From Halovenus carboxidivorans (GTDB taxonomy: Archaea > Halobacteriota > Halobacteria > Halobacteriales > Haloarculaceae): 64,000 nucleotides of DNA. Below the pieces are notes generated by a model that was not told where the DNA came from, did no database searches, and saw only the letters and a program-made list of their open reading frames with translations. The translations under genes and the position numbers were made by a program. Position 1 is the stretch's first letter, and each line of letters starts with the position of its first letter. This document shows, piece after piece, positions 1 through 64,000 of the stretch. The stretch is from the NCBI RefSeq assembly GCF_009831575.1, contig NZ_WUUT01000007.1:1-64000 (forward strand). The letters run 5' to 3'.

Positions 1-3
1 TAG

Positions 4-23
4 TTTCACCGGAAACGTGGTGT
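4..23 (+). promoter_or_regulatory. Origin recognition box (ORB)-like element upstream of orc1/cdc6
   Basis: The 20-mer tttcaccggaaacgtggtgt lies seven bases before the orc start codon. It has the ORB layout known from archaea: an imperfect palindromic core (tttcaccggaaa) followed by a G/T-rich arm. The same 20 bases recur, on the other strand, at 13677-13696 and 13843-13862, with a variant at 13778-13797. Its position suggests both origin function to the left of the window and autoregulation of orc. The assignment is by pattern; the window begins too close to see partner boxes. Confidence 0.6.
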
Positions 24-30
24 ACAAATC

Positions 31-1233
31 ATGGCCGACTCCGACGACCTGTTCATTCGGGAGGATCCGATCTTCGTCCAGAAGGAACTACTGGAGATCA
101 ACCATCTCCCCGACGAGGGGCGAATCGTCGGCCGGGACGAGGAACTTCGCAACCTCGCAAACGCGGTAAACCCCGCTATCTTCGGCCAGAGTCCGAGCAA
201 CGTTCTCATCTACGGCAAGACGGGCACCGGAAAATCACTCTGTGCCAAACACGTCTCTCACCGGTTGATCGACACCGCGGAAGAGGAAAACGTCGAGGCG
301 GATTTCGCGTACGTCGACTGCGCGCAGGATTCGACGGAGACCCAGGCCGTCCAGACCATCGCGTCCTCGCTCAACGATCCGACGGAAACGGACATCAAAA
401 TCCCGGACAAGGGAATCGCCACCTCGACGTACTACAAACGGCTCTGGGACATCCTCGACCGGCGGTTCGATGTCGTCCTCGTCATCCTCGACGAGATCGA
501 CAAACTGGCCGACGACGACATTCTGATGCAACTCTCACGCGCCGGCGAGGCGGGAAAGGTCGACAACTGCAAGATCGGCGTCATCGGCATCAGTAACAAG
601 ATCAAGTACAAAGAACAACAGCTCAACGAACGGGTCAAATCGAGCCTCTGTGAACGAGAGTTCGTCTTTCCGCCGTACGACGGGACCCAACTCAACGACA
701 TCATGTCCGCGCGGAAAGACGCCTTCCGCGACGGCGTGTTGCAGGACGGAGTCATCCCGAAGGCCGCGGCTCTCGCGGCCAGAGAGCACGGCGACGCACG
801 CCAGGCTATCGACATCCTTCGGTACGCCGGCGAAATCGCCCAGTCCCGAGGCGCGACCGAGGTCACCGAGGAGTTCGTCGTCGACGCCCGCGAACGAGCC
901 GAAACGGACCGGTTCCGGGAACTCATCCGCGGCTCGACTCCCCATTCACGGTACGTCTTGCAAGCGCTGACCATCCTCTCGCTCAACGACGACGACCAGG
1001 AAGGCTACCGAACCACGCGCATTTACGACATCTATCAGGAAGTGTGCCGTCAGGAGGGCTCAGATTCGCTCTCTCTCCGCCGGGTCAGAGACCTTCTCAA
1101 AGAGCACGCCTTTCTGGATATCACCAAACAGACCAGACACAGCGGCGGCAGCGCCGAGGGCAGTTACACCAACCACCAACTGCTCGAAGATCCGGAGGTA
1201 GTCCGGGAGGTACTCGCTGACACCGTGGAGTAA
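31..1233 (+). CDS. Orc1/Cdc6 family replication initiation protein
   Basis: This 400-residue AAA+ protein is an archaeal Orc1/Cdc6, which binds origin recognition boxes and loads the MCM helicase. Walker A (GKTGTGKS) is at residues 62-69 and Walker B (VILDEID) near 150-157; sensor-type residues follow, and the last 100 residues form the winged-helix DNA-binding domain (the YRTTRIYDIYQEV region). Length is normal for the family. The ATG at 31 is the natural start because it gives the usual acidic N-terminus, and an ORB-like box sits immediately upstream. Haloarchaea carry several Orc paralogues, each tied to its own origin, so no paralogue number is given. The downstream gene is convergent. 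Confidence 0.95.
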   Translation: MADSDDLFIREDPIFVQKELLEINHLPDEGRIVGRDEELRNLANAVNPAIFGQSPSNVLIYGKTGTGKSLCAKHVSHRLIDTAEEENVEADFAYVDCAQDSTETQAVQTIASSLNDPTETDIKIPDKGIATSTYYKRLWDILDRRFDVVLVILDEIDKLADDDILMQLSRAGEAGKVDNCKIGVIGISNKIKYKEQQLNERVKSSLCEREFVFPPYDGTQLNDIMSARKDAFRDGVLQDGVIPKAAALAAREHGDARQAIDILRYAGEIAQSRGATEVTEEFVVDARERAETDRFRELIRGSTPHSRYVLQALTILSLNDDDQEGYRTTRIYDIYQEVCRQEGSDSLSLRRVRDLLKEHAFLDITKQTRHSGGSAEGSYTNHQLLEDPEVVREVLADTVE

Positions 1234-1302
1234 AGTCTTGACGCCCGGCCACGCACTGATTTTCGCCTGCGCTCGTGCCTGTCTCCGCACATCGGAGCCA
1301 CG

Positions 1303-2301
1303 CTAATCGTCGCCTGGATGGCTCACACTGACGTTCCCACGACCGAACGCCCGTCGTAGTTCTGCTCGGATCGTTTCACGCTCGACGAGAGCGAAGCCGA
1401 CGACAACGACGAAGAACCCAACGACGGTCCACACGGAGATCCCGGATCCGAGAACCACCCAGCCAGTCAGGGCGGCGAACACCGGAACGACGTAGGCGAC
1501 CAGGTTCGCACGGACCGGTCCGAGGCGTTCGATGAGCGCGAAATAAATCGCGTACGCGACGGCTGTCGACGGTAATCCGACTGCGAGAACGCTCCACAGT
1601 GTTGCCGAGGAGGCACCGAGCAGAGCAGTTTGCGACTCGCCGAATCCGACACTCGTCGCGTGCAACAGCACCGCACCGACGGCCATCGCCCAGGCCGTCA
1701 GCGGGAGACTCTCCATCTGTGGCTCGACGCGTCGAAGCAGCACGCTTCCGAGCGCGACCGCGGCCGCGGCGCCGAGAACGAGCAACTGTCCGATCGCACT
1801 CGCCTCGGCAAGCGTCGACGGCGAGGGACGAACCATCACCACTACGCCTGCCAGCGCGACGCCGATCCCCAGCGCCCCCACTCGGGAGAGTCGGTCACCG
1901 AGCAGCACCCACGCGAACACCGGTGCGAGCACGGGGTTCAGCCCGTACATGACCGATGCCGCCGCCGGCGTCGTCGTCGCTTGCCCGGCGAACAGCAGCC
2001 CGTTGTTCAGCGTGATGAGAAACAGCGCCGCAACACCGATCCCAACAAAGTCCGCCCGCGTCCGGGGCAACCAGGTCTCTCGGTCCCGGACAACAACGAG
2101 ATACCCCAGCAACGCGACGGCGGCCACGTCGAATCTGTGGGCGGCGAACAGCACCGGCGGTAACTCCGCCAGTCCGGTCTTGATCGCGGCAAAGGACCCG
2201 CCGAACAGCGCAGCGAGCAACACGAACAGAACGGCATCGCGGTACCGACCGACCCTCCCGACCTCCGACTTCGTACTCCCGGTCTCGGTGCTTCCGGACA
2301 C
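1303..2301 (-). CDS. EamA/DMT superfamily transporter
   Basis: This 332-residue membrane protein has about ten hydrophobic helices in two homologous EamA halves (first half around residues 22-150, second around 165-305), typical of drug/metabolite exporters. The first helix carries the family-like FGGSFAAIKTG segment. The N-terminal 18 residues and the C-terminal tail are hydrophilic. Substrate cannot be told from sequence; EamA proteins export amino acids, nucleosides or drugs. It is transcribed toward orc and ends 69 nt from it. A tandem 27-bp repeat lies about 100 nt upstream of its start. Confidence 0.88.
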   Translation of the reverse strand: MSGSTETGSTKSEVGRVGRYRDAVLFVLLAALFGGSFAAIKTGLAELPPVLFAAHRFDVAAVALLGYLVVVRDRETWLPRTRADFVGIGVAALFLITLNNGLLFAGQATTTPAAASVMYGLNPVLAPVFAWVLLGDRLSRVGALGIGVALAGVVVMVRPSPSTLAEASAIGQLLVLGAAAAVALGSVLLRRVEPQMESLPLTAWAMAVGAVLLHATSVGFGESQTALLGASSATLWSVLAVGLPSTAVAYAIYFALIERLGPVRANLVAYVVPVFAALTGWVVLGSGISVWTVVGFFVVVVGFALVERETIRAELRRAFGRGNVSVSHPGDD

Positions 2302-2397
2302 AGTGAACGTACGAGCTACGGGGTCAAGAGGGCTGTGCGAGGGGGAGTATCACGCACCGACCCCCTGGTTCTGCTTCCGGACCGTCTCGGTCGACTC

Positions 2398-2460
2398 GCG
2401 AATTTCGTCACCCACTCCGGTCCGCCTCGTCCAGCGAATTTCGTCACCCACTCCGGTCCG
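2398..2460. repeat. Two tandem copies of a 27-bp direct repeat
   Basis: The 27 bases at 2398-2424 (beginning gcgaatttcgtcaccc) are repeated without mismatch at 2434-2460, with a 9-nt spacer. They lie in the 169-nt gap between the start of the EamA transporter and the stop of the photolyase gene, both on the minus strand, so they are in the transporter's upstream region. The 36-nt period could place two sites on nearly the same DNA face. A simple recent duplication is equally possible. Confidence 0.8.
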
Positions 2461-2470
2461 TGCCGTTCAC

Positions 2471-4474
2471 TCAATCGAACCGGTCAATCGATGTCTGTTC
2501 GGAGCCGTCACTCTCGGAGTTTTCCGCGTTCCCGTCTGCCGACTCCGGCACCTCGGCAACCGCATCTCGATCATCCGGAGACGGCTCCCCCGTTTCCCGT
2601 CCGGCACCCGTCGGCACGGAGCCGGTATCGTCGACAACCTCGGGACTTTCCCGGCCGTCCACCGTTCGCCCGCCTCCCAATCGCTGTGCCGTTGGCGGAT
2701 CGGTCCCCCCTGGCTGGGGCTCTCCGCCCTCGACATCGGACAGCGATAGCTGCGTCGCGACCGTGTCATCGGACGGTCGCCCGTACTGGTCTGCGATGGC
2801 TCGGGCGGCCTCGTACCCGCCGGAGAAGGAGGCTCGCTTGGCAATCTCTGGACGGCCCAACTGCTCGGCGGCCAGCGGACGCTGTTGCTCGTACCACGAC
2901 CAGAACGCCTCGCGCTCGGTCTCGAAATCGACCACCGGTCGGGGGTAGCTCTCTCCGATTCGTACCCCGCAGTTCTCTTGGACCTCCAGCGGTGTCCGTT
3001 CCGGCCGGGGCAGGTACTGACTCGGTAGCTCTGCCAGCTCTGGAACCCAGCGGCTGATCCACTCCCCGTCGGGGTCGTGATCTCGGACCTGCTTTCGCGG
3101 GTTGTACACGCGCTGTGCCGGCTTGCCGATCAGCCCGGCCTGACTCTGCCACTGGGTGTAGTTGATCCCGACGTCGCTGTCGATCAGGTGATGGTGATAC
3201 CAGTCGGCACCGACCCACCACGGCTGTTTCAGAATATGTGCGAAAAACGAGGCACACATCGCCCGCATCCGGAAGTTCAGCCAGCCCGTCTCCCGAAGAC
3301 ACCGCATCGACGCGTCGACCATCGGGAATCCGGTTCCTCCCCGCTTCCAGGCCTCGATCAGTTGGGGGTCGTGGTTGTCCTCGTTGCGCCCCTCGAAGAC
3401 GGGATTGACGGCCCGATCAGTCCACCCGGGCCAGTCGACCAGTTTCTGGTTGTAGTGGCAGTTCCACACCAGCCGACTCGCGAACATCTCTCGTCCCCGA
3501 CAGTTAGGGGCGTTCTCGGCCACGTACTGGTAGACTTGCCGGATCGAGAACAGCCCGAAGTTGAGATACGGCGAGAGCCCGCTCGTCCCCTCGCGGGCGT
3601 CCTGCGGGGCGGAGATATTTCTCGGATACGAGCCGATTCGGTCGACGAACGACCGTAGTTGTTTGCTCGCTTTACGGTGGGTCCCGACCGGGACTCGACG
3701 CTTCGACGGCGTGATGTCGAAGGCTAGATCGACCCGCGCCGGCGTGACGCCCGTCTCGACCGTGAGGCGGGTCGTCTCTCTCCCCCAGTCCGGTTCGTGC
3801 TGGCTGTCGGTGAGCCAGTCGTCGATACGCGACTGCCAGTTCTCTCGCGTCCGGTCGCGGTCCCGAACCAGCCCGTCCCCGGAGACGAATCTGACGGCAT
3901 CGCCGCAGACGGTCCGGACACGGTCGTCTCGCCGCTTCCCGTATCGACTGGTCGGCGTCGCCATCGTCAGGACCGACCACCCGCGGTCGACGAACCGGGC
4001 GAGGATCTCTGCAGGAGCGCCGTAGCCGACAGTCAATCCCGTCTCTTCGCTCGACAGCGTGCTATCCTCGTGTTCGCTGCCGCCGTAATCTGCCAATCGC
4101 GTCTCGGACGTTCGTTCGTGTCCGTTTGTCCCGACAGACTCTGCCTGACACGGAGCGGCCGCGTACAGCCGAGCGAGGCTCGTCACGGACTGATGGAGAA
4201 AACGAACCCGGGAATCGCAGGCGAGCCCCTCCGAGCCGTAAAACGTCGGGTCGAAGACGAACAGCGGACAGATCACGTCGCTGTTCCCGACCGCCTCGCT
4301 CAGCCCTCGATGATCCTCGACTCGGAGGTGTTTCCGGTGCCAGACGACCGTCCCCTCTGCGTCAGTGTCCCCGGCCACCTCTGTGGGTGTCGGAATATCC
4401 GCTGGTAGTGGGAGGGCCACCGTGTCGCTATTTGGACTCTCCCTGCGGTCCACTCCCTCTCTCGAACCCGTCAA
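2471..4474 (-). CDS. DNA photolyase/cryptochrome family flavoprotein, unusually long
   Basis: This 667-residue protein has the N-terminal alpha/beta photolyase domain (VVWHRKHLRVEDH... at about residue 43) and the C-terminal FAD-binding domain, with GINYTQWQSQAGLIG and the following NPRKQ segment near residues 435-465 and the helix MVDASMRCLRETGWLN near 385. These are typical of CPD photolyases and class I cryptochromes, which repair UV dimers using FADH and blue light. Family members usually have 450-500 residues. The excess here is a hydrophilic insertion around residues 105-165, a 40-residue N-terminal extension and a roughly 110-residue acidic, Ser/Glu-rich tail ending in TSIDRFD. Repair versus sensory function cannot be decided from sequence. 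Confidence 0.9.
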   Translation of the reverse strand: MTGSREGVDRRESPNSDTVALPLPADIPTPTEVAGDTDAEGTVVWHRKHLRVEDHRGLSEAVGNSDVICPLFVFDPTFYGSEGLACDSRVRFLHQSVTSLARLYAAAPCQAESVGTNGHERTSETRLADYGGSEHEDSTLSSEETGLTVGYGAPAEILARFVDRGWSVLTMATPTSRYGKRRDDRVRTVCGDAVRFVSGDGLVRDRDRTRENWQSRIDDWLTDSQHEPDWGRETTRLTVETGVTPARVDLAFDITPSKRRVPVGTHRKASKQLRSFVDRIGSYPRNISAPQDAREGTSGLSPYLNFGLFSIRQVYQYVAENAPNCRGREMFASRLVWNCHYNQKLVDWPGWTDRAVNPVFEGRNEDNHDPQLIEAWKRGGTGFPMVDASMRCLRETGWLNFRMRAMCASFFAHILKQPWWVGADWYHHHLIDSDVGINYTQWQSQAGLIGKPAQRVYNPRKQVRDHDPDGEWISRWVPELAELPSQYLPRPERTPLEVQENCGVRIGESYPRPVVDFETEREAFWSWYEQQRPLAAEQLGRPEIAKRASFSGGYEAARAIADQYGRPSDDTVATQLSLSDVEGGEPQPGGTDPPTAQRLGGGRTVDGRESPEVVDDTGSVPTGAGRETGEPSPDDRDAVAEVPESADGNAENSESDGSEQTSIDRFD

Positions 4475-4866
4475 TACACACGGGTTCGGCGGCCAGAGAC
4501 TTCAACTCGTCGTAGAGCGAGAAGATCTAGGATCCGGAATGATAACCATCTCCGTGAGCTTACATGCCCTGATCCCGCCTCGCTTAGAGGTCCTCTCCGA
4601 CGGGCGTCGTCTGCTAATCAACATGTGGGCGGTCGTCCGCATTTCGCGTACTCTGATTAGCCTACTCAGCCACACCCGGGAAACGGGTGCAACACGAAGA
4701 AAGTATACCCCACAGTCTTTCGCCAATTTCGTCCCGTGTGTGTATTTCTCGATGGAGGATCGTACATTAATACAATCTAATCTATTGCAATAGTAAAAGG
4801 CAACTAATTATGTATTATTTTTGCCTACGGGTATGCACGTCCATCTCCGGACGAGCAGGGTGAGCC
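4475..4866. other. Divergent intergenic region between photolyase and DyP-like gene
   Basis: This 392-nt spacer holds the promoters of two divergent genes. A small hairpin (CACCCG, loop ggaaa, CGGGTG) is at 4673-4689. The right 100 nt are AT-rich. No credible open reading frame is present. Confidence 0.6.
4782..4826 (+). promoter_or_regulatory. Putative promoter with palindromic operator
   Basis: A perfect 12-bp palindrome, CTATTGCAATAG, is at 4782-4793. It is followed by AGGCAA (4798-4803) and its inverse TTGCCT (4821-4826), which bracket an AT-rich TATA-like stretch (taattatgtattat). The start codon of the Tat protein is 40 nt further on. The layout fits a regulated promoter, but the regulator is unknown. 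Confidence 0.45.
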
Positions 4867-7065
4867 ATGACCTGTCCAGTACATAACGATGACGACACTG
4901 AGAACGGAAGCGGGGATACAAAAGCCGGTCACGACGACGGAGAAAAACGTAGCCGTGGCGTCGACCGCCGGGAGTTCATGCGATCGGCGCTCGCGATCGG
5001 CGGCATAAGTGCTCTCTCGACCGCCCTTGGCGTGGGTGGTGTGCCGTCGGTTGCTGCTGCGGAGGACGATCACGAACCGATTAGCTTCGCAGCTAGAGAC
5101 AACCGACAGCACGCCTGGGACGGATACGAGAAGTACTTTCCCCAGCGTGAACAGACGCTTCCACCCGAGTACCACCTCCTCCTCCACGTCGATTATCTCG
5201 GGGACGGGGAACCGACAGCCGAAGACCGGGAAACTGTCGCCCAGGCGTTTCGGGACGTGGAACGAACGTTCGAGTGGAGTCACGAAGGGATTCTGTTCAC
5301 CGTGAGTTACTCGCCGGCATACTTCGACCGATTCGACGAGTCGTTGCCACAGGGCATCGGCCCCGCGACGGAGGTCGATTTCGACAAGCCGTCGCTCCTT
5401 CGGCCCGAGACACTTATCGACCTCCCAGGTGTGACGCTGGAGCGAGAACGACCGGTCGAGGCGGACACCTTCGACGCCTGCATTCATCTCGCCAGCGACG
5501 ATATCGGCAAACTTCTGCTGGCCGAAGCGATGCTGTGGGACGATTACGATCCCGACACTGTGTGGGAAGACGCACCTCCCGAGGATCCGGAGCCGTTCGA
5601 GCACACGCTCGACGGGATCCTCAGCAAGCCGGTCTCGTATCCGGAGCGTCGGGTCGGCTTCGCCGGTCACGAAAACGTCGAGGAGCGACTGGCCGAGGAT
5701 ACGGAGTTCGATGCCGACCGTGTCCCGGATGAGGACGAGTTCGACGACGAGGTCGGAGCGCACCCGGCAGCCGAACTCTCGATGGGGTTCAACGACCAGT
5801 ACAAAAACAGCCTCCCGCGCGAGACGAACGTCACTCTGCTGGAAGACCAGCGGCTCGTCGTACCCAAGGATCCCGGCGTGTTCGCTCAAGGAACTATTCA
5901 ACACGTCTCGAAGTTGAACATCGACTTGGAGGGGTTCTACGACGACAACGACCGCACGGAGCGGCGAGAGAGGATGTTCTCACCGGATCACGACGACGAG
6001 AACACCGGTGCGGTCGGGGAGAATCTGGGGAACTCGAACGCGCCGGGGGAGACGCCAATGCGTGACGTATCGCAGGCGTCCGATGATCCCACGGCCGGTG
6101 ACAAGGCACGCGAGACACAGCCGGACTGGGACGATGAGGGGGTCGTCGGCCATGCACAAAAGGTCGCACGAGCCCGCTTCGACATGGAGACTCGGATCAC
6201 CGACGAGGGCCAGGAGCGCCTCTCGGGTGGTGACCGTGACGAACTGCTGCCCGCGGAGGAGCGCGACGACGAACTCCCGGGACACGACGGCGACCAGGAG
6301 ACTGAGGGAGTGATGCTCCGTCGTGACTTTGCTGGCACTGCTCCGGCCGCGCCCGACGAAGACCGGGTTCCTGGCAATCACTTCGTGGCTCTCATGCGGT
6401 TCAACCCGTACATGGCCTACATGCGTCAGGCCATGAACGGGGTCCCGCTCGATTCGGCTACCTTTGGCCTGACCGACGACGGTCGTATTGACCATCGAAA
6501 AACAGGGGCGGTATTCGACGACGACGGGAATCTGGTTGACGTCGATGAAAACAGTGGGATCGCCCACTACCTCACCACACAGCGGCGCGGCAACTATCTC
6601 GTGCCGCCACTCACCCAGCGGGCGCTCCCGTATCCACAGGCCGACAACGTTGAAATCGACGTGAAACGGGCCGGAGAAAACTACCGTGTGACCGTCGAGG
6701 GCCTCTCGGCGGGCGACCTCGCGGACGGAACGGTCCGGTTCGGGTGGTTCTACGACGTGAACCGGTCCCGTGGCGCCGAGCCACGACAGGAAACACAGCG
6801 CGGCAACCGGACGACGTTCGTCTTCCCGGCCGACGAGACGGGGATCGAAACCGCTCCGGGTGGCCCCGACGGGGACGTTCGAGTCCGGTTGTACGCCGAA
6901 CGCGACGGCACCCGGCGACCGGTTCGAGGGACTGCGACAATCGACGGTAAAAGAGAAGATGCGAGCGAACAGCGAAAAAGCGGTGAGAAGGAAGACAGGA
7001 GCAAAGCCGACGAGAGCAACGGCCGCGGTCAGGCGGGGAGAACGGGGTCTGATCGGCCCACCTAA
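4867..7065 (+). CDS. Tat-exported DyP-type-peroxidase-like protein
   Basis: This 732-residue secreted protein has a twin-arginine signal (RREFMRSALAIGG, RR at 34-35, followed by a hydrophobic stretch and AAAE). The main domain recalls DyP peroxidases: a GFNDQYKN segment where DyPs have GF.DG, a later GNHFVALMRFNPYMAYMRQ segment, and the closing QRRGNYLVPPLTQRALPYP, which matches the DyP end motif. I could not assign the heme-ligand His with certainty. After about residue 595 a beta-rich domain follows, then a charged tail of about 40 residues. DyP-like function (H2O2-dependent oxidation outside the membrane) is an inference; similar haloarchaeal proteins are mostly annotated as uncharacterised Tat-signal proteins. 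Confidence 0.65.
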   Translation: MTCPVHNDDDTENGSGDTKAGHDDGEKRSRGVDRREFMRSALAIGGISALSTALGVGGVPSVAAAEDDHEPISFAARDNRQHAWDGYEKYFPQREQTLPPEYHLLLHVDYLGDGEPTAEDRETVAQAFRDVERTFEWSHEGILFTVSYSPAYFDRFDESLPQGIGPATEVDFDKPSLLRPETLIDLPGVTLERERPVEADTFDACIHLASDDIGKLLLAEAMLWDDYDPDTVWEDAPPEDPEPFEHTLDGILSKPVSYPERRVGFAGHENVEERLAEDTEFDADRVPDEDEFDDEVGAHPAAELSMGFNDQYKNSLPRETNVTLLEDQRLVVPKDPGVFAQGTIQHVSKLNIDLEGFYDDNDRTERRERMFSPDHDDENTGAVGENLGNSNAPGETPMRDVSQASDDPTAGDKARETQPDWDDEGVVGHAQKVARARFDMETRITDEGQERLSGGDRDELLPAEERDDELPGHDGDQETEGVMLRRDFAGTAPAAPDEDRVPGNHFVALMRFNPYMAYMRQAMNGVPLDSATFGLTDDGRIDHRKTGAVFDDDGNLVDVDENSGIAHYLTTQRRGNYLVPPLTQRALPYPQADNVEIDVKRAGENYRVTVEGLSAGDLADGTVRFGWFYDVNRSRGAEPRQETQRGNRTTFVFPADETGIETAPGGPDGDVRVRLYAERDGTRRPVRGTATIDGKREDASEQRKSGEKEDRSKADESNGRGQAGRTGSDRPT

Positions 7066-7259
7066 CTGACGGGAACTCGAACACTTTCTTACTTCAAGCT
7101 ACTCTGTGGACCCCTACGCTGAACTCTGTTTCTGGGCGTGAACCCGCGTGACCTTTCAATTCCCCGCCGAAGTCGTCTCCGTCGGCTTCTGGTACAATCG
7201 GTCTGTCGAGTTTCACCAGCAGGCGCTCGGGCACGTCCGGCGCAGAGCCGCCCCGATTC

Positions 7260-7691
7260 TCACTGCTGCTCGAAGACGTGGACCGGCCAGTCAGTCTCGT
7301 AATCAAGCGCAGCCTCTCGCTCCGGGGCTGTCGGCTCACGTACCGTGAGTTCGACCGAGTCTCCGATACTGACATCGGCGTAGTCGGCGTCCACGCGTCC
7401 GAGAAGGCGGCCACCGTCCGCGAGTTCCACGACGGCGACCGTGTACGGTGCGTCCGCTGCGAACGCCGGCGGCGGCGTGTGGACCGCCGTGTACGAGAAG
7501 ATCCTCCCTTCACGCGACTGTGGTTCGACGGTGACAGCCCGACTGCCGCAAGCATAACAGGCCGGCCGCGGCGGTAACAGAACCTGCTCGCAGTCGGCAC
7601 AGACACCACCCAAGAGGGTGCCGTCTGCGAGGGCGGCAAAGAAACCCGGGAGTGTCCGCGGGTCGGTCGCATCGAGGCTACTGTCAGTCAT
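7260..7691 (-). CDS. Zn-ribbon/OB-fold protein (DUF35 family)
   Basis: This 143-residue protein has the DUF35 layout: an N-terminal helix, a rubredoxin-like zinc ribbon with Cys31, Cys34, Cys45 and Cys48, then a C-terminal OB-fold (GRIFSYTAVHTPPPAF and following strands). Such proteins bind acyl-CoA thiolase-like enzymes and are needed for their activity. The start codon overlaps the stop of the upstream thiolase-like gene by 4 nt (ATGA), so the two are translated together and very likely form one complex. Confidence 0.92.
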   Translation of the reverse strand: MTDSSLDATDPRTLPGFFAALADGTLLGGVCADCEQVLLPPRPACYACGSRAVTVEPQSREGRIFSYTAVHTPPPAFAADAPYTVAVVELADGGRLLGRVDADYADVSIGDSVELTVREPTAPEREAALDYETDWPVHVFEQQ

Positions 7692-8857
7692 CGTGCCTCC
7701 GCCGTCGTGAGCACGTGGCTAACGGTAACGGCGTCCGCAACGCCTCCCTCGTTGAGCAGCAGTGCCGTCTCAGCGTCTGTGATCGTGCGGTCGCCTGCTG
7801 TGCCCGTGAGCTGTTCGTATGCCTCAAGCGCCTGCAAGAGTCCGGTCGCGCCGATGGGGTGGCCACGAGCTTTCAATCCGCCGCTGGGACTCAACTGCAC
7901 GTCCGTCCAGCCGGTAGCTCGCTCCGCTGGCGGCAGATAGCTCTGATAGCCCGTCCCCGCAGGGGCGAAACCGGCGGCCTCCGCGAGCAGCGCCTCGCAG
8001 ACGGTGAATGCGTCGTGAACCTCCACGATGTCGACCGCCCCGGCGTCGATGCCCGCCTCCTCGTAAGCTCTCTCGGCAGCGACGCGAGCGCCAGCGATCT
8101 CGGTCATATCTCGTTCGGCGACCGCGATACTGTTCGCGGAGGCCCCGCTGCCCGCGACGCGCACCTGGGGGCGGTCGAGGTCAGCCGCCAGATCGGGCGT
8201 CGTCACGAGGACGGCCGCGGCACCGTCTCCGACCGGCGCACAGTCGAACAGTTTCAGCGGCGGAGCGACGGGATCGGATTCCAGAACCGTCGCCACGTCG
8301 ATCTCCTCCGGGAACTGCGCTCGGGGGTTGTTGGCGGCGTTGGCGTGGTTCTTTACGGCGATTTCCGCAAGGTCACGCTCTGTCGCATCCGTCTCGTGGA
8401 GGTAGCGCTGTGCGAGCAGTGCATACTGGCTGGGCGCGGTGACGCCCGAGCGCTGCTCGATGGCACGATCGAACGCCGCCGACAGCGCGTCTGTCGCACC
8501 GCTGGTGCCCGCTGCCGTCATCTTCTCGACGCCGCAGGCGAGTACGGCCTCGTGTTCCCCGTTCCGGACGTCTTTGACGGCGTGGCGTAAGGCGAGTGCG
8601 CCCGCGGCGGCACATCCCTCGACCCGCTCGGCGGGAACGTGACGGAGGCCGGCCCACTCCGCCAACAGCGTCCCGTACATGATCTGGTGTTCGTAGCTCT
8701 CCGACTGGTTGCCGACGTACATCGCCTCGACGAGATCGGCAGGGGCTGGCAGTTCGTCGAACGCCTCCGCGAGGGCGAGCGAAAACAGGTCGCGGCCCGG
8801 AAGGTCCGTGTGGCCGAGCGGCGAGGCGCCGACCGACGCGATGACTGGCTCTGGCAT
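7688..8857 (-). CDS. Thiolase-like (SCP-x/Ltp2 type) protein
   Basis: This 389-residue protein has the thiolase fold with VEVHDAFTVCE and the C-terminal GGLKARGHPIGATG. In an ungapped hand alignment with SCP-x thiolases, the nucleophile position (VEAACASGG in typical members) reads VEGCAAAG, so the Cys is one residue early and the expected position is Ala. The usual second C-terminal Cys is also absent. The partner gene is a DUF35 protein. Thiolase-like enzymes without the nucleophile that pair with DUF35 proteins include the steroid side-chain retro-aldolase Ltp2, so C-C bond cleavage is a real alternative to thiolysis. Start: ATG at 8857 gives MPEPVIAS; an ATG at 8878 is only about 20 nt from the TATA-like stretch (8895-8910) and is less likely. 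Confidence 0.88.
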   Translation of the reverse strand: MPEPVIASVGASPLGHTDLPGRDLFSLALAEAFDELPAPADLVEAMYVGNQSESYEHQIMYGTLLAEWAGLRHVPAERVEGCAAAGALALRHAVKDVRNGEHEAVLACGVEKMTAAGTSGATDALSAAFDRAIEQRSGVTAPSQYALLAQRYLHETDATERDLAEIAVKNHANAANNPRAQFPEEIDVATVLESDPVAPPLKLFDCAPVGDGAAAVLVTTPDLAADLDRPQVRVAGSGASANSIAVAERDMTEIAGARVAAERAYEEAGIDAGAVDIVEVHDAFTVCEALLAEAAGFAPAGTGYQSYLPPAERATGWTDVQLSPSGGLKARGHPIGATGLLQALEAYEQLTGTAGDRTITDAETALLLNEGGVADAVTVSHVLTTAEAR

Positions 8858-9010
8858 GTGTACGTACCCACTCTCCATGAGTCAAGTTAACTATTTACAT
8901 TTATCACCAGTCGAATCTACCGTAGACCGACCCGATGCCCGACAGTTCGTTTTAAAACACTGGTTTTGCAAACCGAGAGGTCCCGGCCCCGGGTGTAACG
9001 AGAGGGTACC

Positions 9011-9241
9011 TCAGTGGTCCGACGACCCAGTCTGTCGGGCGATCAGTCCCAAGTTCGCGACAGTGAGAGGAGTAAGATAGTTCAGCGTGATACGGACCCA
9101 AAAGGACAGCTCGAGGCCTAAAAGCGCCGTCGCGTGATTGAACAGCGTCAGCCACGTCCCGACGAGCAGTGCGATACCCGCCGTGCGGATGACGTGGTCA
9201 CGGTCGAGACAGACAGCGAGTGACTCGATACCGTGGCTCAT
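9011..9241 (-). CDS. nrtS: Small membrane protein, NrtS-like
   Basis: This 76-residue protein has two hydrophobic helices. The core ALLVGTWLTLFNHATALLG followed by ITLNYLTPLTVANLGL matches the pattern of NrtS (VGT.LT..N.....G......I.L.YL.P..V). NrtS is a two-helix protein implicated in nitrate/nitrite transport in cyanobacteria. A TATA-like tttatatttt (minus strand) is about 25-30 nt upstream of the start. No nitrate-reduction genes adjoin it except a MOSC protein, so the role here is uncertain. Confidence 0.65.
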   Translation of the reverse strand: MSHGIESLAVCLDRDHVIRTAGIALLVGTWLTLFNHATALLGLELSFWVRITLNYLTPLTVANLGLIARQTGSSDH

Positions 9242-9305
9242 GTTATCCTATTACGTGTTTTCAAAATATAAAGTTATTGTAGGTGTAAGTTCACGCTCAG
9301 GTATA

Positions 9306-10094
9306 TTACAATCGCACCGGATCCCCGACACTGAGCGTGCGGTTCCGATCGGATTCTGGGATCCGCGTGCCGACTGCGAGGCTGAATAGGTTCCCGTCGA
9401 ACTCGCTCACGTCCACCCAGGCAGGGAGCCTCTCCCGTCGTTCGTGGACGAACGTCTCCCTGAACTCCGGATGCTCGGCTCCCGTACGCGGGTCACGAGT
9501 CGGAACGACGCAGCGAGGGATCGGTCTGACTCCCGAGAGAGCGACCTCACCGATTCGGAACCGGCGGCCGCCGTCTGTGAACAACTGGTCCTCCCAGAAC
9601 GGGGGGACCCCTGAGACGACGAGATTGGGCCGCAAGCGGAGACACATCTCAGCGGAGTCGATGTCATCGTACCAGGAGGCTACCTCTTCGAGAGTCCCCC
9701 GACTGACAAGCGTCGGCCCGGCCCCTCCGTCTTCGGTGAAAACGGCGCTGTCGGTCTGATTCCCGCCCGTGCCGCGTTCGAGGTGTACTGCTGTACCGAA
9801 GTACTCTGACAACCACGCTTCGAGCGTTGCTCGGTCGTCTTCGAGATGGAACTCGTGGGACGCCCCCTCTCCGCGCACCCTCCCAGTGAGTCGCTTCGTC
9901 GCCGGATCGTACTCCGTGTCGAGCCGATGGACAGCGGCAGTCCGCTTTCCGTGGACGTAATTGCCGTCTTCGTCTTTGATGCCGTAGATCCGGTCGTGGG
10001 CGAGCCCCCCGGCGCTGGAAACCGACACCCTCGGGAGGCGGACGGGATCGAGTGCTTTGACCGGGTACACGAGAATCTGAGAGAGCGTTGGCAT
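9306..10094 (-). CDS. MOSC domain-containing protein
   Basis: This 262-residue protein has the MOSC N-terminal beta-barrel (ILVYPVKALDPVRL at residues 7-20, then LAHDRIYGIKDEDG) and the MOSC domain with the conserved Cys in RCVVPTRDPRTG near residue 195-206. MOSC proteins bind the molybdenum cofactor or carry sulfur, as in the mARC N-hydroxyl reductases. It lacks the ferredoxin domain of YiiM/YcbX-type fusions. It is divergent from the small zinc-finger gene at 10261. Confidence 0.9.
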   Translation of the reverse strand: MPTLSQILVYPVKALDPVRLPRVSVSSAGGLAHDRIYGIKDEDGNYVHGKRTAAVHRLDTEYDPATKRLTGRVRGEGASHEFHLEDDRATLEAWLSEYFGTAVHLERGTGGNQTDSAVFTEDGGAGPTLVSRGTLEEVASWYDDIDSAEMCLRLRPNLVVSGVPPFWEDQLFTDGGRRFRIGEVALSGVRPIPRCVVPTRDPRTGAEHPEFRETFVHERRERLPAWVDVSEFDGNLFSLAVGTRIPESDRNRTLSVGDPVRL

Positions 10095-10230
10095 CGTACG
10101 AGGCTTGTTATCGTTTTGAGAGTATAATTGTTATCTAGTAACACAGTATCCTCTCTGGTACCGATAACACCCCTCTGTCCTCCGGTCGCCGTTCACAAAC
10201 GAGTCTGCTGCGACCGCGGCGTAGCGAAGG

Positions 10231-10238
10231 TTTATATA
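10231..10238 (+). promoter_or_regulatory. TATA box of the small zinc-finger gene
   Basis: tttatata lies 23-30 nt before the ATG at 10261, the spacing expected for a leaderless haloarchaeal transcript. Confidence 0.65.
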
Positions 10239-10260
10239 CGTAGCGGTTGAGTGTGAATAC

Positions 10261-10431
10261 ATGGCAGAGGAATGTCATCTTTGCGGCAGCAGTGTCGCCG
10301 AAAACGGGGTGTCGCCCACAGAAGCGGACGCGGGGTTTATCTGTGCCGACTGCGGGGAGCCGACCTGTGCCGATTGTAAATCGATCGGGGTAGCACGCGA
10401 CACGGACCACTGCAAGCGCTGCCGCGGGTGA
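10261..10431 (+). CDS. Small zinc-finger protein with four CXXC/CHLC knuckles (56 aa)
   Basis: The frame encodes 56 residues from ATG to TGA. Four Cys pairs are seen: Cys5/Cys8 (CHLC), Cys28/Cys31 (CADC), Cys36/Cys39 (CADC) and Cys51/Cys54 (CKRC), enough for two zinc ions in a treble-clef or double-ribbon fold. A strong TATA box at the leaderless distance supports expression. Very small multi-CXXC proteins are common in haloarchaea and some control motility or biofilm formation, but no specific function can be assigned here. Confidence 0.8.
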   Translation: MAEECHLCGSSVAENGVSPTEADAGFICADCGEPTCADCKSIGVARDTDHCKRCRG

Positions 10432-10595
10432 CGTTCTCCGCGCCGTGACCGGCAGACATCTCTCGCCGCACTGAGATAGCTCTGCCGGGAGGCGGCGGGG
10501 TTGTTGGAGAACTCTGCGGTTTGCCTTCACAACTGTACTCTCGGTGACGGCCTCCGTGCAAACCGCGGATCGCAGGCTCACAGCCTGCCGCCACG

Positions 10596-12293
10596 TCAGT
10601 CGCCTTCCATCACACTGAGTGACGGCTGATCCCCTTTCGGGTCGAGGTCGCTGATCGACTCGGTGAGCTCGAACCCTTCGTACCCCTTCTGGGCGACCTC
10701 CTGGATCGTCTGATGGTAGACGTCGACCCCACCGATGTAGGGGGTGAAGACGGTCGGCTTGTCTTCGATATTTTCGTTCATGTACCAGGAATCGGCCGTG
10801 GGATACAGCGTCTGCTCGGCCACTTCGGTGTTGTGGGCGGTCCACGCCTCTTCGGCCTCTCTGGTCGGTTCGACGAGGCGGATATCGTTCTCTGCGAAGT
10901 GGTTGATCGCGTCGGAGACCCACTCGACGTGGTGTTCGATAGAGACGGGCATGTTGCTGAGCACCGACGGGCTCTGCGGGCCGGTGATCGTGAACATGTT
11001 CGGGAACCCGTGAACGGCGAGGCCGAGATACGTCTGTGGCCCGTCAGCCCACTTCTCCTCGAGAGTCAGATCGTCCCGGCCTCGAATATCCATATTCAAC
11101 AGCGTCCCGGTCATCGCGTCGAAGCCGGTCGCGTAGATAATCATATCGAACTCGTGATGATCGTCCGAGGTCTGGATCCCCTCCGGGGTCATTCGCTCGA
11201 TCGGTGTCTCGGTTACGTCCACGAGGCTCACGTGATCCTCGTTGAACGTTTCGTAGTAGTTCGTGTGCAGTGGGGGGCGTTTCGTCGCGTAGTAGTGGTC
11301 TTTGGGGACGAGTTTCTCCGCCAACTCCGGATCGTCGACGGTTTCGCGGATCTTCTCACGGACGAACTGGGACACTTTCTCGTTCGTCTCCGGGTTGAAC
11401 ACGAGATCCTCGAAGGTGAGCATAAACCGGAACCCACCTTCTTGCCAGCGAGGCTCCAGAATCTCCCGGACTTCCTCCATCGATTTGTCCTCGGCGGTGG
11501 GATACGCCGGATCGAACGGCATCCCGAATCCGTTCTCGTGAGCGGTTTGTAGGATCTCGTCGTAGTTCTTCTGGATCTCGTCCCAGTCGTCGTCTTCGAG
11601 CGGACGGTCCCGTGCGGGGACGGCGTAGTTCGGCGTCCGTTGGAAGACTGTAAGATGGTCGATATCCTCCTCGGCGACCTCCGGAATGACCTGAATGCCG
11701 GAGGCACCGGTGCCGATAACCGCGATGCGTTTCCCGGCGAAGTCGACGCCGTCGTGTGGCCACCGACCCGTGTGGTACGCCTCGCCCTCGAAGGAGTCGA
11801 TGTGGTCGAAATCCGGAACCCACGGTTCGGACAGACAGCCGACAGCGGTCACGAAAAACTGTGACGTGAGTTCCTCGCCGTCGTCGGTACCGATTCTCCA
11901 CTGGCCGTCACTCTCGTCGAATGACGCGGACGTGACCTCCGTCCCGAACTCGATGTCTTTCCGCAGGTCGAGGCGGTCCGCGACGAATCGCAGGTACTCC
12001 AGCACCTCTGGCTGTGACGGATACCGCTCGCTCCACTGCCACTCTTCGAGGATCTCCTCGTTAAACGAGTAACAGTAGACGTGACTCTCGCTGTCGCACT
12101 GGGCACCGGGATACCGGTTCCAGTACCACGTGCCGCCGACGTCGTCGGCTTTTTCGATCACCTTGACTGACAGCCCGAACTCATCCCGCAGGCGGTGGAG
12201 CTGATAGAGCCCCGAAAATCCGGCCCCGACGATAACTGCGTCGTAATCAGTTTCGTACACTGTCCCCCCGGAGTGTTCAGTCTGCGAACTCAT
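10596..12293 (-). CDS. Flavin-containing monooxygenase, Baeyer-Villiger type
   Basis: This 565-residue protein has the FAD-binding GAGFSG (residues 23-28), the linker VGGTWYWNRYPGAQCD, the Baeyer-Villiger fingerprint FEGEAYHTGRWP (about 167-178) and the second, NADPH-binding GTGASG (about 197-202). Length matches cyclohexanone/phenylacetone-type monooxygenases, which insert oxygen next to a ketone to give an ester or lactone using NADPH and O2. The upstream gene on the same strand encodes an esterase that could hydrolyse such products. A 113-nt spacer with its own AT-rich promoter separates them. Confidence 0.93.
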   Translation of the reverse strand: MSSQTEHSGGTVYETDYDAVIVGAGFSGLYQLHRLRDEFGLSVKVIEKADDVGGTWYWNRYPGAQCDSESHVYCYSFNEEILEEWQWSERYPSQPEVLEYLRFVADRLDLRKDIEFGTEVTSASFDESDGQWRIGTDDGEELTSQFFVTAVGCLSEPWVPDFDHIDSFEGEAYHTGRWPHDGVDFAGKRIAVIGTGASGIQVIPEVAEEDIDHLTVFQRTPNYAVPARDRPLEDDDWDEIQKNYDEILQTAHENGFGMPFDPAYPTAEDKSMEEVREILEPRWQEGGFRFMLTFEDLVFNPETNEKVSQFVREKIRETVDDPELAEKLVPKDHYYATKRPPLHTNYYETFNEDHVSLVDVTETPIERMTPEGIQTSDDHHEFDMIIYATGFDAMTGTLLNMDIRGRDDLTLEEKWADGPQTYLGLAVHGFPNMFTITGPQSPSVLSNMPVSIEHHVEWVSDAINHFAENDIRLVEPTREAEEAWTAHNTEVAEQTLYPTADSWYMNENIEDKPTVFTPYIGGVDVYHQTIQEVAQKGYEGFELTESISDLDPKGDQPSLSVMEGD

Positions 12294-12379
12294 AACAGCA
12301 CCAATACATAATGATTTAACATTACATAAGTCTTGTCAACGTTAGGTACTTTATTCTCTGTTGAAAATAGTTCCTAACG
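12294..12379 (-). promoter_or_regulatory. Promoter region of the monooxygenase with wide inverted repeat
   Basis: The spacer contains CGTTAGG (12340-12346) and its exact inverse CCTAACG (12373-12379), whose centres are 33 nt apart, close to three helical turns. AT-rich sequence (aatgatttaacattacataa, plus-strand reading) lies between them and the start codon at 12293. Two half-sites for one regulator flanking the upstream promoter region is a reasonable reading; a terminator is unlikely because the loop is 26 nt. Confidence 0.35.
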
Positions 12380-12406
12380 GCCGGACTGTGTTAACGGGGG
12401 GTGTGA

Positions 12407-13378
12407 TTACTCCTCGATGGTCCTGCGGAGATCGGTTACGGTGTCGTCGAGGAGTTCGCGCGCACGGGTCAGGTCCATCGGTTCAACCACCATCTGTGCG
12501 ATCCCGTGGATGCAATCCTCGTAGTTGTGATGCTCGACAGAGACACCTGCATCTCTGAGCCGCTCCGCATATGCGGCACCCTCGTCCCGGAGTGGATCGA
12601 GTCCGCAGGTGGCCACTGTCGCTGGCGGGAGGTCATCGAGGCTCTGTGCCTGTAGCGGTGATGCGTACGGGTGTTTCCCGTCTATCTCGTCGCGGAGGTA
12701 GTGGTTCCAGAACCACCGCATATCGTCTTCCGAGATCATTCCGCCCTCACCGTTCTCGTCGTACGATGGGGTATCGTAACTGTGGTCCGTCACGGGATAG
12801 ATGAGCACTTGTCGAGCGATAGACGGTCCGCCGGTATCGCGAGCGCGAAGCGCAACGGCAGCCGCGAGATTGCCGCCGGCGGAGTCACCGCCCACGAACA
12901 GGTTCTCGGTGTCGACCTGCATCGTCTCCGCGTTCTCACTCACCCACTCGAAGGCTGCATAACAGTCCTCCAGCGGCGTCGGGAACTTGTGTTCGGGAGC
13001 CAGCCGGTAATCGACAGACACGACCATACAGTCGGCCTCACTCGACAGCACCCGACACGTCTCGTCGTGGGTATCTAAATCGCCGATAACCCAACCGCCG
13101 CCGTGGAAGTACACCAGCGTGGGGTACGGCCCCTGTCCTTCGGGGATGTACACCCGGATCGGGATGTCATTATCGGTGATCCTCAGTTCCATGATGTCCC
13201 CGACCTGCGTCGGCTCCTCGGGATCGGGGAACATCTCCCTGGCAAAGGCCCGGGCGCCGTTCGGAGACAGCGACGAGAACGCTGGCATCGGTTCGGCTCC
13301 CATCTGCTCTAACAACCCCGCAATCTCTGGATGTGGTTCCTCTGCTGCACCTGCCATTGGATTTTCAATTGACATCAT
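12407..13378 (-). CDS. Alpha/beta hydrolase, hormone-sensitive-lipase (HSL) family esterase
   Basis: This 323-residue protein has the HSL oxyanion motif HGGGW (about 91-95), the nucleophile motif GDSAGG (about 162-167), an Asp in LDPLRDEG and a His in CIHGIAQM near the C-terminus, which completes the triad. Family members hydrolyse short-chain esters in the cytoplasm. The start ATGATG at 13378/13375 follows a TATA-like gttatatact (minus strand) by about 25 nt, so the transcript is probably leaderless. Together with the downstream monooxygenase it would suit a ketone-to-ester-to-acid route, which is inferred. Confidence 0.93.
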   Translation of the reverse strand: MMSIENPMAGAAEEPHPEIAGLLEQMGAEPMPAFSSLSPNGARAFAREMFPDPEEPTQVGDIMELRITDNDIPIRVYIPEGQGPYPTLVYFHGGGWVIGDLDTHDETCRVLSSEADCMVVSVDYRLAPEHKFPTPLEDCYAAFEWVSENAETMQVDTENLFVGGDSAGGNLAAAVALRARDTGGPSIARQVLIYPVTDHSYDTPSYDENGEGGMISEDDMRWFWNHYLRDEIDGKHPYASPLQAQSLDDLPPATVATCGLDPLRDEGAAYAERLRDAGVSVEHHNYEDCIHGIAQMVVEPMDLTRARELLDDTVTDLRRTIEE

Positions 13379-13676
13379 TATAGATCGTTACATTCTCAGT
13401 ATATAACTTTAATGCAAAAATCAGGTTCCCACGAACGGCTCTCACACCCCTCAATCGGCCGTTAGAAGCCGTTGAATTAAAGGATCCGCCTCTGATATAT
13501 AAGAAAATTAACTTATCGCGTCGTATATTCACCCCACCGACGGCTGGCTGATCGGTGACGGTTTCACTGATTCTGTGCCGGCCCTCGTTCGTGGGCGCCG
13601 ATAGCAAACTGAGGACACTTACCCCTTCGCCGGGACCGACCGCGCGACGGAACGACAGTTCCCACGCCTGCCCGAC

Positions 13677-13696
13677 ACACCACGTTTCCGGTGAAA
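13677..13696 (-). promoter_or_regulatory. ORB-like element, copy 1
   Basis: On the minus strand this reads tttcaccggaaacgtggtgt, identical over 20 nt to the box before orc (4-23). Confidence 0.65.
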
Positions 13697-13777
13697 TCCC
13701 TTCCATCTGAACGTGGGCACCTCACATCCGTTCGGCGGGGTGCCCGGCCCGAGTAGGACCGGCTTAACTAAATACAC

Positions 13778-13797
13778 ACACCGGATTTCCGGTGAAA
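13778..13797 (-). promoter_or_regulatory. ORB-like element, copy 2 (variant)
   Basis: On the minus strand this reads tttcaccggaaatccggtgt. Three adjacent bases in the middle differ from copies 1 and 3; the core tttcaccggaaa and the end ggtgt are kept. It begins 101 nt after copy 1. Confidence 0.6.
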
Positions 13798-13842
13798 AAC
13801 GTCCCGCTGAACGTCTTCCCTGCCGACTGGTGGACTGCCTGC

Positions 13843-13862
13843 ACACCACGTTTCCGGTGAAA
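13843..13862 (-). promoter_or_regulatory. ORB-like element, copy 3
   Basis: Identical over 20 nt to copy 1 and to the box before orc, same orientation as copies 1 and 2, 65 nt after copy 2. Confidence 0.65.
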
Positions 13863-14106
13863 CCTCTTTACCGGAACACAGACGCCGCGGGGCCGGTGTC
13901 TGACTGACGATCCATCCGAATACCTCACCGTTTTTATTTGACGCCAGCACCGCCTGGAGGCCGACAATACAGACGAACGGGTGCACGCGGCGGTTCGCAC
14001 CGTGAATCACGACCTCCTGAATCGAGACACGTACTGCCGGTTCGGTCGGCTTGTTCGTTCTGCGATGACATAATGCCTATTTGAGTGGGGTCCGTTCGTC
14101 TACGGA

Positions 14107-17100
14107 ATGGGTGACGGTGCGGACCCCGAGTCTGTCGGCACACTGCCGCCGGGTCTCGACACGTTTGCCGAACCGGTCTGTCTCTTGAACAGCAGGGGGG
14201 AAATCCGGGACTGCAACGACACATTCGCCGACTTGGTCGACCGTACGCGCTCGGCAGTTGTCGGCACCGCCGGGAGCGACCTGTTCGCCGAACCCCCGGA
14301 TCATCTCACCGAAGCCATCGGGCAGGCGCTTGATACCGGCAACGCGACCGTCGAGACGACGACTCTCGCCGGGGAGGGAACTCGACTCCGGTGGGCGCTG
14401 TCGCCCCTCCCGGAGTGGTGGATCGAGGAGCCGACCGTTCTCTGTATCGGTAGCCATCAGCGTCACCTCGACCGCCTCCAGACGGAACGACAGGACAGAT
14501 ACGAGTCCCTCGTCCAGCAGAGCAACGACGGCATCGCCGTCGTCCAGAACCATCGCCTGGCTTTCGTCAACGAGACGTTCGCGGAGATCACCGGCTACGA
14601 ACCGGAGGCACTCGTCGGCAAGCACTTCGAGGACCTCTGTTCCGCCGAGTACCGGGATGTCGTTCGACAGCGGTACGAGAGCCGAATCGACGGCGAATCC
14701 CCTCCGAACCAGTACGAACTGGAAATCGAAACTCGCGAGGGCGACACGCGAATGCTGGACCTGGCGGTGACCAGAATCGAACACGAGGGAGAACCGGCCA
14801 CGCTCGTCAACGTCCGCGATATCACCGAGCGCATGCGCCGCCAGTCCGCCGTCGAACGCCTCCAGGACGCCACCGAACAGATCCAGCAGGCCGAGACCGC
14901 CGAGGAGGTCGCGGCGGTCGCAGTCGAGGCGGCGACGGACGTCTTCGACCTTCCGTTCGCCATCTGCTGGTTTCACGACGACGACACCAACCGCCTCGAA
15001 CCCGCCTACGCGACCGAGGAGGCCCGCGAGGAGGGGTTCGTCGACTCGTTCGGTCCGGAGAGCTACGAGTACGGCGTCTTCCGAGACGGCGACCCGACGA
15101 GCTACACGCCCCGGGCTGTCGCGCCCGAAAACTCGTTGACGAACGCTGTGCTCCTGCCCCTCGGCACGCACGGTATGATCGGCGTCGGCGGCAGAGAGCA
15201 CGTCGAGTTCGACGACACCGTCGTCGACGTGACACGAACCCTCGCCGAGCACACGACGACGGCGCTCGACCGGGTCGACCAGACCAGAGAACTCCGCGAG
15301 GAGCGCGCACTGACCGAGAGCATCTTCGTCGCGCTGCCCGACGTGTTCTACGCCTTCGACGAACACGGCCAGTTCTTCCGCTGGAACGACCGACTGTCCG
15401 CTGTCACCGGCTACAGCGACGAGGAGATTGCATCGATGCACCCGGCGGAGCTTTTCCCACCGGAAGAGCGCGAGCAGATCTACGAAGCCATCGCCGACGT
15501 GTTCGAGGAAGACACGACGGTCACCATCGAGGCACACTTCCAGACGAAGGAAGGCGAACAGATCCCCTACGAGTTCACCGGAGCGAGGCTCACCGACGAG
15601 ACCGGCGAATCGCTCGGACTCGTCGGGATTGGGCGGAACATCTCCGACCGTAAGCAGCGTCAGCGGCGGTTCGAGGCAGTCTTCAACAACACCTACCAGT
15701 TCACCGGGCTGATGGAACCGGACGGCACGCTCATCGAGGTCAACGAGGCAGCCCTCGAATTCGGCGATCTCGATCCCGAGGACGTGATCGGTACGAAACT
15801 CTGGGACGCCTTCTGGTTCAAGCACTCCGACGCGCTCCGTGAGGAGACGAAAGCCGGCGTCGAGCGCGCCGCTGACGGAGAGTTCGTCCGTCAGGAGGTC
15901 TCCGTGCAGGGCTCTGACCGCGAGGCGATTATCGACTTCTCGATCCGGCCGGTGACCGACGACCACGGCGAGGTCACGCTGCTCATCCCCGAAGGCCGCG
16001 ACATCACCGAACTCAAAGAACGCGAGCGGGAACTGCGACGCGAGCGCGACCACATCCGTCGGACAGAGGCCCAAGCAGATGTCGGGGGGTGGGAGATCGA
16101 CCTCGACACCGAGAACCTGTACTGGACCGACGGCCTTCGAGACCTCTACGATGTCGGCCCGTCGTTCGAGCCCCGCTACGAGGACGCGATCGGCTACTTC
16201 CACCCCGAGAACCGCGAGACCGTCGCGGAGGCGCTGCAGGCATGCCGCGAGAACGGCACCGAGTTCGATATCGAGGCCCGGATCATCACCGCCGCCGGTC
16301 GGACTCGCTGGGTTCGGATCGAGGGCGAACGAGTTACTGATGCCGACACGCGAACGCTCCGCGGTGTCGTCCGGGACATCACCGAACGAAAGGAGCGCGA
16401 GCAGCGACTGATGGTGCTCAACCGCGTCCTCCGGCACAACCTCCGAAACAAACTGACGGTCGTCACGGGCTATGCCGACCACGTTGAACGCTCGCTCGAA
16501 ACCCTTGATATCGACTCCTCGACCGACCCGGCGGAAGCGAGAGAGCGCCTCCGCGAGTTCCCGCTCGACGAAGCGCTCACGAGCGTCCGGGAGATCCAGG
16601 CGAGTTCCGACGACCTCACCGAGTTGAGCCAGAAAGTCAGAACGTTCGGCGAGACGATCAAGCGGGTCGATGTCACCGACTCCATCGCGGTTCGATCCGT
16701 GTTACGCGAACTTCAAAAGCAGTACACCGCCGAGTACCCCGAGGCTGACATCGAAGCCGACCTCGGGGAGGCACAGGTCCAGGGCAACCGGGAGTTTCTC
16801 ACCCTGGTCGTCGGCGAACTGCTCGAAAACGCTCTCGTCCACAACGACAGCGAGACGCCGACCGTCGCGCTCAGCGTCGACACCGACGCCGAAGAGCGGG
16901 TGACGATCCGGGTTGTCGACAACGGCCCGGGTATCCCCGATATCGAGCGAGAAGTCCTCAGAGAGGGCGAGGAGGACTCGCTGTTGCACGGCAGCGGCAT
17001 CGGTCTGTGGACGATCCACTGGCTCGTCACCCGCGTCGGTGGCAACGTCTCTATCGCAGACAACGATCCGACCGGGACAGTCGTCGAGATTAGCATCCCC

Positions 17101-17112
17101 AGACCAGAGTGA
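14107..17112 (+). CDS. Multi-PAS/GAF sensor histidine kinase
   Basis: This 1001-residue soluble kinase has no membrane helix. Domain order: PAS (about 12-115), PAS (135-245, ending in the PAC-like VNVRDITERMRRQ), GAF (250-395), PAS (405-520), PAS (520-640), PAS (650-760), the phospho-acceptor helix with VLRHNLRNKL (His near 776), and the ATPase domain (about 890-1000) with the N-box ELLENALVHND, VDNGPGIP and GSGIGLWTIHWL. The H-box RHNLRN is the haloarchaeal type. No response-regulator gene adjoins, as is common in this group. Signal unknown. The start ATG at 14107 gives a PAS-proximal N-terminus. The gene lies next to the ORB-like cluster. Confidence 0.94.
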   Translation: MGDGADPESVGTLPPGLDTFAEPVCLLNSRGEIRDCNDTFADLVDRTRSAVVGTAGSDLFAEPPDHLTEAIGQALDTGNATVETTTLAGEGTRLRWALSPLPEWWIEEPTVLCIGSHQRHLDRLQTERQDRYESLVQQSNDGIAVVQNHRLAFVNETFAEITGYEPEALVGKHFEDLCSAEYRDVVRQRYESRIDGESPPNQYELEIETREGDTRMLDLAVTRIEHEGEPATLVNVRDITERMRRQSAVERLQDATEQIQQAETAEEVAAVAVEAATDVFDLPFAICWFHDDDTNRLEPAYATEEAREEGFVDSFGPESYEYGVFRDGDPTSYTPRAVAPENSLTNAVLLPLGTHGMIGVGGREHVEFDDTVVDVTRTLAEHTTTALDRVDQTRELREERALTESIFVALPDVFYAFDEHGQFFRWNDRLSAVTGYSDEEIASMHPAELFPPEEREQIYEAIADVFEEDTTVTIEAHFQTKEGEQIPYEFTGARLTDETGESLGLVGIGRNISDRKQRQRRFEAVFNNTYQFTGLMEPDGTLIEVNEAALEFGDLDPEDVIGTKLWDAFWFKHSDALREETKAGVERAADGEFVRQEVSVQGSDREAIIDFSIRPVTDDHGEVTLLIPEGRDITELKERERELRRERDHIRRTEAQADVGGWEIDLDTENLYWTDGLRDLYDVGPSFEPRYEDAIGYFHPENRETVAEALQACRENGTEFDIEARIITAAGRTRWVRIEGERVTDADTRTLRGVVRDITERKEREQRLMVLNRVLRHNLRNKLTVVTGYADHVERSLETLDIDSSTDPAEARERLREFPLDEALTSVREIQASSDDLTELSQKVRTFGETIKRVDVTDSIAVRSVLRELQKQYTAEYPEADIEADLGEAQVQGNREFLTLVVGELLENALVHNDSETPTVALSVDTDAEERVTIRVVDNGPGIPDIEREVLREGEEDSLLHGSGIGLWTIHWLVTRVGGNVSIADNDPTGTVVEISIPRPE

Positions 17113-17121
17113 GGCCCAGGA

Positions 17122-18480
17122 TCACTTCGCTACCGCTGTCCCCTGACTGTCGCCTGTGTCCGCTGCCGAGCCGCTTCCAGCGTCCGCGCTGGCGGCCGAC
17201 CGTCGCGTCGTCCCCGGTTGCTCGTCAGTGAGCACAACTTCGAGAGTAGTCCCCGCTCCGTCGATTGCGGTCGACTCGCGGAACTGCTCGCTCCCGGCGA
17301 GGACGACGACAGATCGCTCGCCGGCGAACCGGAGATTGACGCGGTCGGCGTCGTCGTCACTCCGCGCGTCCAGGGCCTCGCGGAACGTCGTCGCGAACTC
17401 TTCGGCCTCGGCAGCGCTGTTCCAGTGTGTCACCCAGGCGTAGGAGACCGATTCGCCGTCACCGAACGCGAGCAACCGATCGTTCGCGTAACCCGTCGCC
17501 GCTGCGCTGGCCTGCTCGGTGTCCAGATGTGCGCTCAGCGCGATGTGGACGAACATCTCGCCCGTGGTGTCACTCTCGTCTGGCCGGGTCGTCCATCCGT
17601 CGCGCTCGACAGCGGCCGAAAACGAGACCGGTGTCGGCTCGAACCCCCTCCTGGGGTGGAGAAGTTCGGTCGTGGTCCGGGGCGGCTCGCCCTCGTAGAC
17701 TTGTTCAAGCCCCCCGGCCGAGTCGAGCATCGTGTCGAAGTACTGCCCGCCGTGGTGGTAGGGACCGATCGCGAACGCTCGCTCGGGCGGTGCTTCTCGG
17801 TACTGCCGCTCGAACCGCCCGATCTGGCTGCCGTCGAGGTCCGCGTCCTCGGCGTACTCCTCGGCGGCGTAGACGGCTCCGCCCTCGATCAGCGCCCGCG
17901 TTAGAAGCTGTCCGTCCAGCGACTCCTGGCCTGCTGCTGGTCCGCCCTCCCAGTCCGGCGGGATCCACCGCTGCTCGAACTGGATCGTGTGTGCGAACTC
18001 GTGTGCGAGTACGAGCGCCGGGCTGCTGTCGCTGGCTCGCTGTCCGCTCTCGTCCAACTCAACGTACGCCTCGTTTATGACGACGGAGTTCGGTCCCGTC
18101 GCGAGCGCCGCGGCAGGGGCTCCGCCCCCGTCTGTCGCGCTCTCGTTGGTGAGTCCCAGCAGATCGAAGAGCGGTCTGTCCGGGGCTCCGACCCGCGTCT
18201 CGATCTGCTCGACGCGCACGGTCGGTGCCGTCGCATCGACCCCGAGAAGCGCTTCGGTCCGGTTGTACACTCGATTCTCGTCGACCGCCAGCCCGGTGTT
18301 GTCGATCGGTCCGTTCGTTCCCGTTTCGTCTTCCGAGACCGACGGCTCCGTGTCCGATCCAGCGGCGTCGGGCAGACTGTCGGCGTCTGTGTCGCCCGGG
18401 GCTGAAAACGCACAGCCAGCGAGCAGTACGGCGACCGCGCAGCAGACGAACACGCGCGCAGCGACAGCACGGCGATCCAT
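17122..18480 (-). CDS. Hvo_1808-like surface lipoprotein with HExxH motif
   Basis: This 452-residue protein has a lipoprotein signal (hydrophobic stretch ending LLAGC, Cys23) followed by an acidic linker. A central LVLAHEFAHTIQFEQ contains HExxH (about 158-162), the zinc-binding motif of gluzincin-type metallopeptidases, and LIEGGAVYAAEEYAED follows about 40 residues later, a likely third ligand region. The layout resembles the gene at 23546 and the haloarchaeal Hvo_1808 surface family. Proteolysis is suggested by the motif but not shown for the family. Convergent with the upstream kinase, leaving 9 nt. Confidence 0.78.
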   Translation of the reverse strand: MDRRAVAARVFVCCAVAVLLAGCAFSAPGDTDADSLPDAAGSDTEPSVSEDETGTNGPIDNTGLAVDENRVYNRTEALLGVDATAPTVRVEQIETRVGAPDRPLFDLLGLTNESATDGGGAPAAALATGPNSVVINEAYVELDESGQRASDSSPALVLAHEFAHTIQFEQRWIPPDWEGGPAAGQESLDGQLLTRALIEGGAVYAAEEYAEDADLDGSQIGRFERQYREAPPERAFAIGPYHHGGQYFDTMLDSAGGLEQVYEGEPPRTTTELLHPRRGFEPTPVSFSAAVERDGWTTRPDESDTTGEMFVHIALSAHLDTEQASAAATGYANDRLLAFGDGESVSYAWVTHWNSAAEAEEFATTFREALDARSDDDADRVNLRFAGERSVVVLAGSEQFRESTAIDGAGTTLEVVLTDEQPGTTRRSAASADAGSGSAADTGDSQGTAVAK

Positions 18481-18575
18481 GCCTGATTGTCGCGCTGTAG
18501 GCCCCTAAATCGTCGGCTCGACCCTCCGGGAGAGAAACGAGACCCCGACCGCGCGCTGGCGGAGCGGCGAGACCC

Positions 18576-19382
18576 TTACCGCGAGGTCCAGCCGCCGTCG
18601 ACCGTGAGACAACTCCCGGTGACGTACGAACTCGCCTCGGAGGCGAGAAAGACCGCCGGCCCGGCCATCTCGGTGGGATCGGCGAACCGATCCAGCGGCG
18701 TCTGGTCGAGCAGCGACTCCCGGATCGAGTCGTTCTCCAAGGCCTCGTCGATGAACTCCGTCTCGACGTAGCCCGGCGCGATGGCGTTGACCCGCACGTC
18801 CGGCGCCCAGTCCAGTGCCATACTCTTGGTCATGCCGACGAGCCCGTGCTTCGAGGCGACGTACGGGTGCTGTCGCGGCAGGCCGACCAGACCGGCCACG
18901 CTCGCGATGTTGACCACCGACCCGCCGCCGTCCTGTAGATACTCCGCGGCCTCCTGCGCACAGCGGAAAGCCCCGCGGAGATTCACCGCCAGCGTCTGGT
19001 CGAATCCCTCGACGTCGATCGTCTCGGGTTTGCCGAGTGCTGCCTCGGGGTTCATCCCCGCGTTGTTGACGAGAATATCGACGCCGCCGAACTCCTCGAC
19101 GGTCCGCTCGAACAGCGCCGTGACGCTGTCGTCGTCGGCCACGTCGGAGGTAATCGCCAGTCCATCTCCGCCGACAGCCTCGATTTCGTCGACAGTCTCC
19201 TCCAGTGCGGACTCTGTTCGCGCTGTCGGAACCACCGTCGCTCCCGCGTCGCCCAGTCCGATCGCGATTGCCCGCCCGATTCCGCGGCTCGCTCCGGTCA
19301 CGACTGCCACTTCGCCCGAGAGGTCGAACTGTTCCGCGATATCCCCTGGCTGTCCCGCTCCCGATCCGCTGTGATCTGCCAT
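18576..19382 (-). CDS. Short-chain dehydrogenase/reductase (SDR)
   Basis: This 268-residue classical SDR has the cofactor motif TGASRGIG (29-36), NNAG in the central strand, a catalytic Ser and YVASK (near 170-174), and ends in the usual substrate-loop region and DGGWTSR. It resembles FabG/glucose dehydrogenase-like oxidoreductases; NADPH or NADH preference and substrate are unknown. The ATG at 19382 is chosen because the longer frame to 19502 would run into the neighbouring gene and adds a non-conserved Arg-rich leader. Confidence 0.92.
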   Translation of the reverse strand: MADHSGSGAGQPGDIAEQFDLSGEVAVVTGASRGIGRAIAIGLGDAGATVVPTARTESALEETVDEIEAVGGDGLAITSDVADDDSVTALFERTVEEFGGVDILVNNAGMNPEAALGKPETIDVEGFDQTLAVNLRGAFRCAQEAAEYLQDGGGSVVNIASVAGLVGLPRQHPYVASKHGLVGMTKSMALDWAPDVRVNAIAPGYVETEFIDEALENDSIRESLLDQTPLDRFADPTEMAGPAVFLASEASSYVTGSCLTVDGGWTSR

Positions 19383-19461
19383 ACCGACTCGATATTCACC
19401 CCGCGCTGGTAAATCCACAGGACTCCCGACGCCTCGGACACCCTCCCGTCTGCCGGGCCCC

Positions 19462-19998
19462 TCAGTGCAGCGTTCCCTCGCGGTGTTTGTCGTCGTAGGC
19501 AAACAGCGCGTACCCGACCTCCTCGGCGGTGTAGCCCGTCTCCGCCGCGATATCGCGGATCGGCTCGATCATCGTCACGTAATCAGCCGGCGAAAAGGAC
19601 TCCTTGCGACCCTCGACGTGTCCGAACCGTTCGAGCGTCGCCCACACGCGGGTGTCCACGACGGCGTGTGACTCCGGATCGAGAGCTGTCACGACACAGG
19701 AGGCCGTGGGTGCCTTGAACCCGCGCAGTCCCGTCAACAACTGCAGTTTCGAGAAGTCGTCCTCGACGAGCAGCACGTTTGCCGTCACCTGCCGACAGCG
19801 ATCCTCGGGGTTCTTCTCGACGTGGTACGCGCTTCGCGTCGAGGACTCGTATGCAATGTCGTACAATTGATTACGCGTCAGATATCCCTGCTCGCGGTAC
19901 TGCTCGCCGAAGCCGTGCAGTCGCTCCGGGAGCACGCCCTGTGTCTGTTCGTAGTAGTCGAGGTAGTTCTCGATCAACTCCGCGTCGATCGTCGCCAT
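19462..19998 (-). CDS. Uncharacterised protein with helix-hairpin-helix-like segment
   Basis: This 178-residue protein belongs to no family I can name securely. The central LLTGLRGFKAPTASCVVTALDPE followed by VVDTRVWATLERF resembles the helix-hairpin-helix plus catalytic-Asp region of the EndoIII/OGG DNA-glycosylase fold (L.G.G...AS.....P..F.V.DT.V). It lacks an obvious catalytic Lys before the HhH and an iron-sulfur cluster. The N-terminal half is helical and charged. It follows a P450 gene on the same strand with a 45-nt gap. A DNA-binding or degenerate glycosylase role is speculative. Confidence 0.75.
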   Translation of the reverse strand: MATIDAELIENYLDYYEQTQGVLPERLHGFGEQYREQGYLTRNQLYDIAYESSTRSAYHVEKNPEDRCRQVTANVLLVEDDFSKLQLLTGLRGFKAPTASCVVTALDPESHAVVDTRVWATLERFGHVEGRKESFSPADYVTMIEPIRDIAAETGYTAEEVGYALFAYDDKHREGTLH

Positions 19999-20043
19999 CG
20001 TCCGAACAACGGCTGTCGAGGGGCAAAAACCCGTGCGGTTCGG

Positions 20044-21369
20044 TCACTCCCGACGGGAGATTTCCATCTCCATGCCGTCCCGCGGATGCAGTGTCAGCGT
20101 CGGCCGCAACTCCAACTGCGCGGACCCCTCGTAGGAGAGCTCGTACTCGCTTGCCACCATCGCGACGATCATCTGCGCTTCGAGTTTGGCGAGGTTCTTC
20201 CCGATACAGTGACGCGGCCCGCCGCCGAAGGGGAAGTACGAAAACCGGTGGCCGTTTCGGTCGGCCCACCGCTCCGGGCGGAACTGTTCGGGGTCGTCCC
20301 AGTACTCCGGCGAGCGGTGGACGGCCCACTGCGAGAGCATAACCATCGCGTCCTCGGGAATCTCGTAGCCCAGCAGTTCGACCGCCTCGTTGGCCTCCCG
20401 AAACAGCGTGTACACGGGCGGGTACAGCCGCATCGCCTCGTCGATGACCCACTCCAGGTACTCGAAGCTCTGCACGTCGTCGATCGTCGGCGTCCCCTCG
20501 ATTCTGTCGACCTCCTCGTAGAGGCGTTCCCGTTTCTCGGGGTGTTCGGAGAGGAGATACCAGGTGTAGGTGAGCGTCAGCGCCGTGGTGTCGTGGCCGG
20601 CCAGCAGCATCGTCACCACCTCGTCACGGAGCTGCTGGGCGGACTGTTCGCCGCGGCTCTGGGCACGCAGCAGAATCGAGAGGAGATCCATCGGCGCGCC
20701 CTCACCATCGCCCTCCGTTCCGCGGCGGTCGGCGATGATCTCCTCGACAATCTCGTCGACGGCCGAGACGGCCGACTGGTAGGCGCGGTCACCGGGGAGG
20801 GGGACCCACGGCGGCAGCGCGAACCGGACGGGATCGGGCTCGAACTGGCTGCCGATCGGTTCGAGATTCTCCCGGAGTTGGCTGAGCTGTCGCTCCGAAA
20901 GTTCGGTGCCGAGCATCAGATCCGCGATGACGTCGATCGTCACCCGGGTCATCTCTCGCTCCATGTCGCGGCGCTCGCCGTCGCCCCAGCGGTCGAGCAG
21001 GTCGCTGGTGTGGCCGGCGATGCGGTCGTCGAAGGAGGCGAGTCGACCCATGGTGAAGGCTGGATTGGCGAGTTGGCGCTGTTTCTGCCAGGTGTCGCCC
21101 TCGCTGAGCAACAGCCCGTCGCCGAGCAGATCACCCAGCGTGTCGCTCTGAAAGTCCGGTTTGCGGTACTTGTCGGCATCACCGACGAGAATCTGCTCGA
21201 TTGCCGACGGCTCGGCGACGAAGTAGGTCTCCATCGGCCCCATCTCGAAGGCGGCGATTCCGTTGTACGCGCGTTCGACCTCTTCGACGAAACGGAGTGG
21301 GTCCGCGGAGTACTGCCGGCCGCTCCCGAACAGCGGTTCGCCCCGCGGCCCCGGTGGCGTCGTTTGCAC
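20044..21369 (-). CDS. Cytochrome P450
   Basis: This 441-residue soluble P450 has the I-helix AGHDTTALTLTYTW (about 255-268), the K-helix EAMR, and the heme loop FPFGGGPRHCIGKNLA with the Cys thiolate ligand near residue 386. Length is normal. No redox-partner gene adjoins. Such enzymes hydroxylate lipids, terpenoids or steroids, and haloarchaeal members often sit near carotenoid or lipid genes, but the substrate cannot be read here. It is on the same strand as the HhH-like gene and SDR downstream. Confidence 0.95.
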   Translation of the reverse strand: MQTTPPGPRGEPLFGSGRQYSADPLRFVEEVERAYNGIAAFEMGPMETYFVAEPSAIEQILVGDADKYRKPDFQSDTLGDLLGDGLLLSEGDTWQKQRQLANPAFTMGRLASFDDRIAGHTSDLLDRWGDGERRDMEREMTRVTIDVIADLMLGTELSERQLSQLRENLEPIGSQFEPDPVRFALPPWVPLPGDRAYQSAVSAVDEIVEEIIADRRGTEGDGEGAPMDLLSILLRAQSRGEQSAQQLRDEVVTMLLAGHDTTALTLTYTWYLLSEHPEKRERLYEEVDRIEGTPTIDDVQSFEYLEWVIDEAMRLYPPVYTLFREANEAVELLGYEIPEDAMVMLSQWAVHRSPEYWDDPEQFRPERWADRNGHRFSYFPFGGGPRHCIGKNLAKLEAQMIVAMVASEYELSYEGSAQLELRPTLTLHPRDGMEMEISRRE

Positions 21370-21433
21370 AACCGTGATAGGGAACTGATCTCAATAAACC
21401 CTCGCCCGCCGGTAACCGTCCGTAGCCCCTCTC

Positions 21434-23374
21434 TCAGTCCGTGCGTGGGTGCGGCTCCTCGGTCACGCGAGCGTCGCTGTCCGCGTCGACCTGTGCCTGC
21501 CAGAGCGCGGCGTACTCCCCGTCGCTCTCGATCAACTCCTCGTGCGCTCCGGACTCGACGAGTTCGCCGTCGTCCATGACGACGATCCGATCCGCCGACT
21601 GGATCGTCGACAGCCGGTGCGCGATGACGAACGCGGTTCGGTCCTCGATGAGGCGGTTCAGGCTCTCCTGAATGAGTTCCTCCGTCTCGGTGTCCACGTC
21701 CGAGGTCGCTTCGTCGAAGACGATGATCGACGGGTCGTTGAGCAGCGCTCGTGCGATGGCGAGTCGCTGGCGCTGGCCACCGGAGAGTTTGACCCCTCGC
21801 TCGCCCACGAGCGTGTCGTAGCCGTCCGGCAGATCGCTGATGAACTCGTGTGCTTCTGCGGCCGTTGCGGCCTCGACGATGCGCTCCCGTGAGTTCCGGC
21901 CGTCTCCGGTGACACCCTCGCTCTCGTCCCACTCGGCGCTCAGCACCTCGCGGTCCCCGTAGGCGATGTTCTCCGCGACAGTTCCGGAGAACAGGTAGGG
22001 GTTCTGTTCGACGATTGCGATCTCCGAGCGCAACGCTTCGAGGCTGTACTCCCGGACATCCACGCCGTCGACCGCGACGGTCCCGGCATCGACGTCGTGA
22101 AACCGAGGGAGAAGCTTCAGAAGCGTCGACTTCCCGGCTCCGGTGGGGCCGGCGAGACCGACTGTCGTCCCGGCCGGCACGTCCAGAGACACGTCGCGAA
22201 TGACCGGCTCGCGGTCGCCGTAGCCGAAGGTGACGTTCTCGAAGCGGACCGCCCCGTCGACGCTGTCGGGGGTGTACGGCTCCGCTGGTTCGGTCACGGT
22301 CGGCTCCTTCCCGAGCAGCCCGAAGACGCGCTCGGCGCTTGACTTGGCGAGTTGGTACTTGTTCGCGGACTTGCCGACCCGACGCATCGGGGAGTACAGC
22401 CGGCGCAGGTACAGGAAAAACAGCGCGAACGCACCCGCGGACAGCGCCCCGGGATCGCCGAGGATGATATCCGTGCCGCCGATGTAGAGGACGAGCACGA
22501 AGACGACGCCGGTCGTCAGCCGGAGGGAAGCGAAAAACGCGCGCCTGATCCGCAGTGCCCACACTTTCTCGTCGTGGTACGTCTGGCTCTGTTCGGCGAC
22601 GCGCTCGCGCTCGAACGCGTGGCGGTTGAACGTCTTGATGACCGCCGTCCCGCCGAGATTGTTCTCCAGACGCGTGTTCAGGCGCGCGACCGTCTCGCGG
22701 ATCGACTTGTACCGTGGCTCGATCCAGTTCAGAAAGAGCCCGCTCGCGAGGCCGATGACCGGAACCGGGGCGAGCGCGATCAGCGTCAGTTTCGGCGAGT
22801 ATGTCCAGAGGATGATCGAGATGCCGCCGACCGTCGCGACGACGCGGATCAGTTGGCGGAACTCGGTGTTGAGAAACTGCTCCAGTCGGTTGATGTCGCT
22901 GTTCAGAATCGACATCATGCCGCCGGTCTGATGAGAGACGAAAAAGTCCATCGAGAGGTGTTGCAGGTGGTCGTAGGTGTCGTTTCGGAGGTCGCGCTGT
23001 ACCTTCTGGGCGGTCGACTGCAGCAGATACCGCGAGCCGAACCGTGCCGCGGAACGGACCAGATACGCGATGATCGCGATCACGACTAGCCGTTCGAGTA
23101 GCGCCACGCGTGCCGCCTCGCCGGTGATCGCGCCGCCGGGCACGAGGCCGGCGCTCGCGAGTAGACCGGGTTCACCCGACTGCAGAATGACCCGATCGAT
23201 TGCCGTCGCGACCACAATCGGGGGGACGAGCCGTGCGAATCGGGTGCAGAACGACAGCAAGACACCGACGCTCAGCCGAAGCCAGTAGGGGAGTGCGTAG
23301 ACGAGGAGACTCCGTATCGGATGTCCGTCGATGTTCTCCCGGACATCCTCGAACCCGCCGTCGTCGTCTGACAT
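21434..23374 (-). CDS. ABC transporter, fused permease and ATPase (exporter type)
   Basis: This 646-residue half-transporter has an N-terminal six-helix ABC exporter domain (about 20-345) and a nucleotide-binding domain with Walker A GPTGAGKS (about 411), signature LSGGQRQRL, Walker B IIVFDEATS and the switch His in VIAHRLST. It should act as a homodimer exporting a lipid, peptide or drug. The ATG at 23374 (MSDDDGG) is preferred over 23458 because the extra 28 residues are Arg-rich and not part of the domain. Confidence 0.93.
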   Translation of the reverse strand: MSDDDGGFEDVRENIDGHPIRSLLVYALPYWLRLSVGVLLSFCTRFARLVPPIVVATAIDRVILQSGEPGLLASAGLVPGGAITGEAARVALLERLVVIAIIAYLVRSAARFGSRYLLQSTAQKVQRDLRNDTYDHLQHLSMDFFVSHQTGGMMSILNSDINRLEQFLNTEFRQLIRVVATVGGISIILWTYSPKLTLIALAPVPVIGLASGLFLNWIEPRYKSIRETVARLNTRLENNLGGTAVIKTFNRHAFERERVAEQSQTYHDEKVWALRIRRAFFASLRLTTGVVFVLVLYIGGTDIILGDPGALSAGAFALFFLYLRRLYSPMRRVGKSANKYQLAKSSAERVFGLLGKEPTVTEPAEPYTPDSVDGAVRFENVTFGYGDREPVIRDVSLDVPAGTTVGLAGPTGAGKSTLLKLLPRFHDVDAGTVAVDGVDVREYSLEALRSEIAIVEQNPYLFSGTVAENIAYGDREVLSAEWDESEGVTGDGRNSRERIVEAATAAEAHEFISDLPDGYDTLVGERGVKLSGGQRQRLAIARALLNDPSIIVFDEATSDVDTETEELIQESLNRLIEDRTAFVIAHRLSTIQSADRIVVMDDGELVESGAHEELIESDGEYAALWQAQVDADSDARVTEEPHPRTD

Positions 23375-23545
23375 ACCCCTCTTTGCGGATAGCCGGTAAA
23401 ATGCCCTCCGTTCACGACCGCGTTTCAGAGCGAGAAACCGGTCGAAACCGCGAAACAATTACTTGAATTACGACAAAGGTACACACATGCTGACGCGCAG
23501 ACCAGCGCCGGAGGGACAGCGACTCACGGTCGAGGAGGGTCCCGG

Positions 23546-25222
23546 ATGAGACGGGACGGAACTCGACTCCTTCTGTTCGCCATCGCGCTCGTCGCGTTCG
23601 GTGTCGTGATCGTGACACCCGCCGCCGCCTCGCCGGGAGAGACGACCGACAGCACAGCATCTGCACAATCTGCCGTCTTCACGGACGACCACGTCGGGGA
23701 GTGTGCCGCCACCCCGCCGTCCGACCTCGACGACCCCGAGAATCCGGAGGGGGTCATCGGGTGGGTCGAGGGGTACTGGTACACCGAACCCGTCGAGGTG
23801 ACGCCCGAGGACGGCTTCAACGAGACCGAACGGGACCGCCTCGCCGGGCGAACGGCCGCCCAGGTCGAAGCGTTGCGGTGTCTCGATTACACGGAGGGGC
23901 TTCCGCCGCTACGAACGATCAGCCGCGAGGAGTACCGCGAGAGGATTGTTGCGCCGGCCGTTGAACAGATCAGCCCGGAGGGGCGCCTCTACGAGCGCGC
24001 CCAGTACGCCGCACGGCTGACAATCGGGAACGAGGTCAACACGACTCGGGAACTCATCGAGGCACAGACCGCGTTCCCGGCGGCGTTTTACCTCCCCAGC
24101 GAGCAGTACATGGCCTTCGTCACCGACGACGAGACCGTCGAGGATCTCAACCAGGGGACGCTCGCCCACGAACTGGTCCACGCGCTACAGGACCAGCACT
24201 TCGACGTTGCGGCGGTGTTCGCGGAACCGACGAACGACGGCTATCTCTCCTCCGCTGGCGTCGTCGAGACTGACGCGCAGTTCTTCCAGCAGCAGTATCA
24301 ACAGAACTGCGCTGCCGGTGAATGGGCGACGGAGTGTTTCATCCCGGCACCGGGTCAGCCGCCGGAGGTGCCGAACTGGGCGATCGCCCTCAACCAGCAG
24401 TTCCAGTACACCCTGCCGCTGATCGAACAGCGGTACCAGGCGGGGGGCACACAGGCGATCAACGACCTGTTCGGGAACTACCCGGAGACGACGACCGAGA
24501 CGATCTATCCCGACCGCCTCGGCGAGTTCGAGACTGCTAACATCACGGTTCCGGATCGCAGTACCTCGGCGTGGCGACGGGTCCAGAGCGGCAATCTCAC
24601 GTACAACACCATCGGCCAAGCGGGGGTGACGGCGATCCTCGTGGCGCCGTACTACGAGACCAACGGCCGCCAGAGCGTCATCTCGGATTTCTCGGAGTTC
24701 ATGCCGCGACGCGGTGAACTCGACTACGGGATCCCCGAGACCGACGGCTGGCGCGGCGACAAACTCTACGGCTACGCGAACGGCGACAACGAGACGGCCG
24801 CCGTTTGGGAACTCGCCTGGGCGGACGCGGGAGACGCCGAACAGTTCGCGGAGGCGTACCGTTCGCTGCTCGAATACCGCGGCGGCACGCTCGCCGACGG
24901 CTACCAGAACGTCTACACGTTAGATACCGACGCGTACGACATGGCCGTCGCCGTCGAACAGACCGACGACCGCGTTCGGATCGTGACCGCACCGAGCGTC
25001 GACGACCTGACTACAGTCCACGAGTCAATCTCGCTGCAGCAGACGAACGGATCACAGGACTCGATGGACGGCACCGACTCCGAGGACGGAAGCGACGGCA
25101 CGGAGGCGAACGAGTCCGACAACGCGCAAGACAGCGATGGCTCCGGGGCCGGATTCGGTCTGTTCGCGGCGGCCTTGGCGGTGATCGCCGTCGGCGCGGC
25201 GAGCGCGCTGCGCCGCCGCTAA
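23546..25222 (+). CDS. Hvo_1808 family surface protein
   Basis: This 558-residue protein has a Sec-type signal (residues 4-28, ending AAAS). HELVH lies at 208-212 with TLAHELVHALQDQHFD around it, and a downstream SSAGVVETDAQFFQQ could supply a further ligand. The C-terminus has an acidic Ser/Asp linker, then GAGFGLFAAALAVIAVG and Arg residues, which looks like a PGF-CTERM-type sorting signal although the Pro of PGF is replaced by Ala. It is a paralogue of the lipoprotein at 17122. Its 3' end overlaps the convergent hydrolase gene by 4 nt. Confidence 0.85.
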   Translation: MRRDGTRLLLFAIALVAFGVVIVTPAAASPGETTDSTASAQSAVFTDDHVGECAATPPSDLDDPENPEGVIGWVEGYWYTEPVEVTPEDGFNETERDRLAGRTAAQVEALRCLDYTEGLPPLRTISREEYRERIVAPAVEQISPEGRLYERAQYAARLTIGNEVNTTRELIEAQTAFPAAFYLPSEQYMAFVTDDETVEDLNQGTLAHELVHALQDQHFDVAAVFAEPTNDGYLSSAGVVETDAQFFQQQYQQNCAAGEWATECFIPAPGQPPEVPNWAIALNQQFQYTLPLIEQRYQAGGTQAINDLFGNYPETTTETIYPDRLGEFETANITVPDRSTSAWRRVQSGNLTYNTIGQAGVTAILVAPYYETNGRQSVISDFSEFMPRRGELDYGIPETDGWRGDKLYGYANGDNETAAVWELAWADAGDAEQFAEAYRSLLEYRGGTLADGYQNVYTLDTDAYDMAVAVEQTDDRVRIVTAPSVDDLTTVHESISLQQTNGSQDSMDGTDSEDGSDGTEANESDNAQDSDGSGAGFGLFAAALAVIAVGAASALRRR

Positions 25223-26643
25223 CCGGACTGGTTGGCAGTCACGAACCCCGCGATATCGTTCACGACCGTCTCAGCGACCGGGGTGGGCTGCGTCCACTCC
25301 GAGGGGGTCGACATCCCCTCTCCCGGTTGCAGTCGGTGGTTCAGATTCTCGTAGCGAATGATCTCGACGGTCGACTCACCGGCCAGCGCGTTCTCCCAGA
25401 GCATCAGGTCGTCCTCGACGGTGACGAGAAAGTCCCGCTCGCCCTGGAGGATGAGCCGCGGCACCGACAACTCCGCGGCCGTACTGAGGTGGTCGTACTC
25501 CTGAAGCGTCCGGAAGAACGGCCGCCCGCGGGCACCCCCGCCGAGGTTGATCGTTTCGTCTTCCCCAATCGAGAGCGTCCGAATCCGTTCGGCTAACGCC
25601 TCGACGCCTGAGAGTCGTCGCTCGCGCTGTGTCTCCGTGAGATTCTCCGCGAGATCGAGTTGATACTCCGTCTGGCGCACAATCGCCTCGTGAATCGGCT
25701 CTGCGAGCGGTGCGATCATGACCACGCCCGCGACGCGCTCGGACCGGGCGGCGATCCGCGGTGCCAGCCGTCCGCCGAGGCTGTGACCCACGACGAACAC
25801 GCTGTCGACGCGCTCTCGGGCGGCCAGTCGTTCGATGGCCGTCAGCGCGTCGTCGGTGATCAGGTCGTCGACGGTCGCCTCGGTCCGGTCTACCTCGCAG
25901 GCGACCGTTCGCTGATCGTATCGCAACACCGCAATCCCCCGGGTCGCCAGCCCCCAGGCGAGTTCCTTGAACGTCCGGTTCGGGCCGGCTCGCTGGTCGC
26001 GGCCCTGGTCGCCGCTGCCGTGAACGAGCACGACTCCGGGGACGGAGCCGCTCCCCTCGGGCAGAGTCAGCGTCGCGCTTATCTCGCAGTCTCCCGTCGC
26101 CTGCATCGCCAGTAGCTCCTCGCTGAACGCCGACTGATCGACGTACTCCGGCGGCGACCAGACGCCCGGGGTGAACCGGAATCCCCCGATTGCCTCGTCA
26201 CCGAACTGCACCTGGAAGGTGAGCCCGCCGTCCGCGAACTCTCCCGCCAACTCGACGATCTCCAGCCCGCGACGCGACCCGCGATACGTCGTCGACGCGA
26301 ACCCCTCGAACGAACCCAGCGGGTCGACCGTCTGGCTCCACTGCTGTCGGAGGGTCTGTTGTGGCACGCTCTCTGCGAACGACTCCGAGACGCGCTCGTA
26401 GGCGGCGTCGAACGACCCGTCGAGAAGCAGTTCAACGAACGCCCGTGCCCGCCGCCGAAGCGCCGCCGGGTCGGACCCCCTCGGCTGTCCGTCAGTCGGC
26501 TGGTCGGGCTGTGTGTCCGCCGACCCGTCGGTCTCGTTGTCGGCGCTGTCCCCCGTCTCTCCGGGGCTGTCGGTCCCCGAACAGCCGGCGAGAGCACCGA
26601 CTCCGACCGTTCCGACGGCGGCCAGATACTCCCTTCGATCCAT
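25219..26643 (-). CDS. Tat lipoprotein: DUF3887-like domain plus alpha/beta hydrolase
   Basis: This 474-residue protein starts with a Tat-lipoprotein signal (RREYLAAVG at 3-11, lipobox ALAGC with Cys21) and an acidic linker. Residues about 60-155 resemble DUF3887 (FVELLLDGSFDAAYERVSESF), and the rest is an alpha/beta hydrolase with VLVHGSG, the nucleophile elbow GHSLGG (near 282) and a C-terminal NHRLQPG His. Bacterial proteins with this pairing are annotated as extracellular esterases or peptidase-like hydrolases. It would be anchored on the outer face of the membrane. Substrate unknown. Confidence 0.9.
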   Translation of the reverse strand: MDRREYLAAVGTVGVGALAGCSGTDSPGETGDSADNETDGSADTQPDQPTDGQPRGSDPAALRRRARAFVELLLDGSFDAAYERVSESFAESVPQQTLRQQWSQTVDPLGSFEGFASTTYRGSRRGLEIVELAGEFADGGLTFQVQFGDEAIGGFRFTPGVWSPPEYVDQSAFSEELLAMQATGDCEISATLTLPEGSGSVPGVVLVHGSGDQGRDQRAGPNRTFKELAWGLATRGIAVLRYDQRTVACEVDRTEATVDDLITDDALTAIERLAARERVDSVFVVGHSLGGRLAPRIAARSERVAGVVMIAPLAEPIHEAIVRQTEYQLDLAENLTETQRERRLSGVEALAERIRTLSIGEDETINLGGGARGRPFFRTLQEYDHLSTAAELSVPRLILQGERDFLVTVEDDLMLWENALAGESTVEIIRYENLNHRLQPGEGMSTPSEWTQPTPVAETVVNDIAGFVTANQSG

Positions 26644-26696
26644 CTTGTACCGTCACTTGCACGGGAGAAAAAAAAGAGGGTTGTGTGAACTCGCGT

Positions 26697-27602
26697 TCAC
26701 CGCGGCCGGGCGACGACGTAGGGCCGCCGTTCGACTTCGATCTCGCCCGCCTCGGCGAGGTGAATCGCGTACGCCGACGCGACGTTCGTGAGAAACTGGA
26801 CGGTTGTCTCCGTCGCCTCGAGCGCCTCGACGGCGAGGTCGTGTGCCGGAATCGGGCCCTGCTCTCGGACGACCGACAGGACCGCCTGCTCGGCCCGTTC
26901 GGCCTTTTCGAGCGCGTCCTCGACGCGCTCGGCGGGGTCGTCCATCGGATCGCCGTGGCCGGGCAACAGTAGTTCGGGCTCGCACTCGCGGATCCGCTTC
27001 AGTCCGGTCTTGTACGCGCCGATATCCCAGTGTAGCGGTCCGTACATGAAGTGGCCGTTCGTCGAGACGATATCGCCGGAGAGCATCACGCCGGAGGACT
27101 CGTGATACAGGGACATGTGCTGTTGTGAGTGCCCCGGCGTGTGGATCACCTCGCAGTCGTACGGGCCGACGGAGACGGTATCACCGGCGCTTGCGACCTG
27201 TTCGACTTCAACGTCGTCGGTCGCGTACTCGATGTCGACCGGAAAGTAGCGGTCGTCGACCTGCGGTTCGCCGTCGGTCAGCCCCGACCCGAACGTCGCC
27301 ATCTCCTCGCGGGCGTCCCGCAGGTACGACTCGAACGACCGGAGGATTTCGTCGGTTCCCTCGAAGACCGTGACCGGGAGCGCGGAGAGGTCGTCGATGG
27401 TGAGACAGCCGCCGACGTGATCGATGTGCGGGTGTGTCAGTACCACTCGATCGATCCCCGCGAGCGGTCCGTCGAGGGCCTCCCGTACGGATTTACGGGA
27501 CTCGGGACAGGGGTGTCCGGTGTCGACGAGGGTGTCCCCGATCCGGTAGATGTTCACCGTCCCGTAGTGTGGCTGGAACAGTTCGAGACGCTCGTACTCC
27601 AT
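26697..27602 (-). CDS. Metallo-beta-lactamase-fold hydrolase
   Basis: This 301-residue MBL-fold enzyme has LTHPHIDHVGG (about 56-66; HxHxDH), a later HTPGHSQQHMSLY and SGDIV, so the dinuclear zinc site is complete. The C-terminal 60 residues look like a winged helix (AHDLAVEALEATETTVQFLTNVASAYAIHLAEAG), as in the LACTB2-like group. Members act on thioesters, RNA or lactones. It stands alone between the lipoprotein gene and hyuB. Confidence 0.9.
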   Translation of the reverse strand: MEYERLELFQPHYGTVNIYRIGDTLVDTGHPCPESRKSVREALDGPLAGIDRVVLTHPHIDHVGGCLTIDDLSALPVTVFEGTDEILRSFESYLRDAREEMATFGSGLTDGEPQVDDRYFPVDIEYATDDVEVEQVASAGDTVSVGPYDCEVIHTPGHSQQHMSLYHESSGVMLSGDIVSTNGHFMYGPLHWDIGAYKTGLKRIRECEPELLLPGHGDPMDDPAERVEDALEKAERAEQAVLSVVREQGPIPAHDLAVEALEATETTVQFLTNVASAYAIHLAEAGEIEVERRPYVVARPR

Positions 27603-27652
27603 ACCCGACCTACCACAGGCAGGGGGTAAGAATGATTTGCTCGCCGGGTGTC

Positions 27653-29272
27653 TCAGTCGTCGACTTTCCCGTCCCGTCGGTCCCGCGCCCGCGCCTCCGG
27701 ATCCCGGTCGTCCGGGTCGCCGTGACCGCCGCCGCCCGGGGTCAGTACCGAGACTGTCGTTCCCGACTCCACGTCTACCGATGTCTTCGCCGGCACGGTC
27801 TCGCCGTCGATCAGATTCCGCCCGCGAGTGCCGTCCTCCCCGCCGTCGATGCCTGCGGGCGCTGTCCGACGGCGCTCTGTCAGCAGCGACACGGTCGCGT
27901 CCGTTTCGACGGTGACTGATCGCTCGATTCCCAACCCGCCTCGATACCGCCCGTCGCCGCCGCTGTTCGGCCGCAGGGCGTATCGCTCGACACGTAGAGG
28001 GTACTCAGTCTCCATCGCCTCGACGGGCGTGTTGAGCGTGTTCGTCATTCCCACCTGAACCCCGTCCATCCCGTCCTTGTTCGGGCGGGCACCGAACCCG
28101 CCGCCGATGGTCTCGTAGTAGGTGAACTCGCCGCTGCGATCCCCGATGATGAGGTTGTTCATCGTCCCCTGTCCGCCCGCGGGCACGGCCTTCGGGATGG
28201 CCTCGGCCAGCGCAGCGAGCGTGACGTCCATGACCCGCTGGCTCGTCTCGACGTTGCCGCCGACGACCGCTGCGGGTGGCTCCGGATTGAGTACCGACCC
28301 CGCCGGGGCGGAGACGGTCACCGGTTCGTAACAGCCGTGGTTCGGTGGGATCTCCGGGTCGGTGATCGCTCGGACCACGAAGTAGACGGCGCTTTTCGCG
28401 ACCGACAGCGGCGCGTTCAGGTTGCCTTCGACCTGATCGGCCGTCCCGGCGAAATCGACGGTGATCGACGGCCCGTCGATCGTGACGGCCACGTCGATCG
28501 GGATGTCGTCGCCGGTCACGCCGTCGCCTTCGAGCACGTCTCGCGCCCGGTAGGTTCCGTCCGGCAGGTCGCCCAGTTCCGCCTCGACGCGCTCGCGTGA
28601 GTACTCGATCACGGCGTCGAACGCGTCGAGCAGCGTCGACCCGTGCTCTGCGAGGAGTTCGCCGATCCGTTGCTCGGCCCGGTCGTTCGCGGCCCGCTGT
28701 GCCCGGAGGTCGGCCTCGCGTTCGTCCGGCGTCCGGACGTTCGCCCGGATCAGGTCGTGTACCGCCTCGTTCGCTTCGCCGCCGTCGACGAGTCGCACCG
28801 CGGGCAGTCGTAGCCCCTCCTCGTACAGTTCCCGCGCTCCGGGCGGCATGCTTCCGGGGGTGCTCCCGCCGACGTCAGCGTGATGCGCCCGCGAGACCGC
28901 GAACCCGATCACCTCGTCGTCGGGGGCAATCGTCGACACGAGCGTGATGTCCGGCAGATGGGTGCCGCCGGTGAACGGGTCGTTGACGATGAACACGTCG
29001 CCGGGCCTGGGATTCTGCTCGCGGACGGTCTCGACCGCGTCCGGCATCGCTCCGAGGTGTACCGGGATGTGTTCGGCCTGGGCGACCATCCGCCCGGAGG
29101 CGTCGAACAGCGCCGTCGAACAGTCCTGACGCTCCTTGATGTTCGGGGAATAGGCCCCGCGGATGAGCACGTGGCCCATCTCCGTGGCGACGCTTTCTAG
29201 TTGGTTCCGGAGAATCTCCAGAGTCACCGGATCGATCTCCTCGCTCCCCGCTGCGCTCTGTTCGTCACTCAC
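27653..29272 (-). CDS. hyuB: Hydantoinase/oxoprolinase subunit B
   Basis: This 539-residue protein belongs to the HyuB family (Pfam Hydantoinase_B). The start region [38 protein letters not shown], and the late [19 protein letters not shown] and [10 protein letters not shown] are characteristic. With HyuA it forms an ATP-dependent enzyme that opens cyclic imides such as hydantoins or 5-oxoproline; acetone and acetophenone carboxylases are related. The start overlaps the stop of hyuA by 8 nt, so the two are co-translated. Confidence 0.94.
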
Positions 29273-31262
29273 CCGTGCCCACCTCCGCTATCAGCGTCCC
29301 GTCGTCTCCGACCCGCACATCCCAGGCCGGCGGAACGACTACCGTGCTCTCGTCGCCCTCGATGATCGCCGGTCCCTCTATCCTCCCGCCGGGCGGCAAC
29401 TGCTCGCGCCCGTAGACCGGCGTCTCGCGGCGCTCCTCGCCGAAGACGGCCTCGCGCGATCCGCGCTGTGGCTCACCGTCCGCCGCGTACTCGATTGTCG
29501 GGCCGCTGCGTGACACGACGGTCGTCACCCGGCAGTTCACGAGTTCCACCGGTTCGTCGGCCCGGTAGCCGTACGCGGATTCGTGGGCCGACGTGAACGC
29601 CTCGCGGGCGCTGTCCGCGCCGAACGGCCGTTCGATGTCGACGGTGAGTTCGAAGCTCTGGCCGGCGTACCGCAGGTCCGCCGCACACTGCACCGTCGCG
29701 GCCTCCCGGTCGCTGACCTCGGCCAGTAGCTCCGCCGACAGGTCCTCGTAGACGGCGTCGACGCTGTCCGGATCGACCGCGGACAGCGCCCGCTGGTAGG
29801 TTCGCACCGCGTCTCGCTTCTCGTCGGCGGTCAACAGACCGTACGCCGACAGGACGCCCGAGGCCCGCGGAACGACCACCCGGTCGATGTCGAGGCTGTC
29901 GGCAATCGCCATCGCGTGCATCGGTCCCGCGCCGCCGAAGGCCACGAGTCCGAACGTTCGTGGGTCGTACCCGCGCTCGACGGTCACCGACCGGATCGCG
30001 CGTGTCATGTTCGCGTTCGCGACCCGGTAGACGCCGCGTGCGGCCGCCTGCGGCCCGTCGAGTCCGGCCTCCGCGGCGAGGCCCTCCAGGGTATCGTACG
30101 CGGCGTCGGCGTCGAGGGACAACTCCCCGCCGAGGCTGGTGCTTTCACCGATATATCCCAGAACGAGGTTGGCGTCCGTGACCGTCGGCTCCGTTCCGCC
30201 GTGGCCGTAACAGGCGGGTCCGGGATCGGCCCCGGCCGAGCGGGGGCCGATTCGGAGCGCGCCGCCGGCGTCGACCCAGGCAATCGACCCGCCGCCCGCC
30301 CCGACAGTCTCGATGTCGACCATCGGCGTCCTGATCGGCCGGTCGTTGATGCTGCCCTCGGTCGTTCGTTCGACCGTCCCGTCCTGAACGAGGCTCACGT
30401 CACTGGAGGTCCCTCCCATGTCGAAGGTAACGAGTCCGGATGCGTCCTCGCTCGCCATCGCGCCCGCGCCGACGACCCCCGCCGCCGGCCCCGACAGGAC
30501 CGTCGTCACGGCGTTTTCTCTGGCGGTCTCCGCGTCCGTGATCCCCCCGTTCGCCTGCATGATCTGCGGTTCGGGCACGCCCAACTCCCGCGCCCGCTCG
30601 GAGAGGCGGCCGAGGTACCGATCGATCGCCGGCCGCACGTAGGCGTCGACGACAGTGGTGGAGGTGCGCTCGTACTCCCGGAACTCGGCTAACACCTCGT
30701 GGGAGGCCGAGACGGGCACGTCGAGTTCCGCTCGCAGGATCTCCGCGACCCGCCGCTCGTTCTCCGGGTGGGCGTAGGCGTGCAGCAGCGAGACTGCGAC
30801 CGACTCCACGTCCGACTCGCGCAGATCCGCGGCGACCCCCCGGACCTGTTCCTCGTCGACCGGCCGCTCGACGCCGTCGGTCGTCACCCGCTCGTCGACC
30901 TCGAAGCGGCGGTGTCTCGGGACCAGTGGCGTCGGTTTCTCGGCGTCGAGATCGTACAGCGACGGCCGATCCTGTCGACCGATCTCCAGCACGTCCCGGA
31001 AGCCCTCCGTCGTGACCAGGGCCGTCTCCGCGCCGTCTTCCTCGAGCAGGGCGTTGACCGAGACGGTCATCGCGTGTGTGAACTCGTCGATTGTCTGTGG
31101 ATCGATCCCGGCCTCCGCACACGCTTTCTCGATCCCGGCGATGACCCCCTCGCTCTGATCGGCCGTGGTCGGGACCTTCGCCGTCACGAGTTCCCCGTCC
31201 AGCGAGAGGGTCACGTCCGTGAACGTCCCGCCGACATCGACCCCGATCGATCGCTCACCCAT
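29265..31262 (-). CDS. hyuA: Hydantoinase/oxoprolinase subunit A
   Basis: This 665-residue protein has the ASKHA-type ATP-binding fold: VDVGGTFTD at 7-15, the Hydant_A region with TFDMGGTSSDVSLV and VGAGGGSIAWVD, GADPGPACYG, and FGGAGPMHA near the C-terminal third. ATP activates the imide carbonyl before ring opening. The ATG at 31262 places the phosphate-binding loop at the N-terminus; a longer frame to 31328 adds 22 unconserved residues. No carboxylase gamma subunit gene follows, which favours hydantoinase or oxoprolinase over a carboxylase. Confidence 0.94.
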   Translation of the reverse strand: MGERSIGVDVGGTFTDVTLSLDGELVTAKVPTTADQSEGVIAGIEKACAEAGIDPQTIDEFTHAMTVSVNALLEEDGAETALVTTEGFRDVLEIGRQDRPSLYDLDAEKPTPLVPRHRRFEVDERVTTDGVERPVDEEQVRGVAADLRESDVESVAVSLLHAYAHPENERRVAEILRAELDVPVSASHEVLAEFREYERTSTTVVDAYVRPAIDRYLGRLSERARELGVPEPQIMQANGGITDAETARENAVTTVLSGPAAGVVGAGAMASEDASGLVTFDMGGTSSDVSLVQDGTVERTTEGSINDRPIRTPMVDIETVGAGGGSIAWVDAGGALRIGPRSAGADPGPACYGHGGTEPTVTDANLVLGYIGESTSLGGELSLDADAAYDTLEGLAAEAGLDGPQAAARGVYRVANANMTRAIRSVTVERGYDPRTFGLVAFGGAGPMHAMAIADSLDIDRVVVPRASGVLSAYGLLTADEKRDAVRTYQRALSAVDPDSVDAVYEDLSAELLAEVSDREAATVQCAADLRYAGQSFELTVDIERPFGADSAREAFTSAHESAYGYRADEPVELVNCRVTTVVSRSGPTIEYAADGEPQRGSREAVFGEERRETPVYGREQLPPGGRIEGPAIIEGDESTVVVPPAWDVRVGDDGTLIAEVGTGE

Positions 31263-31507
31263 CGACACCACCTTCTCGATGACCGGGGAGGCAAACCCCG
31301 GCCTCTCTGCTGCCCTGCTGACCCGCATTCACACCCAGAAATAAATACTCGGGCGTGACTGTCGTTCGCTCGCTCGTCATAGTTGCATTCGACACCGGAC
31401 CGACTTAAGATCACGACACGGACCCGCGACGAGTGCCGTCGATACCTCCGCGTGTCCCGAAGGTGTTCGACGGGCCCGATATGTCGTTCGCTCTCGAACC
31501 CGGAGTC

Positions 31508-31795
31508 ATGACAGGGACCGAGACCGAGTCGGACGTACTCGTACAGTTCCATCCTCAGGAGTGGGTCGACGCGCCGGGACAGGCCCACGAGTGGGGTCGC
31601 AGACAACTCGTCGACGCCGAGGACCGCGAGCCGGTGACCTTCGCGGTCCCGCGCGCGGACGTGACCGACGACACCGGGGCAGTCTACCCGGACGAATCCT
31701 ACGAGGCGAATCGGCTGCGCGACCATCCGGCCGCGCCCGACTGGGTCAACGACTGGGACGGACCGTATCTCGTCCGGACCGCCGTCGAAGAGTGA
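31508..31795 (+). CDS. Small uncharacterised haloarchaeal protein (95 aa)
   Basis: This 95-residue acidic soluble protein is not one I recognise. It has MTGTETESDVLVQFHPQEW, a central TFAVPRADVTDD and a C-terminal WVNDWDGPYLVRTAVEE. The ATG at 31508 is chosen; an upstream start at 31433 is possible but adds a non-acidic leader. It precedes the RIC gene on the same strand by 64 nt and may share its transcript. Composition is like real haloarchaeal proteins. Confidence 0.7.
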   Translation: MTGTETESDVLVQFHPQEWVDAPGQAHEWGRRQLVDAEDREPVTFAVPRADVTDDTGAVYPDESYEANRLRDHPAAPDWVNDWDGPYLVRTAVEE

Positions 31796-31859
31796 TCCGC
31801 TGACGAAGATATTCGGCGTGTTCTCTACGCTCGTCCGCCCTGAACTGGCTCCCGATAGA

Positions 31860-32558
31860 ATGTCTACCGATATCGACCCGGAGCGAGAGCTCGGTGCACT
31901 GGTCGCTGAACAGCCACAGTACGCCCGCGTCTTCGAGTCGTTCGATCTCGATTACTGTTGTGGCGGCGACGAATCGCTCGCGACAGCCTGCGCGAAGGAG
32001 GATCTGTCGGTCGAGGAGGTCCGTGAGGCCTTGCGTGATATCGACGACGGCGACGACCAACCGGAGTGGGAGACGCCGTCCGAACTCGTCGAGTACATCG
32101 TCGAGACCCACCACGAGTACCTCCGGGAGGAACTCCCCGACCTGGAGGAACTCGTCGAGACGGTCAGCCGCGTCCACGGTGACGACCACCCCGAACTCCG
32201 CGAGGTCGACTCGCTGTTTCCCGACCTGGCCGAGGAGATGCGCGAGCACATCGCCGAAGAAGAGGAGGAGGGCTTCCCGATCATCCGCAAACTCGACCGC
32301 GGGGAGGAACTCTCCGCCGACGAGCGGGCGACGCTCAGGGCCGAACTGGATCACTACGAGAGCGATCACGAGGAGACGGCGGCGCGACTCGACCGGATCG
32401 CAGAACTGACCAACGGCTACGAGGTGCCCGACGACGCCTGTCCGAGTTACCGGAGTATGCTCGCGCGACTGGAAGACCTCGAAGAGGACACTCACATGCA
32501 CGTACACAGGGAGAACAACGTCCTCTTCCCCGAGGTGGAGTCGATGGTCGACGCGTGA
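31860..32558 (+). CDS. ric: Iron-sulfur cluster repair di-iron protein (RIC/ScdA/YtfE family)
   Basis: This 232-residue protein begins with the ScdA_N domain containing the characteristic DYCCGG (Cys33-Cys34) and continues with a hemerythrin-like four-helix domain (IVETHHEYLREELPDL, REHIAEEEEEGFPII, and C-terminal DTHMHVHRENNVLFPEV) whose His and Glu bind two irons. RIC proteins repair iron-sulfur clusters damaged by NO or oxidation. The ATG at 31860 places DYCC at the usual distance; a GTG at 31818 is an alternative. Confidence 0.94.
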   Translation: MSTDIDPERELGALVAEQPQYARVFESFDLDYCCGGDESLATACAKEDLSVEEVREALRDIDDGDDQPEWETPSELVEYIVETHHEYLREELPDLEELVETVSRVHGDDHPELREVDSLFPDLAEEMREHIAEEEEEGFPIIRKLDRGEELSADERATLRAELDHYESDHEETAARLDRIAELTNGYEVPDDACPSYRSMLARLEDLEEDTHMHVHRENNVLFPEVESMVDA

Positions 32559-32564
32559 GTTCCG

Positions 32565-33062
32565 TCAGTCGATCCGTGACAGAGCGATGTCGCTGGCGGT
32601 GTCGTCTTTAGTCGGCTCCTCCTCGGAGATCTGAATCTCCGTGACCCACTTGACGCTCTCCCAGCAGTCCCGCCCGTCGTCAGTGGGGACGAGGCGGGCC
32701 GGGCCGCCGTGTTCGACGGGCAGCGCTTCGCCGTCGACTTCGAGAGCGACGACGGCGTCCCGCAGTCGGTCGAGACGGAACGAACAGGCGTAGCCCTCGT
32801 CCATCGATCTGACCAGTCCGTACCCCTCGTCGACGGGATCGGCCTCGTCCAGGAGCGTCCCGACCCGAACCCCCTTCCAGTCCAGCCCCGTCGCGACCCA
32901 CCCCTCGACACACTCGAAATCCTGCGTGAACGTCTCCAGTCTGGACTCGCGAATCTCTCCTTCCGTGTACTGACGGGGCCGTTCGACGGCACCCGTGATC
33001 TGGAGTCGCCAGTCGTCGGTCGATACCGACGCCGGCACCTCGTGCGTTTCGAGATCTGTCAT
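32565..33062 (-). CDS. Sulfite-oxidase-like molybdopterin protein (single domain)
   Basis: This 165-residue protein matches the molybdopterin-binding domain of the sulfite oxidase family: LETFTQDFECVEGW holds the conserved molybdenum-ligand Cys51, followed by DWKGVRVGTLLDEA and HGGPARLVPTDD. It lacks a signal peptide, the dimerisation domain and the heme domain, so it is at the short end of the family (compare MsrP-like proteins at about 300). It is convergent with ric with a 6-nt gap. Confidence 0.88.
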   Translation of the reverse strand: MTDLETHEVPASVSTDDWRLQITGAVERPRQYTEGEIRESRLETFTQDFECVEGWVATGLDWKGVRVGTLLDEADPVDEGYGLVRSMDEGYACSFRLDRLRDAVVALEVDGEALPVEHGGPARLVPTDDGRDCWESVKWVTEIQISEEEPTKDDTASDIALSRID

Positions 33063-33189
33063 CCGTGTCGCCTCACTCGTCCTTCAGGGTTGGTCGCTCT
33101 CGACAAAAATCCGGTCGCGTACATCTTCGCCGCGGCCGATACGGGAGCACAGAGAGTACTTCACAGAAGGGCGAACCCTACGATCTCCG

Positions 33190-34173
33190 ATGTCAGTCAC
33201 CGCCGCCGACCTCGACGCACAGGCCGACCGGATCGACACCGCGCTGGAGTGCTACGACCGGATCGTCGACGCCGGCCTGGTCGGGACCGGCTGCGCCGCC
33301 GTGCCCGCGGAGATTCGCACCTGTCTCGACACCATCCTCGGGACGGTCGACTCCCAGACACCGGCAGGTGTCGCACTTGCGAACCGCGTTCAGGATCTCT
33401 ACCTGGAGGGGCGACGGCTCGAATCCCGGTACGTCGAGCGAGCACGCGAGCGCGACCAGCCAGACTGGGAGACCGTCGTCGACGAAACAGAGACGATCCG
33501 GCAGGCCGCCGTGCGAGTCCACGCGACGGGGTACGATCCGGACTCGGGGTACGAACTCCCGGAACGGATGTGTCCAGCGGCGCTCGTGTCGATGAACGCG
33601 GGCTCCTCGCCGGTCCAGTTCGAGGATCGAATCGTCCAGTACGAGACCGTCGTCGACGAGTTCGGACTCTCTCCCGAGGTTGTCTACTATCCGGGCTCGG
33701 GTCACGACGTGAGTCCGTCGGCGGCCGTTCCGCGGAGTCGCGTCATCTACGCGGATGTCGATACGGCGGCGATGGCCGACCTCCGACGCGCCGGGTACGA
33801 GGCAGTCGCTGCGGACGCGACGGGACACGACCTGTCCACCCGCGCCGACGTGATTATCTTCCGCAACGCCGGACTGATCGAGGAACCCATCGTCAGACGG
33901 TGGTTGCGGCCGGGTGGCTGGGTGCTCGCGAACAACCACCTGGAGTCCGCTGATCACGTCGCCGCCCTCCGTGAGATGGAACTGTTCGGTGTCGTCTCCG
34001 CAGAGAGTCCCGGATCCGTTGACCGGACGACTGCGCCTGCCTCGCTGGGTCCGACCCGAGACCCGGAGTCAACCACCGCTGGAGCGAGCAACTGGGAGTC
34101 GGTCCCCTCGGAACTGGGCGCGCCGCTCGACACGTACGTTTTCAGAAAACGGCCGGAGAGAGACGGTATTTAA
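33190..34173 (+). CDS. SAM-methyltransferase-like Rossmann protein
   Basis: This 327-residue protein has a helical N-terminal half (about 1-150) and a C-terminal half with a methyltransferase-like Rossmann pattern: EVVYYPGSGHDVSPS in the place of motif I, VIYADVDTAAM with the acidic residue after strand 2, ADVIIFRNAG, and LRPGGWVLANNH, typical of the post-motif-III region. The glycine-rich loop is degenerate (PGSGHD), and the end of the protein is Ser/Thr-rich. Function unknown; small-molecule methylation is a guess. The ATG at 33190 is chosen over upstream codons that overlap the opposite gene. Confidence 0.78.
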   Translation: MSVTAADLDAQADRIDTALECYDRIVDAGLVGTGCAAVPAEIRTCLDTILGTVDSQTPAGVALANRVQDLYLEGRRLESRYVERARERDQPDWETVVDETETIRQAAVRVHATGYDPDSGYELPERMCPAALVSMNAGSSPVQFEDRIVQYETVVDEFGLSPEVVYYPGSGHDVSPSAAVPRSRVIYADVDTAAMADLRRAGYEAVAADATGHDLSTRADVIIFRNAGLIEEPIVRRWLRPGGWVLANNHLESADHVAALREMELFGVVSAESPGSVDRTTAPASLGPTRDPESTTAGASNWESVPSELGAPLDTYVFRKRPERDGI

Positions 34174-34198
34174 CAGTACTCTCGACCAACATCCCCCC

Positions 34199-34555
34199 AT
34201 GACAATCAGGACGAAACGGATCTACGAGGAGCCGTCCCCCGATGACGGCCGGCGGGTTCTCGTCGACCGCCTGTGGCCTCGCGGCGTCTCGAAAGAACAG
34301 GCCCAGCTAGACGACTGGCACAAAGAGATTGCGCCGAGCGAAGAACTTCGGGAGTGGTTCGACCACGACCCGGAGCGCTTCGGGGGGTTCCGCGAGCGGT
34401 ATCGCGACGAACTCGCCGATCGCCCCGAATTGGTTCGAGACCTGCTCGACTCCGCCCGGTCGGGCACGCTCACGCTTCTGTACGCCGCGACCGACGAACA
34501 GCACAACAACGCCGTCGTCCTGGCGGAGTACCTGGACGACCGACTGGAGGAGTGA
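34199..34555 (+). CDS. DUF488 family protein
   Basis: This 118-residue protein has the DUF488 hallmarks: TKRIYEEPSPDDGRRVLVDRLWPRGVSKE at the N-terminus, WFDHDPERFGGFRERYRDEL in the middle and GTLTLLYAATDEQHNNAVVL near the end. Members are small cytoplasmic proteins of unsettled function, often found near redox and heme genes. A TATA-like tatttaac overlaps the end of the upstream gene about 30 nt before the ATG, so the transcript is probably its own. Confidence 0.93.
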   Translation: MTIRTKRIYEEPSPDDGRRVLVDRLWPRGVSKEQAQLDDWHKEIAPSEELREWFDHDPERFGGFRERYRDELADRPELVRDLLDSARSGTLTLLYAATDEQHNNAVVLAEYLDDRLEE

Positions 34556-34579
34556 CCTCCCGCTTGATCTGCTGAGGCG

Positions 34580-34930
34580 TTAGACGACGTGTAGTTTGAA
34601 CCCCCCTTCGACGAGGTCGTCGACAGCGGGCTGGTGGTCCTCGCCGGTGATCTCGAATCCTTCGTCCTCGACGGCCCCGACGACGCCCTTGTGCGTCGCA
34701 CAGTGGTTGCAGACGCCGGCGATCAGCCCGCGCTCGCGGGCCGTCCGGTACGCATCGAGCGCGGGTTCGGGACGGCTCGACAGGTCCTCGAACCAGAACG
34801 TCGCGCCGCCGTCGAACCAGACGACGACCTCGTGGCCCGCATCATCCAGCTGCGAGGCGTATTCGAGCGGATTCGCGATTCGACCCGGGTTTTCCGGCGG
34901 CGAGAGCAACAGAAACGCGTGTTTCCCCAT
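34580..34930 (-). CDS. DsrE-like family protein
   Basis: This 116-residue protein has a flavodoxin-like DsrE pattern: a start strand HAFLLLSPPENPG, EVVVWFDGGATFW in the second strand, and LIAGVCNHCATHKG with Cys residues at the position where DsrE/TusD proteins carry the sulfur-relay Cys. It ends in GFKLHVV. Sulfur transfer is a family role; here it is inferred. It is convergent with DUF488. Confidence 0.82.
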   Translation of the reverse strand: MGKHAFLLLSPPENPGRIANPLEYASQLDDAGHEVVVWFDGGATFWFEDLSSRPEPALDAYRTARERGLIAGVCNHCATHKGVVGAVEDEGFEITGEDHQPAVDDLVEGGFKLHVV

Positions 34931-34999
34931 ACCGGCTAGAGCGTCGCCCGCGGGATACGCCCCCTCGCGAACATCTTCTCCTGTTGTCCGCCGCGACGC

Positions 35000-35359
35000 T
35001 TACTCGACATTCGGACAGGACCGGAACCGACCCCAGATTGCCCGACGGTCGGCGACGAACCGATACCCTCGCTCTCGAAGCCGCTCCCAGTAGGGGAGCT
35101 GTCGCGCGAGTCCCGCGAGAGCCGCCCCGACACGCCCGCAGTGTGCGAGGGACTGCTCGGCGGCTTCACCGCAGGAGTAGACGGCGTCGTCGGTCAACAG
35201 ATGCATACAGTTGTCGTACTCCTCGGGCAAGCGGGCCTTCTGGTCGGGCGTCAACTCGCCGAAGCCGACCGGCTCGAACTCCCCGAACCGGAGCAGCCAC
35301 CGGACGCAGTACATGCAGAAGCCGCAGTCGTCGTCGTACACGAGCCGTGGCGCAGCCAT
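35000..35359 (-). CDS. DCC family thiol-disulfide oxidoreductase (DUF393)
   Basis: This 119-residue protein has the DCC signature: LVYDDDCGFCMYCVRWLL with the CxxC at Cys12/Cys15, a later AVYSCGEAA with a further Cys, and RLRERGYRFVADRR near the end. The family has a thioredoxin-like fold and presumed disulfide reductase activity. It is the fifth small redox-type gene in a 3.5-kb run. Confidence 0.93.
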   Translation of the reverse strand: MAAPRLVYDDDCGFCMYCVRWLLRFGEFEPVGFGELTPDQKARLPEEYDNCMHLLTDDAVYSCGEAAEQSLAHCGRVGAALAGLARQLPYWERLRERGYRFVADRRAIWGRFRSCPNVE

Positions 35360-35436
35360 ACTCCGTTGTTGGTGTGTCGACTCTTGAGCGTACTGGAACG
35401 CTGGTTCTCCGAGTTCCGTCCGGGTAGTCGTTCATC

Positions 35437-37956
35437 TCAGTCCTGCGGCGTCGGTTCGGCGTCGGGGGCGACGCTGAGGACGCCGTCGGTGTATCGACTC
35501 CACAGCAGGAGCAGACTCGGCAACACGATCAGGCTCACCAGAAACGAGGTGACCAGCGCGATGACGACGATGGCGGCGAAACTCTGCAGTTGCGGCTGCG
35601 GGACCAGCCCGATAGTCGCGAACGCGCCGGCGGAGGTGAGCGTGCTCCCGAGCAGTGCACCGCCAGTTCCCGTGACCGCCGCCCGGAGCGCCTCGATCGG
35701 CTCCGCTCCGGCGTCGAGTTCGTCTGCGAATCGGTCACCCACGTGGATGTTGTAGTCGACGCCGAGCCCGATCACGAGACTCATCAACAGCGCCGTCAGC
35801 AGTGTCAGCGGGATGTCGAGAACGAACATCCCGACGACGACGAGTCCGACGACGAGCGTGATCGGGACGGCGACGACCGCACCGAGGCTGGCGCTGCCGT
35901 GCATCGACCAGAAGACGGCCACCAGCGTGACCGCAATCGCGAGCAGGGCGATCAGCATCGTCAGGACGATGCCGCCGATGATCGAGTCCAACACGGCGTC
36001 GTTGACCGCCAGCGACCCGGCGACGGTCGCGGTTCGCTCTCCCTCGCCCTCCATCGTCGCGGCTCCGTCGGCGAGTCTCGGGACGACTTCGCTGCCGTCG
36101 GAGAAATCCGCATTCAGCGAGAGCGTCACCAGTATCGAGCGGTACTCGCCGTTGGTCCGTTCGAGCACCTGCTCGGCGGTGGCGCTGTCGGCCGCGTAGA
36201 AGGCGTCGTACACCGTTTTGAGGTCGGTATCCGGAATCCCGTCGTCGTTCGTATCGTGAGCCTCCAGAACGGCGGCGAAACTCTCGTTCTCCTCGGCGAC
36301 GGCGTTCATCGCAGTCACTGGGGACCGAACCGGTTGGACGGTCGACTGCGTGACGAGTAGCCCCTCTCGATCGATCTGGCGAACGCCGGCGTCGATGTCT
36401 TTGAGAGTGCTATCGCTCGTGACGCCGTCTCGAATCAGTATCTGCGATCGAATCGCGTCGTTTTCGTCCGCCGGCTGATAGATCTCGCTGACGTGCTGTT
36501 GTTGCTGGCGGACCTCACTCGGCTCCCAGCCGAGCGGGCCGGGCAGTTGCTGTTTCCACTCCGCAACGTCGGCGTCTGGCTGCTGATAGCTCTCCTCGTT
36601 GAGTTCGGTCCACGCCAGTCCCCCGACCCCGCCGAGGATGACGGCGGCGACGAGTACGGCCGGCGCCGCGCGCCGGGCGAGAGTCACGCTCGATTCGAGG
36701 ACCGGCCGGAGATACGTCCCGTGGCCGAGTGCCGCCTTCCGGCGGTCGAGTCCGATCCGTTCGAGTAGGCCGTCGATGCTGATCTTCAGCGCCGGCACGA
36801 CCGTGACGAAGATGACGAGCGCCGAGACGACTCCGAGCGTGATGCTCACCCCCAGGTCCCGGATCACCGGCAGCGGATTCGCGAGATTCGCCAGAAAGCC
36901 GATTGCGGCCGTGACCGTCACGAGGATCAGTGCCGTCGTGACTAACCGGACGCCGCGGTTCATCGGTGCGCGGATTCCGTCGCCGGGACCGCGCTGCTCG
37001 CGGTACCGGTTGAAGATGTGGAAACCGAAGTCGATGCTCAGTCCCGAAATGAGGACGACCGGGACGATACTGATCGTCCCGGCTTCGACGCCGAGCCAAC
37101 CCAGCAGACCGAACGTCCACAGCACCGAGAGAACGACGCCGGTCATCCCGACGACGACGTCGATGAGGTCGCGGTACGCGAAGACGAGGATACTCAGAAT
37201 GACCAGCAGCGCGACCGGCAACACGAGTTCGACCATCTCACCGAAGAAGTGCTGATTCGCCTCCTGGTACGCGTCGCTGTTCAGGACGAAAAATCCGGCC
37301 TCGGAGTACTCGTTGGTTCTCTCGTACAGCGCCGTTCCCGCCTCGTCGCGGTCCTGTTGGCTGGTACCCGGTCCCGTATCGAGTACGACGATCAGCCGCC
37401 TGTCCGTCGACGTGGTGGCTGTGCCGTGGTCCGTCGGGAGGAACTGCTGGGCGCGGGGGTTCTCCGCGAGCAGTTGACCGACGGCGCTTCTCACCTGCGA
37501 ATCGGTCGCGTTCGACAGTGCCTGGATCTGCTCGTCGAGGCTCGCATTCGCATCACCGGCCAACCGGCTGGCGACCAGATTCTCGATCCCACGAACCCCC
37601 TGCTCGTGTAACGCCGCCTGCACGTCCGGGTCGCTCGTAATCTCTCGCTGGTACCGCAGGCCGTCGAGCAGCGACTCGCGCGAGAGGACATTTCCGCCCT
37701 CGTTTCGGACGTACACCGGCTGTATCGTGCGGTTGGTCTGTTGTTCGGAACTGTTCGTGTACTGTTCCTGGATGTACTGCTGTGCCTGTACTCGGTCGAG
37801 GTCCTCGAACTGCTCCGCCGATCCGCCCGCCTGACTGGAGGTGTCGAGTTGCGGGATTCCGGCGGCGACGGCCCCCGTTACCACCAACAGTACGGCCAAG
37901 GTCACCCTGTTGTGTTCGGTGACGAAATCGATCACCTGTCCCAATCTGTCTCGCAT
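35437..37956 (-). CDS. RND superfamily transporter (MMPL/SSD type)
   Basis: This 839-residue membrane protein has twelve predicted helices in two repeats: one helix, a large external loop, five helices, then the same again. Motifs include ISGLSIDFGFHIFNRYREQRG in the first half and LVIGLGVDYNIHVGDRF in the second, the GxxxDY/F proton-relay region of MMPL transporters. Family members export lipids or hydrophobic compounds; haloarchaeal versions are uncharacterised. The first helix starts near residue 17. It has no partner gene. Confidence 0.93.
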   Translation of the reverse strand: MRDRLGQVIDFVTEHNRVTLAVLLVVTGAVAAGIPQLDTSSQAGGSAEQFEDLDRVQAQQYIQEQYTNSSEQQTNRTIQPVYVRNEGGNVLSRESLLDGLRYQREITSDPDVQAALHEQGVRGIENLVASRLAGDANASLDEQIQALSNATDSQVRSAVGQLLAENPRAQQFLPTDHGTATTSTDRRLIVVLDTGPGTSQQDRDEAGTALYERTNEYSEAGFFVLNSDAYQEANQHFFGEMVELVLPVALLVILSILVFAYRDLIDVVVGMTGVVLSVLWTFGLLGWLGVEAGTISIVPVVLISGLSIDFGFHIFNRYREQRGPGDGIRAPMNRGVRLVTTALILVTVTAAIGFLANLANPLPVIRDLGVSITLGVVSALVIFVTVVPALKISIDGLLERIGLDRRKAALGHGTYLRPVLESSVTLARRAAPAVLVAAVILGGVGGLAWTELNEESYQQPDADVAEWKQQLPGPLGWEPSEVRQQQQHVSEIYQPADENDAIRSQILIRDGVTSDSTLKDIDAGVRQIDREGLLVTQSTVQPVRSPVTAMNAVAEENESFAAVLEAHDTNDDGIPDTDLKTVYDAFYAADSATAEQVLERTNGEYRSILVTLSLNADFSDGSEVVPRLADGAATMEGEGERTATVAGSLAVNDAVLDSIIGGIVLTMLIALLAIAVTLVAVFWSMHGSASLGAVVAVPITLVVGLVVVGMFVLDIPLTLLTALLMSLVIGLGVDYNIHVGDRFADELDAGAEPIEALRAAVTGTGGALLGSTLTSAGAFATIGLVPQPQLQSFAAIVVIALVTSFLVSLIVLPSLLLLWSRYTDGVLSVAPDAEPTPQD

Positions 37957-38078
37957 CTGTACGTAGAGAGAACGATACGGTCTTCCCTGGTAGTGGATGC
38001 TAGGTATCCAGACTCGGCGGCCCGGAAGTATCTAGCTATCCAGACACAGTTCCGACGGGGCCGTCTGTCGGTCGACGT

Positions 38079-39845
38079 TCACTCGGCTGGTATCTGCTGT
38101 TCGTCGGTCTCGGGCTCGGCGCTGTCAGTCTCCGTGGCTCCCGTGATACCGTCGACGGGGTGGTCAGCCCGCTCGACCAGCGCCGAGTACAGTCGCACGA
38201 TCACAACGCCTCCGCTCTCGGACTCCGGAAACAGTAGCTCCCCGGCGAGGCTGTCCGCGATCCAGTTCGCGAGCCAGAGACCGAGTCCAGTGCTGTGACG
38301 AAGCTCCGTTTCTGCCCCCGACTCGATCACACTCCGTTCGTGTTCCGGAATGCCGGGGCCGTTGTCCCGGATTTCGATCTCGACGGTCCGGTCGGCCGCT
38401 GTCGTGACAGTCACCTCGACCGCCGGAGACGGGCTGTCGTTGTGCTCGATTCCGTTCTCGATCAACTCGGAGACAAGCCGGTCCAGAAGCTCCGGGTGCC
38501 CGAAGACCCTGACCGTCTCGGGCGTCGATACCGTGAGTTGACAGTGCTCGTACTCGGATTCGATCCGGCTGGCTGCGTCCGTTATCGTCTGTGTCAGATC
38601 GACAATCGAGCGAGATTCGGTCCCTCGCGAGAGCACGTCCTCGACATCGCGAGCCTTGTCGCTGATCTCGACCAGCCTGTTCACCCGCTCGCGCAACTGT
38701 GTGCTGATCCGCTCGTCGTCCACCTCGTTCGTGTACGCCAGCGCCGCGTCCAGTTCGTTCCGAAGATTGTGCCGGAGGACGCGCGTGAGCACCTGCAGCT
38801 GTTGCTCTCGGGTCTGTTGCTCCGTCACGTCGCGGAGCCGCAGCGTCTTCCCGGCGGGTTCGTCCTCGCCGCTCCGGACTGCCGAGGTCGTCACCTCGAA
38901 CCGACGCGACCCCTCGGGCGTCTGGAGGTCGATCCGTCTCGTCGCCCCGGTTGGGACCGCTGCCAGCGTCTCCGATATCGTCTGGATCGGCTTCCCGATC
39001 ACCGACTCCGTGCTGTCCTCACAGATCCGTTCGGCTCGCTCGTTCAGGTCGATGATTCGGTCGTCTCTGTCCAGGACGATGACCCCTTCCGCGAGGTTCT
39101 CGATAACCTCGTCGCGGGCGATGTACTCCGCGTCGGGCAACGGTCTGAACAGGGGGTACGACCGCACCGCAAACGCGATGGCTCCACCGGCGATAGCGAC
39201 CCCCACGAACGTGATATCGACCGGGAGAATACTGACGGTCCCCCCGCTTTCGGTCGGTTCGGTAAGTCCATTTACGAAGACGATGACGTACGGAGAGACC
39301 ATCCCGAGACAGAGCGCGCCGGCCTGTGTGGCCGGCATCTGCTTGTATCGCTTCGCGAGGCGAGCGAGCCGGTAGGCTCCGAGCAGTAACAGCCCGAGCA
39401 CGTACAGGTAAAACCCGGTCACGACGACTCCCAGCACGGCAGTGGCTATCCCCATCTCCTCCGTGACGAACGACGCGCCCCAGACCCGTACGACCCCGAG
39501 AACCGCCACGGGGGCGAACAGCCGTCCGAGCGTCTGCCACTCGCTGTACTGCGTGTACCCCGTGTACAGCCGCACGTACACGTAGAAGAGAATCGGCGCC
39601 GTCGCGCCGAGGACGAACCGCAGTAACCTGAACAGTCGCCACCCGACCCCCGTTCCATCAGTGGGGATGCCGAACGTCCCGGGTACGATCATCAGTCCGC
39701 CCCAGAGCACGAGCGCCAGCGCGGCCCCGACGAACGCGTTGGCGACGGGCCGGCCGCGATACCGGAGGGTATACGCCGCTACGACGAGCGCAGACAGGCC
39801 CGTCACGACGCCCAGCGTATCGATCACGACCGGCGGCGTTGCCAT
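38079..39845 (-). CDS. Membrane histidine kinase with 7TM sensor and PAS domain
   Basis: This 588-residue kinase has seven hydrophobic helices over residues 8-215, the layout of the haloarchaeal 7TM kinase sensor. A PAS domain (about 225-335) has EVIENLAEGVIVLDRDDRIIDLNERAE. The acceptor helix has VLTRVLRHNLRNELDA (His near 358), and the ATPase domain has ELIENGIEHND, IRDNGPGIP and STGLGLWLANWI. The ATG at 39845 starts just before helix 1; a start at 39875 is possible. Divergent from the CoA-transferase cluster. Signal unknown. Confidence 0.93.
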   Translation of the reverse strand: MATPPVVIDTLGVVTGLSALVVAAYTLRYRGRPVANAFVGAALALVLWGGLMIVPGTFGIPTDGTGVGWRLFRLLRFVLGATAPILFYVYVRLYTGYTQYSEWQTLGRLFAPVAVLGVVRVWGASFVTEEMGIATAVLGVVVTGFYLYVLGLLLLGAYRLARLAKRYKQMPATQAGALCLGMVSPYVIVFVNGLTEPTESGGTVSILPVDITFVGVAIAGGAIAFAVRSYPLFRPLPDAEYIARDEVIENLAEGVIVLDRDDRIIDLNERAERICEDSTESVIGKPIQTISETLAAVPTGATRRIDLQTPEGSRRFEVTTSAVRSGEDEPAGKTLRLRDVTEQQTREQQLQVLTRVLRHNLRNELDAALAYTNEVDDERISTQLRERVNRLVEISDKARDVEDVLSRGTESRSIVDLTQTITDAASRIESEYEHCQLTVSTPETVRVFGHPELLDRLVSELIENGIEHNDSPSPAVEVTVTTAADRTVEIEIRDNGPGIPEHERSVIESGAETELRHSTGLGLWLANWIADSLAGELLFPESESGGVVIVRLYSALVERADHPVDGITGATETDSAEPETDEQQIPAE

Positions 39846-39955
39846 CTCGTTTCCCTGGTTCGTTTTAACAATCAATCATTCTTGTGATATTGTGAGAAAA
39901 TTACCATCACCGTCGACAGTTCGTTACACCGAGAGCCCCGGACGAACGCCGGTAC

Positions 39956-39973
39956 TTTTACTACTTGGTAAAA
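39956..39973. promoter_or_regulatory. Putative TetR operator A (CoA-transferase promoter)
   Basis: TTTTACTACTTGGTAAAA is an inverted repeat of TTTTAC/GTAAAA with a 6-nt spacer, 90 nt before the CoA-transferase start. The same architecture occurs at 43407-43422 and 46912-46929, on both sides of a TetR gene. No other example was noticed in the window. Confidence 0.6.
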
Positions 39974-40063
39974 CAAAGGGCGCCACATGCACGGACAGAC
40001 ACGGCACGACGTGTGGACCGCCCACAGCGGGGAGCGAACCGCCAAACCGACGGGGGGAGAGCG

Positions 40064-41275
40064 ATGAGCAGTCAGGGGAAGATTCTGGAGGGGATCAAAG
40101 TCGTCGACCTCTCGACGTTCGTCACCGGGGGGTTCTGTTCCGCGATGCTCGCGAACCAGGGGGCAGAGGTGGTCAAGATCGAACAACCCGGCTACGGTGA
40201 CGCGGTCCGGCACTCCGGGCCGCCGTTCATCAAGGGCGAATCACCGTACTACTGGACGCTGAACTACGGCAAGAAGAGCCTCGAACTGGATCTAAAGAAC
40301 GACCGGGCCAAGGAGGCGCTGTACGAACTGGTCGAGCAAGCGGACATCTTCATCCAGAACTTCCGGCCCGGGACGGCCGAGCGACTCGATGTCGACTACG
40401 AGACGCTGACCGAGTACAACGACGACCTGATCTATCTCGCCATCTCGGCGTTCGGACAGACCGGCCCGTGGCGCGAGCGATCCGGCTACGACCTGCTCAT
40501 CCAGGGGATGAGCGGAATCATGGACGTCACCGGCGAGGAGGGCCGACAGCCCGTGAAAGTCGGCCTGCCGATGACCGATCTCATCACGGCGATGTGGGCC
40601 GCGTTCGGATCGATGACCGCCCTCTACCGCCGAGAACAGACCGGCGAGGGCGAGTACATCGACCTCGGGATGCTCGAAGCGACGCTGCCGTGGCTGACCA
40701 AGCAGGCCGGGATGGTCTTCGCAGGCGAGGAGACCCGTCGGATGGGGACGAAAGATCCGGTCCTGGCGCCGTACCAGACCTTCGAGACCAAAGACGGCTA
40801 CATCAACATCTGCATCCTCAACGAGAAGCTCTGGGGTGAACTCTGCGAGGCGCTGGACCGCCCGGACCTGCCCGAAGACGACCGCTTCGAGAAAAACGCC
40901 GACCGTGTCGACCACCTGGACGAACTCGAGGAGGAGATCGAGTCCACCCTCGCCGCGAAGACCACGGACGAGTGGATCGAGATCATCGCCGAGGATGCCG
41001 GTGTTCCAGCCGGCCCGGTCTACGACGTCGAGGAGGCGCTGAACAACCCACAGATCGAGGCCCGGGGAACCGTCACGGAGATCGACCACCCCGAACTCGG
41101 GGAAGTGCCCGTCATCGAGCACCCACTGCGGTACAACCACGCCGAGAGTGGCTTCGACTCGGCCCCGCCGCTGCTGGGCGAACACAACCGCGAGGTGTTC
41201 CGCGAGTTGGGCTACTCCGAAGCGGAGATCGATACACTGGAGTCGGAGGGCGTCTTCGGTGAGGAAGAATCATGA
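40064..41275 (+). CDS. Class III CoA-transferase (CaiB/BaiF family)
   Basis: This 403-residue protein has the family start GIKVVDLSTFVTGGFCSAMLANQGAEVVKIEQP, NYGKKSLELDLKN, the catalytic-Asp region (SGIMDVTGEEG and SGYDLLIQ) and the C-terminal GVPAGPVYDVEEALNNPQ. It moves CoA between carboxylic acids, for example formyl-CoA or succinyl-CoA to an acid substrate. The start is ATG at 40064, behind a strong ribosome-binding sequence (ggggggag). Its last 4 nt overlap the thiolase-like gene. Operator A upstream suggests TetR control. Confidence 0.95.
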   Translation: MSSQGKILEGIKVVDLSTFVTGGFCSAMLANQGAEVVKIEQPGYGDAVRHSGPPFIKGESPYYWTLNYGKKSLELDLKNDRAKEALYELVEQADIFIQNFRPGTAERLDVDYETLTEYNDDLIYLAISAFGQTGPWRERSGYDLLIQGMSGIMDVTGEEGRQPVKVGLPMTDLITAMWAAFGSMTALYRREQTGEGEYIDLGMLEATLPWLTKQAGMVFAGEETRRMGTKDPVLAPYQTFETKDGYINICILNEKLWGELCEALDRPDLPEDDRFEKNADRVDHLDELEEEIESTLAAKTTDEWIEIIAEDAGVPAGPVYDVEEALNNPQIEARGTVTEIDHPELGEVPVIEHPLRYNHAESGFDSAPPLLGEHNREVFRELGYSEAEIDTLESEGVFGEEES

Positions 41276-42405
41276 CCGATGTCGCAATCTCCGGTGTCGG
41301 GATGACCGACTTCGAGAGCGAGTCCGACCGCCGACTGCTCGAACTCGCCGCGGTCGCGGCCGAGCGCGCGCTGGCGGACTCCCACCACGACAGCGACGAG
41401 GTGACCTCGATCCACGTCGGCAACGCGCTCACCGAGGCGCTCGGAACCGGGACCGGGATCGGCAACGCCCTGGTCTCCGAACTGGGGATGGAAGGCGTCG
41501 CCGTCGACCGGGTCGAAAACACCAGTGCGACCGGCGCGAGCGCGTGTCACCGCGGGATCCAGGCCGTCGGTAGCGACCAGTCGGAGGTCGCTCTCGTCGT
41601 CGGCGTCGAGAAGATGTCCGTCGCCGAAACCCAGGAGGTGACCGACGCGATCAGCCAACTCGTCCACGACCGCGAGTACGCACAGGGGCTGACGCTACCC
41701 TCCTTCGCCGGCCTCGCCGCCGGCGCGTATCTCGACCGGTACGACGCTCCCCGGGAGGCCCTGGGAGCCGTTGCCGCGAAGAACCACCGCAACGGCCTGG
41801 CGAACGAGTTCGCGCAGTTCCAGAAGGAGATCACCGTCGAGGAGGCGCTGTCCTCGCCGGTCGTCGCCGATCCGCTCCGACTGTACGACTGCTGTCCGAT
41901 GACCGACGGGGCGGCCGCCGCCGTCGTCTCGGAGGACGGCCCCGTCGACGTCGCGGCGGCGACGAGCGCGACCGGAACCCACGCGGTCGCCGAGCGCCGG
42001 GATCCGCTGGAGATCGACAGCGTCCGAACCGCGGGCGAACGGGCCTTCGAGGCGGCCGGACTGACTCCCAAAGAGATCGACTTCGCCTGTATTCACGACG
42101 CCTTCACGATCCTCGAACTCCTGGAACTGGAGGAACTGGGCTTTTACGACGCCGGCACGGCGTGGGAAGCGGCCCTCGACGGCGAGACTGCGGTCGACGG
42201 CGAGTTTCCGGTGAATCCGGGCGGCGGACTGAAGGCTCGGGGGCACCCGCTCGGGGCGACCGGCCTCTCACAGATCGTCGAGGTGGTCTGGCAACTGCGC
42301 GGTGAGGCCTCCGCGGACCGGCAGGTCCCCGAGGCTGACACCGGACTGGCGATCAACGTCGCCGGATTCGGGAACAACAGCGTCTGTACGGTGATCCGCG
42401 CATGA
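41272..42405 (+). CDS. Thiolase-like (SCP-x/Ltp2 type) protein
   Basis: This 377-residue thiolase-fold protein has ACIHDAFTILELLE and GGGLKARGHPLGATGLS. The nucleophile position reads VENTSATGAS, with Ser where Cys is expected in an ungapped hand alignment; the C-terminal Cys of biosynthetic thiolases is also missing (NVAGFGNN). It is paired, through a 4-nt overlap, with a DUF35 gene, like the module at 7260-8857. Such pairs may be retro-aldolases acting on acyl-CoA side chains. Overlaps with both neighbours show one operon. Confidence 0.9.
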   Translation: MTDVAISGVGMTDFESESDRRLLELAAVAAERALADSHHDSDEVTSIHVGNALTEALGTGTGIGNALVSELGMEGVAVDRVENTSATGASACHRGIQAVGSDQSEVALVVGVEKMSVAETQEVTDAISQLVHDREYAQGLTLPSFAGLAAGAYLDRYDAPREALGAVAAKNHRNGLANEFAQFQKEITVEEALSSPVVADPLRLYDCCPMTDGAAAAVVSEDGPVDVAAATSATGTHAVAERRDPLEIDSVRTAGERAFEAAGLTPKEIDFACIHDAFTILELLELEELGFYDAGTAWEAALDGETAVDGEFPVNPGGGLKARGHPLGATGLSQIVEVVWQLRGEASADRQVPEADTGLAINVAGFGNNSVCTVIRA

Positions 42406-42740
42406 CCGGGGTTCGCGTCGACGAGGCGTTCCGCTGCGAGCAGTGCGGAGCCACCTGGTATTACGACAAACACCACTGTCCAGTCTGCGCCAGTCACGAG
42501 TACGGGACGACCGAACTCGACCGCGGTGAGGTGCTCTCGAGGACCACCGTCGAGATGACCCCACCGGACGTTCGCTCGCCGAACGACCTCGCGCTCGTCC
42601 GGTTCGGTGACGTTCAACTCATCGCACAACTGGCCGACGACGGCGTCAGCACGGGCGATACTGTCGAGTTCGCCGGCGAGTACCGACTCCGGGAGGGCGA
42701 CGACAAGACGAGGCCACGGCTCCGGAAAGTGACTCAGTAG
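42402..42740 (+). CDS. Zn-ribbon/OB-fold protein (DUF35 family)
   Basis: This 112-residue protein has the zinc ribbon (Cys12, Cys15, Cys26, Cys29) followed by a short OB-fold (VLSRTTVEMTP, RFGDVQLIAQLADD, GDTVEFAGEYRLREG). It is smaller than the paralogue at 7260 and lacks its N-terminal helix. It should bind the preceding thiolase-like protein. Last gene of the 40-kb operon; convergent with the TetR gene, one base apart. Confidence 0.92.
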   Translation: MTGVRVDEAFRCEQCGATWYYDKHHCPVCASHEYGTTELDRGEVLSRTTVEMTPPDVRSPNDLALVRFGDVQLIAQLADDGVSTGDTVEFAGEYRLREGDDKTRPRLRKVTQ

Positions 42741-42741
42741 G

Positions 42742-43353
42742 TCAGTTCTCGTACAGCGAATCGAGGATGAACTCGTCGATGGCCTGCTTGGCCTCCTCGG
42801 GAGCGCCCTCGTGACCCAGTGAGATCCGTCGCCCCCGAGCGGCGTGGATCACGTCGGTTATCAACTGCCCCATCTGTTCGGCGTCGACGTCCCGAAAGAC
42901 GCCTTCCTCGATTCCCTCCTCGACCACTTCGACGATGCTGCCCCGGATGCGCTCGTAGTGGTCGTTGAAAATCGCCTGGTGTTCGTCGTCGTTCTGCGCG
43001 TAGGTGTACAGTTCGTGGTAGACCTTCATCCGATCCCAGTGGGTGAACTCCTCGAAGTCGGGGCCGAACAGGCACTGATCGATCCTGGCGTCGAGTTCCG
43101 TCCGCGGGTCCGCGCCGTCGGCTACCTCGACGCTACCCTCGTACTGGTCGATGATATACTCCAGAAACGACGACATCAGATCGTACTTCCCGTCGAAGTG
43201 GTAGTGGATGACCTGTCTGGTGAGATCCATCTCCTCGCCGATATCGCGCATCCGGAGGTCCTTGTAACCGTGCTTGCTCAGCGCGCGGAACGTCGCCTCC
43301 ATGATCACCTCCTCGGTCTCCTTCGAGGAGACTTTCTCGCGAGATTCGCTCAT
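42742..43353 (-). CDS. TetR/AcrR family transcriptional regulator
   Basis: This 203-residue protein has the N-terminal TetR helix-turn-helix (ETEEVIMEATFRALSKHG, then LRMRDIGEEMDLTRQVIHYHFDGKYDLMSSF, about 11-60) and an all-helical ligand domain. The ATG at 43353 is preferred to 43380. It is divergent from the amidohydrolase, and operator B lies 53 nt upstream of its start and 35 nt before the amidohydrolase ATG, so it probably represses itself and its neighbour. The inducer would be a substrate of the cluster (inferred). Confidence 0.93.
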   Translation of the reverse strand: MSESREKVSSKETEEVIMEATFRALSKHGYKDLRMRDIGEEMDLTRQVIHYHFDGKYDLMSSFLEYIIDQYEGSVEVADGADPRTELDARIDQCLFGPDFEEFTHWDRMKVYHELYTYAQNDDEHQAIFNDHYERIRGSIVEVVEEGIEEGVFRDVDAEQMGQLITDVIHAARGRRISLGHEGAPEEAKQAIDEFILDSLYEN

Positions 43354-43406
43354 GCCGTACACTCGGAGTGACACCAACATAATAGGAGTGCTTCCGCGGC
43401 CGGCTG

Positions 43407-43422
43407 TTTACCATGCAGTAAA
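43407..43422. promoter_or_regulatory. Putative TetR operator B (tetR/amidohydrolase promoter)
   Basis: TTTACCATGCAGTAAA has arms TTTAC/GTAAA and a 6-nt spacer, one base per arm shorter than operators A and C. It overlaps the start of an AT-rich TATA-like stretch (aaatttttaac, 43420-43430), so binding would block transcription. A second small inverted repeat, TTTGGTCAAA, follows at 43433-43442. Confidence 0.6.
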
Positions 43423-43456
43423 TTTTTAACTCTTTGGTCAAACTATACGCTCGTGT

Positions 43457-44812
43457 ATGACACAGAAAATCATACAGAACGGGACTATCGTCTCGCTTGA
43501 CCCGGACGTCGGTCAAGTTTCGGGGGGAGATATTCGTATCGCAGACGGGGAGATCGTCGAGATCGGCCACAATCTCGACGCGTCCGACGCGGAGGTAATC
43601 GACGCGGAGGACCACATCGTCGTACCGGGCTTCGTGGACTCGCACATCCACCTCGCGCAGACCCAGGTCAGGGGGATCGCCGGGGACTGGTCGCTCATGG
43701 GCGAGTACTTCGATCACATGCTCGGCAACATCACCGGCCTCTACCAGCCCGAGGACATGTATCTCGGCGGCCTCTTCGGGGGGTTAGAGAAGCTCTACAC
43801 GGGGACGACGACGGCGCTCGACTGGTCGTATCCCAACTCGCTCGAACACGGCGAGCGCGCGGTCGACGCGCTCAAAGACGCCGGACTGCGCGCGGTGTAC
43901 ACCTACGGCCCGCCGGGCGACGACGCGGCGAAGTGGTGGTACGACAGCGATGTGGGTCTGCCGGAGGATCTCATCCGGGAGCTATACGAGGAGAAGATCC
44001 GCGACGACGACCGCCTCAGCCTCGCCCTGGGGCTTCGCGGCCCGGACTTCTGTACCGACGAGACCGCCCGCAGCGACCTGGAACTGGCCCGGGAGATGGA
44101 CGCCCTCGCGACCATCCACATGGGCGCCGCGCTGTGGCCGTCCTCGGTCTATGGCGAGGAGTATCAGGGCTTCGGCGCAATCGACGACATGCTCGGGCCG
44201 GACGTGAACGTCGCCCACGGCAACCACTTCCGGCAGGAGGACATCGACCACGCTATCGAGCAGGGCGTCTCCTTCTCCTCGACGCCGGAGGTCGAGATGC
44301 AGATGGGTCACGGGATTCCGGTCACGGAGAAGGTGCTCGAAGCCGGCGGCCGTCCGGCGTGGGGCGTCGACGTCTGCTCGAACGTCAGCGGAGACATGGG
44401 CAGCCAGATGCGCATCGGTCTCCAGCTCCAGCGCATGTTCGACAACCAGAAGATTCTCGAAGGCGACGAGGAGGTCGACGAGGTGAGTATCGACTGCCGG
44501 GCGACCCTGGAGATGGCGACTATCGAGGGCGCGAAGGCGCTGAACCTGGAGGACGAAATCGGGACGCTGACGCCCGGTAAACGGGCAGATATCGTCATGA
44601 TCGACACGGACGACTTCATGACTGCGCCCGCACACTCGCCGATCCAGACCGTCGTCTTCCAGTCTGATCCTTCTCACATCGACACGGTGCTGGTCGACGG
44701 CGAGGTCGTCAAACGGGACGGACAGCTCCAGAACCCGCTCGTCGACGAGGAGTTCGACCGGTTCATCGAGTCCGGCGAACGGCTGCTCGACGAGGCGGGA
44801 ATAGACTTCTAA
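43457..44812 (+). CDS. Amidohydrolase (chlorohydrolase/cytosine-deaminase-like)
   Basis: This 451-residue protein has the metal-dependent hydrolase layout: a small beta domain formed by both termini, GFVDSHIHLAQTQ (His63, His65), IHMGAAL and VAHGNHFRQ with further metal His, and WGVDVCSNVSGDMG with the catalytic Asp. It resembles the SsnA/TrzN/AtzB group that hydrolyses amino or chloro substituents on heterocycles. The specific substrate is unknown. Its promoter carries operator B. Confidence 0.93.
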   Translation: MTQKIIQNGTIVSLDPDVGQVSGGDIRIADGEIVEIGHNLDASDAEVIDAEDHIVVPGFVDSHIHLAQTQVRGIAGDWSLMGEYFDHMLGNITGLYQPEDMYLGGLFGGLEKLYTGTTTALDWSYPNSLEHGERAVDALKDAGLRAVYTYGPPGDDAAKWWYDSDVGLPEDLIRELYEEKIRDDDRLSLALGLRGPDFCTDETARSDLELAREMDALATIHMGAALWPSSVYGEEYQGFGAIDDMLGPDVNVAHGNHFRQEDIDHAIEQGVSFSSTPEVEMQMGHGIPVTEKVLEAGGRPAWGVDVCSNVSGDMGSQMRIGLQLQRMFDNQKILEGDEEVDEVSIDCRATLEMATIEGAKALNLEDEIGTLTPGKRADIVMIDTDDFMTAPAHSPIQTVVFQSDPSHIDTVLVDGEVVKRDGQLQNPLVDEEFDRFIESGERLLDEAGIDF

Positions 44813-44839
44813 GTAGCTGCGGCACAACTCTTTCAGCAA

Positions 44840-45724
44840 ATGAGACTTGGACAATACGAGACTGCGGACACGACCGGAACGTGGTGCGGCGTACGCCGAG
44901 ACGAGACAGTCATCAACCTCTCGGAGGCAGGGAGTGGGGCTGGCGTCGACCTCGGCGAAACGATGACGGAACTACTGGCACAGTGGGAACACGAGCGCAA
45001 GATCGAACTGGCCGTCGAGTACGCCGAGGAGACCGGCGTCGGCGTCTACGACGCGTCGGTGGTCGACCGGGCCGCTCCGGTGACCGACCCGGAGAAGGTC
45101 GTCTGCGTCGGTCTCAACTACCGCGATCACGCCGAGGAGGGGGACAACCCGATTCCGGACGAGCCGGTGTTGTTCTCGAAGTTCCCGACCTCGGTGACGG
45201 GTCCGGGCGAGACGATTTCGTGGGACCCGGACCTGACCGAACAGGTCGACTACGAGGCCGAACTGGTCGCCGTGATCGGCGAGGAGGCCCGTCGGGTCGA
45301 CCCCGACGAGGCGCTCGATCACGTCGCCGGCTTCCTCATCGGCAACGACGTCTCCGCCCGGGACCTCCAGCACGGCGACGGCCAGTGGGTCCGCGGGAAG
45401 AGCCTCGACTCGTTCGCGCCGATCGGTCCCGAACTCGTGACGACCGACGAACTCTCGGACCCGCACGATCTGGACATCTGGACGGAGGTCAACGGCGAGC
45501 GCCTCCAGGAGTCCTCGACGGAGAACCTGATCTTCGGTGTCGACGACCTGGTCTCCTTCTGCAGCCAGGCGTTCACTCTCAAGCCCGGTGATCTACTCTT
45601 CACCGGCACACCGCCGGGCGTCGGCGTCTACCGCGAACCGCCGGTGTTGCTCGAAGACGGCGACACCGTGACCGTCGGTATCGAGGAACTCGGCGAACTC
45701 ACGAACGAGTGCGCGTACGACTGA
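44840..45724 (+). CDS. Fumarylacetoacetate hydrolase (FAH) family protein
   Basis: This 294-residue protein has the FAH catalytic domain: CVGLNYRDHAEEGDNP, PVLFSKFPTSVTGPGE, the metal-binding DYEAELVAVIG and GFLIGNDVSARDLQ, and GDLLFTGTPPGVG near the end. The family cleaves C-C bonds of beta-diketo acids or hydrates/decarboxylates dienoates from aromatic breakdown. It follows the amidohydrolase by 27 nt and is probably in the same transcript. Confidence 0.94.
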   Translation: MRLGQYETADTTGTWCGVRRDETVINLSEAGSGAGVDLGETMTELLAQWEHERKIELAVEYAEETGVGVYDASVVDRAAPVTDPEKVVCVGLNYRDHAEEGDNPIPDEPVLFSKFPTSVTGPGETISWDPDLTEQVDYEAELVAVIGEEARRVDPDEALDHVAGFLIGNDVSARDLQHGDGQWVRGKSLDSFAPIGPELVTTDELSDPHDLDIWTEVNGERLQESSTENLIFGVDDLVSFCSQAFTLKPGDLLFTGTPPGVGVYREPPVLLEDGDTVTVGIEELGELTNECAYD

Positions 45725-45864
45725 CCGCCGCTCGACGCCGCGGACGCGAAACTCCCTTTTTCGTAGCCGCCACACGCTGTTGTCGCTCAGTGTCGACTCC
45801 GGAACTGAACTTCGACAGTATTGCCCAGCCAGACGGCAGTAAAATTGCTATCGCGACGCAAACC

Positions 45865-46863
45865 TCAGCTCTCGAAGTCGAACACCGTTCGCGGGTTTTC
45901 GAGGACGACCTGTCGGATCGCGTCCTCGTCGATTCCGTACCGGTAGAGTTCGAAGATTGCACGCTTCAGCGCGAACGGGTCGGTCCGGAGCACGTTCGCA
46001 CAGTCGGTGTCGACCATGATCCGCTCCGGGCCGTACTCGTCGATTGCGTCGGCGACGTCCTCGGCGGTCACGCCGATCAGCCAGGAGTGGCCGATAGTGT
46101 AGCTGAGATAGCACTCGGTCTCCTCCATGAGGTACTCGGTGTTGTTGTCGTCGGCGTGGGAGGCGACGACCTGCCGGTCGTCGAGGCCTGCGTCTCGCAT
46201 CGCCTCCACGTCGCGTTTGACGGATTCGAGAGCGGGATTGTCGCCGTCGAGCACCGGATCGGCGCCGAGACTCGTGTTCTTCTCGTAGCCCGGGACGGCG
46301 AGTTCGGACCGGTAGGACCGCCCGCCGTCGCTGGACTGGTTCGGCGTGTGCAACAACACCGGCAGGTCGTGTTCGTCGGCCAGTTCCATCTGCGCCTGGA
46401 CGACCGCCTGCTGGCTGTCTACGTCCCAACTCGCAACGTGCTGGCCCGGCGTGACGCCGGTTTCACCGATAGCGATGACCTCCGGCAACTCGCAGTACTC
46501 CGCCATCGCATCGAGCAGTTCGTCGGGGTTCTCGATTCGGACGCCCGTGTGGACCCCCAGACCGAGTTTCGCCTCGAAGAAGTGGTTGCGCTCGATTGCC
46601 GCCCGGCGGTTGATCGCGTCGTCCCAGAGGAAGCGAATGTCGTCGGCCGAGACGGGCTTGTACGGCGTCCAGTGATAGCCCGACGCGACCATCATCATCG
46701 ACTGACAGCCGGAGAGCGCGTACCGCTCGCGGTCCTCCCACGAGAGCGTGTGCGCGTGGTTGTGGATGTCGATCCACGGCAGGTTCAACAGCTCCCGTGG
46801 TAGCTCCGGCTGTTCGCCGAGATACGCTGCGTCTGTCGGTCGGCTGGTCGGATAGTCTGTCAT
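45865..46863 (-). CDS. TatD-like metal-dependent hydrolase
   Basis: This 332-residue amidohydrolase-superfamily protein has WIDIHNHAH (His34, His36), AIGETGVTPGQH with the metal Glu, LLHTPNQ, VVASHADDNN and VDTDCANVLR with the final Asp, in the order of TatD-type TIM barrels. It is longer than TatD (about 260). Substrate unknown. The ATG at 46863 is preferred to 46905. It is divergent from the beta-propeller gene with operator C between them. Confidence 0.88.
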   Translation of the reverse strand: MTDYPTSRPTDAAYLGEQPELPRELLNLPWIDIHNHAHTLSWEDRERYALSGCQSMMMVASGYHWTPYKPVSADDIRFLWDDAINRRAAIERNHFFEAKLGLGVHTGVRIENPDELLDAMAEYCELPEVIAIGETGVTPGQHVASWDVDSQQAVVQAQMELADEHDLPVLLHTPNQSSDGGRSYRSELAVPGYEKNTSLGADPVLDGDNPALESVKRDVEAMRDAGLDDRQVVASHADDNNTEYLMEETECYLSYTIGHSWLIGVTAEDVADAIDEYGPERIMVDTDCANVLRTDPFALKRAIFELYRYGIDEDAIRQVVLENPRTVFDFES

Positions 46864-46911
46864 CTGTATCCACCCCGGATGTCTCCCTGTCGGAGCCCCT
46901 GGCACTTAGTG

Positions 46912-46929
46912 TTTTACAGCCTGGTAAAA
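46912..46929. promoter_or_regulatory. Putative TetR operator C (TatD-like/beta-propeller promoter)
   Basis: TTTTACAGCCTGGTAAAA has the same TTTTAC-N6-GTAAAA form as operator A, in the 99-nt divergent gap. It runs into a TATA-like stretch (taaaattttta) about 30 nt before the ATG at 46963, so both genes could be repressed together. Confidence 0.6.
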
Positions 46930-46962
46930 TTTTTAGTAGGTGGCAGTCCCAGACACATTCGT

Positions 46963-48015
46963 ATGTCACTGTTAATCGGGACAGACGACGGCCTGTACAG
47001 GGTCGAAGACGTGCCGTTCGAGCGGGGGGAACCTGAGGAAGTTCTGGACTGTGGGGTCGTCACCGCAGTCAAATCGTGGCCGCACACCGAGGGGGTGTTC
47101 GTCGCGTCCTCGACGGGCGCGTATCGCTCGCTCGACGGGGGGCAGACGTGGACGGACCTGGGCGTCCCGCTCGGCGACCGGTTCTGGCACGCCGGTCAGA
47201 GCGAGGTCTGGTCGATTCTCGCGACGGCCGACGGCGTACTCTATGCCGGCACGAACGACCCCTACATCTTCCGGTCGGTCGACGGCGGCGAGACCTGGAA
47301 CGAACTCAAAGGCTTTCGCGAACTGCCCTCGCGGGGGTACTGGGAGTCACCCATCGATCCCCACTACGCACGACTGCGCGCGCTCGAGGTCGTTCCGGGT
47401 CGGCCGGACCAACTGATCGCCGGCGTCGAGGCCGGGGGGATCCACCTGAGCAACGACGGCGGCCAGACCTGGGTCGACCGCCGGGACACGATCATCGACG
47501 ACATCCACCAGGTGTTACCCATCTCCGAGGATGTCTGGCTCGCGGCGACGGGGTATCTCGACCACGACCTCGAAAATCTCGGTCTCGGCCACGCGGTCGG
47601 TGAGGGAGGGCTCTACCGGACGACCGACGCGGGGGAGTCCTGGACGCGGATCGACCGCGGCAACGACTTCTCGTATATCCGCCGGGTGTTCGTCCACGAC
47701 GGCGCGCTGTACTTCTGTGGCGGCGAGGAAGCCCCGCCCGCCTGGGTCGACGACGACCACGAGGCCGCGCTGTTCAAATCGACGAACTTCGGTCGGGACT
47801 TCGAGCGCCTCTCGTATCCGGGCGAGCCACACGAGATCATCGAGACGTGGGATATCTACGACGGCGATATCATCTGCGGGTCGGGACTGTTCGACGTGCC
47901 CGACCAGCGCGACGACGTAGAGGGTCGACTGATGCGCCAGACCGACGGCGAGGAGTTCGAGACCGTCGGCCGTATCGAGGCCAACGTCAGCCGAATCGAG
48001 GTGCTATCGTCGTGA
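46963..48015 (+). CDS. BNR/YCF48-like beta-propeller protein
   Basis: This 350-residue protein consists of repeated blades with the Asp-box pattern S.DGG.TW: SLDGGQTWTDL, SVDGGETWNEL, SNDGGQTWVDR, TTDAGESWTRI and STNFGRDFERL. There is no signal peptide. Such intracellular propellers are annotated as sialidase-like or WD40/YVTN/BNR repeat proteins. Whether it is a lactonase-type hydrolase or a binding scaffold is not clear. The start at 46963 follows operator C. It overlaps the DoxX gene by 4 nt. Confidence 0.9.
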   Translation: MSLLIGTDDGLYRVEDVPFERGEPEEVLDCGVVTAVKSWPHTEGVFVASSTGAYRSLDGGQTWTDLGVPLGDRFWHAGQSEVWSILATADGVLYAGTNDPYIFRSVDGGETWNELKGFRELPSRGYWESPIDPHYARLRALEVVPGRPDQLIAGVEAGGIHLSNDGGQTWVDRRDTIIDDIHQVLPISEDVWLAATGYLDHDLENLGLGHAVGEGGLYRTTDAGESWTRIDRGNDFSYIRRVFVHDGALYFCGGEEAPPAWVDDDHEAALFKSTNFGRDFERLSYPGEPHEIIETWDIYDGDIICGSGLFDVPDQRDDVEGRLMRQTDGEEFETVGRIEANVSRIEVLSS

Positions 48016-48395
48016 GCGACGACGCACCCTCGGCGCTCGGTCGGGCGCTGTACAGCGGGATCCTCGCGTACATGGCTCTCGATGGCTTCAAAAACAACGA
48101 CAAACGCGTCGCCGTCGCCGAGGAGAAAGGAGTCCCCGCCCCGGAGGTGCTCGTTCCCTTCGTAACGGGGATGCTCTTCGTCGCGAATCTCGGGATCCTG
48201 CTCTGGAAGTACCCCCGGGCCTCCGCGGGTGCGCTGATCGTGTTCTTCCTCGGCACGACGCCGTCGATTCACAACTTCTGGACGATGGAGGGCCAGCAAC
48301 GGCAGAGCAACAAGATCAACTTCCTCAAGAATCTCGCTCTGATCGGCGGAGCCATCGTGTTGCTCGAACAGGCCGAGGAGTCGAGCGACGCCTGA
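48012..48395 (+). CDS. DoxX family membrane protein
   Basis: This 127-residue protein has four hydrophobic helices and the DoxX pattern (GRALYSGILAYMALDGFKN, then VTGMLFVANLGILLW, NFWTMEGQQRQSNKINFLKNLALIGGAIVLL). The start is a GTG that overlaps the upstream TGA (GTGA), so it is translationally coupled to the propeller gene. DoxX proteins are linked to quinone or sulfur redox systems; the role here is unknown. Confidence 0.88.
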   Translation: MSDDAPSALGRALYSGILAYMALDGFKNNDKRVAVAEEKGVPAPEVLVPFVTGMLFVANLGILLWKYPRASAGALIVFFLGTTPSIHNFWTMEGQQRQSNKINFLKNLALIGGAIVLLEQAEESSDA

Positions 48396-48841
48396 GAACG
48401 CTTTCGAGCGGCGGCTGTTTTTGCCGTGAGTACTTCGATATCTGCCTCGTTCCCACGTCGATGCTGGCAGAACCGGCCGCCGCGGCGAGGGAGTCCACGA
48501 TAGTCGCGGCCGCCGACGGACTTCGGCGTCCTGTTTTCGGACTGGGGCCGTCTGCCGGCGGCCAAGCACCGTATTTCGCCATTCTCGCGGAGGCGACGAC
48601 AGCCTCTGTATAACAATAATTCCCGCCTATCTGCTATCAGTAGGCTCGTCGTCGACTGGTCCAGCCTGCACGCAGTTCGCTGGATCCGAGACGCACGTTG
48701 CAACAACCGCAAACCAACCGACATGCACACGTACGTATCCCGTGAGAGCGTTCAAGTTGCTCACAATACAGTGTACGTTCGAAGCGTTTGCGGGACGCAT
48801 CCAATCCACACGCGTCACGCACCTGCGGCGAACGGGTAACA
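48396..48841. other. Intergenic region, no gene recognised
   Basis: A T-run (48419-48423) in a G/C-rich context shortly after the DoxX stop could end that transcript. An AT-rich patch (tgtataacaataat, 48607-48620) is TATA-like but 220 nt from the next start. Otherwise nothing is seen. Confidence 0.5.
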
Positions 48842-49306
48842 ATGAGTAATCACGACGATACATCCCCAGACTCGACCGGAAACGAACTGAACGCGCTGAT
48901 GACTGACGCCGAACAGGCAGCCGTCCGAACGCTGGTCGACGGTTCGATCACCTCGCCGATTCCGGAACGCGAGGGGGTAATCGACTCGTTGTTCTCGGCG
49001 CTTTCTCATCCGGGGCGGCGGTATATCCTCACCTTTCTCCTCCGCTCGGAGGGATACGTCACGATGAGCGAAATTGTCGATTACGTGGTGGAGTCCACCG
49101 ACGGCGGTTCGGGGCCGGAGTTTCGCCGGAAAGTGACGGTTAAACTCACCCATACCCACCTCCCCCTTCTCGAAGAGGAGGGACTGCTCACGTACAATAT
49201 GGAGCGACAGCTCATCCAACCGACCGACCGGACGAAACTCGCTGCTCCGTATCTCAAAATCGCGCTGATGCAGTGCGAACAGTTAGCCGAACTCTCCAAC
49301 TCGTAG
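48842..49306 (+). CDS. Winged-helix protein, DUF7344-like (divergent member)
   Basis: This 154-residue protein has an acidic N-terminal 45 residues, then LFSALSHPGRRYILTFLLRSEGYVTMSEIVDYVVE, a helix-turn-helix of the kind seen in the DUF7344 proteins nearby, and THTHLPLLEEEGLLTYN, matching their HLPKM..IG.I.Y segment. The QRKRVY signature of the other four is replaced by FRRKVTVKL. It has no membrane helix. Probably a DNA-binding regulator. Confidence 0.82.
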   Translation: MSNHDDTSPDSTGNELNALMTDAEQAAVRTLVDGSITSPIPEREGVIDSLFSALSHPGRRYILTFLLRSEGYVTMSEIVDYVVESTDGGSGPEFRRKVTVKLTHTHLPLLEEEGLLTYNMERQLIQPTDRTKLAAPYLKIALMQCEQLAELSNS

Positions 49307-49308
49307 CC

Positions 49309-49866
49309 TCAGAACGTGACTCCCTTTCCGGAGTCCTGACTCGCCTCTGCGTACTGATCGAGCCCCATCGTGAGATAGGTGTCTGGCTGGTAGACGTGAA
49401 CCTCGCCCTCGCAGGGAAACACCCCCGCGAGCGTGTCGTCGAAATAGACCCCGAGCGTGAGTTCCGGCGGAACGATCACGCGGTACTGTTCGTCGGTGAT
49501 GGCCGAATCGATGTCTCGCTCCTCGAACCCGCTGGCGGCCAGCCCCCCGTCCTCCCAGCCGCGCAGCTGGTCGACCGTCTCCCGGAGCCGGTCCGCGCCG
49601 GACGATTCACGGCACTGACAGCAGTAGCAGAGCCGCTCTCCCAGCATCGAGATCTCGTAGCTGTCGATGAGTGATGCTCCCACCGCAGACTCCAATCCGC
49701 TGATCAGCCGCTGTTGACGCTCGTGTTGGCCAGGTGCGGGCGCGAACGAGCGGACGAACATCCGAACTCGATGTTCGTCCGCCCGCCGCCGCCGGTTCTC
49801 GTGTGTGCTCCACCACTGCGTAAGTGATGTCTCTCTCCCCCGTCGGAGACCGCTTGGTTGTGTCAT
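49309..49866 (-). CDS. Haloarchaeal HTH-associated protein of unknown function
   Basis: This 185-residue protein carries the pattern VRMFVRSFAPAPGQHERQQRL, YEISMLGERLCYC, DIDSAITDEQYRVIVPPELTLGVYFDD and GVFPCEGEVHVYQ. It resembles a family present in many haloarchaea, usually annotated as HTH domain-containing proteins, in which the visible part is a small alpha/beta domain. The N-terminal 35 residues are basic and could be untranslated if the Met at residue 36 is used. Convergent with the winged-helix gene, 2 nt apart. Confidence 0.72.
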   Translation of the reverse strand: MTQPSGLRRGRETSLTQWWSTHENRRRRADEHRVRMFVRSFAPAPGQHERQQRLISGLESAVGASLIDSYEISMLGERLCYCCQCRESSGADRLRETVDQLRGWEDGGLAASGFEERDIDSAITDEQYRVIVPPELTLGVYFDDTLAGVFPCEGEVHVYQPDTYLTMGLDQYAEASQDSGKGVTF

Positions 49867-49979
49867 TCGGGCGTGGCACCCAGTTGAATCTCTGTCCGTG
49901 ATGAGATAAGTCGCGAGTACCGTTCATCGGCAATAAGCCCGCTCTATCGGGGATAAGTTCGATCTACCTCCACAGCCAC

Positions 49980-50549
49980 TCAGGAGTCTTCCGCTGTTGT
50001 CTGTCTGTGATACGCCGAAACGAGCAACAGCGCGGCCGTCTGCACCGCGAACAGTCCCGTCACCGCGATGTGTGCCTGGGAGATGACCGCGCCGAGAACG
50101 GCGACCACCCCGAGGCCACCGAGGGCGAGATACGCCCGGTACCACCGCCGTTGCGGTTGGTCCGAGGACTCGTGGTCGTGGTACAGCCGTTCGCCGACCG
50201 CTGTCAGCGATACCTCACCCCGGTCGGAATCGTAGTCGATCACTCCGATCTCCGACATCTTCGGCAGGTGAAACTGGTAGAGTCCGACGTACACGCGCTT
50301 GCGCTGCGAGGAGGTGATCGCGTCGATATCGATGTCGTTCTCGACGGCCGTCACGTGGTCGGCCAGTTCGTCGACATCGACGGTCTCCCCGGCGTCGTCG
50401 AGATACTCCAGAACGATGCGCCGGCGCTCGTTTTTGAGGATATCGAACCGCTCGTCGATCGACAGCGAACCGTCGCTCCCGTCGGAGTCGCGCGTATCTG
50501 CGCGTTCGTCGTCACTTGTCCCTGACCGTTCGGTATACGCGTTATTCAT
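49980..50549 (-). CDS. DUF7344-type winged-helix protein with C-terminal membrane helices
   Basis: This 189-residue protein has an acidic N-terminus, a winged helix (FDILKNERRRIVLEYLDD, then the signature SQRKRVYVGLYQFHLPKMSEIGVIDY at about 85-110) and two hydrophobic helices (about 138-180). The DNA-binding part would be held at the membrane. Four relatives lie within 11 kb. No target is known. Confidence 0.88.
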   Translation of the reverse strand: MNNAYTERSGTSDDERADTRDSDGSDGSLSIDERFDILKNERRRIVLEYLDDAGETVDVDELADHVTAVENDIDIDAITSSQRKRVYVGLYQFHLPKMSEIGVIDYDSDRGEVSLTAVGERLYHDHESSDQPQRRWYRAYLALGGLGVVAVLGAVISQAHIAVTGLFAVQTAALLLVSAYHRQTTAEDS

Positions 50550-50921
50550 GCCTTGTCACTTCCCTGCCCCTGTGTCTGCTTGCCGTTCGATCGTCAGGCG
50601 AATACCTACGGAGAGCGGGTTGGACAGTTCTTCTCCGCTCACCGTCAACTGCTACTGAGTGGACCCGCACGCGTTGGGACGCCGCCGCCGAGCGTAAACA
50701 AAATAATCATTCCCTACTACATAATTCTTTGGTAGAACGGGAACAATAGGCACCGAAACACGCTAAATGTCGAAAAACACCAACCGACGGAGTGTTTCCC
50801 CACTCCGAGTGAACGCGCTGGCTGTCGATCCGGCCGCTCCGCCGACTCAGTTTCTTATTTGTTAGATCAAAATAAAGACTGTTTAACTAATATACCTGGT
50901 GTCTTCTTACGCAGTGTATCA
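50550..50921. other. Divergent intergenic region between two DUF7344-type genes
   Basis: Two AT-rich patches are seen: 50695-50725 (aaacaaaataatcattcc) and 50848-50895 (ttatttgttagatc, ataaagactg, ttaactaatatacc). The second is a likely promoter for the rightward gene. No reading frame is convincing. Confidence 0.5.
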
Positions 50922-51338
50922 ATGCCACAGGCGACTGACACACACCGAACTGAGGATCAGCCAGCAGGGAGTGAATACCAGCTATCGAAGGCGGAAGTGT
51001 TCGAGTTACTGAGCGCGGACCGCCGACAGGCGGTGCTGCTGTATCTGGACACGGCGGAGGGAACGGTACAACTCGGCGAACTCGCTGAACACATCGCGAG
51101 CCAGGAGTGTAACTGTACGCCGGCGGAGTTGTCCTCGCAGCAGCGCAAGCGCGCGTACGTCGGGCTTTACCAGTGCCATCTGCCGAAGATGGCCGACGCC
51201 GGCGTCATCGATTACGACTCCGACCGAGGGACCATCGACCTCACCGAGCGGTCGGACCGACTGCTCGAGTATCTTTACTTCGAGGAGGAGGGCGGGTCGG
51301 AGGAACCCAGCAGTGTTTTCGAGCGACTGCTGGGGTAA
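50922..51338 (+). CDS. DUF7344-type winged-helix protein (soluble)
   Basis: This 138-residue protein has the winged helix VFELLSADRRQAVLLYLD and the signature SQQRKRAYVGLYQCHLPKMADAGVIDY, almost identical to that at 49980. Two extra Cys (QECNC) lie between the helices. It has no membrane segment and ends with an acidic tail. The ATG at 50922 follows an AT-rich promoter (ttaactaatatacc) by about 30 nt. Confidence 0.88.
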   Translation: MPQATDTHRTEDQPAGSEYQLSKAEVFELLSADRRQAVLLYLDTAEGTVQLGELAEHIASQECNCTPAELSSQQRKRAYVGLYQCHLPKMADAGVIDYDSDRGTIDLTERSDRLLEYLYFEEEGGSEEPSSVFERLLG

Positions 51339-51437
51339 CTATCCGCCGGGAGCCGACGGCGCGGCTTCCGGTTGCTGAACGGCGTACCGTATTAGTTCGG
51401 TGTGTTTTCTGGAATCACCGACAGTCCGATAGGTGAC

Positions 51438-51617
51438 TCAGCGGTATGCTTGCGCATCGACGAAGGCGTCGCCTTTCGCCGTGATCCAGCCCGACATCTC
51501 CCGCATCTCGTCCGGTTCCGACCGGTAGATGGTGCAGAGATCCGGCTGATTTCGTCGACACTCGATCTGCGAGTCGAGTTCGTACTCGGTACCTCGGGGT
51601 CTGATCTGTTCCGACAT
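51438..51617 (-). CDS. Small DUF7511-like protein (59 aa)
   Basis: This 59-residue protein reads MSEQIRPRGTEYELDSQIEC..., then PDLCTIYRSEPDEMREMSGW and AKGDAFVDAQAYR. The spacing PD.CTIY...E.....WI.A....FV matches a small family common in haloarchaea (DUF7511). The Met at 51617 is preferred to the one two codons upstream. Function unknown. Confidence 0.75.
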   Translation of the reverse strand: MSEQIRPRGTEYELDSQIECRRNQPDLCTIYRSEPDEMREMSGWITAKGDAFVDAQAYR

Positions 51618-51858
51618 CCACATCCGACTCCGGGGGCTCCCGTGGTTGTTATGCTCTCTTTACTGCCCGGCAGCCGGGTCCGCGACGGACTGAGTTGGCC
51701 TCGCTATCGGCGTCTCGGCCACACGCTGGTCGAACGTCGCGCCCGGCTCCCACCCGAAGGTAGAGTGTAACAAAGGGCCAGTCGGTCGACGGTCACGTCG
51801 CCGGGTGAGTGACACCCGACCCCCGTCGGGCCAACCCGGCACTGCCGTGGGCTCGACC

Positions 51859-52239
51859 ATGTCGCTTCGCCAGCTGCTCTCGCGATCGGCCGACGTTGCC
51901 GCGTCGAGCGGTGGCGACGGCCGTTTTCCTCTCTGGCTCCGCTCGCGAGAACGCAACCTGTGGCTCTGTACGGTCGCCGTGATGCTGATCGACGTAACCC
52001 TGACAATCAACGGGCTCGCCCTCGGACTGGAGGAGCGCAATCCGGTCGCGAGGGCGGCTCTCGCTGGCGCCGGTGCGCTGGGGCTGTACGGACTGAAGTT
52101 TGCGGCGCTTCTCGTCGGTCTCTGCTGTCGCGTGCTCGTTCCGGCACCTGTCAGGCCGCTCGTGCCGCTCGCGCTGGCGGTCCCGTCAGCAATCGCTGCC
52201 GTCGTCAACTCGGTGCTGATTCTCTCGGTCGTCGCCTGA
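51859..52239 (+). CDS. DUF5658-like small membrane protein
   Basis: This 126-residue protein has three to four hydrophobic helices. The segment VAVMLIDVTLTINGLALGLEERNP matches the DUF5658 pattern (D..LT..GL..G..E.NP). The ATG at 51859 is preferred; a GTG at 51805 would add 18 residues. Role unknown. Confidence 0.8.
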   Translation: MSLRQLLSRSADVAASSGGDGRFPLWLRSRERNLWLCTVAVMLIDVTLTINGLALGLEERNPVARAALAGAGALGLYGLKFAALLVGLCCRVLVPAPVRPLVPLALAVPSAIAAVVNSVLILSVVA

Positions 52240-52240
52240 G

Positions 52241-52570
52241 CTATTCAGCCGGTAAACTCACGTAGACGGTCCCCTCCGCCGAGACCCGCACGTAACATCC
52301 CTGATACTGAAACTGGATATACCCCGTCTTCCGTGGGGTCGAACGAGTCGATGCGAACAGTTCGTCGAGCGCGTCGGTGTCGATGACCCTCGACAACGGC
52401 TCCATCTCTGTCGGACACTGTTCGGTCACCGACGCGACCGTCTCCACGACGGCAACTGGTGCCCCCCCGTCGTTGTTCCAATCAAACTCACACTTGGTAG
52501 TCCTCTCTCCGGGAAGTTCGTCGCCGTTCACGTCCCTTCGAGCCCCCACCATGGGCGTTTCTCTTTTCAT
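52241..52570 (-). CDS. HalOD1 output domain protein
   Basis: This 109-residue protein consists of a short N-terminus and a HalOD1 domain: PVAVVETVASVTEQCPTEMEPLSRVIDTDALDELF then GYIQFQYQGCYVRVSAEGTVYV. HalOD1 is a haloarchaeal output domain thought to act in signal transduction. Convergent with the DUF5658-like gene, 1 nt apart. Confidence 0.9.
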   Translation of the reverse strand: MKRETPMVGARRDVNGDELPGERTTKCEFDWNNDGGAPVAVVETVASVTEQCPTEMEPLSRVIDTDALDELFASTRSTPRKTGYIQFQYQGCYVRVSAEGTVYVSLPAE

Positions 52571-52936
52571 ATTCTAGTTGTACGAAAAAGAGCGTTGTGG
52601 CTCGGCGAGCACAGTGAGAGCACGGATCCCTATTTTTAACTCTGAAACTGGGATACGAGACACCCAGCTCCCGAACTCCCGGCAGAAACCGGCGGTAAGG
52701 GGCTCTTAGGCCAGTAAGTTTCTATTACTTCACTCACAGATTTGCCCCGCTGAGCGGTCTGCCGACTGTTTGGACGAATTACACTACTCTCTGTCACGTA
52801 ACTATATGGAGATCACCTTGCAAGTAACTCGCTCAAAATGTGTATGCGATATCAGTGAACCCGTCACAAGGGTTAATACAGTAGGTACTTGCTACTGAAT
52901 TGTGCATTGGATGGATGTCATGGCGGGGGCGATTAG
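52571..52936. other. Divergent intergenic region, AT-rich
   Basis: A tatttttaac patch (52631-52640) is TATA-like. The right half has the promoter of the 52937 gene, including an inverted repeat at 52880-52898. No gene is seen. Confidence 0.5.
52880..52898. promoter_or_regulatory. Inverted repeat in the promoter of the 90-aa gene
   Basis: CAGTAGGTACTTGCTACTG has 6-bp arms (CAGTAG/CTACTG) and a 7-nt spacer, just after ggttaata (52872-52879) and 38 nt before the ATG at 52937. A related half, caagtaact, lies at 52821-52829. It could be an operator; no regulator is assigned. Confidence 0.4.
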
Positions 52937-53209
52937 ATGACAGATAACGGCGACAGTCCCAGACAGCCTGGCTCTGCGGTTGACAGGCCTGACGGGAGTC
53001 AGATGACCGAGTCGGACTGGAAGTCGCTCGCGACGGACCCCGACGACGAGGCCGACCTCGGCTATCAGTTCACCGAGTGGGAGTGTTTCGAGACGCTCGA
53101 AGACACCGACCAGGTTGTTCTGCTCCCCGACGACGAAACGGCGCTTGCCGACGCGGCGTTCGTCATCGCGGACGCGGACTCGCTGGTGGATCTGGACACG
53201 CGACGGTGA
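52937..53209 (+). CDS. Small acidic haloarchaeal protein (90 aa)
   Basis: This 90-residue acidic protein has KSLATDPDDEADLGYQFTEWECF, DQVVLLPDDE and FVIADADSLVDL. I know similar short proteins from several haloarchaea but no named domain. It is convergent with tfb, leaving one base. No membrane segment or metal motif is visible. Confidence 0.75.
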   Translation: MTDNGDSPRQPGSAVDRPDGSQMTESDWKSLATDPDDEADLGYQFTEWECFETLEDTDQVVLLPDDETALADAAFVIADADSLVDLDTRR

Positions 53210-53210
53210 A

Positions 53211-54164
53211 CTACTGTTCGACCTCGTCGACGACTGCGAGTTGCTCCTGGTACCGGTTCCGGATCGTCACCTCGGTCACCTGTGCGACCGAGGCGATCTC
53301 CGACTGTGTACAGCGGTCTCCACAGAGCATTCCGGCGATGTAGATGGCCGCACCTGCGAGCCCGGTCGGTGACTTGCCGGAGTGGAGTCCCTCCTCACCG
53401 GACCGTTCGAGGATCTCGATTGCCCGGCGCTGGATCTCACGGCCGGTTTCGAGCTCGGAGCAGAACCGTGGAACGAACTGCTTCGGGTGAATCGGCTCCA
53501 TCTCCAGATCCTGCTCGGCCATTATACACCGATACGTGCGCGCGATCTCGTTGCGGTCGACCCGCGCCACTCCCGCGAACTCGTCGAGACTGCGCGGAAT
53601 CTCCTGTTTTCGGCAGGCGATATACAGCGCGCCGCAGGCGACCCCCTCGATTGACCGTCCCTGGACGAGGTTCCGGTCGAGCGCATCCCGGTAGATCATC
53701 GACGCCTGTTCGCTGACCTGTTCGGGCACGCCCAGCGCACTCGCCATCCGGTTTATCTCACTGAGTGCGAGCTGCAGGTTTCGTTCGCCGGCTTTGCTAA
53801 TCCGGACGCGTTTCTGCCAGGTCCGGAGCCGTTTCATTGTCTCTTTCTTCCGCGGTGCCAGCGGCTTTCCCTGCGCGTCCCGGTCCTTCCAGTGGATTTT
53901 CGTCGTCAGGCCCCTGTCGTGGAGCATCTGTGTCATCGGTGACCCGACGCGAGATTTCTGCTGGTTCTCCTCGTGGGTGAACGCCGACCACTCCGCGCCG
54001 GTGTCGATCATCCTGTTTCGCAGCACACAGCCACAGTCCTCGCAGACTACCTCCCCCCGAACGTCGTCCGACCGGGTCGCCGAACTCCCGCATTCGGGAC
54101 AGGAATCGCCCGGTTCCTGTGTCGTCTCGGCTCTCGTGTCCGTGTAGACGTGCTCACCGCTCAT
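53211..54164 (-). CDS. tfb: Transcription initiation factor IIB (TFB)
   Basis: This 317-residue protein has the N-terminal zinc ribbon (Cys22, Cys25, Cys41, Cys44), the B-reader/linker region (AEWSAFTHEENQQKSRVGSP) and two cyclin repeats (about 125-215 and 225-310; IEGVACGALYIACR and PTGLAGAAIYIAGMLCG). TFB bridges TBP at the TATA box and RNA polymerase. Haloarchaea have many TFB paralogues that direct gene subsets. A minus-strand TATA-like ggtataaca lies near 54254-54262. The position inside a patch of winged-helix genes is notable. Confidence 0.97.
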   Translation of the reverse strand: MSGEHVYTDTRAETTQEPGDSCPECGSSATRSDDVRGEVVCEDCGCVLRNRMIDTGAEWSAFTHEENQQKSRVGSPMTQMLHDRGLTTKIHWKDRDAQGKPLAPRKKETMKRLRTWQKRVRISKAGERNLQLALSEINRMASALGVPEQVSEQASMIYRDALDRNLVQGRSIEGVACGALYIACRKQEIPRSLDEFAGVARVDRNEIARTYRCIMAEQDLEMEPIHPKQFVPRFCSELETGREIQRRAIEILERSGEEGLHSGKSPTGLAGAAIYIAGMLCGDRCTQSEIASVAQVTEVTIRNRYQEQLAVVDEVEQ

Positions 54165-54583
54165 TTCGGGTCACTCGAGCCGGTGGCTCGTTCTGATCCG
54201 TGGGTCGGTCGCTGTCCCCGCTGCAGTCCATATCGGATCGTCGGTAGCTTTCGGTATTGTTATACCCTACATACCTCGCGGTTCACCCGAGCGACGCCGT
54301 TTCTCGGCCGTCACCGACGTGACCGCCCTGCCGCGTCCCCGCGCTGGTTGGGCCTCGGGCCGCCCTCCGGGCATGCTGGGCGCTGTTCGCCCGCCACCGG
54401 CTCGGCCGATCACCGTTTACGACCAGTATAACCTTCGGCTATTCTTGATAACATATGCTTAAATTTGGGCTAAAATATGAACAGACACAATAGATATATC
54501 CGGAGCTACCGACGAATAATTTAGAACTGAATGAATCTAACACGCTCGTACGGTACGGACGGCGCACGTGTCGAGGACAAACC
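54165..54583. other. Divergent intergenic region between tfb and a winged-helix gene
   Basis: The left part holds the tfb promoter. The AT-rich 54450-54545 (aacatatgcttaaatttggg, taaaatatg, agatatatcc) probably holds the promoter of the 54584 gene. No gene is seen. Confidence 0.5.
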
Positions 54584-54865
54584 ATGAGCACAGACTGGGA
54601 CGAAATCGGCTTCATCATCAGTTCGCGGTATCGGGTCATCGCGCTCCGACGGCTCTCGGTCGGCCCTGCTACGCCCTCGCAGATCGCGACCGACGAGGAT
54701 GTCGGGATCGCACACGTCTCCAGGGCGTTGCAGGATCTTCGGGAGCGCTCGCTCGTCGAGCTACTGGTCGCCGACGACCGCAAGAAAGGACGCGTGTACG
54801 GGCTCACCGACGACGGGGAGGCGCTGTGGGAGACGATCGAATCTGAAGACCTCGCGACCGAGTGA
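54584..54865 (+). CDS. Winged-helix DNA-binding protein (93 aa)
   Basis: This 93-residue protein is one winged helix: YRVIALRRLSVGPATPSQIA, then DVGIAHVSRALQDLRERSLVELL as recognition helix and VYGLTDDGEALWETIE as the wing end. It resembles the MarR/PadR-like single-domain regulators frequent in haloarchaea. No ligand domain. A GTG or upstream ATG is not needed. Confidence 0.85.
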   Translation: MSTDWDEIGFIISSRYRVIALRRLSVGPATPSQIATDEDVGIAHVSRALQDLRERSLVELLVADDRKKGRVYGLTDDGEALWETIESEDLATE

Positions 54866-55056
54866 GGGGGATCACGGACGAAGACGCGCTACCGCGCTCC
54901 GATCTTTTGCAGTAGTCGGTCGTACAGCAGTTCGGTTCGGAGACCCGACTGACAGTATGTATGCTGGCAGGAGTGTATCACTCCCTGTCCGCAGGAGTGT
55001 GGGATGAGGTTTTGATGGCTCCCCCACCTCGGTCCGAACAGCACTCCCATCCCCGG

Positions 55057-55503
55057 TCATCTGCCCGTGTGTTCCCGGTGGAACTGTGCCGCATCGAAGT
55101 CAAAGACCGACTGCAAGTACTCTAATCCCGCCTCCCGCTCCTCTGCCGTACTCTGCCGGTCTAATTGTCGACAAATTTCCGTTACGAACGGTTCGAGAGC
55201 CGCTACCACATCGCTGCGGTCTAGAGTGATGTTCTCGCTCTCGAGGTCAAGCATGTAATTGTCGTTCAGTCGCACCTGATCTGCTCCTACGATATCGATA
55301 TCGTACGGGCACTGCTCGCAGGCACTCCTATCTCCCTCTCTCACACACAGATACAATCCGATGAGATTCGTCAGGGATGTCCGATGGGCACACGTCTCGC
55401 CCCTGATTTCCACATCGAAGGCGACGCCGTCGGGGGCCATCCCAGCGGTCACCGACTCCCAGTCGTCGGGCGCGGTAATCTCTCGCAGACCGAAAGTGAT
55501 CAT
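55057..55503 (-). CDS. Uncharacterised protein with possible metal-binding Cys/His (148 aa)
   Basis: This 148-residue acidic protein is not recognised. It contains GETCAHRTSLTNLIGLYLCVREGDRSACEQCPYD, with four Cys and a His spread over 35 residues that could bind metal, and a helical C-terminal half (VVAALEPFVTEICRQLDRQ). It stands alone, in relatively AT-rich surroundings, and may be accessory. Confidence 0.65.
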   Translation of the reverse strand: MITFGLREITAPDDWESVTAGMAPDGVAFDVEIRGETCAHRTSLTNLIGLYLCVREGDRSACEQCPYDIDIVGADQVRLNDNYMLDLESENITLDRSDVVAALEPFVTEICRQLDRQSTAEEREAGLEYLQSVFDFDAAQFHREHTGR

Positions 55504-55733
55504 ATTGCACTAATTATTTCGCCAAGCTTCTCTGTTTTCTTTAGCCTATCTTCGGAACTACATATCGGGACACGCGTCTCCCACACTCGCGGACGTTGAA
55601 CCGTTCAGACATCCGATCTGCGCGCAGAAACCGTACTAGCAACCGCTCGAGAAGGTGTCCCGGTTAGCGCAGTGTCTCCGGCCCGAAACAGCTCAACGGC
55701 TCTTTCGTATCAGTGCGTGGATCTTCCGCTCTA

Positions 55734-56672
55734 CTATAATTGTGGGATGTCGACAGTCAACGAGCCGCGTTCTCCGGCCTCGAACTCCTCCACAACCGAG
55801 TCTTCGAGTTCCTGGTCTTCTATCTCTTCCTCGTCGAATTCGCCCGGCAGAGTCCACGACGAGACGTGCAGTCTGCGCCCTTCCTCTTCCCCGTCTGGGA
55901 GCTCGAACTCGACCGTCGCCTCCGTCGGGTTGTCCGCGACATCGAACTCGAACCGGTTGTTCACGATGGTCACGTCCTTGAGTTGCCCGTCAGTCAGTTG
56001 TCTGCGGAGCGACGGGTTTTCCGTAACTCCGTCCTCGGAGTTCCCGAGCGCCGCCATCACGTCGTCGGGCCAGTAGCTCGGCGGGTTCTTCACGGCCCCC
56101 TGACCGAAGTCGACCTGCCAGTACAGGGTGCCCGCCCCCTCGCACCCGCCGTCGCTGATCGTCAGCAACGCGTTCCTGCCGCCGCCGGTCGCCTCGACAG
56201 ACGCAGCGGTGATCTCTCCGCCACCGCTCCGGCGGACGTAAAAGTGGTACGCACCGTTGCCTCGCTGCATTCCTTGAGCAGTCTGACTCCCGCCGTCCTC
56301 GAACGTCACTTCGAGCGGACCGAGCGAGGTGAACGCTTCCGGACCGCCCGGCGTCAGGACCCAGTGCCAGACCGCGACGCCGGCACAGTCCTGCTCGGCG
56401 TACTCGCGCCCGCGCCTCCCGTCCCATGTAATCGTTCGATCCGTCGGCTGTTGTTTATTCTTCGGCTGGCCGTTCCCGTTTCCACTGCTGGTTCTACCCC
56501 GTCTTTTTCACGGTGGGCCTGTCCCGCCGGGCGGGCCTGCTCCGTCCGGTGGCCCGCGAGCGGTCGCATTGGCAGCGCCGCCGACGAACAGAGCACTGCC
56601 GATCGCTTTTAGCACGGTTCGTCGCCGCTCTCGTCGTTTCTCCCGGTCGCCAGGGCCAGATTCTTCACCCAT
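55734..56672 (-). pseudogene. Tat-signal secreted protein interrupted by in-frame TGA
   Basis: From ATG at 56672 the frame encodes a Tat signal (RRRTVLKAIGSALFVGG at about 16-32) and a Gly/Pro-rich linker, then meets TGA at 56508-56510 (codon 55). The same frame continues without a break for 257 more codons: a Gly/Asn linker (GNGNGQP), TITWDGRRGREYAEQDCAG, VWHWVLTPGGPEAF and so on to VDIPQL at 55734. The downstream part is clearly protein and has no start codon before GTG at 56309. A nonsense mutation, or a sequencing error, best explains it. The function of the secreted domain is unknown; the end is acidic. Confidence 0.78.
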
Positions 56673-57277
56673 GCAGGGGGCTCGTGGCAGGTGACTTACT
56701 GTTATATGCCTAATACCAATACTCCACAGATTCTGCGGGACCTTTCGTCCTCACGCTAACTGACGCTTAGCGGGGACCGTGAGCTGGCACCCGTTTTCGT
56801 GGGCAGTAGCCGAGAAGAAGTACCAGATACACGCTTTCCACAATACAGAGGGACTATCTCCTGATACACACCCACGTATAGAATGTGTCTCCACCAGTGA
56901 TATCACTATCTGGGTCTCTACCCGAGTATGGTATGTCCCTCCGCTCGCTTCGTCTTCAGTCTGCTCGTTGGCCTTTTATCGGAAGCGCGCTCGGTCTCTC
57001 GTTTGTACCTGACCCGACTGTGCTCCTTGGGCTCGGGGCCGCAATCGGTCGTACAGCAGTCATGCTACCTTCCTGTATCGAGGTGACTGGCTGCGCGGGT
57101 AGCAGTACTTCGATTCCCCGCATACCCCTACCGCCCTGGAATCACACGCAACCGTCGTATGAGCTCTCCAGCACAGCTACCGTGACCGGTTAGATACGCG
57201 TACAATATCACAGACGTACATCACCAGACCATCCTCGAAGCGGAACGTACCGCGTTGCCGATCGCTACGACCGGCCC
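56673..57277. other. Longest gene-poor stretch of the 50-60 kb region
   Basis: A perfect 12-bp palindrome AGTGATATCACT lies at 56896-56907, upstream of the interrupted Tat gene. GC content looks lower than in the core genes. Frames present here lack haloarchaeal composition, and no gene is called. Confidence 0.5.
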
Positions 57278-57586
57278 TCAAATGACTTCCGTTCGCGTCG
57301 GCTTCCAGAGACCATACAAGATCAGACAGAGGCCTACCGCTTGCACCGCAGCGGAAACGGTCCAGATGATTATCTGTTCTGTCGACAACATCATGCCAAC
57401 CAATGCGACTAGTGGTACCACAACGACGAGGACAAATCCAACTGCGACGAACAGCATCGGCCGGGCATCGTTCTCGACGTATCCCTGTACAGCCAAAAGC
57501 GCAACACCCACCCCGAGTAGCAAAGAGAGCAGTGCAAAACACACGCCGATCAACCCGATTGGGTGCCACGTGGGTATCCCGGTCAT
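57278..57586 (-). CDS. Small membrane protein, DUF7521-like
   Basis: This 102-residue protein has three hydrophobic helices (about 10-32, 43-66, 72-95; LLLGVGVALLAVQGY, LFVAVGFVLVVVVPLVALVG, AVQAVGLCLILYGLW). Its start overlaps the stop of the upstream ArsR-like gene by 4 nt. This membrane-protein/HTH pairing is common in haloarchaea and suggests a sensor or partner of the regulator. Confidence 0.78.
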   Translation of the reverse strand: MTGIPTWHPIGLIGVCFALLSLLLGVGVALLAVQGYVENDARPMLFVAVGFVLVVVVPLVALVGMMLSTEQIIIWTVSAAVQAVGLCLILYGLWKPTRTEVI

Positions 57587-57930
57587 TGATCGTTCGATCG
57601 AGTGATAAAATCTGTGAGACGATCTGCCATCGTCTCTTCTGTCGTAACGGTTATATTGACCGTTTCTTCGGTAATTTCGACCGATACCTTCGCCGGAGAT
57701 GAACTAAATACGGTGAAGTGGTGTCCGTCGGGGTCGTATCTCTTCTCCGTTTCCATTAACCCGAGCGACGTGAGTTCGTCTGTCCGCCGATAGACCGACT
57801 GCGGGGAGATGTCGCACACCTCGCTTAACTTCTTAGCCGACTTTGGTTCGTCCATCGTTTCTTGCAGAATTTTCACTGTATGCCGGTCGCTAAGCACATC
57901 CAACAGCCGTCTAAGTTCTTCGTTGGACAT
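57583..57930 (-). CDS. ArsR-like winged-helix regulator
   Basis: This 115-residue protein has the helix-turn-helix LLDVLSDRHTVKILQETM, KSAKKLSEVCDISPQSVYRRTDELTSLGLME and a C-terminal beta part (KVSVEITEETVNITVTTEE). It is the first gene of a two-gene unit with the membrane protein. A 19-bp inverted repeat in the divergent promoter upstream (58008-58026) is a candidate binding site. Confidence 0.88.
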   Translation of the reverse strand: MSNEELRRLLDVLSDRHTVKILQETMDEPKSAKKLSEVCDISPQSVYRRTDELTSLGLMETEKRYDPDGHHFTVFSSSPAKVSVEITEETVNITVTTEETMADRLTDFITRSNDQ

Positions 57931-58007
57931 CGAACTCGGGCGTTGCGTTGATTTTTCGCCGCGTTCATGTGTAATTTATGACTGGAAATACATGAGTGGT
58001 GTTCCGG

Positions 58008-58026
58008 AGTTCCACGTGTTGGAACT
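58008..58026. promoter_or_regulatory. Inverted repeat, candidate operator of the ArsR-like regulator
   Basis: AGTTCCACGTGTTGGAACT has perfect 7-bp arms and a 5-nt spacer. It lies in the 138-nt gap between the regulator (start 57930) and the DUF4870 gene (start 58069), just before the TATA-like tcttttatac (58035-58046). Confidence 0.55.
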
Positions 58027-58068
58027 ATGCCCATCTATCTTTTATACGACAGTTCGTCGTACTGCCTG

Positions 58069-58410
58069 ATGACAACCACTGATATGGAGACCCAGAAGGG
58101 GGACACACTGATCGCGTCACTCGTCCACGCTATCGGGCTGTTTTCCGGACTATTCGGCCTCGTCTTCGTGTACCTCTTGTCGGACGACAAATTTGTGGAA
58201 CGAAATGCGAGGAACGCGCTGAATTGGCACATCCCTCTTTCGGCTCTTACTGTCGGAATCGTACTGATTGGGCTCGCCGTGAGCGAACTCGCGGGGGTAG
58301 TACTGGCAGTGAGCGCCGGAGTTGTGACCGTGAGCGTTGCGCTGTTAGCGAGTGTGAGAGCATACTACGGGGAGGCCTGGCCGTATCCGTTTGTTCCACA
58401 GTTACTCTAG
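58069..58410 (+). CDS. DUF4870-like membrane protein
   Basis: This 113-residue protein has three hydrophobic helices and the DUF4870 pattern (LIASLVHAIGLFSGLFGLVFVYLLSDDKFVERNARNALNWHI). The ATG at 58069 is about 25 nt after a TATA-like ttttatac. Role unknown. Divergent from the ArsR-like unit and probably co-regulated. Confidence 0.9.
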   Translation: MTTTDMETQKGDTLIASLVHAIGLFSGLFGLVFVYLLSDDKFVERNARNALNWHIPLSALTVGIVLIGLAVSELAGVVLAVSAGVVTVSVALLASVRAYYGEAWPYPFVPQLL

Positions 58411-58698
58411 CTCTGTTTGGGATAGTTTACCCAGGGGCATCGACGGTTCTGTCGTCACGTCTCTGTGTTGTACCGACTTCGTTCCGAGCGATCCGGATTT
58501 CTCCGGGATAGGGGCCAGTCCCTTGGCGACCGGCCATCACCGAAACGTAGATTCCCGCGGCGGTTCGCTCCCCTCAGCGACTCATCTTCCCGAGCGCCCC
58601 TGGGGTATCGATCCCCAGAAAGTTCATATTCGTCCAATACTGCCCCCGTTATGTACCATATACAAAATTTATATACGTAACTTACTCGCAATCAGATC
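58411..58698. other. Intergenic region, AT-rich at the right end
   Basis: The last 50 nt contain aaaatttatatacg (58663-58676), a strong TATA-like sequence 70 nt before the small ORF at 58746. Otherwise nothing is seen. Confidence 0.45.
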
Positions 58699-58723
58699 TG
58701 AATAGGCGAATAATTACTATTCA
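58699..58723. promoter_or_regulatory. Inverted repeat around a TATA-like core
   Basis: TGAATAG (58699-58705) and its inverse CTATTCA (58717-58723) flank gcgaataatta. The core is about 30-35 nt before the ATG at 58746, so the repeat would control that small gene. Confidence 0.45.
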
Positions 58724-58745
58724 CATATGGGTGCTTATACAAGTG

Positions 58746-58868
58746 ATGCCACAGCATATAACAGAGGCAGAGATGGAACGGATCGAGAAGTTCGCGAACA
58801 CGCCGGTGTTCCGACGAGAGCCGGAACAACTGCTCCCCGATTCCGTTTCACCTGACGGCAAGGAGTAG
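58746..58868 (+). CDS. Very small acidic protein (40 aa)
   Basis: The frame encodes 40 residues: MPQHITEAEMERIEKFANTP, then VFRREPEQLLPDSVSPDGKE. The pattern of a charged helix followed by TPVF.R.PEQLLP resembles tiny haloarchaeal proteins I have seen annotated as hypothetical. It has a TATA-like promoter with an inverted repeat at the leaderless-to-short-leader distance. It is below usual annotation length limits. Confidence 0.55.
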   Translation: MPQHITEAEMERIEKFANTPVFRREPEQLLPDSVSPDGKE

Positions 58869-58944
58869 CCGCTGTCCCCGCTGTGCTTGCACGGCCCTTC
58901 AAAAGACGTCCTTTCGAGCCACACGGTCGGGTTACTCCGACCGA

Positions 58945-59472
58945 TTATTTCATCGACAGCTCGTCCGGGACCGACCGTCGCTTCCGCAGCCGAGTCACGA
59001 CGTGTACGATTACAGTCATGAGAAACGCGAAGACGATGATCGCCGACACCGCCAGTTCCGGGATCGGGTCCACGACGACAGTCACGGCGAGCAGGGCGGC
59101 CGAGAGCCCGGCCAGGACCAGATAGATCCGCTGCCAGGGGTACCGCGAGTTGGCGTCGAGATATCTGTCGATGTCCCTGGCCTGGTCGGCGAGCGCGATC
59201 TCTCCGGTGTCCTTGTCGTACTCGATCAGACCGACCTCGGCGAGCCTGGGGATGTGTGTCTGGTACAGCGAGACGTAGACCCGCTTGCGTTCCTGTTCGG
59301 TAATCTCGCTCGGATCCGTGTCGTTCTCCCAGGCCGCGACCTCTTCGGCGAGGTCGGTCAACTGCACCGTCTCCCCGGTCGTCCGAAGGTGATACAGCAC
59401 GTACCGACGCCGCGGGCTGCTGAGAATATCAAACACGACATCTTGAGACAGGTCGGATTCACTGGTTCCCAT
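58945..59472 (-). CDS. DUF7344-type winged-helix protein with C-terminal membrane helices
   Basis: This 175-residue protein has the winged helix VFDILSSPRRRYVLYHLR and the signature EQERKRVYVSLYQTHIPRLAEVGLIEY, then two hydrophobic helices (about 118-160) and a basic end. The ATG at 59472 (MGTSESDL) is preferred; the longer frame to 59583 adds an Arg/Gly-rich leader unlike the relatives. Membrane-tethered regulator of unknown target. Confidence 0.88.
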   Translation of the reverse strand: MGTSESDLSQDVVFDILSSPRRRYVLYHLRTTGETVQLTDLAEEVAAWENDTDPSEITEQERKRVYVSLYQTHIPRLAEVGLIEYDKDTGEIALADQARDIDRYLDANSRYPWQRIYLVLAGLSAALLAVTVVVDPIPELAVSAIIVFAFLMTVIVHVVTRLRKRRSVPDELSMK

Positions 59473-59895
59473 AGTGACCTCTTCGCGTATACGCGTGGCT
59501 ACCGATCGGTCGGGCGAGCGCGTTCCCCAAACCGGTGCGCCCGCCCCACCACGACGGTGCATCCCCGGCCCGGGTGTCGACATTTCGGTGCAGAGCTATC
59601 CCCCGATTTTCCTTCCGGTCACTTTGTTGTCTTCAAGTTACTCTCGCGGGAACAGCGACTGATTCCGGTAGGTTGCGGTTATTCCCGACTCCGTGTCGCC
59701 GCCGCTGAGCGTCCTCCCAGCCGCGGGCTGTCCACCCCGTTGTGACCACTCTAACCCGTCGCAAGGAGGAGTATAACAAAGATAACCTCTCTTGTTGCTT
59801 ACACAAATGCGCGTGACCGAGACAACGTGGATTCGCCGCATCTCGTGGCCTGTCGGCGGGAGCGTCGGCCAGCGTCCCGACGGGTGGAGACGGCC
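59473..59895. other. Divergent intergenic region between two DUF7344-type genes
   Basis: The right end has gagtataacaaagataac (59770-59787), a likely TATA box for a transcript starting near 59797. The region 59807-59899 holds a short frame described separately. The rest shows nothing. Confidence 0.5.
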
Positions 59896-59899
59896 ATGA
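59807..59899 (+). CDS. Possible 30-residue leader ORF overlapping the next start (ATGA)
   Basis: An ATG 36 nt after a TATA-like box opens a 30-codon frame (MRVTETTWIRRISWPVGG...) whose TGA overlaps the ATG of the DUF7344 gene by 4 nt. This is the layout of a translationally coupled leader. The peptide is basic and has no known relatives, so it may instead be untranslated leader RNA. Confidence 0.3.
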   Translation: MRVTETTWIRRISWPVGGSVGQRPDGWRRP

Positions 59900-60549
59900 C
59901 GGAACCGTACATCGACCGTCGGGTCGTCTCCTCGTCGGACGATTCCTCGAGGAGCGACCCGCCCGAAAAAGAGTCCATCCCTGCGAAGATAGACGAGATA
60001 CACGGCGGCTCGGACCGACCGAGCGCGCTCGACCGGGCAGGCTCGGAGAGCGACGGCGACGGATATGATCTCTCGATCGATCGGGTGTTCGGCTTACTGA
60101 AAAACAGTCGCCGCCGCGAGACGCTCAGGTATCTGTACGACAACGACGGCGAGGCGAGTCTCAGCGATGTCGCGGAGCACATCGCGGCGGCGGAGAACGA
60201 CACCACCCCGCGAGCGATCACGTCACAGCAGCGCAAACGCGTCTACGTCGGGCTGTACCAGAGTCATCTCCCGAAGATGGACGACGCGGACGTGATCGAG
60301 TTCGAGAAAAATCGGGGGACGATCGAACGCGGCCCGAACGCCGGACAGCTCGAACCGTACCTGGACTCGCCGGACCCCCGCCGGTGGTACCGGCTGTATC
60401 TCGGCGTCGCACTCGGAAGCGTGTTGGTGGTACTCGCCGCGTGGGCCGGCGCAGAACCGTTCCGATCGGTGCCGCTCGTCGTGGGACTGTTTCCGCTGGT
60501 AGGCTTGACGGTCGTTCAGAGTGTCAGATTCGTCTCGGATAGTAAGTGA
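59896..60549 (+). CDS. DUF7344-type winged-helix protein with C-terminal membrane helices
   Basis: This 217-residue protein has a long acidic N-terminus (about 70 residues), the winged helix VFGLLKNSRRRETLRYLYD, the signature SQQRKRVYVGLYQSHLPKMDDADVIEF and two hydrophobic helices (about 165-210). The ATG at 59896 is chosen over GTG 59827. It is a close relative of 49980, including the PRRWYR.YL junction before the first helix. Confidence 0.88.
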   Translation: MTEPYIDRRVVSSSDDSSRSDPPEKESIPAKIDEIHGGSDRPSALDRAGSESDGDGYDLSIDRVFGLLKNSRRRETLRYLYDNDGEASLSDVAEHIAAAENDTTPRAITSQQRKRVYVGLYQSHLPKMDDADVIEFEKNRGTIERGPNAGQLEPYLDSPDPRRWYRLYLGVALGSVLVVLAAWAGAEPFRSVPLVVGLFPLVGLTVVQSVRFVSDSK

Positions 60550-60610
60550 TCTGTCCCTTCGATTGGCTCACGGCACCGTCGTGTGCGGATCGGTCGAACG
60601 ACTGCGTGGG

Positions 60611-61570
60611 TTACTGTGTTCGTCGGGACGGCGTGAGTATCGTCCGGAGACCGCTGGCGAGGTCGACTTCGGCCTCGAACCCGAGTCGATTGCTTGCCTT
60701 GTCCGTATCAGCACAGCTGTGGTCGATATCACCGTCCCGTCCGGCGGTGTGTGTCACTCCGGGGTCGGAGCCGGTCACCTCACAGACCAGCGCGGCGAGT
60801 TCGTTGATACTCGTCTGTTCACCCGTCCCGATGTTGAACGCCTCGCCGGTGTGATCTGTCGTCGCGGCACAGAGATTCGCCCGGACGACGTCGGAGACGT
60901 GGACGAAATCCCGCGTCTGCGTGCCGTCACCGTGTACGGTCAGACGCTCACCCGCGGCGGCCTGGGCGCCGAACGTACTGATCACGCCGCTGTAATCTGT
61001 CGCCGACTGCCGGGGGCCGTAGACGTTGAAGTACCGCAACGAGACGGTCGGAAGACCGTACAGCGTCTCGACCTGTCGCGTGTAATGATCGAGTGTCGCC
61101 TTGTCGATGCCGTACGGAGAGGTCGGCCGAAACCGCGTGTCCTCCGAAATCGGCACCTCGGGCGGGTGACCGTACACCGCCGCGCTGGAGGCGGCAACCA
61201 CGCGCGTGTCGGTCTGTCTGGCGACGTCGAGGACCGTCACCGCGCCGCCGGCGTTGACATCGTGGCTCGTCGTCGGTGAACTGATCGACTGTTCGACGCT
61301 GACGATGCCGGCCTGGTGAAAGACAATCTCTGTATCGCGCATCGCTCGTTTGAGCACCTCTCTGTCACGCACGTCCCCGTCGATCACGTTCGCGTTCAGG
61401 TGGACGTTCTCCGCGCGCCCGTTCGAGAAATCGTCCAGGACTGTCACGGCGTTATCCTCGACGAGCGTGTCGACGAGGTGGCTGCCGATGAACCCCGCGC
61501 CTCCGGTGACGAGGATCCGTCTGTCGGTCACATCGTACTCCCCCGCATCGATTCCGAGTGGGGAATGCAT
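60611..61570 (-). CDS. NAD-dependent sugar epimerase/dehydratase (GalE-like)
   Basis: This 319-residue extended SDR has GGAGFIGSH (23-31), LDDFSNGRAENV, ASSAAVYG, the catalytic YGIDK (about 152-156) and RYFNVYGPRQ, typical of UDP-glucose 4-epimerase-like enzymes. The N-terminal 15 residues precede the first strand and may be excess; an alternative start is not obvious. It probably makes a nucleotide sugar for cell-surface glycans, given the glycosyltransferase nearby. Convergent with the DUF7344 gene. Confidence 0.93.
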   Translation of the reverse strand: MHSPLGIDAGEYDVTDRRILVTGGAGFIGSHLVDTLVEDNAVTVLDDFSNGRAENVHLNANVIDGDVRDREVLKRAMRDTEIVFHQAGIVSVEQSISSPTTSHDVNAGGAVTVLDVARQTDTRVVAASSAAVYGHPPEVPISEDTRFRPTSPYGIDKATLDHYTRQVETLYGLPTVSLRYFNVYGPRQSATDYSGVISTFGAQAAAGERLTVHGDGTQTRDFVHVSDVVRANLCAATTDHTGEAFNIGTGEQTSINELAALVCEVTGSDPGVTHTAGRDGDIDHSCADTDKASNRLGFEAEVDLASGLRTILTPSRRTQ

Positions 61571-61682
61571 ACCCGTTCTTGCGGGAATGCCGGTATTGTT
61601 ATACAGCGGATAGCCCGCGTTCGGAAGCCGCGGTACGTGACCCGGTTCGACACCGTCGATTCCGTCTTCCGATGAGATACCG

Positions 61683-62108
61683 TTAGCTGCGTCTCTCGAT
61701 GAGATACCGCACCTGAGGGAGGGTGTTCGAGGGTAGTTCGTCGGGTGCGGCCCACCGTTTCGCGATCACACCCTCTGTCAGGTTCGGGCTGGCCGCCGTC
61801 ACGAGGACGCAGTCGTAGACCGAGCAGAGGGAGATGGTCATATCGCGGCTGGTGTGGGCGTACCAGAACCGGCTGACTCGCTCGCCGACGGCGCTTTGAC
61901 ACTGCAGTTCCTCGGCCAGCTCCCGCCGTAGCGCCGCGGGCCGAGACTCGTTGGCTTCGATTCCGCCCCCGGGAAGCGTCCAGAAGGGCGTGCCGTCGCC
62001 GTGACGCTCCTTGACGATGAGTGTCCTGTCGCCACGGGTCAACAGCGCCTTCGCGCTCTCTCTGATACGTGGACGCGGCGCCGGTTGGCGTTCGGTTCGG
62101 CTGGACAT
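61683..62108 (-). CDS. Nudix hydrolase
   Basis: This 141-residue protein has the Nudix box GGIEANESRPAALRRELAEELQ (about 48-69), with all catalytic Glu in place; the last Gly of the motif is Gln. It begins AKALLTRGDRTLIVKERHGDGTPFWTLPGGG. It hydrolyses a nucleoside diphosphate linked to an unknown moiety. Sits between the epimerase and a membrane protein gene. Confidence 0.93.
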   Translation of the reverse strand: MSSRTERQPAPRPRIRESAKALLTRGDRTLIVKERHGDGTPFWTLPGGGIEANESRPAALRRELAEELQCQSAVGERVSRFWYAHTSRDMTISLCSVYDCVLVTAASPNLTEGVIAKRWAAPDELPSNTLPQVRYLIERRS

Positions 62109-62353
62109 ACCCCGCTGGTTTCCCGTGCTGGTACTAAAGTACAGACCGTATACAGTCGTCGACCCGACAGCCGCGGAACCTGTCTCGTGGCTCGACGTTC
62201 GCCACGGCTGCGGCCGCGATCACGGCGGTGACGGCGTTCGGCGCTGCTGTCCCGCTCGACGACGAGTAGATTCTATGTACCACTCGGTCTCGGAACCGAT
62301 AGCGGGCCATTACTAAACGGTGACGAGCGCAACGATAGGACGAATACACTGTT

Positions 62354-62656
62354 ATGACGTGGGTTCGACAAACGCAGACCGTAGCGGGGTTCGAGGCACA
62401 ACAGGACCGGTTCAGGCTCTTCGTCGTGACGCTTGTCGTCTTCCTGAGTGCGCTTCCGATCGTGTTCTGGTCGCTCGACGAGTTCTCGTGGCGACGGTAC
62501 TTCGTGCTCGGGTTCGTCTGGTTTCTCATCACCAGCGAGGTGTTCGCGCCGGCGGAACCCGAGGCGGTGTGGTGGCGGCGACTGCGCTGGGTGAAGGCGG
62601 CCGGTTGGCTCGTCCTGGCGTATATCGTCAGCGAACGAGTTGCCGCGGTCGTATAA
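62354..62656 (+). CDS. Small membrane protein of unknown function (100 aa)
   Basis: This 100-residue protein has two to three hydrophobic helices (about 20-40, 48-63, 78-98; VVTLVVFLSALPIVFW, YFVLGFVWFLITSEVFAP). The loop after helix 2 is WWRR-rich. No family recognised. Convergent with DUF1616 with a 25-nt gap. Confidence 0.78.
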   Translation: MTWVRQTQTVAGFEAQQDRFRLFVVTLVVFLSALPIVFWSLDEFSWRRYFVLGFVWFLITSEVFAPAEPEAVWWRRLRWVKAAGWLVLAYIVSERVAAVV

Positions 62657-62681
62657 ACGGGATGGACGTTTACCGGCGCAA

Positions 62682-63680
62682 TCAGTTACCGCCGGTCGGG
62701 ACATCGACCCAGAGGTGGACGCTCCGGTAGGCGGTTTCCGTCGCCGGCGTCTGCTCGTCCGGCGGTGAACCGACGTACAGCAGATAGGTCAATCGGAGAT
62801 TCGTGCCCGACATCTCCGGGTCGAGCGAGCGCTGCTCTCGAACGGTTTCGCCGTTTTCGACTGACACCCGGAAACTGTCGACCCGCTCTGCTTGCTGGCG
62901 GTTCCCGTTGGAATCGAGTGATTCGACCAGCGTCACGACGGTGTACTCGACGGGCCGTCCCTCGTTGTTCGTCACTGTGACCTGGATGCGCTCGGACTGT
63001 GTTGGCGTGAGTTCGTCGGGATAGTCGTCGGCGGTCAGTTCGCCGGTCTCCGGATCTTCTGTCACGAGTCCGAACTCGGTGAACTGTTCGCCGCGATCGG
63101 TCTCCAGCACCGCGACGCCGATACCAGCACCGGCGACGACGAACCCGATCGCCAGCAGGACGCTCAACCCCGTCCGCAAGTCCAGTTCGCCCGACCATCT
63201 TACCGAGTCGCGGGACAGATCCGCCGGCAGTGGATCGAACCGCTCCCAGGGGAGTACCTGCCGCCTCCGGACTCCGGCGATCACCGTGAGCACGACTGTG
63301 GTCAGTCCGGTGGCCCCGAGCATTCCGGCGGACTGAACGCCGACCCCGACGAATACCAGCCCCAGTCCGAGAAGCGGGACCAGACAGAGACTCATCCCCA
63401 CGCCGAGCAGCAACCGCTCGATGACGGTAATTTGTCCGGCGTCCTCACCGACAGTCGGTTCGAAGACCTCGGTAATGGTTTCCTGGCCGCGCTCGCGGGG
63501 GAACAACCCGCACACGAGCGCGTACCCCGGCGCGAACAGCAACGCGGCGACACCGAGCGGTCTGCGGCCGGGAACGTCACCGACGACGCCGGCAGCGACA
63601 CCGAGCGTGTACAGTCCCAGCAGACCGACGGCAAGCAGATCGATCGGGAAAGACGATTCGGATTCACCACGGTAGGACAT
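62682..63680 (-). CDS. DUF1616 membrane protein
   Basis: This 332-residue protein has an N-terminal membrane part with two pairs of helices (about 12-28, 40-60, 85-125), a short cytoplasmic stretch and another helix near 175-195, then an external beta domain (about 200-330; IQVTVTNNEGRPVEYTVVTLVESLDSNG). This is the DUF1616 layout, usually found beside glycan and S-layer genes in haloarchaea. The ATG at 63680 is preferred to 63707. Confidence 0.9.
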   Translation of the reverse strand: MSYRGESESSFPIDLLAVGLLGLYTLGVAAGVVGDVPGRRPLGVAALLFAPGYALVCGLFPRERGQETITEVFEPTVGEDAGQITVIERLLLGVGMSLCLVPLLGLGLVFVGVGVQSAGMLGATGLTTVVLTVIAGVRRRQVLPWERFDPLPADLSRDSVRWSGELDLRTGLSVLLAIGFVVAGAGIGVAVLETDRGEQFTEFGLVTEDPETGELTADDYPDELTPTQSERIQVTVTNNEGRPVEYTVVTLVESLDSNGNRQQAERVDSFRVSVENGETVREQRSLDPEMSGTNLRLTYLLYVGSPPDEQTPATETAYRSVHLWVDVPTGGN

Positions 63681-63891
63681 ACTCCGGGCAATCCTCCCGT
63701 TACACAAAATTACTCACTCCCTACCACGCCCGCGGCCGCGTTGATTTCGTCCGTGGTCCCCACCGGCGGGTGTCTGGCCCCTCCTGGCTACCGTCGACCG
63801 ACGTACTGGCGGCCGTCGGTCCGGGCCGCGACGCCGGGAAGGGAGTGCATAGTAATGACCCCCACTGCCGACGGTTCCGGTGTCCGTCTGT

Positions 63892-64000
63892 ATGGAACTC
63901 AGTGTCGTCATTCCGACCGTCCGCCCGCGCTCGGAGATCGAAGCGATCGAGTATCTCGACCGCTGCCCGTTCGAGGACTACGAGGTGATCGTCCGGGACG
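63892..64000 (+). CDS. Glycosyltransferase family 2, N-terminal fragment (runs off the window)
   Basis: The first 36 residues (MELSVVIPTVRPRSEIEAIE..., then FEDYEVIVRD) match the start of GT-A glycosyltransferases: SVVIPT, then strand VIVRD leading to the DD motif. The gene is cut by the window end. It supports a surface-glycan locus with the epimerase and DUF1616. Confidence 0.75.
   Translation, partial: MELSVVIPTVRPRSEIEAIEYLDRCPFEDYEVIVRD

Follow-up and report, generated by a model that had tools for sequence, protein, structure and literature searches.

The intergenic region at 13.4–14.1 kb of the plasmid contig C7 holds a cluster of three Orc boxes. Our preferred explanation, with a probability of roughly 0.4, is that they form a detached array outside the origin, to which the Orc1/Cdc6 protein encoded on the plasmid itself binds and which acts as an initiator sink. 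The window analysed here comprises bases 1–64000 of C7 (138,659 bp), one of the 10 contigs of a 3.25 Mb draft assembly. The cluster sits between two divergent genes, of which the histidine kinase had already been named as a neighbour by the first-pass annotation, while the other codes for an alpha/beta hydrolase. No orc gene adjoins it. On the same replicon as orc, the cluster lies 14 kb from the canonical origin and about 12.4 kb past the orc end. The features that are relevant for the following analysis are compiled in Table 1.

Table 1. Orc boxes, the initiator gene and the genes and AT-rich DNA next to the orphan cluster, with positions in the window.
Feature	Position	Strand	Remarks
Orc box in the orc promoter	4..23	+	27 bp before the ATG; position matched in relatives
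orc1/cdc6 family replication initiator, 400 aa, presumed binder	31..1233	+	TIGR02928; Cdc6 lid and winged-helix domains
Alpha/beta hydrolase, LipP1-type lipase/esterase	12407..13378	-	PF07859, NF058653
AT-rich patches	13379..13530	.	Hydrolase side; AT profile and sequence
Orphan Orc box 1	13677..13697	-	Perfect over 20 nt against the orc-promoter box
Orphan Orc box 2	13778..13797	-	17/20; variant also in relatives' arrays
Orphan Orc box 3	13843..13863	-	Perfect over 21 nt
PAS/GAF histidine kinase, 1001 aa	14107..17112	+	

In the whole genome there are exactly five copies of the 20-mer TTTCACCGGAAACGTGGTGT, all of them on C7, namely at 4(+), 13677(-), 13843(-), 137948(-) and 138616(+). A whole-genome scan for the box with up to 3 mismatches gave 5 matches, again all on C7, and the reversed-pattern control gave 0 matches genome-wide. 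Within the window, a 21-mer scan at the same tolerance of 3 mismatches resulted in 3 matches, compared to 0 expected from shuffled sequences. These data confirm the earlier description of three boxes in the same orientation, two of which are identical over 20 nt to the orc-promoter box, and the search for scattered unrelated sites that had been proposed along with it found matches confined to C7. The remaining box, 13778(-), reads TTTCACCGGAAATCCGGTGT and differs from the 20-mer by 3 mismatches; other plasmids have exactly this variant in their box arrays. Judged by sequence, it is well supported that the orphan boxes are genuine members of the box class of this plasmid's Orc family.

The Orc protein encoded on C7 is 72–82% identical to the Orcs of 23 related plasmids. 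All 23 of these have a box of the same class 22–29 bp ahead of the orc start, and in nearly every case the adjoining origin contains such a box as well. Since none of the other Orc homologues in the genome exceeds 41% identity to the C7 Orc over the aligned parts, and since no box (up to 3 mismatches) is present elsewhere in the genome, the C7 Orc alone qualifies as a plausible binder. Most simply, the orphan boxes would thus be sites for the Orc encoded at 31–1233, in line with the single binding protein postulated by the first-pass annotation. A relation to oriP-cdc6K was considered as well and rejected, as the Orc of pHH400 has no more than 36% identity.

The canonical origin of the plasmid is, on the evidence of its layout, the region from C7 137948 to 23, next to orc. 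Here, two perfect copies of the 20-mer (137948(-) and 138616(+)) form a canonical origin at the far contig end, where a 39-nt inverted repeat with 97% complementarity flanks 634 bp of AT-rich DNA. When C7 is circularised without an added base, a plus box is located at -74 and the promoter box at -27 relative to the orc start. The same arrangement, with the next plus box at -74 or -75 and the promoter box at -27 or -28, is seen in 7 of the 23 related plasmids. From this box spacing, C7 is most simply taken to be a complete circular plasmid that was cut beside its origin. The spacing also bears on the possibility that the cluster was wrongly joined to C7 during assembly, which a draft of 10 contigs might suggest. 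Such an artefact is very improbable, given that the C7 ends circularise with the box spacing of the relatives, that the contig shows a clean two-arm GC skew, and that the DNA flanking the cluster is unique apart from the boxes.

The detrended cumulative GC skew of C7 has its maximum at 138161, inside the canonical origin, and its minimum at 67886, opposite to it (block-shuffle p = 0.0005). Calibration of this method on 11 plasmids, C7 included, placed the maximum at most 0.5 kb from the inverted box array in 5 cases and farther away in 6, so that the skew is informative where it agrees with the boxes and silent otherwise. A two-arm fit of GC3 likewise locates the C7 origin at the junction, but proved noisy on other plasmids, and the raw detrended skew was therefore used. 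At 13.77 kb the skew curve lies 25% of its range below the maximum, with no turning point at the orphan locus. The per-coding-strand GC3 skew amounts to -0.19 for plus genes and -0.06 for minus genes between 0 and 13.4 kb, and to -0.18 and -0.06, respectively, between 13.4 and 40 kb; it changes on the other arm. This suggests that over evolutionary time replication forks crossed the orphan locus from the orc side, 13 kb being a short stretch for such a comparison.

In the C7 origin and its relatives, the main flanking boxes point with their TTTCACC end toward the core, the left-hand boxes being minus and the right-hand ones plus. At the orphan cluster, the TTTCACC side, i.e. the right side where a core would be expected, contains 42% AT, while the AT-rich patches are situated on the opposite side. 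Hence, the reported proximity of the boxes to AT-rich DNA holds in part. There are two such stretches to the left of the boxes (13379–13428 with 72% AT and 13479–13528 with 66% AT), but they are patchy and adjoin the hydrolase start, and the flanks of the cluster reach 48% AT on the left and 42% on the right, compared to 56% in the 646-bp core of the canonical origin. The patches are more likely the promoter region of the hydrolase than an unwinding element. A plus-strand box was not found near the cluster at up to 6 mismatches, so that the three minus boxes lack an inverted partner. Because of this missing partner, the AT-rich DNA on the wrong side and the skew maximum elsewhere, the locus is regarded as an Orc-box cluster and not as a sustained origin. 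That it is not the main origin of the plasmid is well supported by these sequence features.

The same observations weigh on the idea that the cluster is a second origin, or a dormant one, which depends on the Orc encoded 12 kb away. The perfect boxes and the AT-rich patches would fit such an origin, dormant origins are known in Haloferax mediterranei (PMC4595724), and a Halorientalis litorea plasmid with an Orc of the same family carries an inverted array at its skew maximum 15 kb from the Orc gene. However, apart from the geometry and the position of the skew maximum, the strand-corrected skew is equal on both sides of the cluster, and in H. hispanica the loss of either inverted box impairs autonomous replication from oriC1 (PMC3936714). 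A second or dormant origin is thus quite improbable. The second origin that the first-pass annotation had offered as one possibility is not supported as an active origin, as the box geometry is wrong, no unwinding region is present on the correct side and the skew puts one origin at the junction beside orc.

Separation of box arrays from orc does occur within the Orc family of C7. In the Halorientalis litorea plasmid (NZ_CP095483.1) the only inverted array spans 19936–20789, while the single Orc homologue found is encoded at 3757–4956; the skew maximum at 20267 falls inside the array, 15.3 kb from Orc, and it appears that origin and Orc gene have become separated in this plasmid. In NZ_CP019069, 44 kb separate an inverted array from an Orc of the C7 family, which has boxes beside it too; four Orc homologues are present in all, and the skew is uninformative. 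In the 90000–98500 region of the Haladaptatus salinisoli plasmid NZ_CP085333.1, the orc-promoter box is retained at orc and the rest of the array is 5 kb away. In the Halosegnis marinus plasmid NZ_CP119803.1 (a 163,478-bp record), the boxes recur with a fixed shift of about 115,343 bp, a pattern suggestive of terminal redundancy of the record.

Such separations speak in favour of the cluster being a relic, i.e. the left-hand satellite array of an origin that became displaced, or stayed behind, when a plasmid was rearranged or fused with another, and that has no present role. All three orphan boxes are minus, as in the left arrays of the relatives' origins, and left of the C7 origin core there is one minus box only, compared to up to seven in the relatives. 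Moreover, the left flank of a Salinirubellus plasmid has similar box types, and a spacing of 104 bp there comes close to one of 101 bp in the cluster. Yet two of the boxes are perfect, with no other recognisable trace of an origin around them, whereas a dead relic should decay evenly unless it is recent. With the boxes masked, the locus has no similarity to the origin regions of relatives, and no orc remnant is found among the annotated neighbours of the cluster, although an old relic could also look like this in both respects. Looking for remains of a gene in the DNA that separates the boxes from the kinase, we found a 43-aa open stretch, which has no match in the plasmid collection. Among 394 Halobacteriales genomes no conserved cluster flanks were found beyond the boxes, the window itself excepted, and the genomes searched for a conservation test contained no second copy of the C7 plasmid. 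We consider a relic somewhat less likely than the initiator sink, of which it is a close rival. Titration site and relic, both of which had been put forward by the first-pass annotation, thus stay as the two best readings.

The position between divergent genes could also indicate a transcriptional site, at which bound Orc would control the hydrolase or the kinase, either as repressor or as activator. The orc promoter itself carries a box at -27, and in Saccharolobus the Orc1 homologue Orc1-2 regulates transcription (PMC9738581). The orphan boxes, however, are about 300 bp and 240 bp away from the two gene starts and thereby off the core promoters. In addition, DNA searches with the hydrolase show that the similarity to its closest homologues ends with the gene and that the intergenic DNA is not shared; the relatives of the histidine kinase are remote and offer no syntenic intergenic region for comparison. 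Regulation of the neighbouring genes is hence an unlikely function. The hydrolase belongs to a catabolic-looking block at 7260–13378 of the window (thiolase, MOSC protein, flavin monooxygenase, alpha/beta hydrolase), and monooxygenase and hydrolase are adjacent in Natribaculum plasmids, too. Farther along the window, between 48000 and 60000, the G+C content is lower (58–61%) and several long stretches are without a called gene.

We favour an initiator sink because boxes behind orc are missing on C7, because its box count is low without the orphan cluster and because oriC2D of Haloarcula hispanica provides a precedent. While 18 of the 23 relatives carry at least one box directly behind orc (counted at up to 4 mismatches), C7 has none. 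At up to 3 mismatches, C7 has 3 boxes without the cluster and 6 with it; the relatives have 5–14. In the proposed mechanism, the Orc made at 31–1233 would bind the three orphan boxes, and the Orc held there would leave less free initiator for the origin and the orc promoter, which in turn may restrain initiation and copy number. The cluster would then be a sink of the kind inferred genetically for oriC2D, placed about 12 kb past the orc end instead of directly behind it. Against this assignment stand the distance of about 12 kb and the number of boxes, 3 compared to 11 in oriC2D. In addition, the orphan boxes are all minus, compared to mostly plus boxes behind orc in the relatives, and a simple displacement of a behind-orc array would therefore require an inversion.

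The recurrence of boxes away from origins, some of them conserved in position, supports the initiator sink. Such solitary boxes were found with zero control matches. The clearest of them, located 3' of cdc48 and oriented as the gene, is present in 21 genomes from five genera of one family, lying 119–280 bp past the matched gene end in the eleven genomes measured. As read in two genera, it is placed between convergent cdc48 and peroxiredoxin genes. It is absent from 16 of 16 examined genomes that do not have this box class. The distance between the cdc48 box and the origin array is about 190 kb in one genome; in another, the two are on different contigs. A search of the literature for the box together with cdc48 and haloarchaea found no description of it in titles or abstracts. 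Two genera also have solitary boxes 3' of a gene for a polyprenyl synthase. We tentatively suggest that this Orc family has a small network of selected non-origin sites, comprising detached clusters and solitary boxes such as that 3' of cdc48, which may set the level of free initiator or couple replication to other loci.

If detached boxes do titrate Orc, archaeal control by an initiator sink need not adjoin the origin, and shifting or removing a handful of boxes could offer a way to tune the copy number of a plasmid. The comparison also yields testable cases in the plasmid with a skew-supported origin 15 kb from its Orc gene and in the solitary box found behind cdc48 in many genomes.

Compared to known systems, the orphan cluster has the same box sequence as canonical haloarchaeal origins next to orc/cdc6 (e.g. 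C7 137948 to 23; 16 relatives examined), but differs from them in having neither inverted boxes around an AT-rich core nor an adjacent orc, the latter being a usual, not an absolute, feature of origins of the orc/cdc6 type. The array of Halorientalis litorea NZ_CP095483.1 has the same box class and is likewise remote from an Orc of this family, at a distance of about 15 kb; in contrast to the orphan cluster it is fully inverted, lies at the skew maximum and looks like a working origin. With the poorly boxed oriC3-cdc6D* of H. hispanica, which has one box on either side of the cdc6 gene and no ARS activity (PMC3528665), the cluster shares boxes without a complete origin layout, although oriC3* still flanks a cdc6 gene. 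The proposed logic, in which initiator boxes away from the origin hold initiator, resembles that of the Escherichia coli locus datA (discussed in PMC3936714); since datA concerns the bacterial DnaA, this is an analogy only and no homology. A close counterpart is oriC2D of Haloarcula hispanica, where 11 boxes lie within 722 bp directly behind cdc6E. This element shows no activity as an origin but exerts negative control over oriC2, and titration of Cdc6E has been proposed as its mode of action; the number of boxes matters, a partial set of the downstream boxes having an intermediate effect (PMC3936714). In both cases, the Orc boxes occur apart from the origin proper, share a replicon with the Orc gene and show no recognisable origin structure. 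The effect of oriC2D was tested genetically, whereas the orphan cluster, with 3 boxes, is known from its sequence. Given its position about 12.4 kb past orc, we file the cluster as a candidate that would work like oriC2D, and not as a member of that class.
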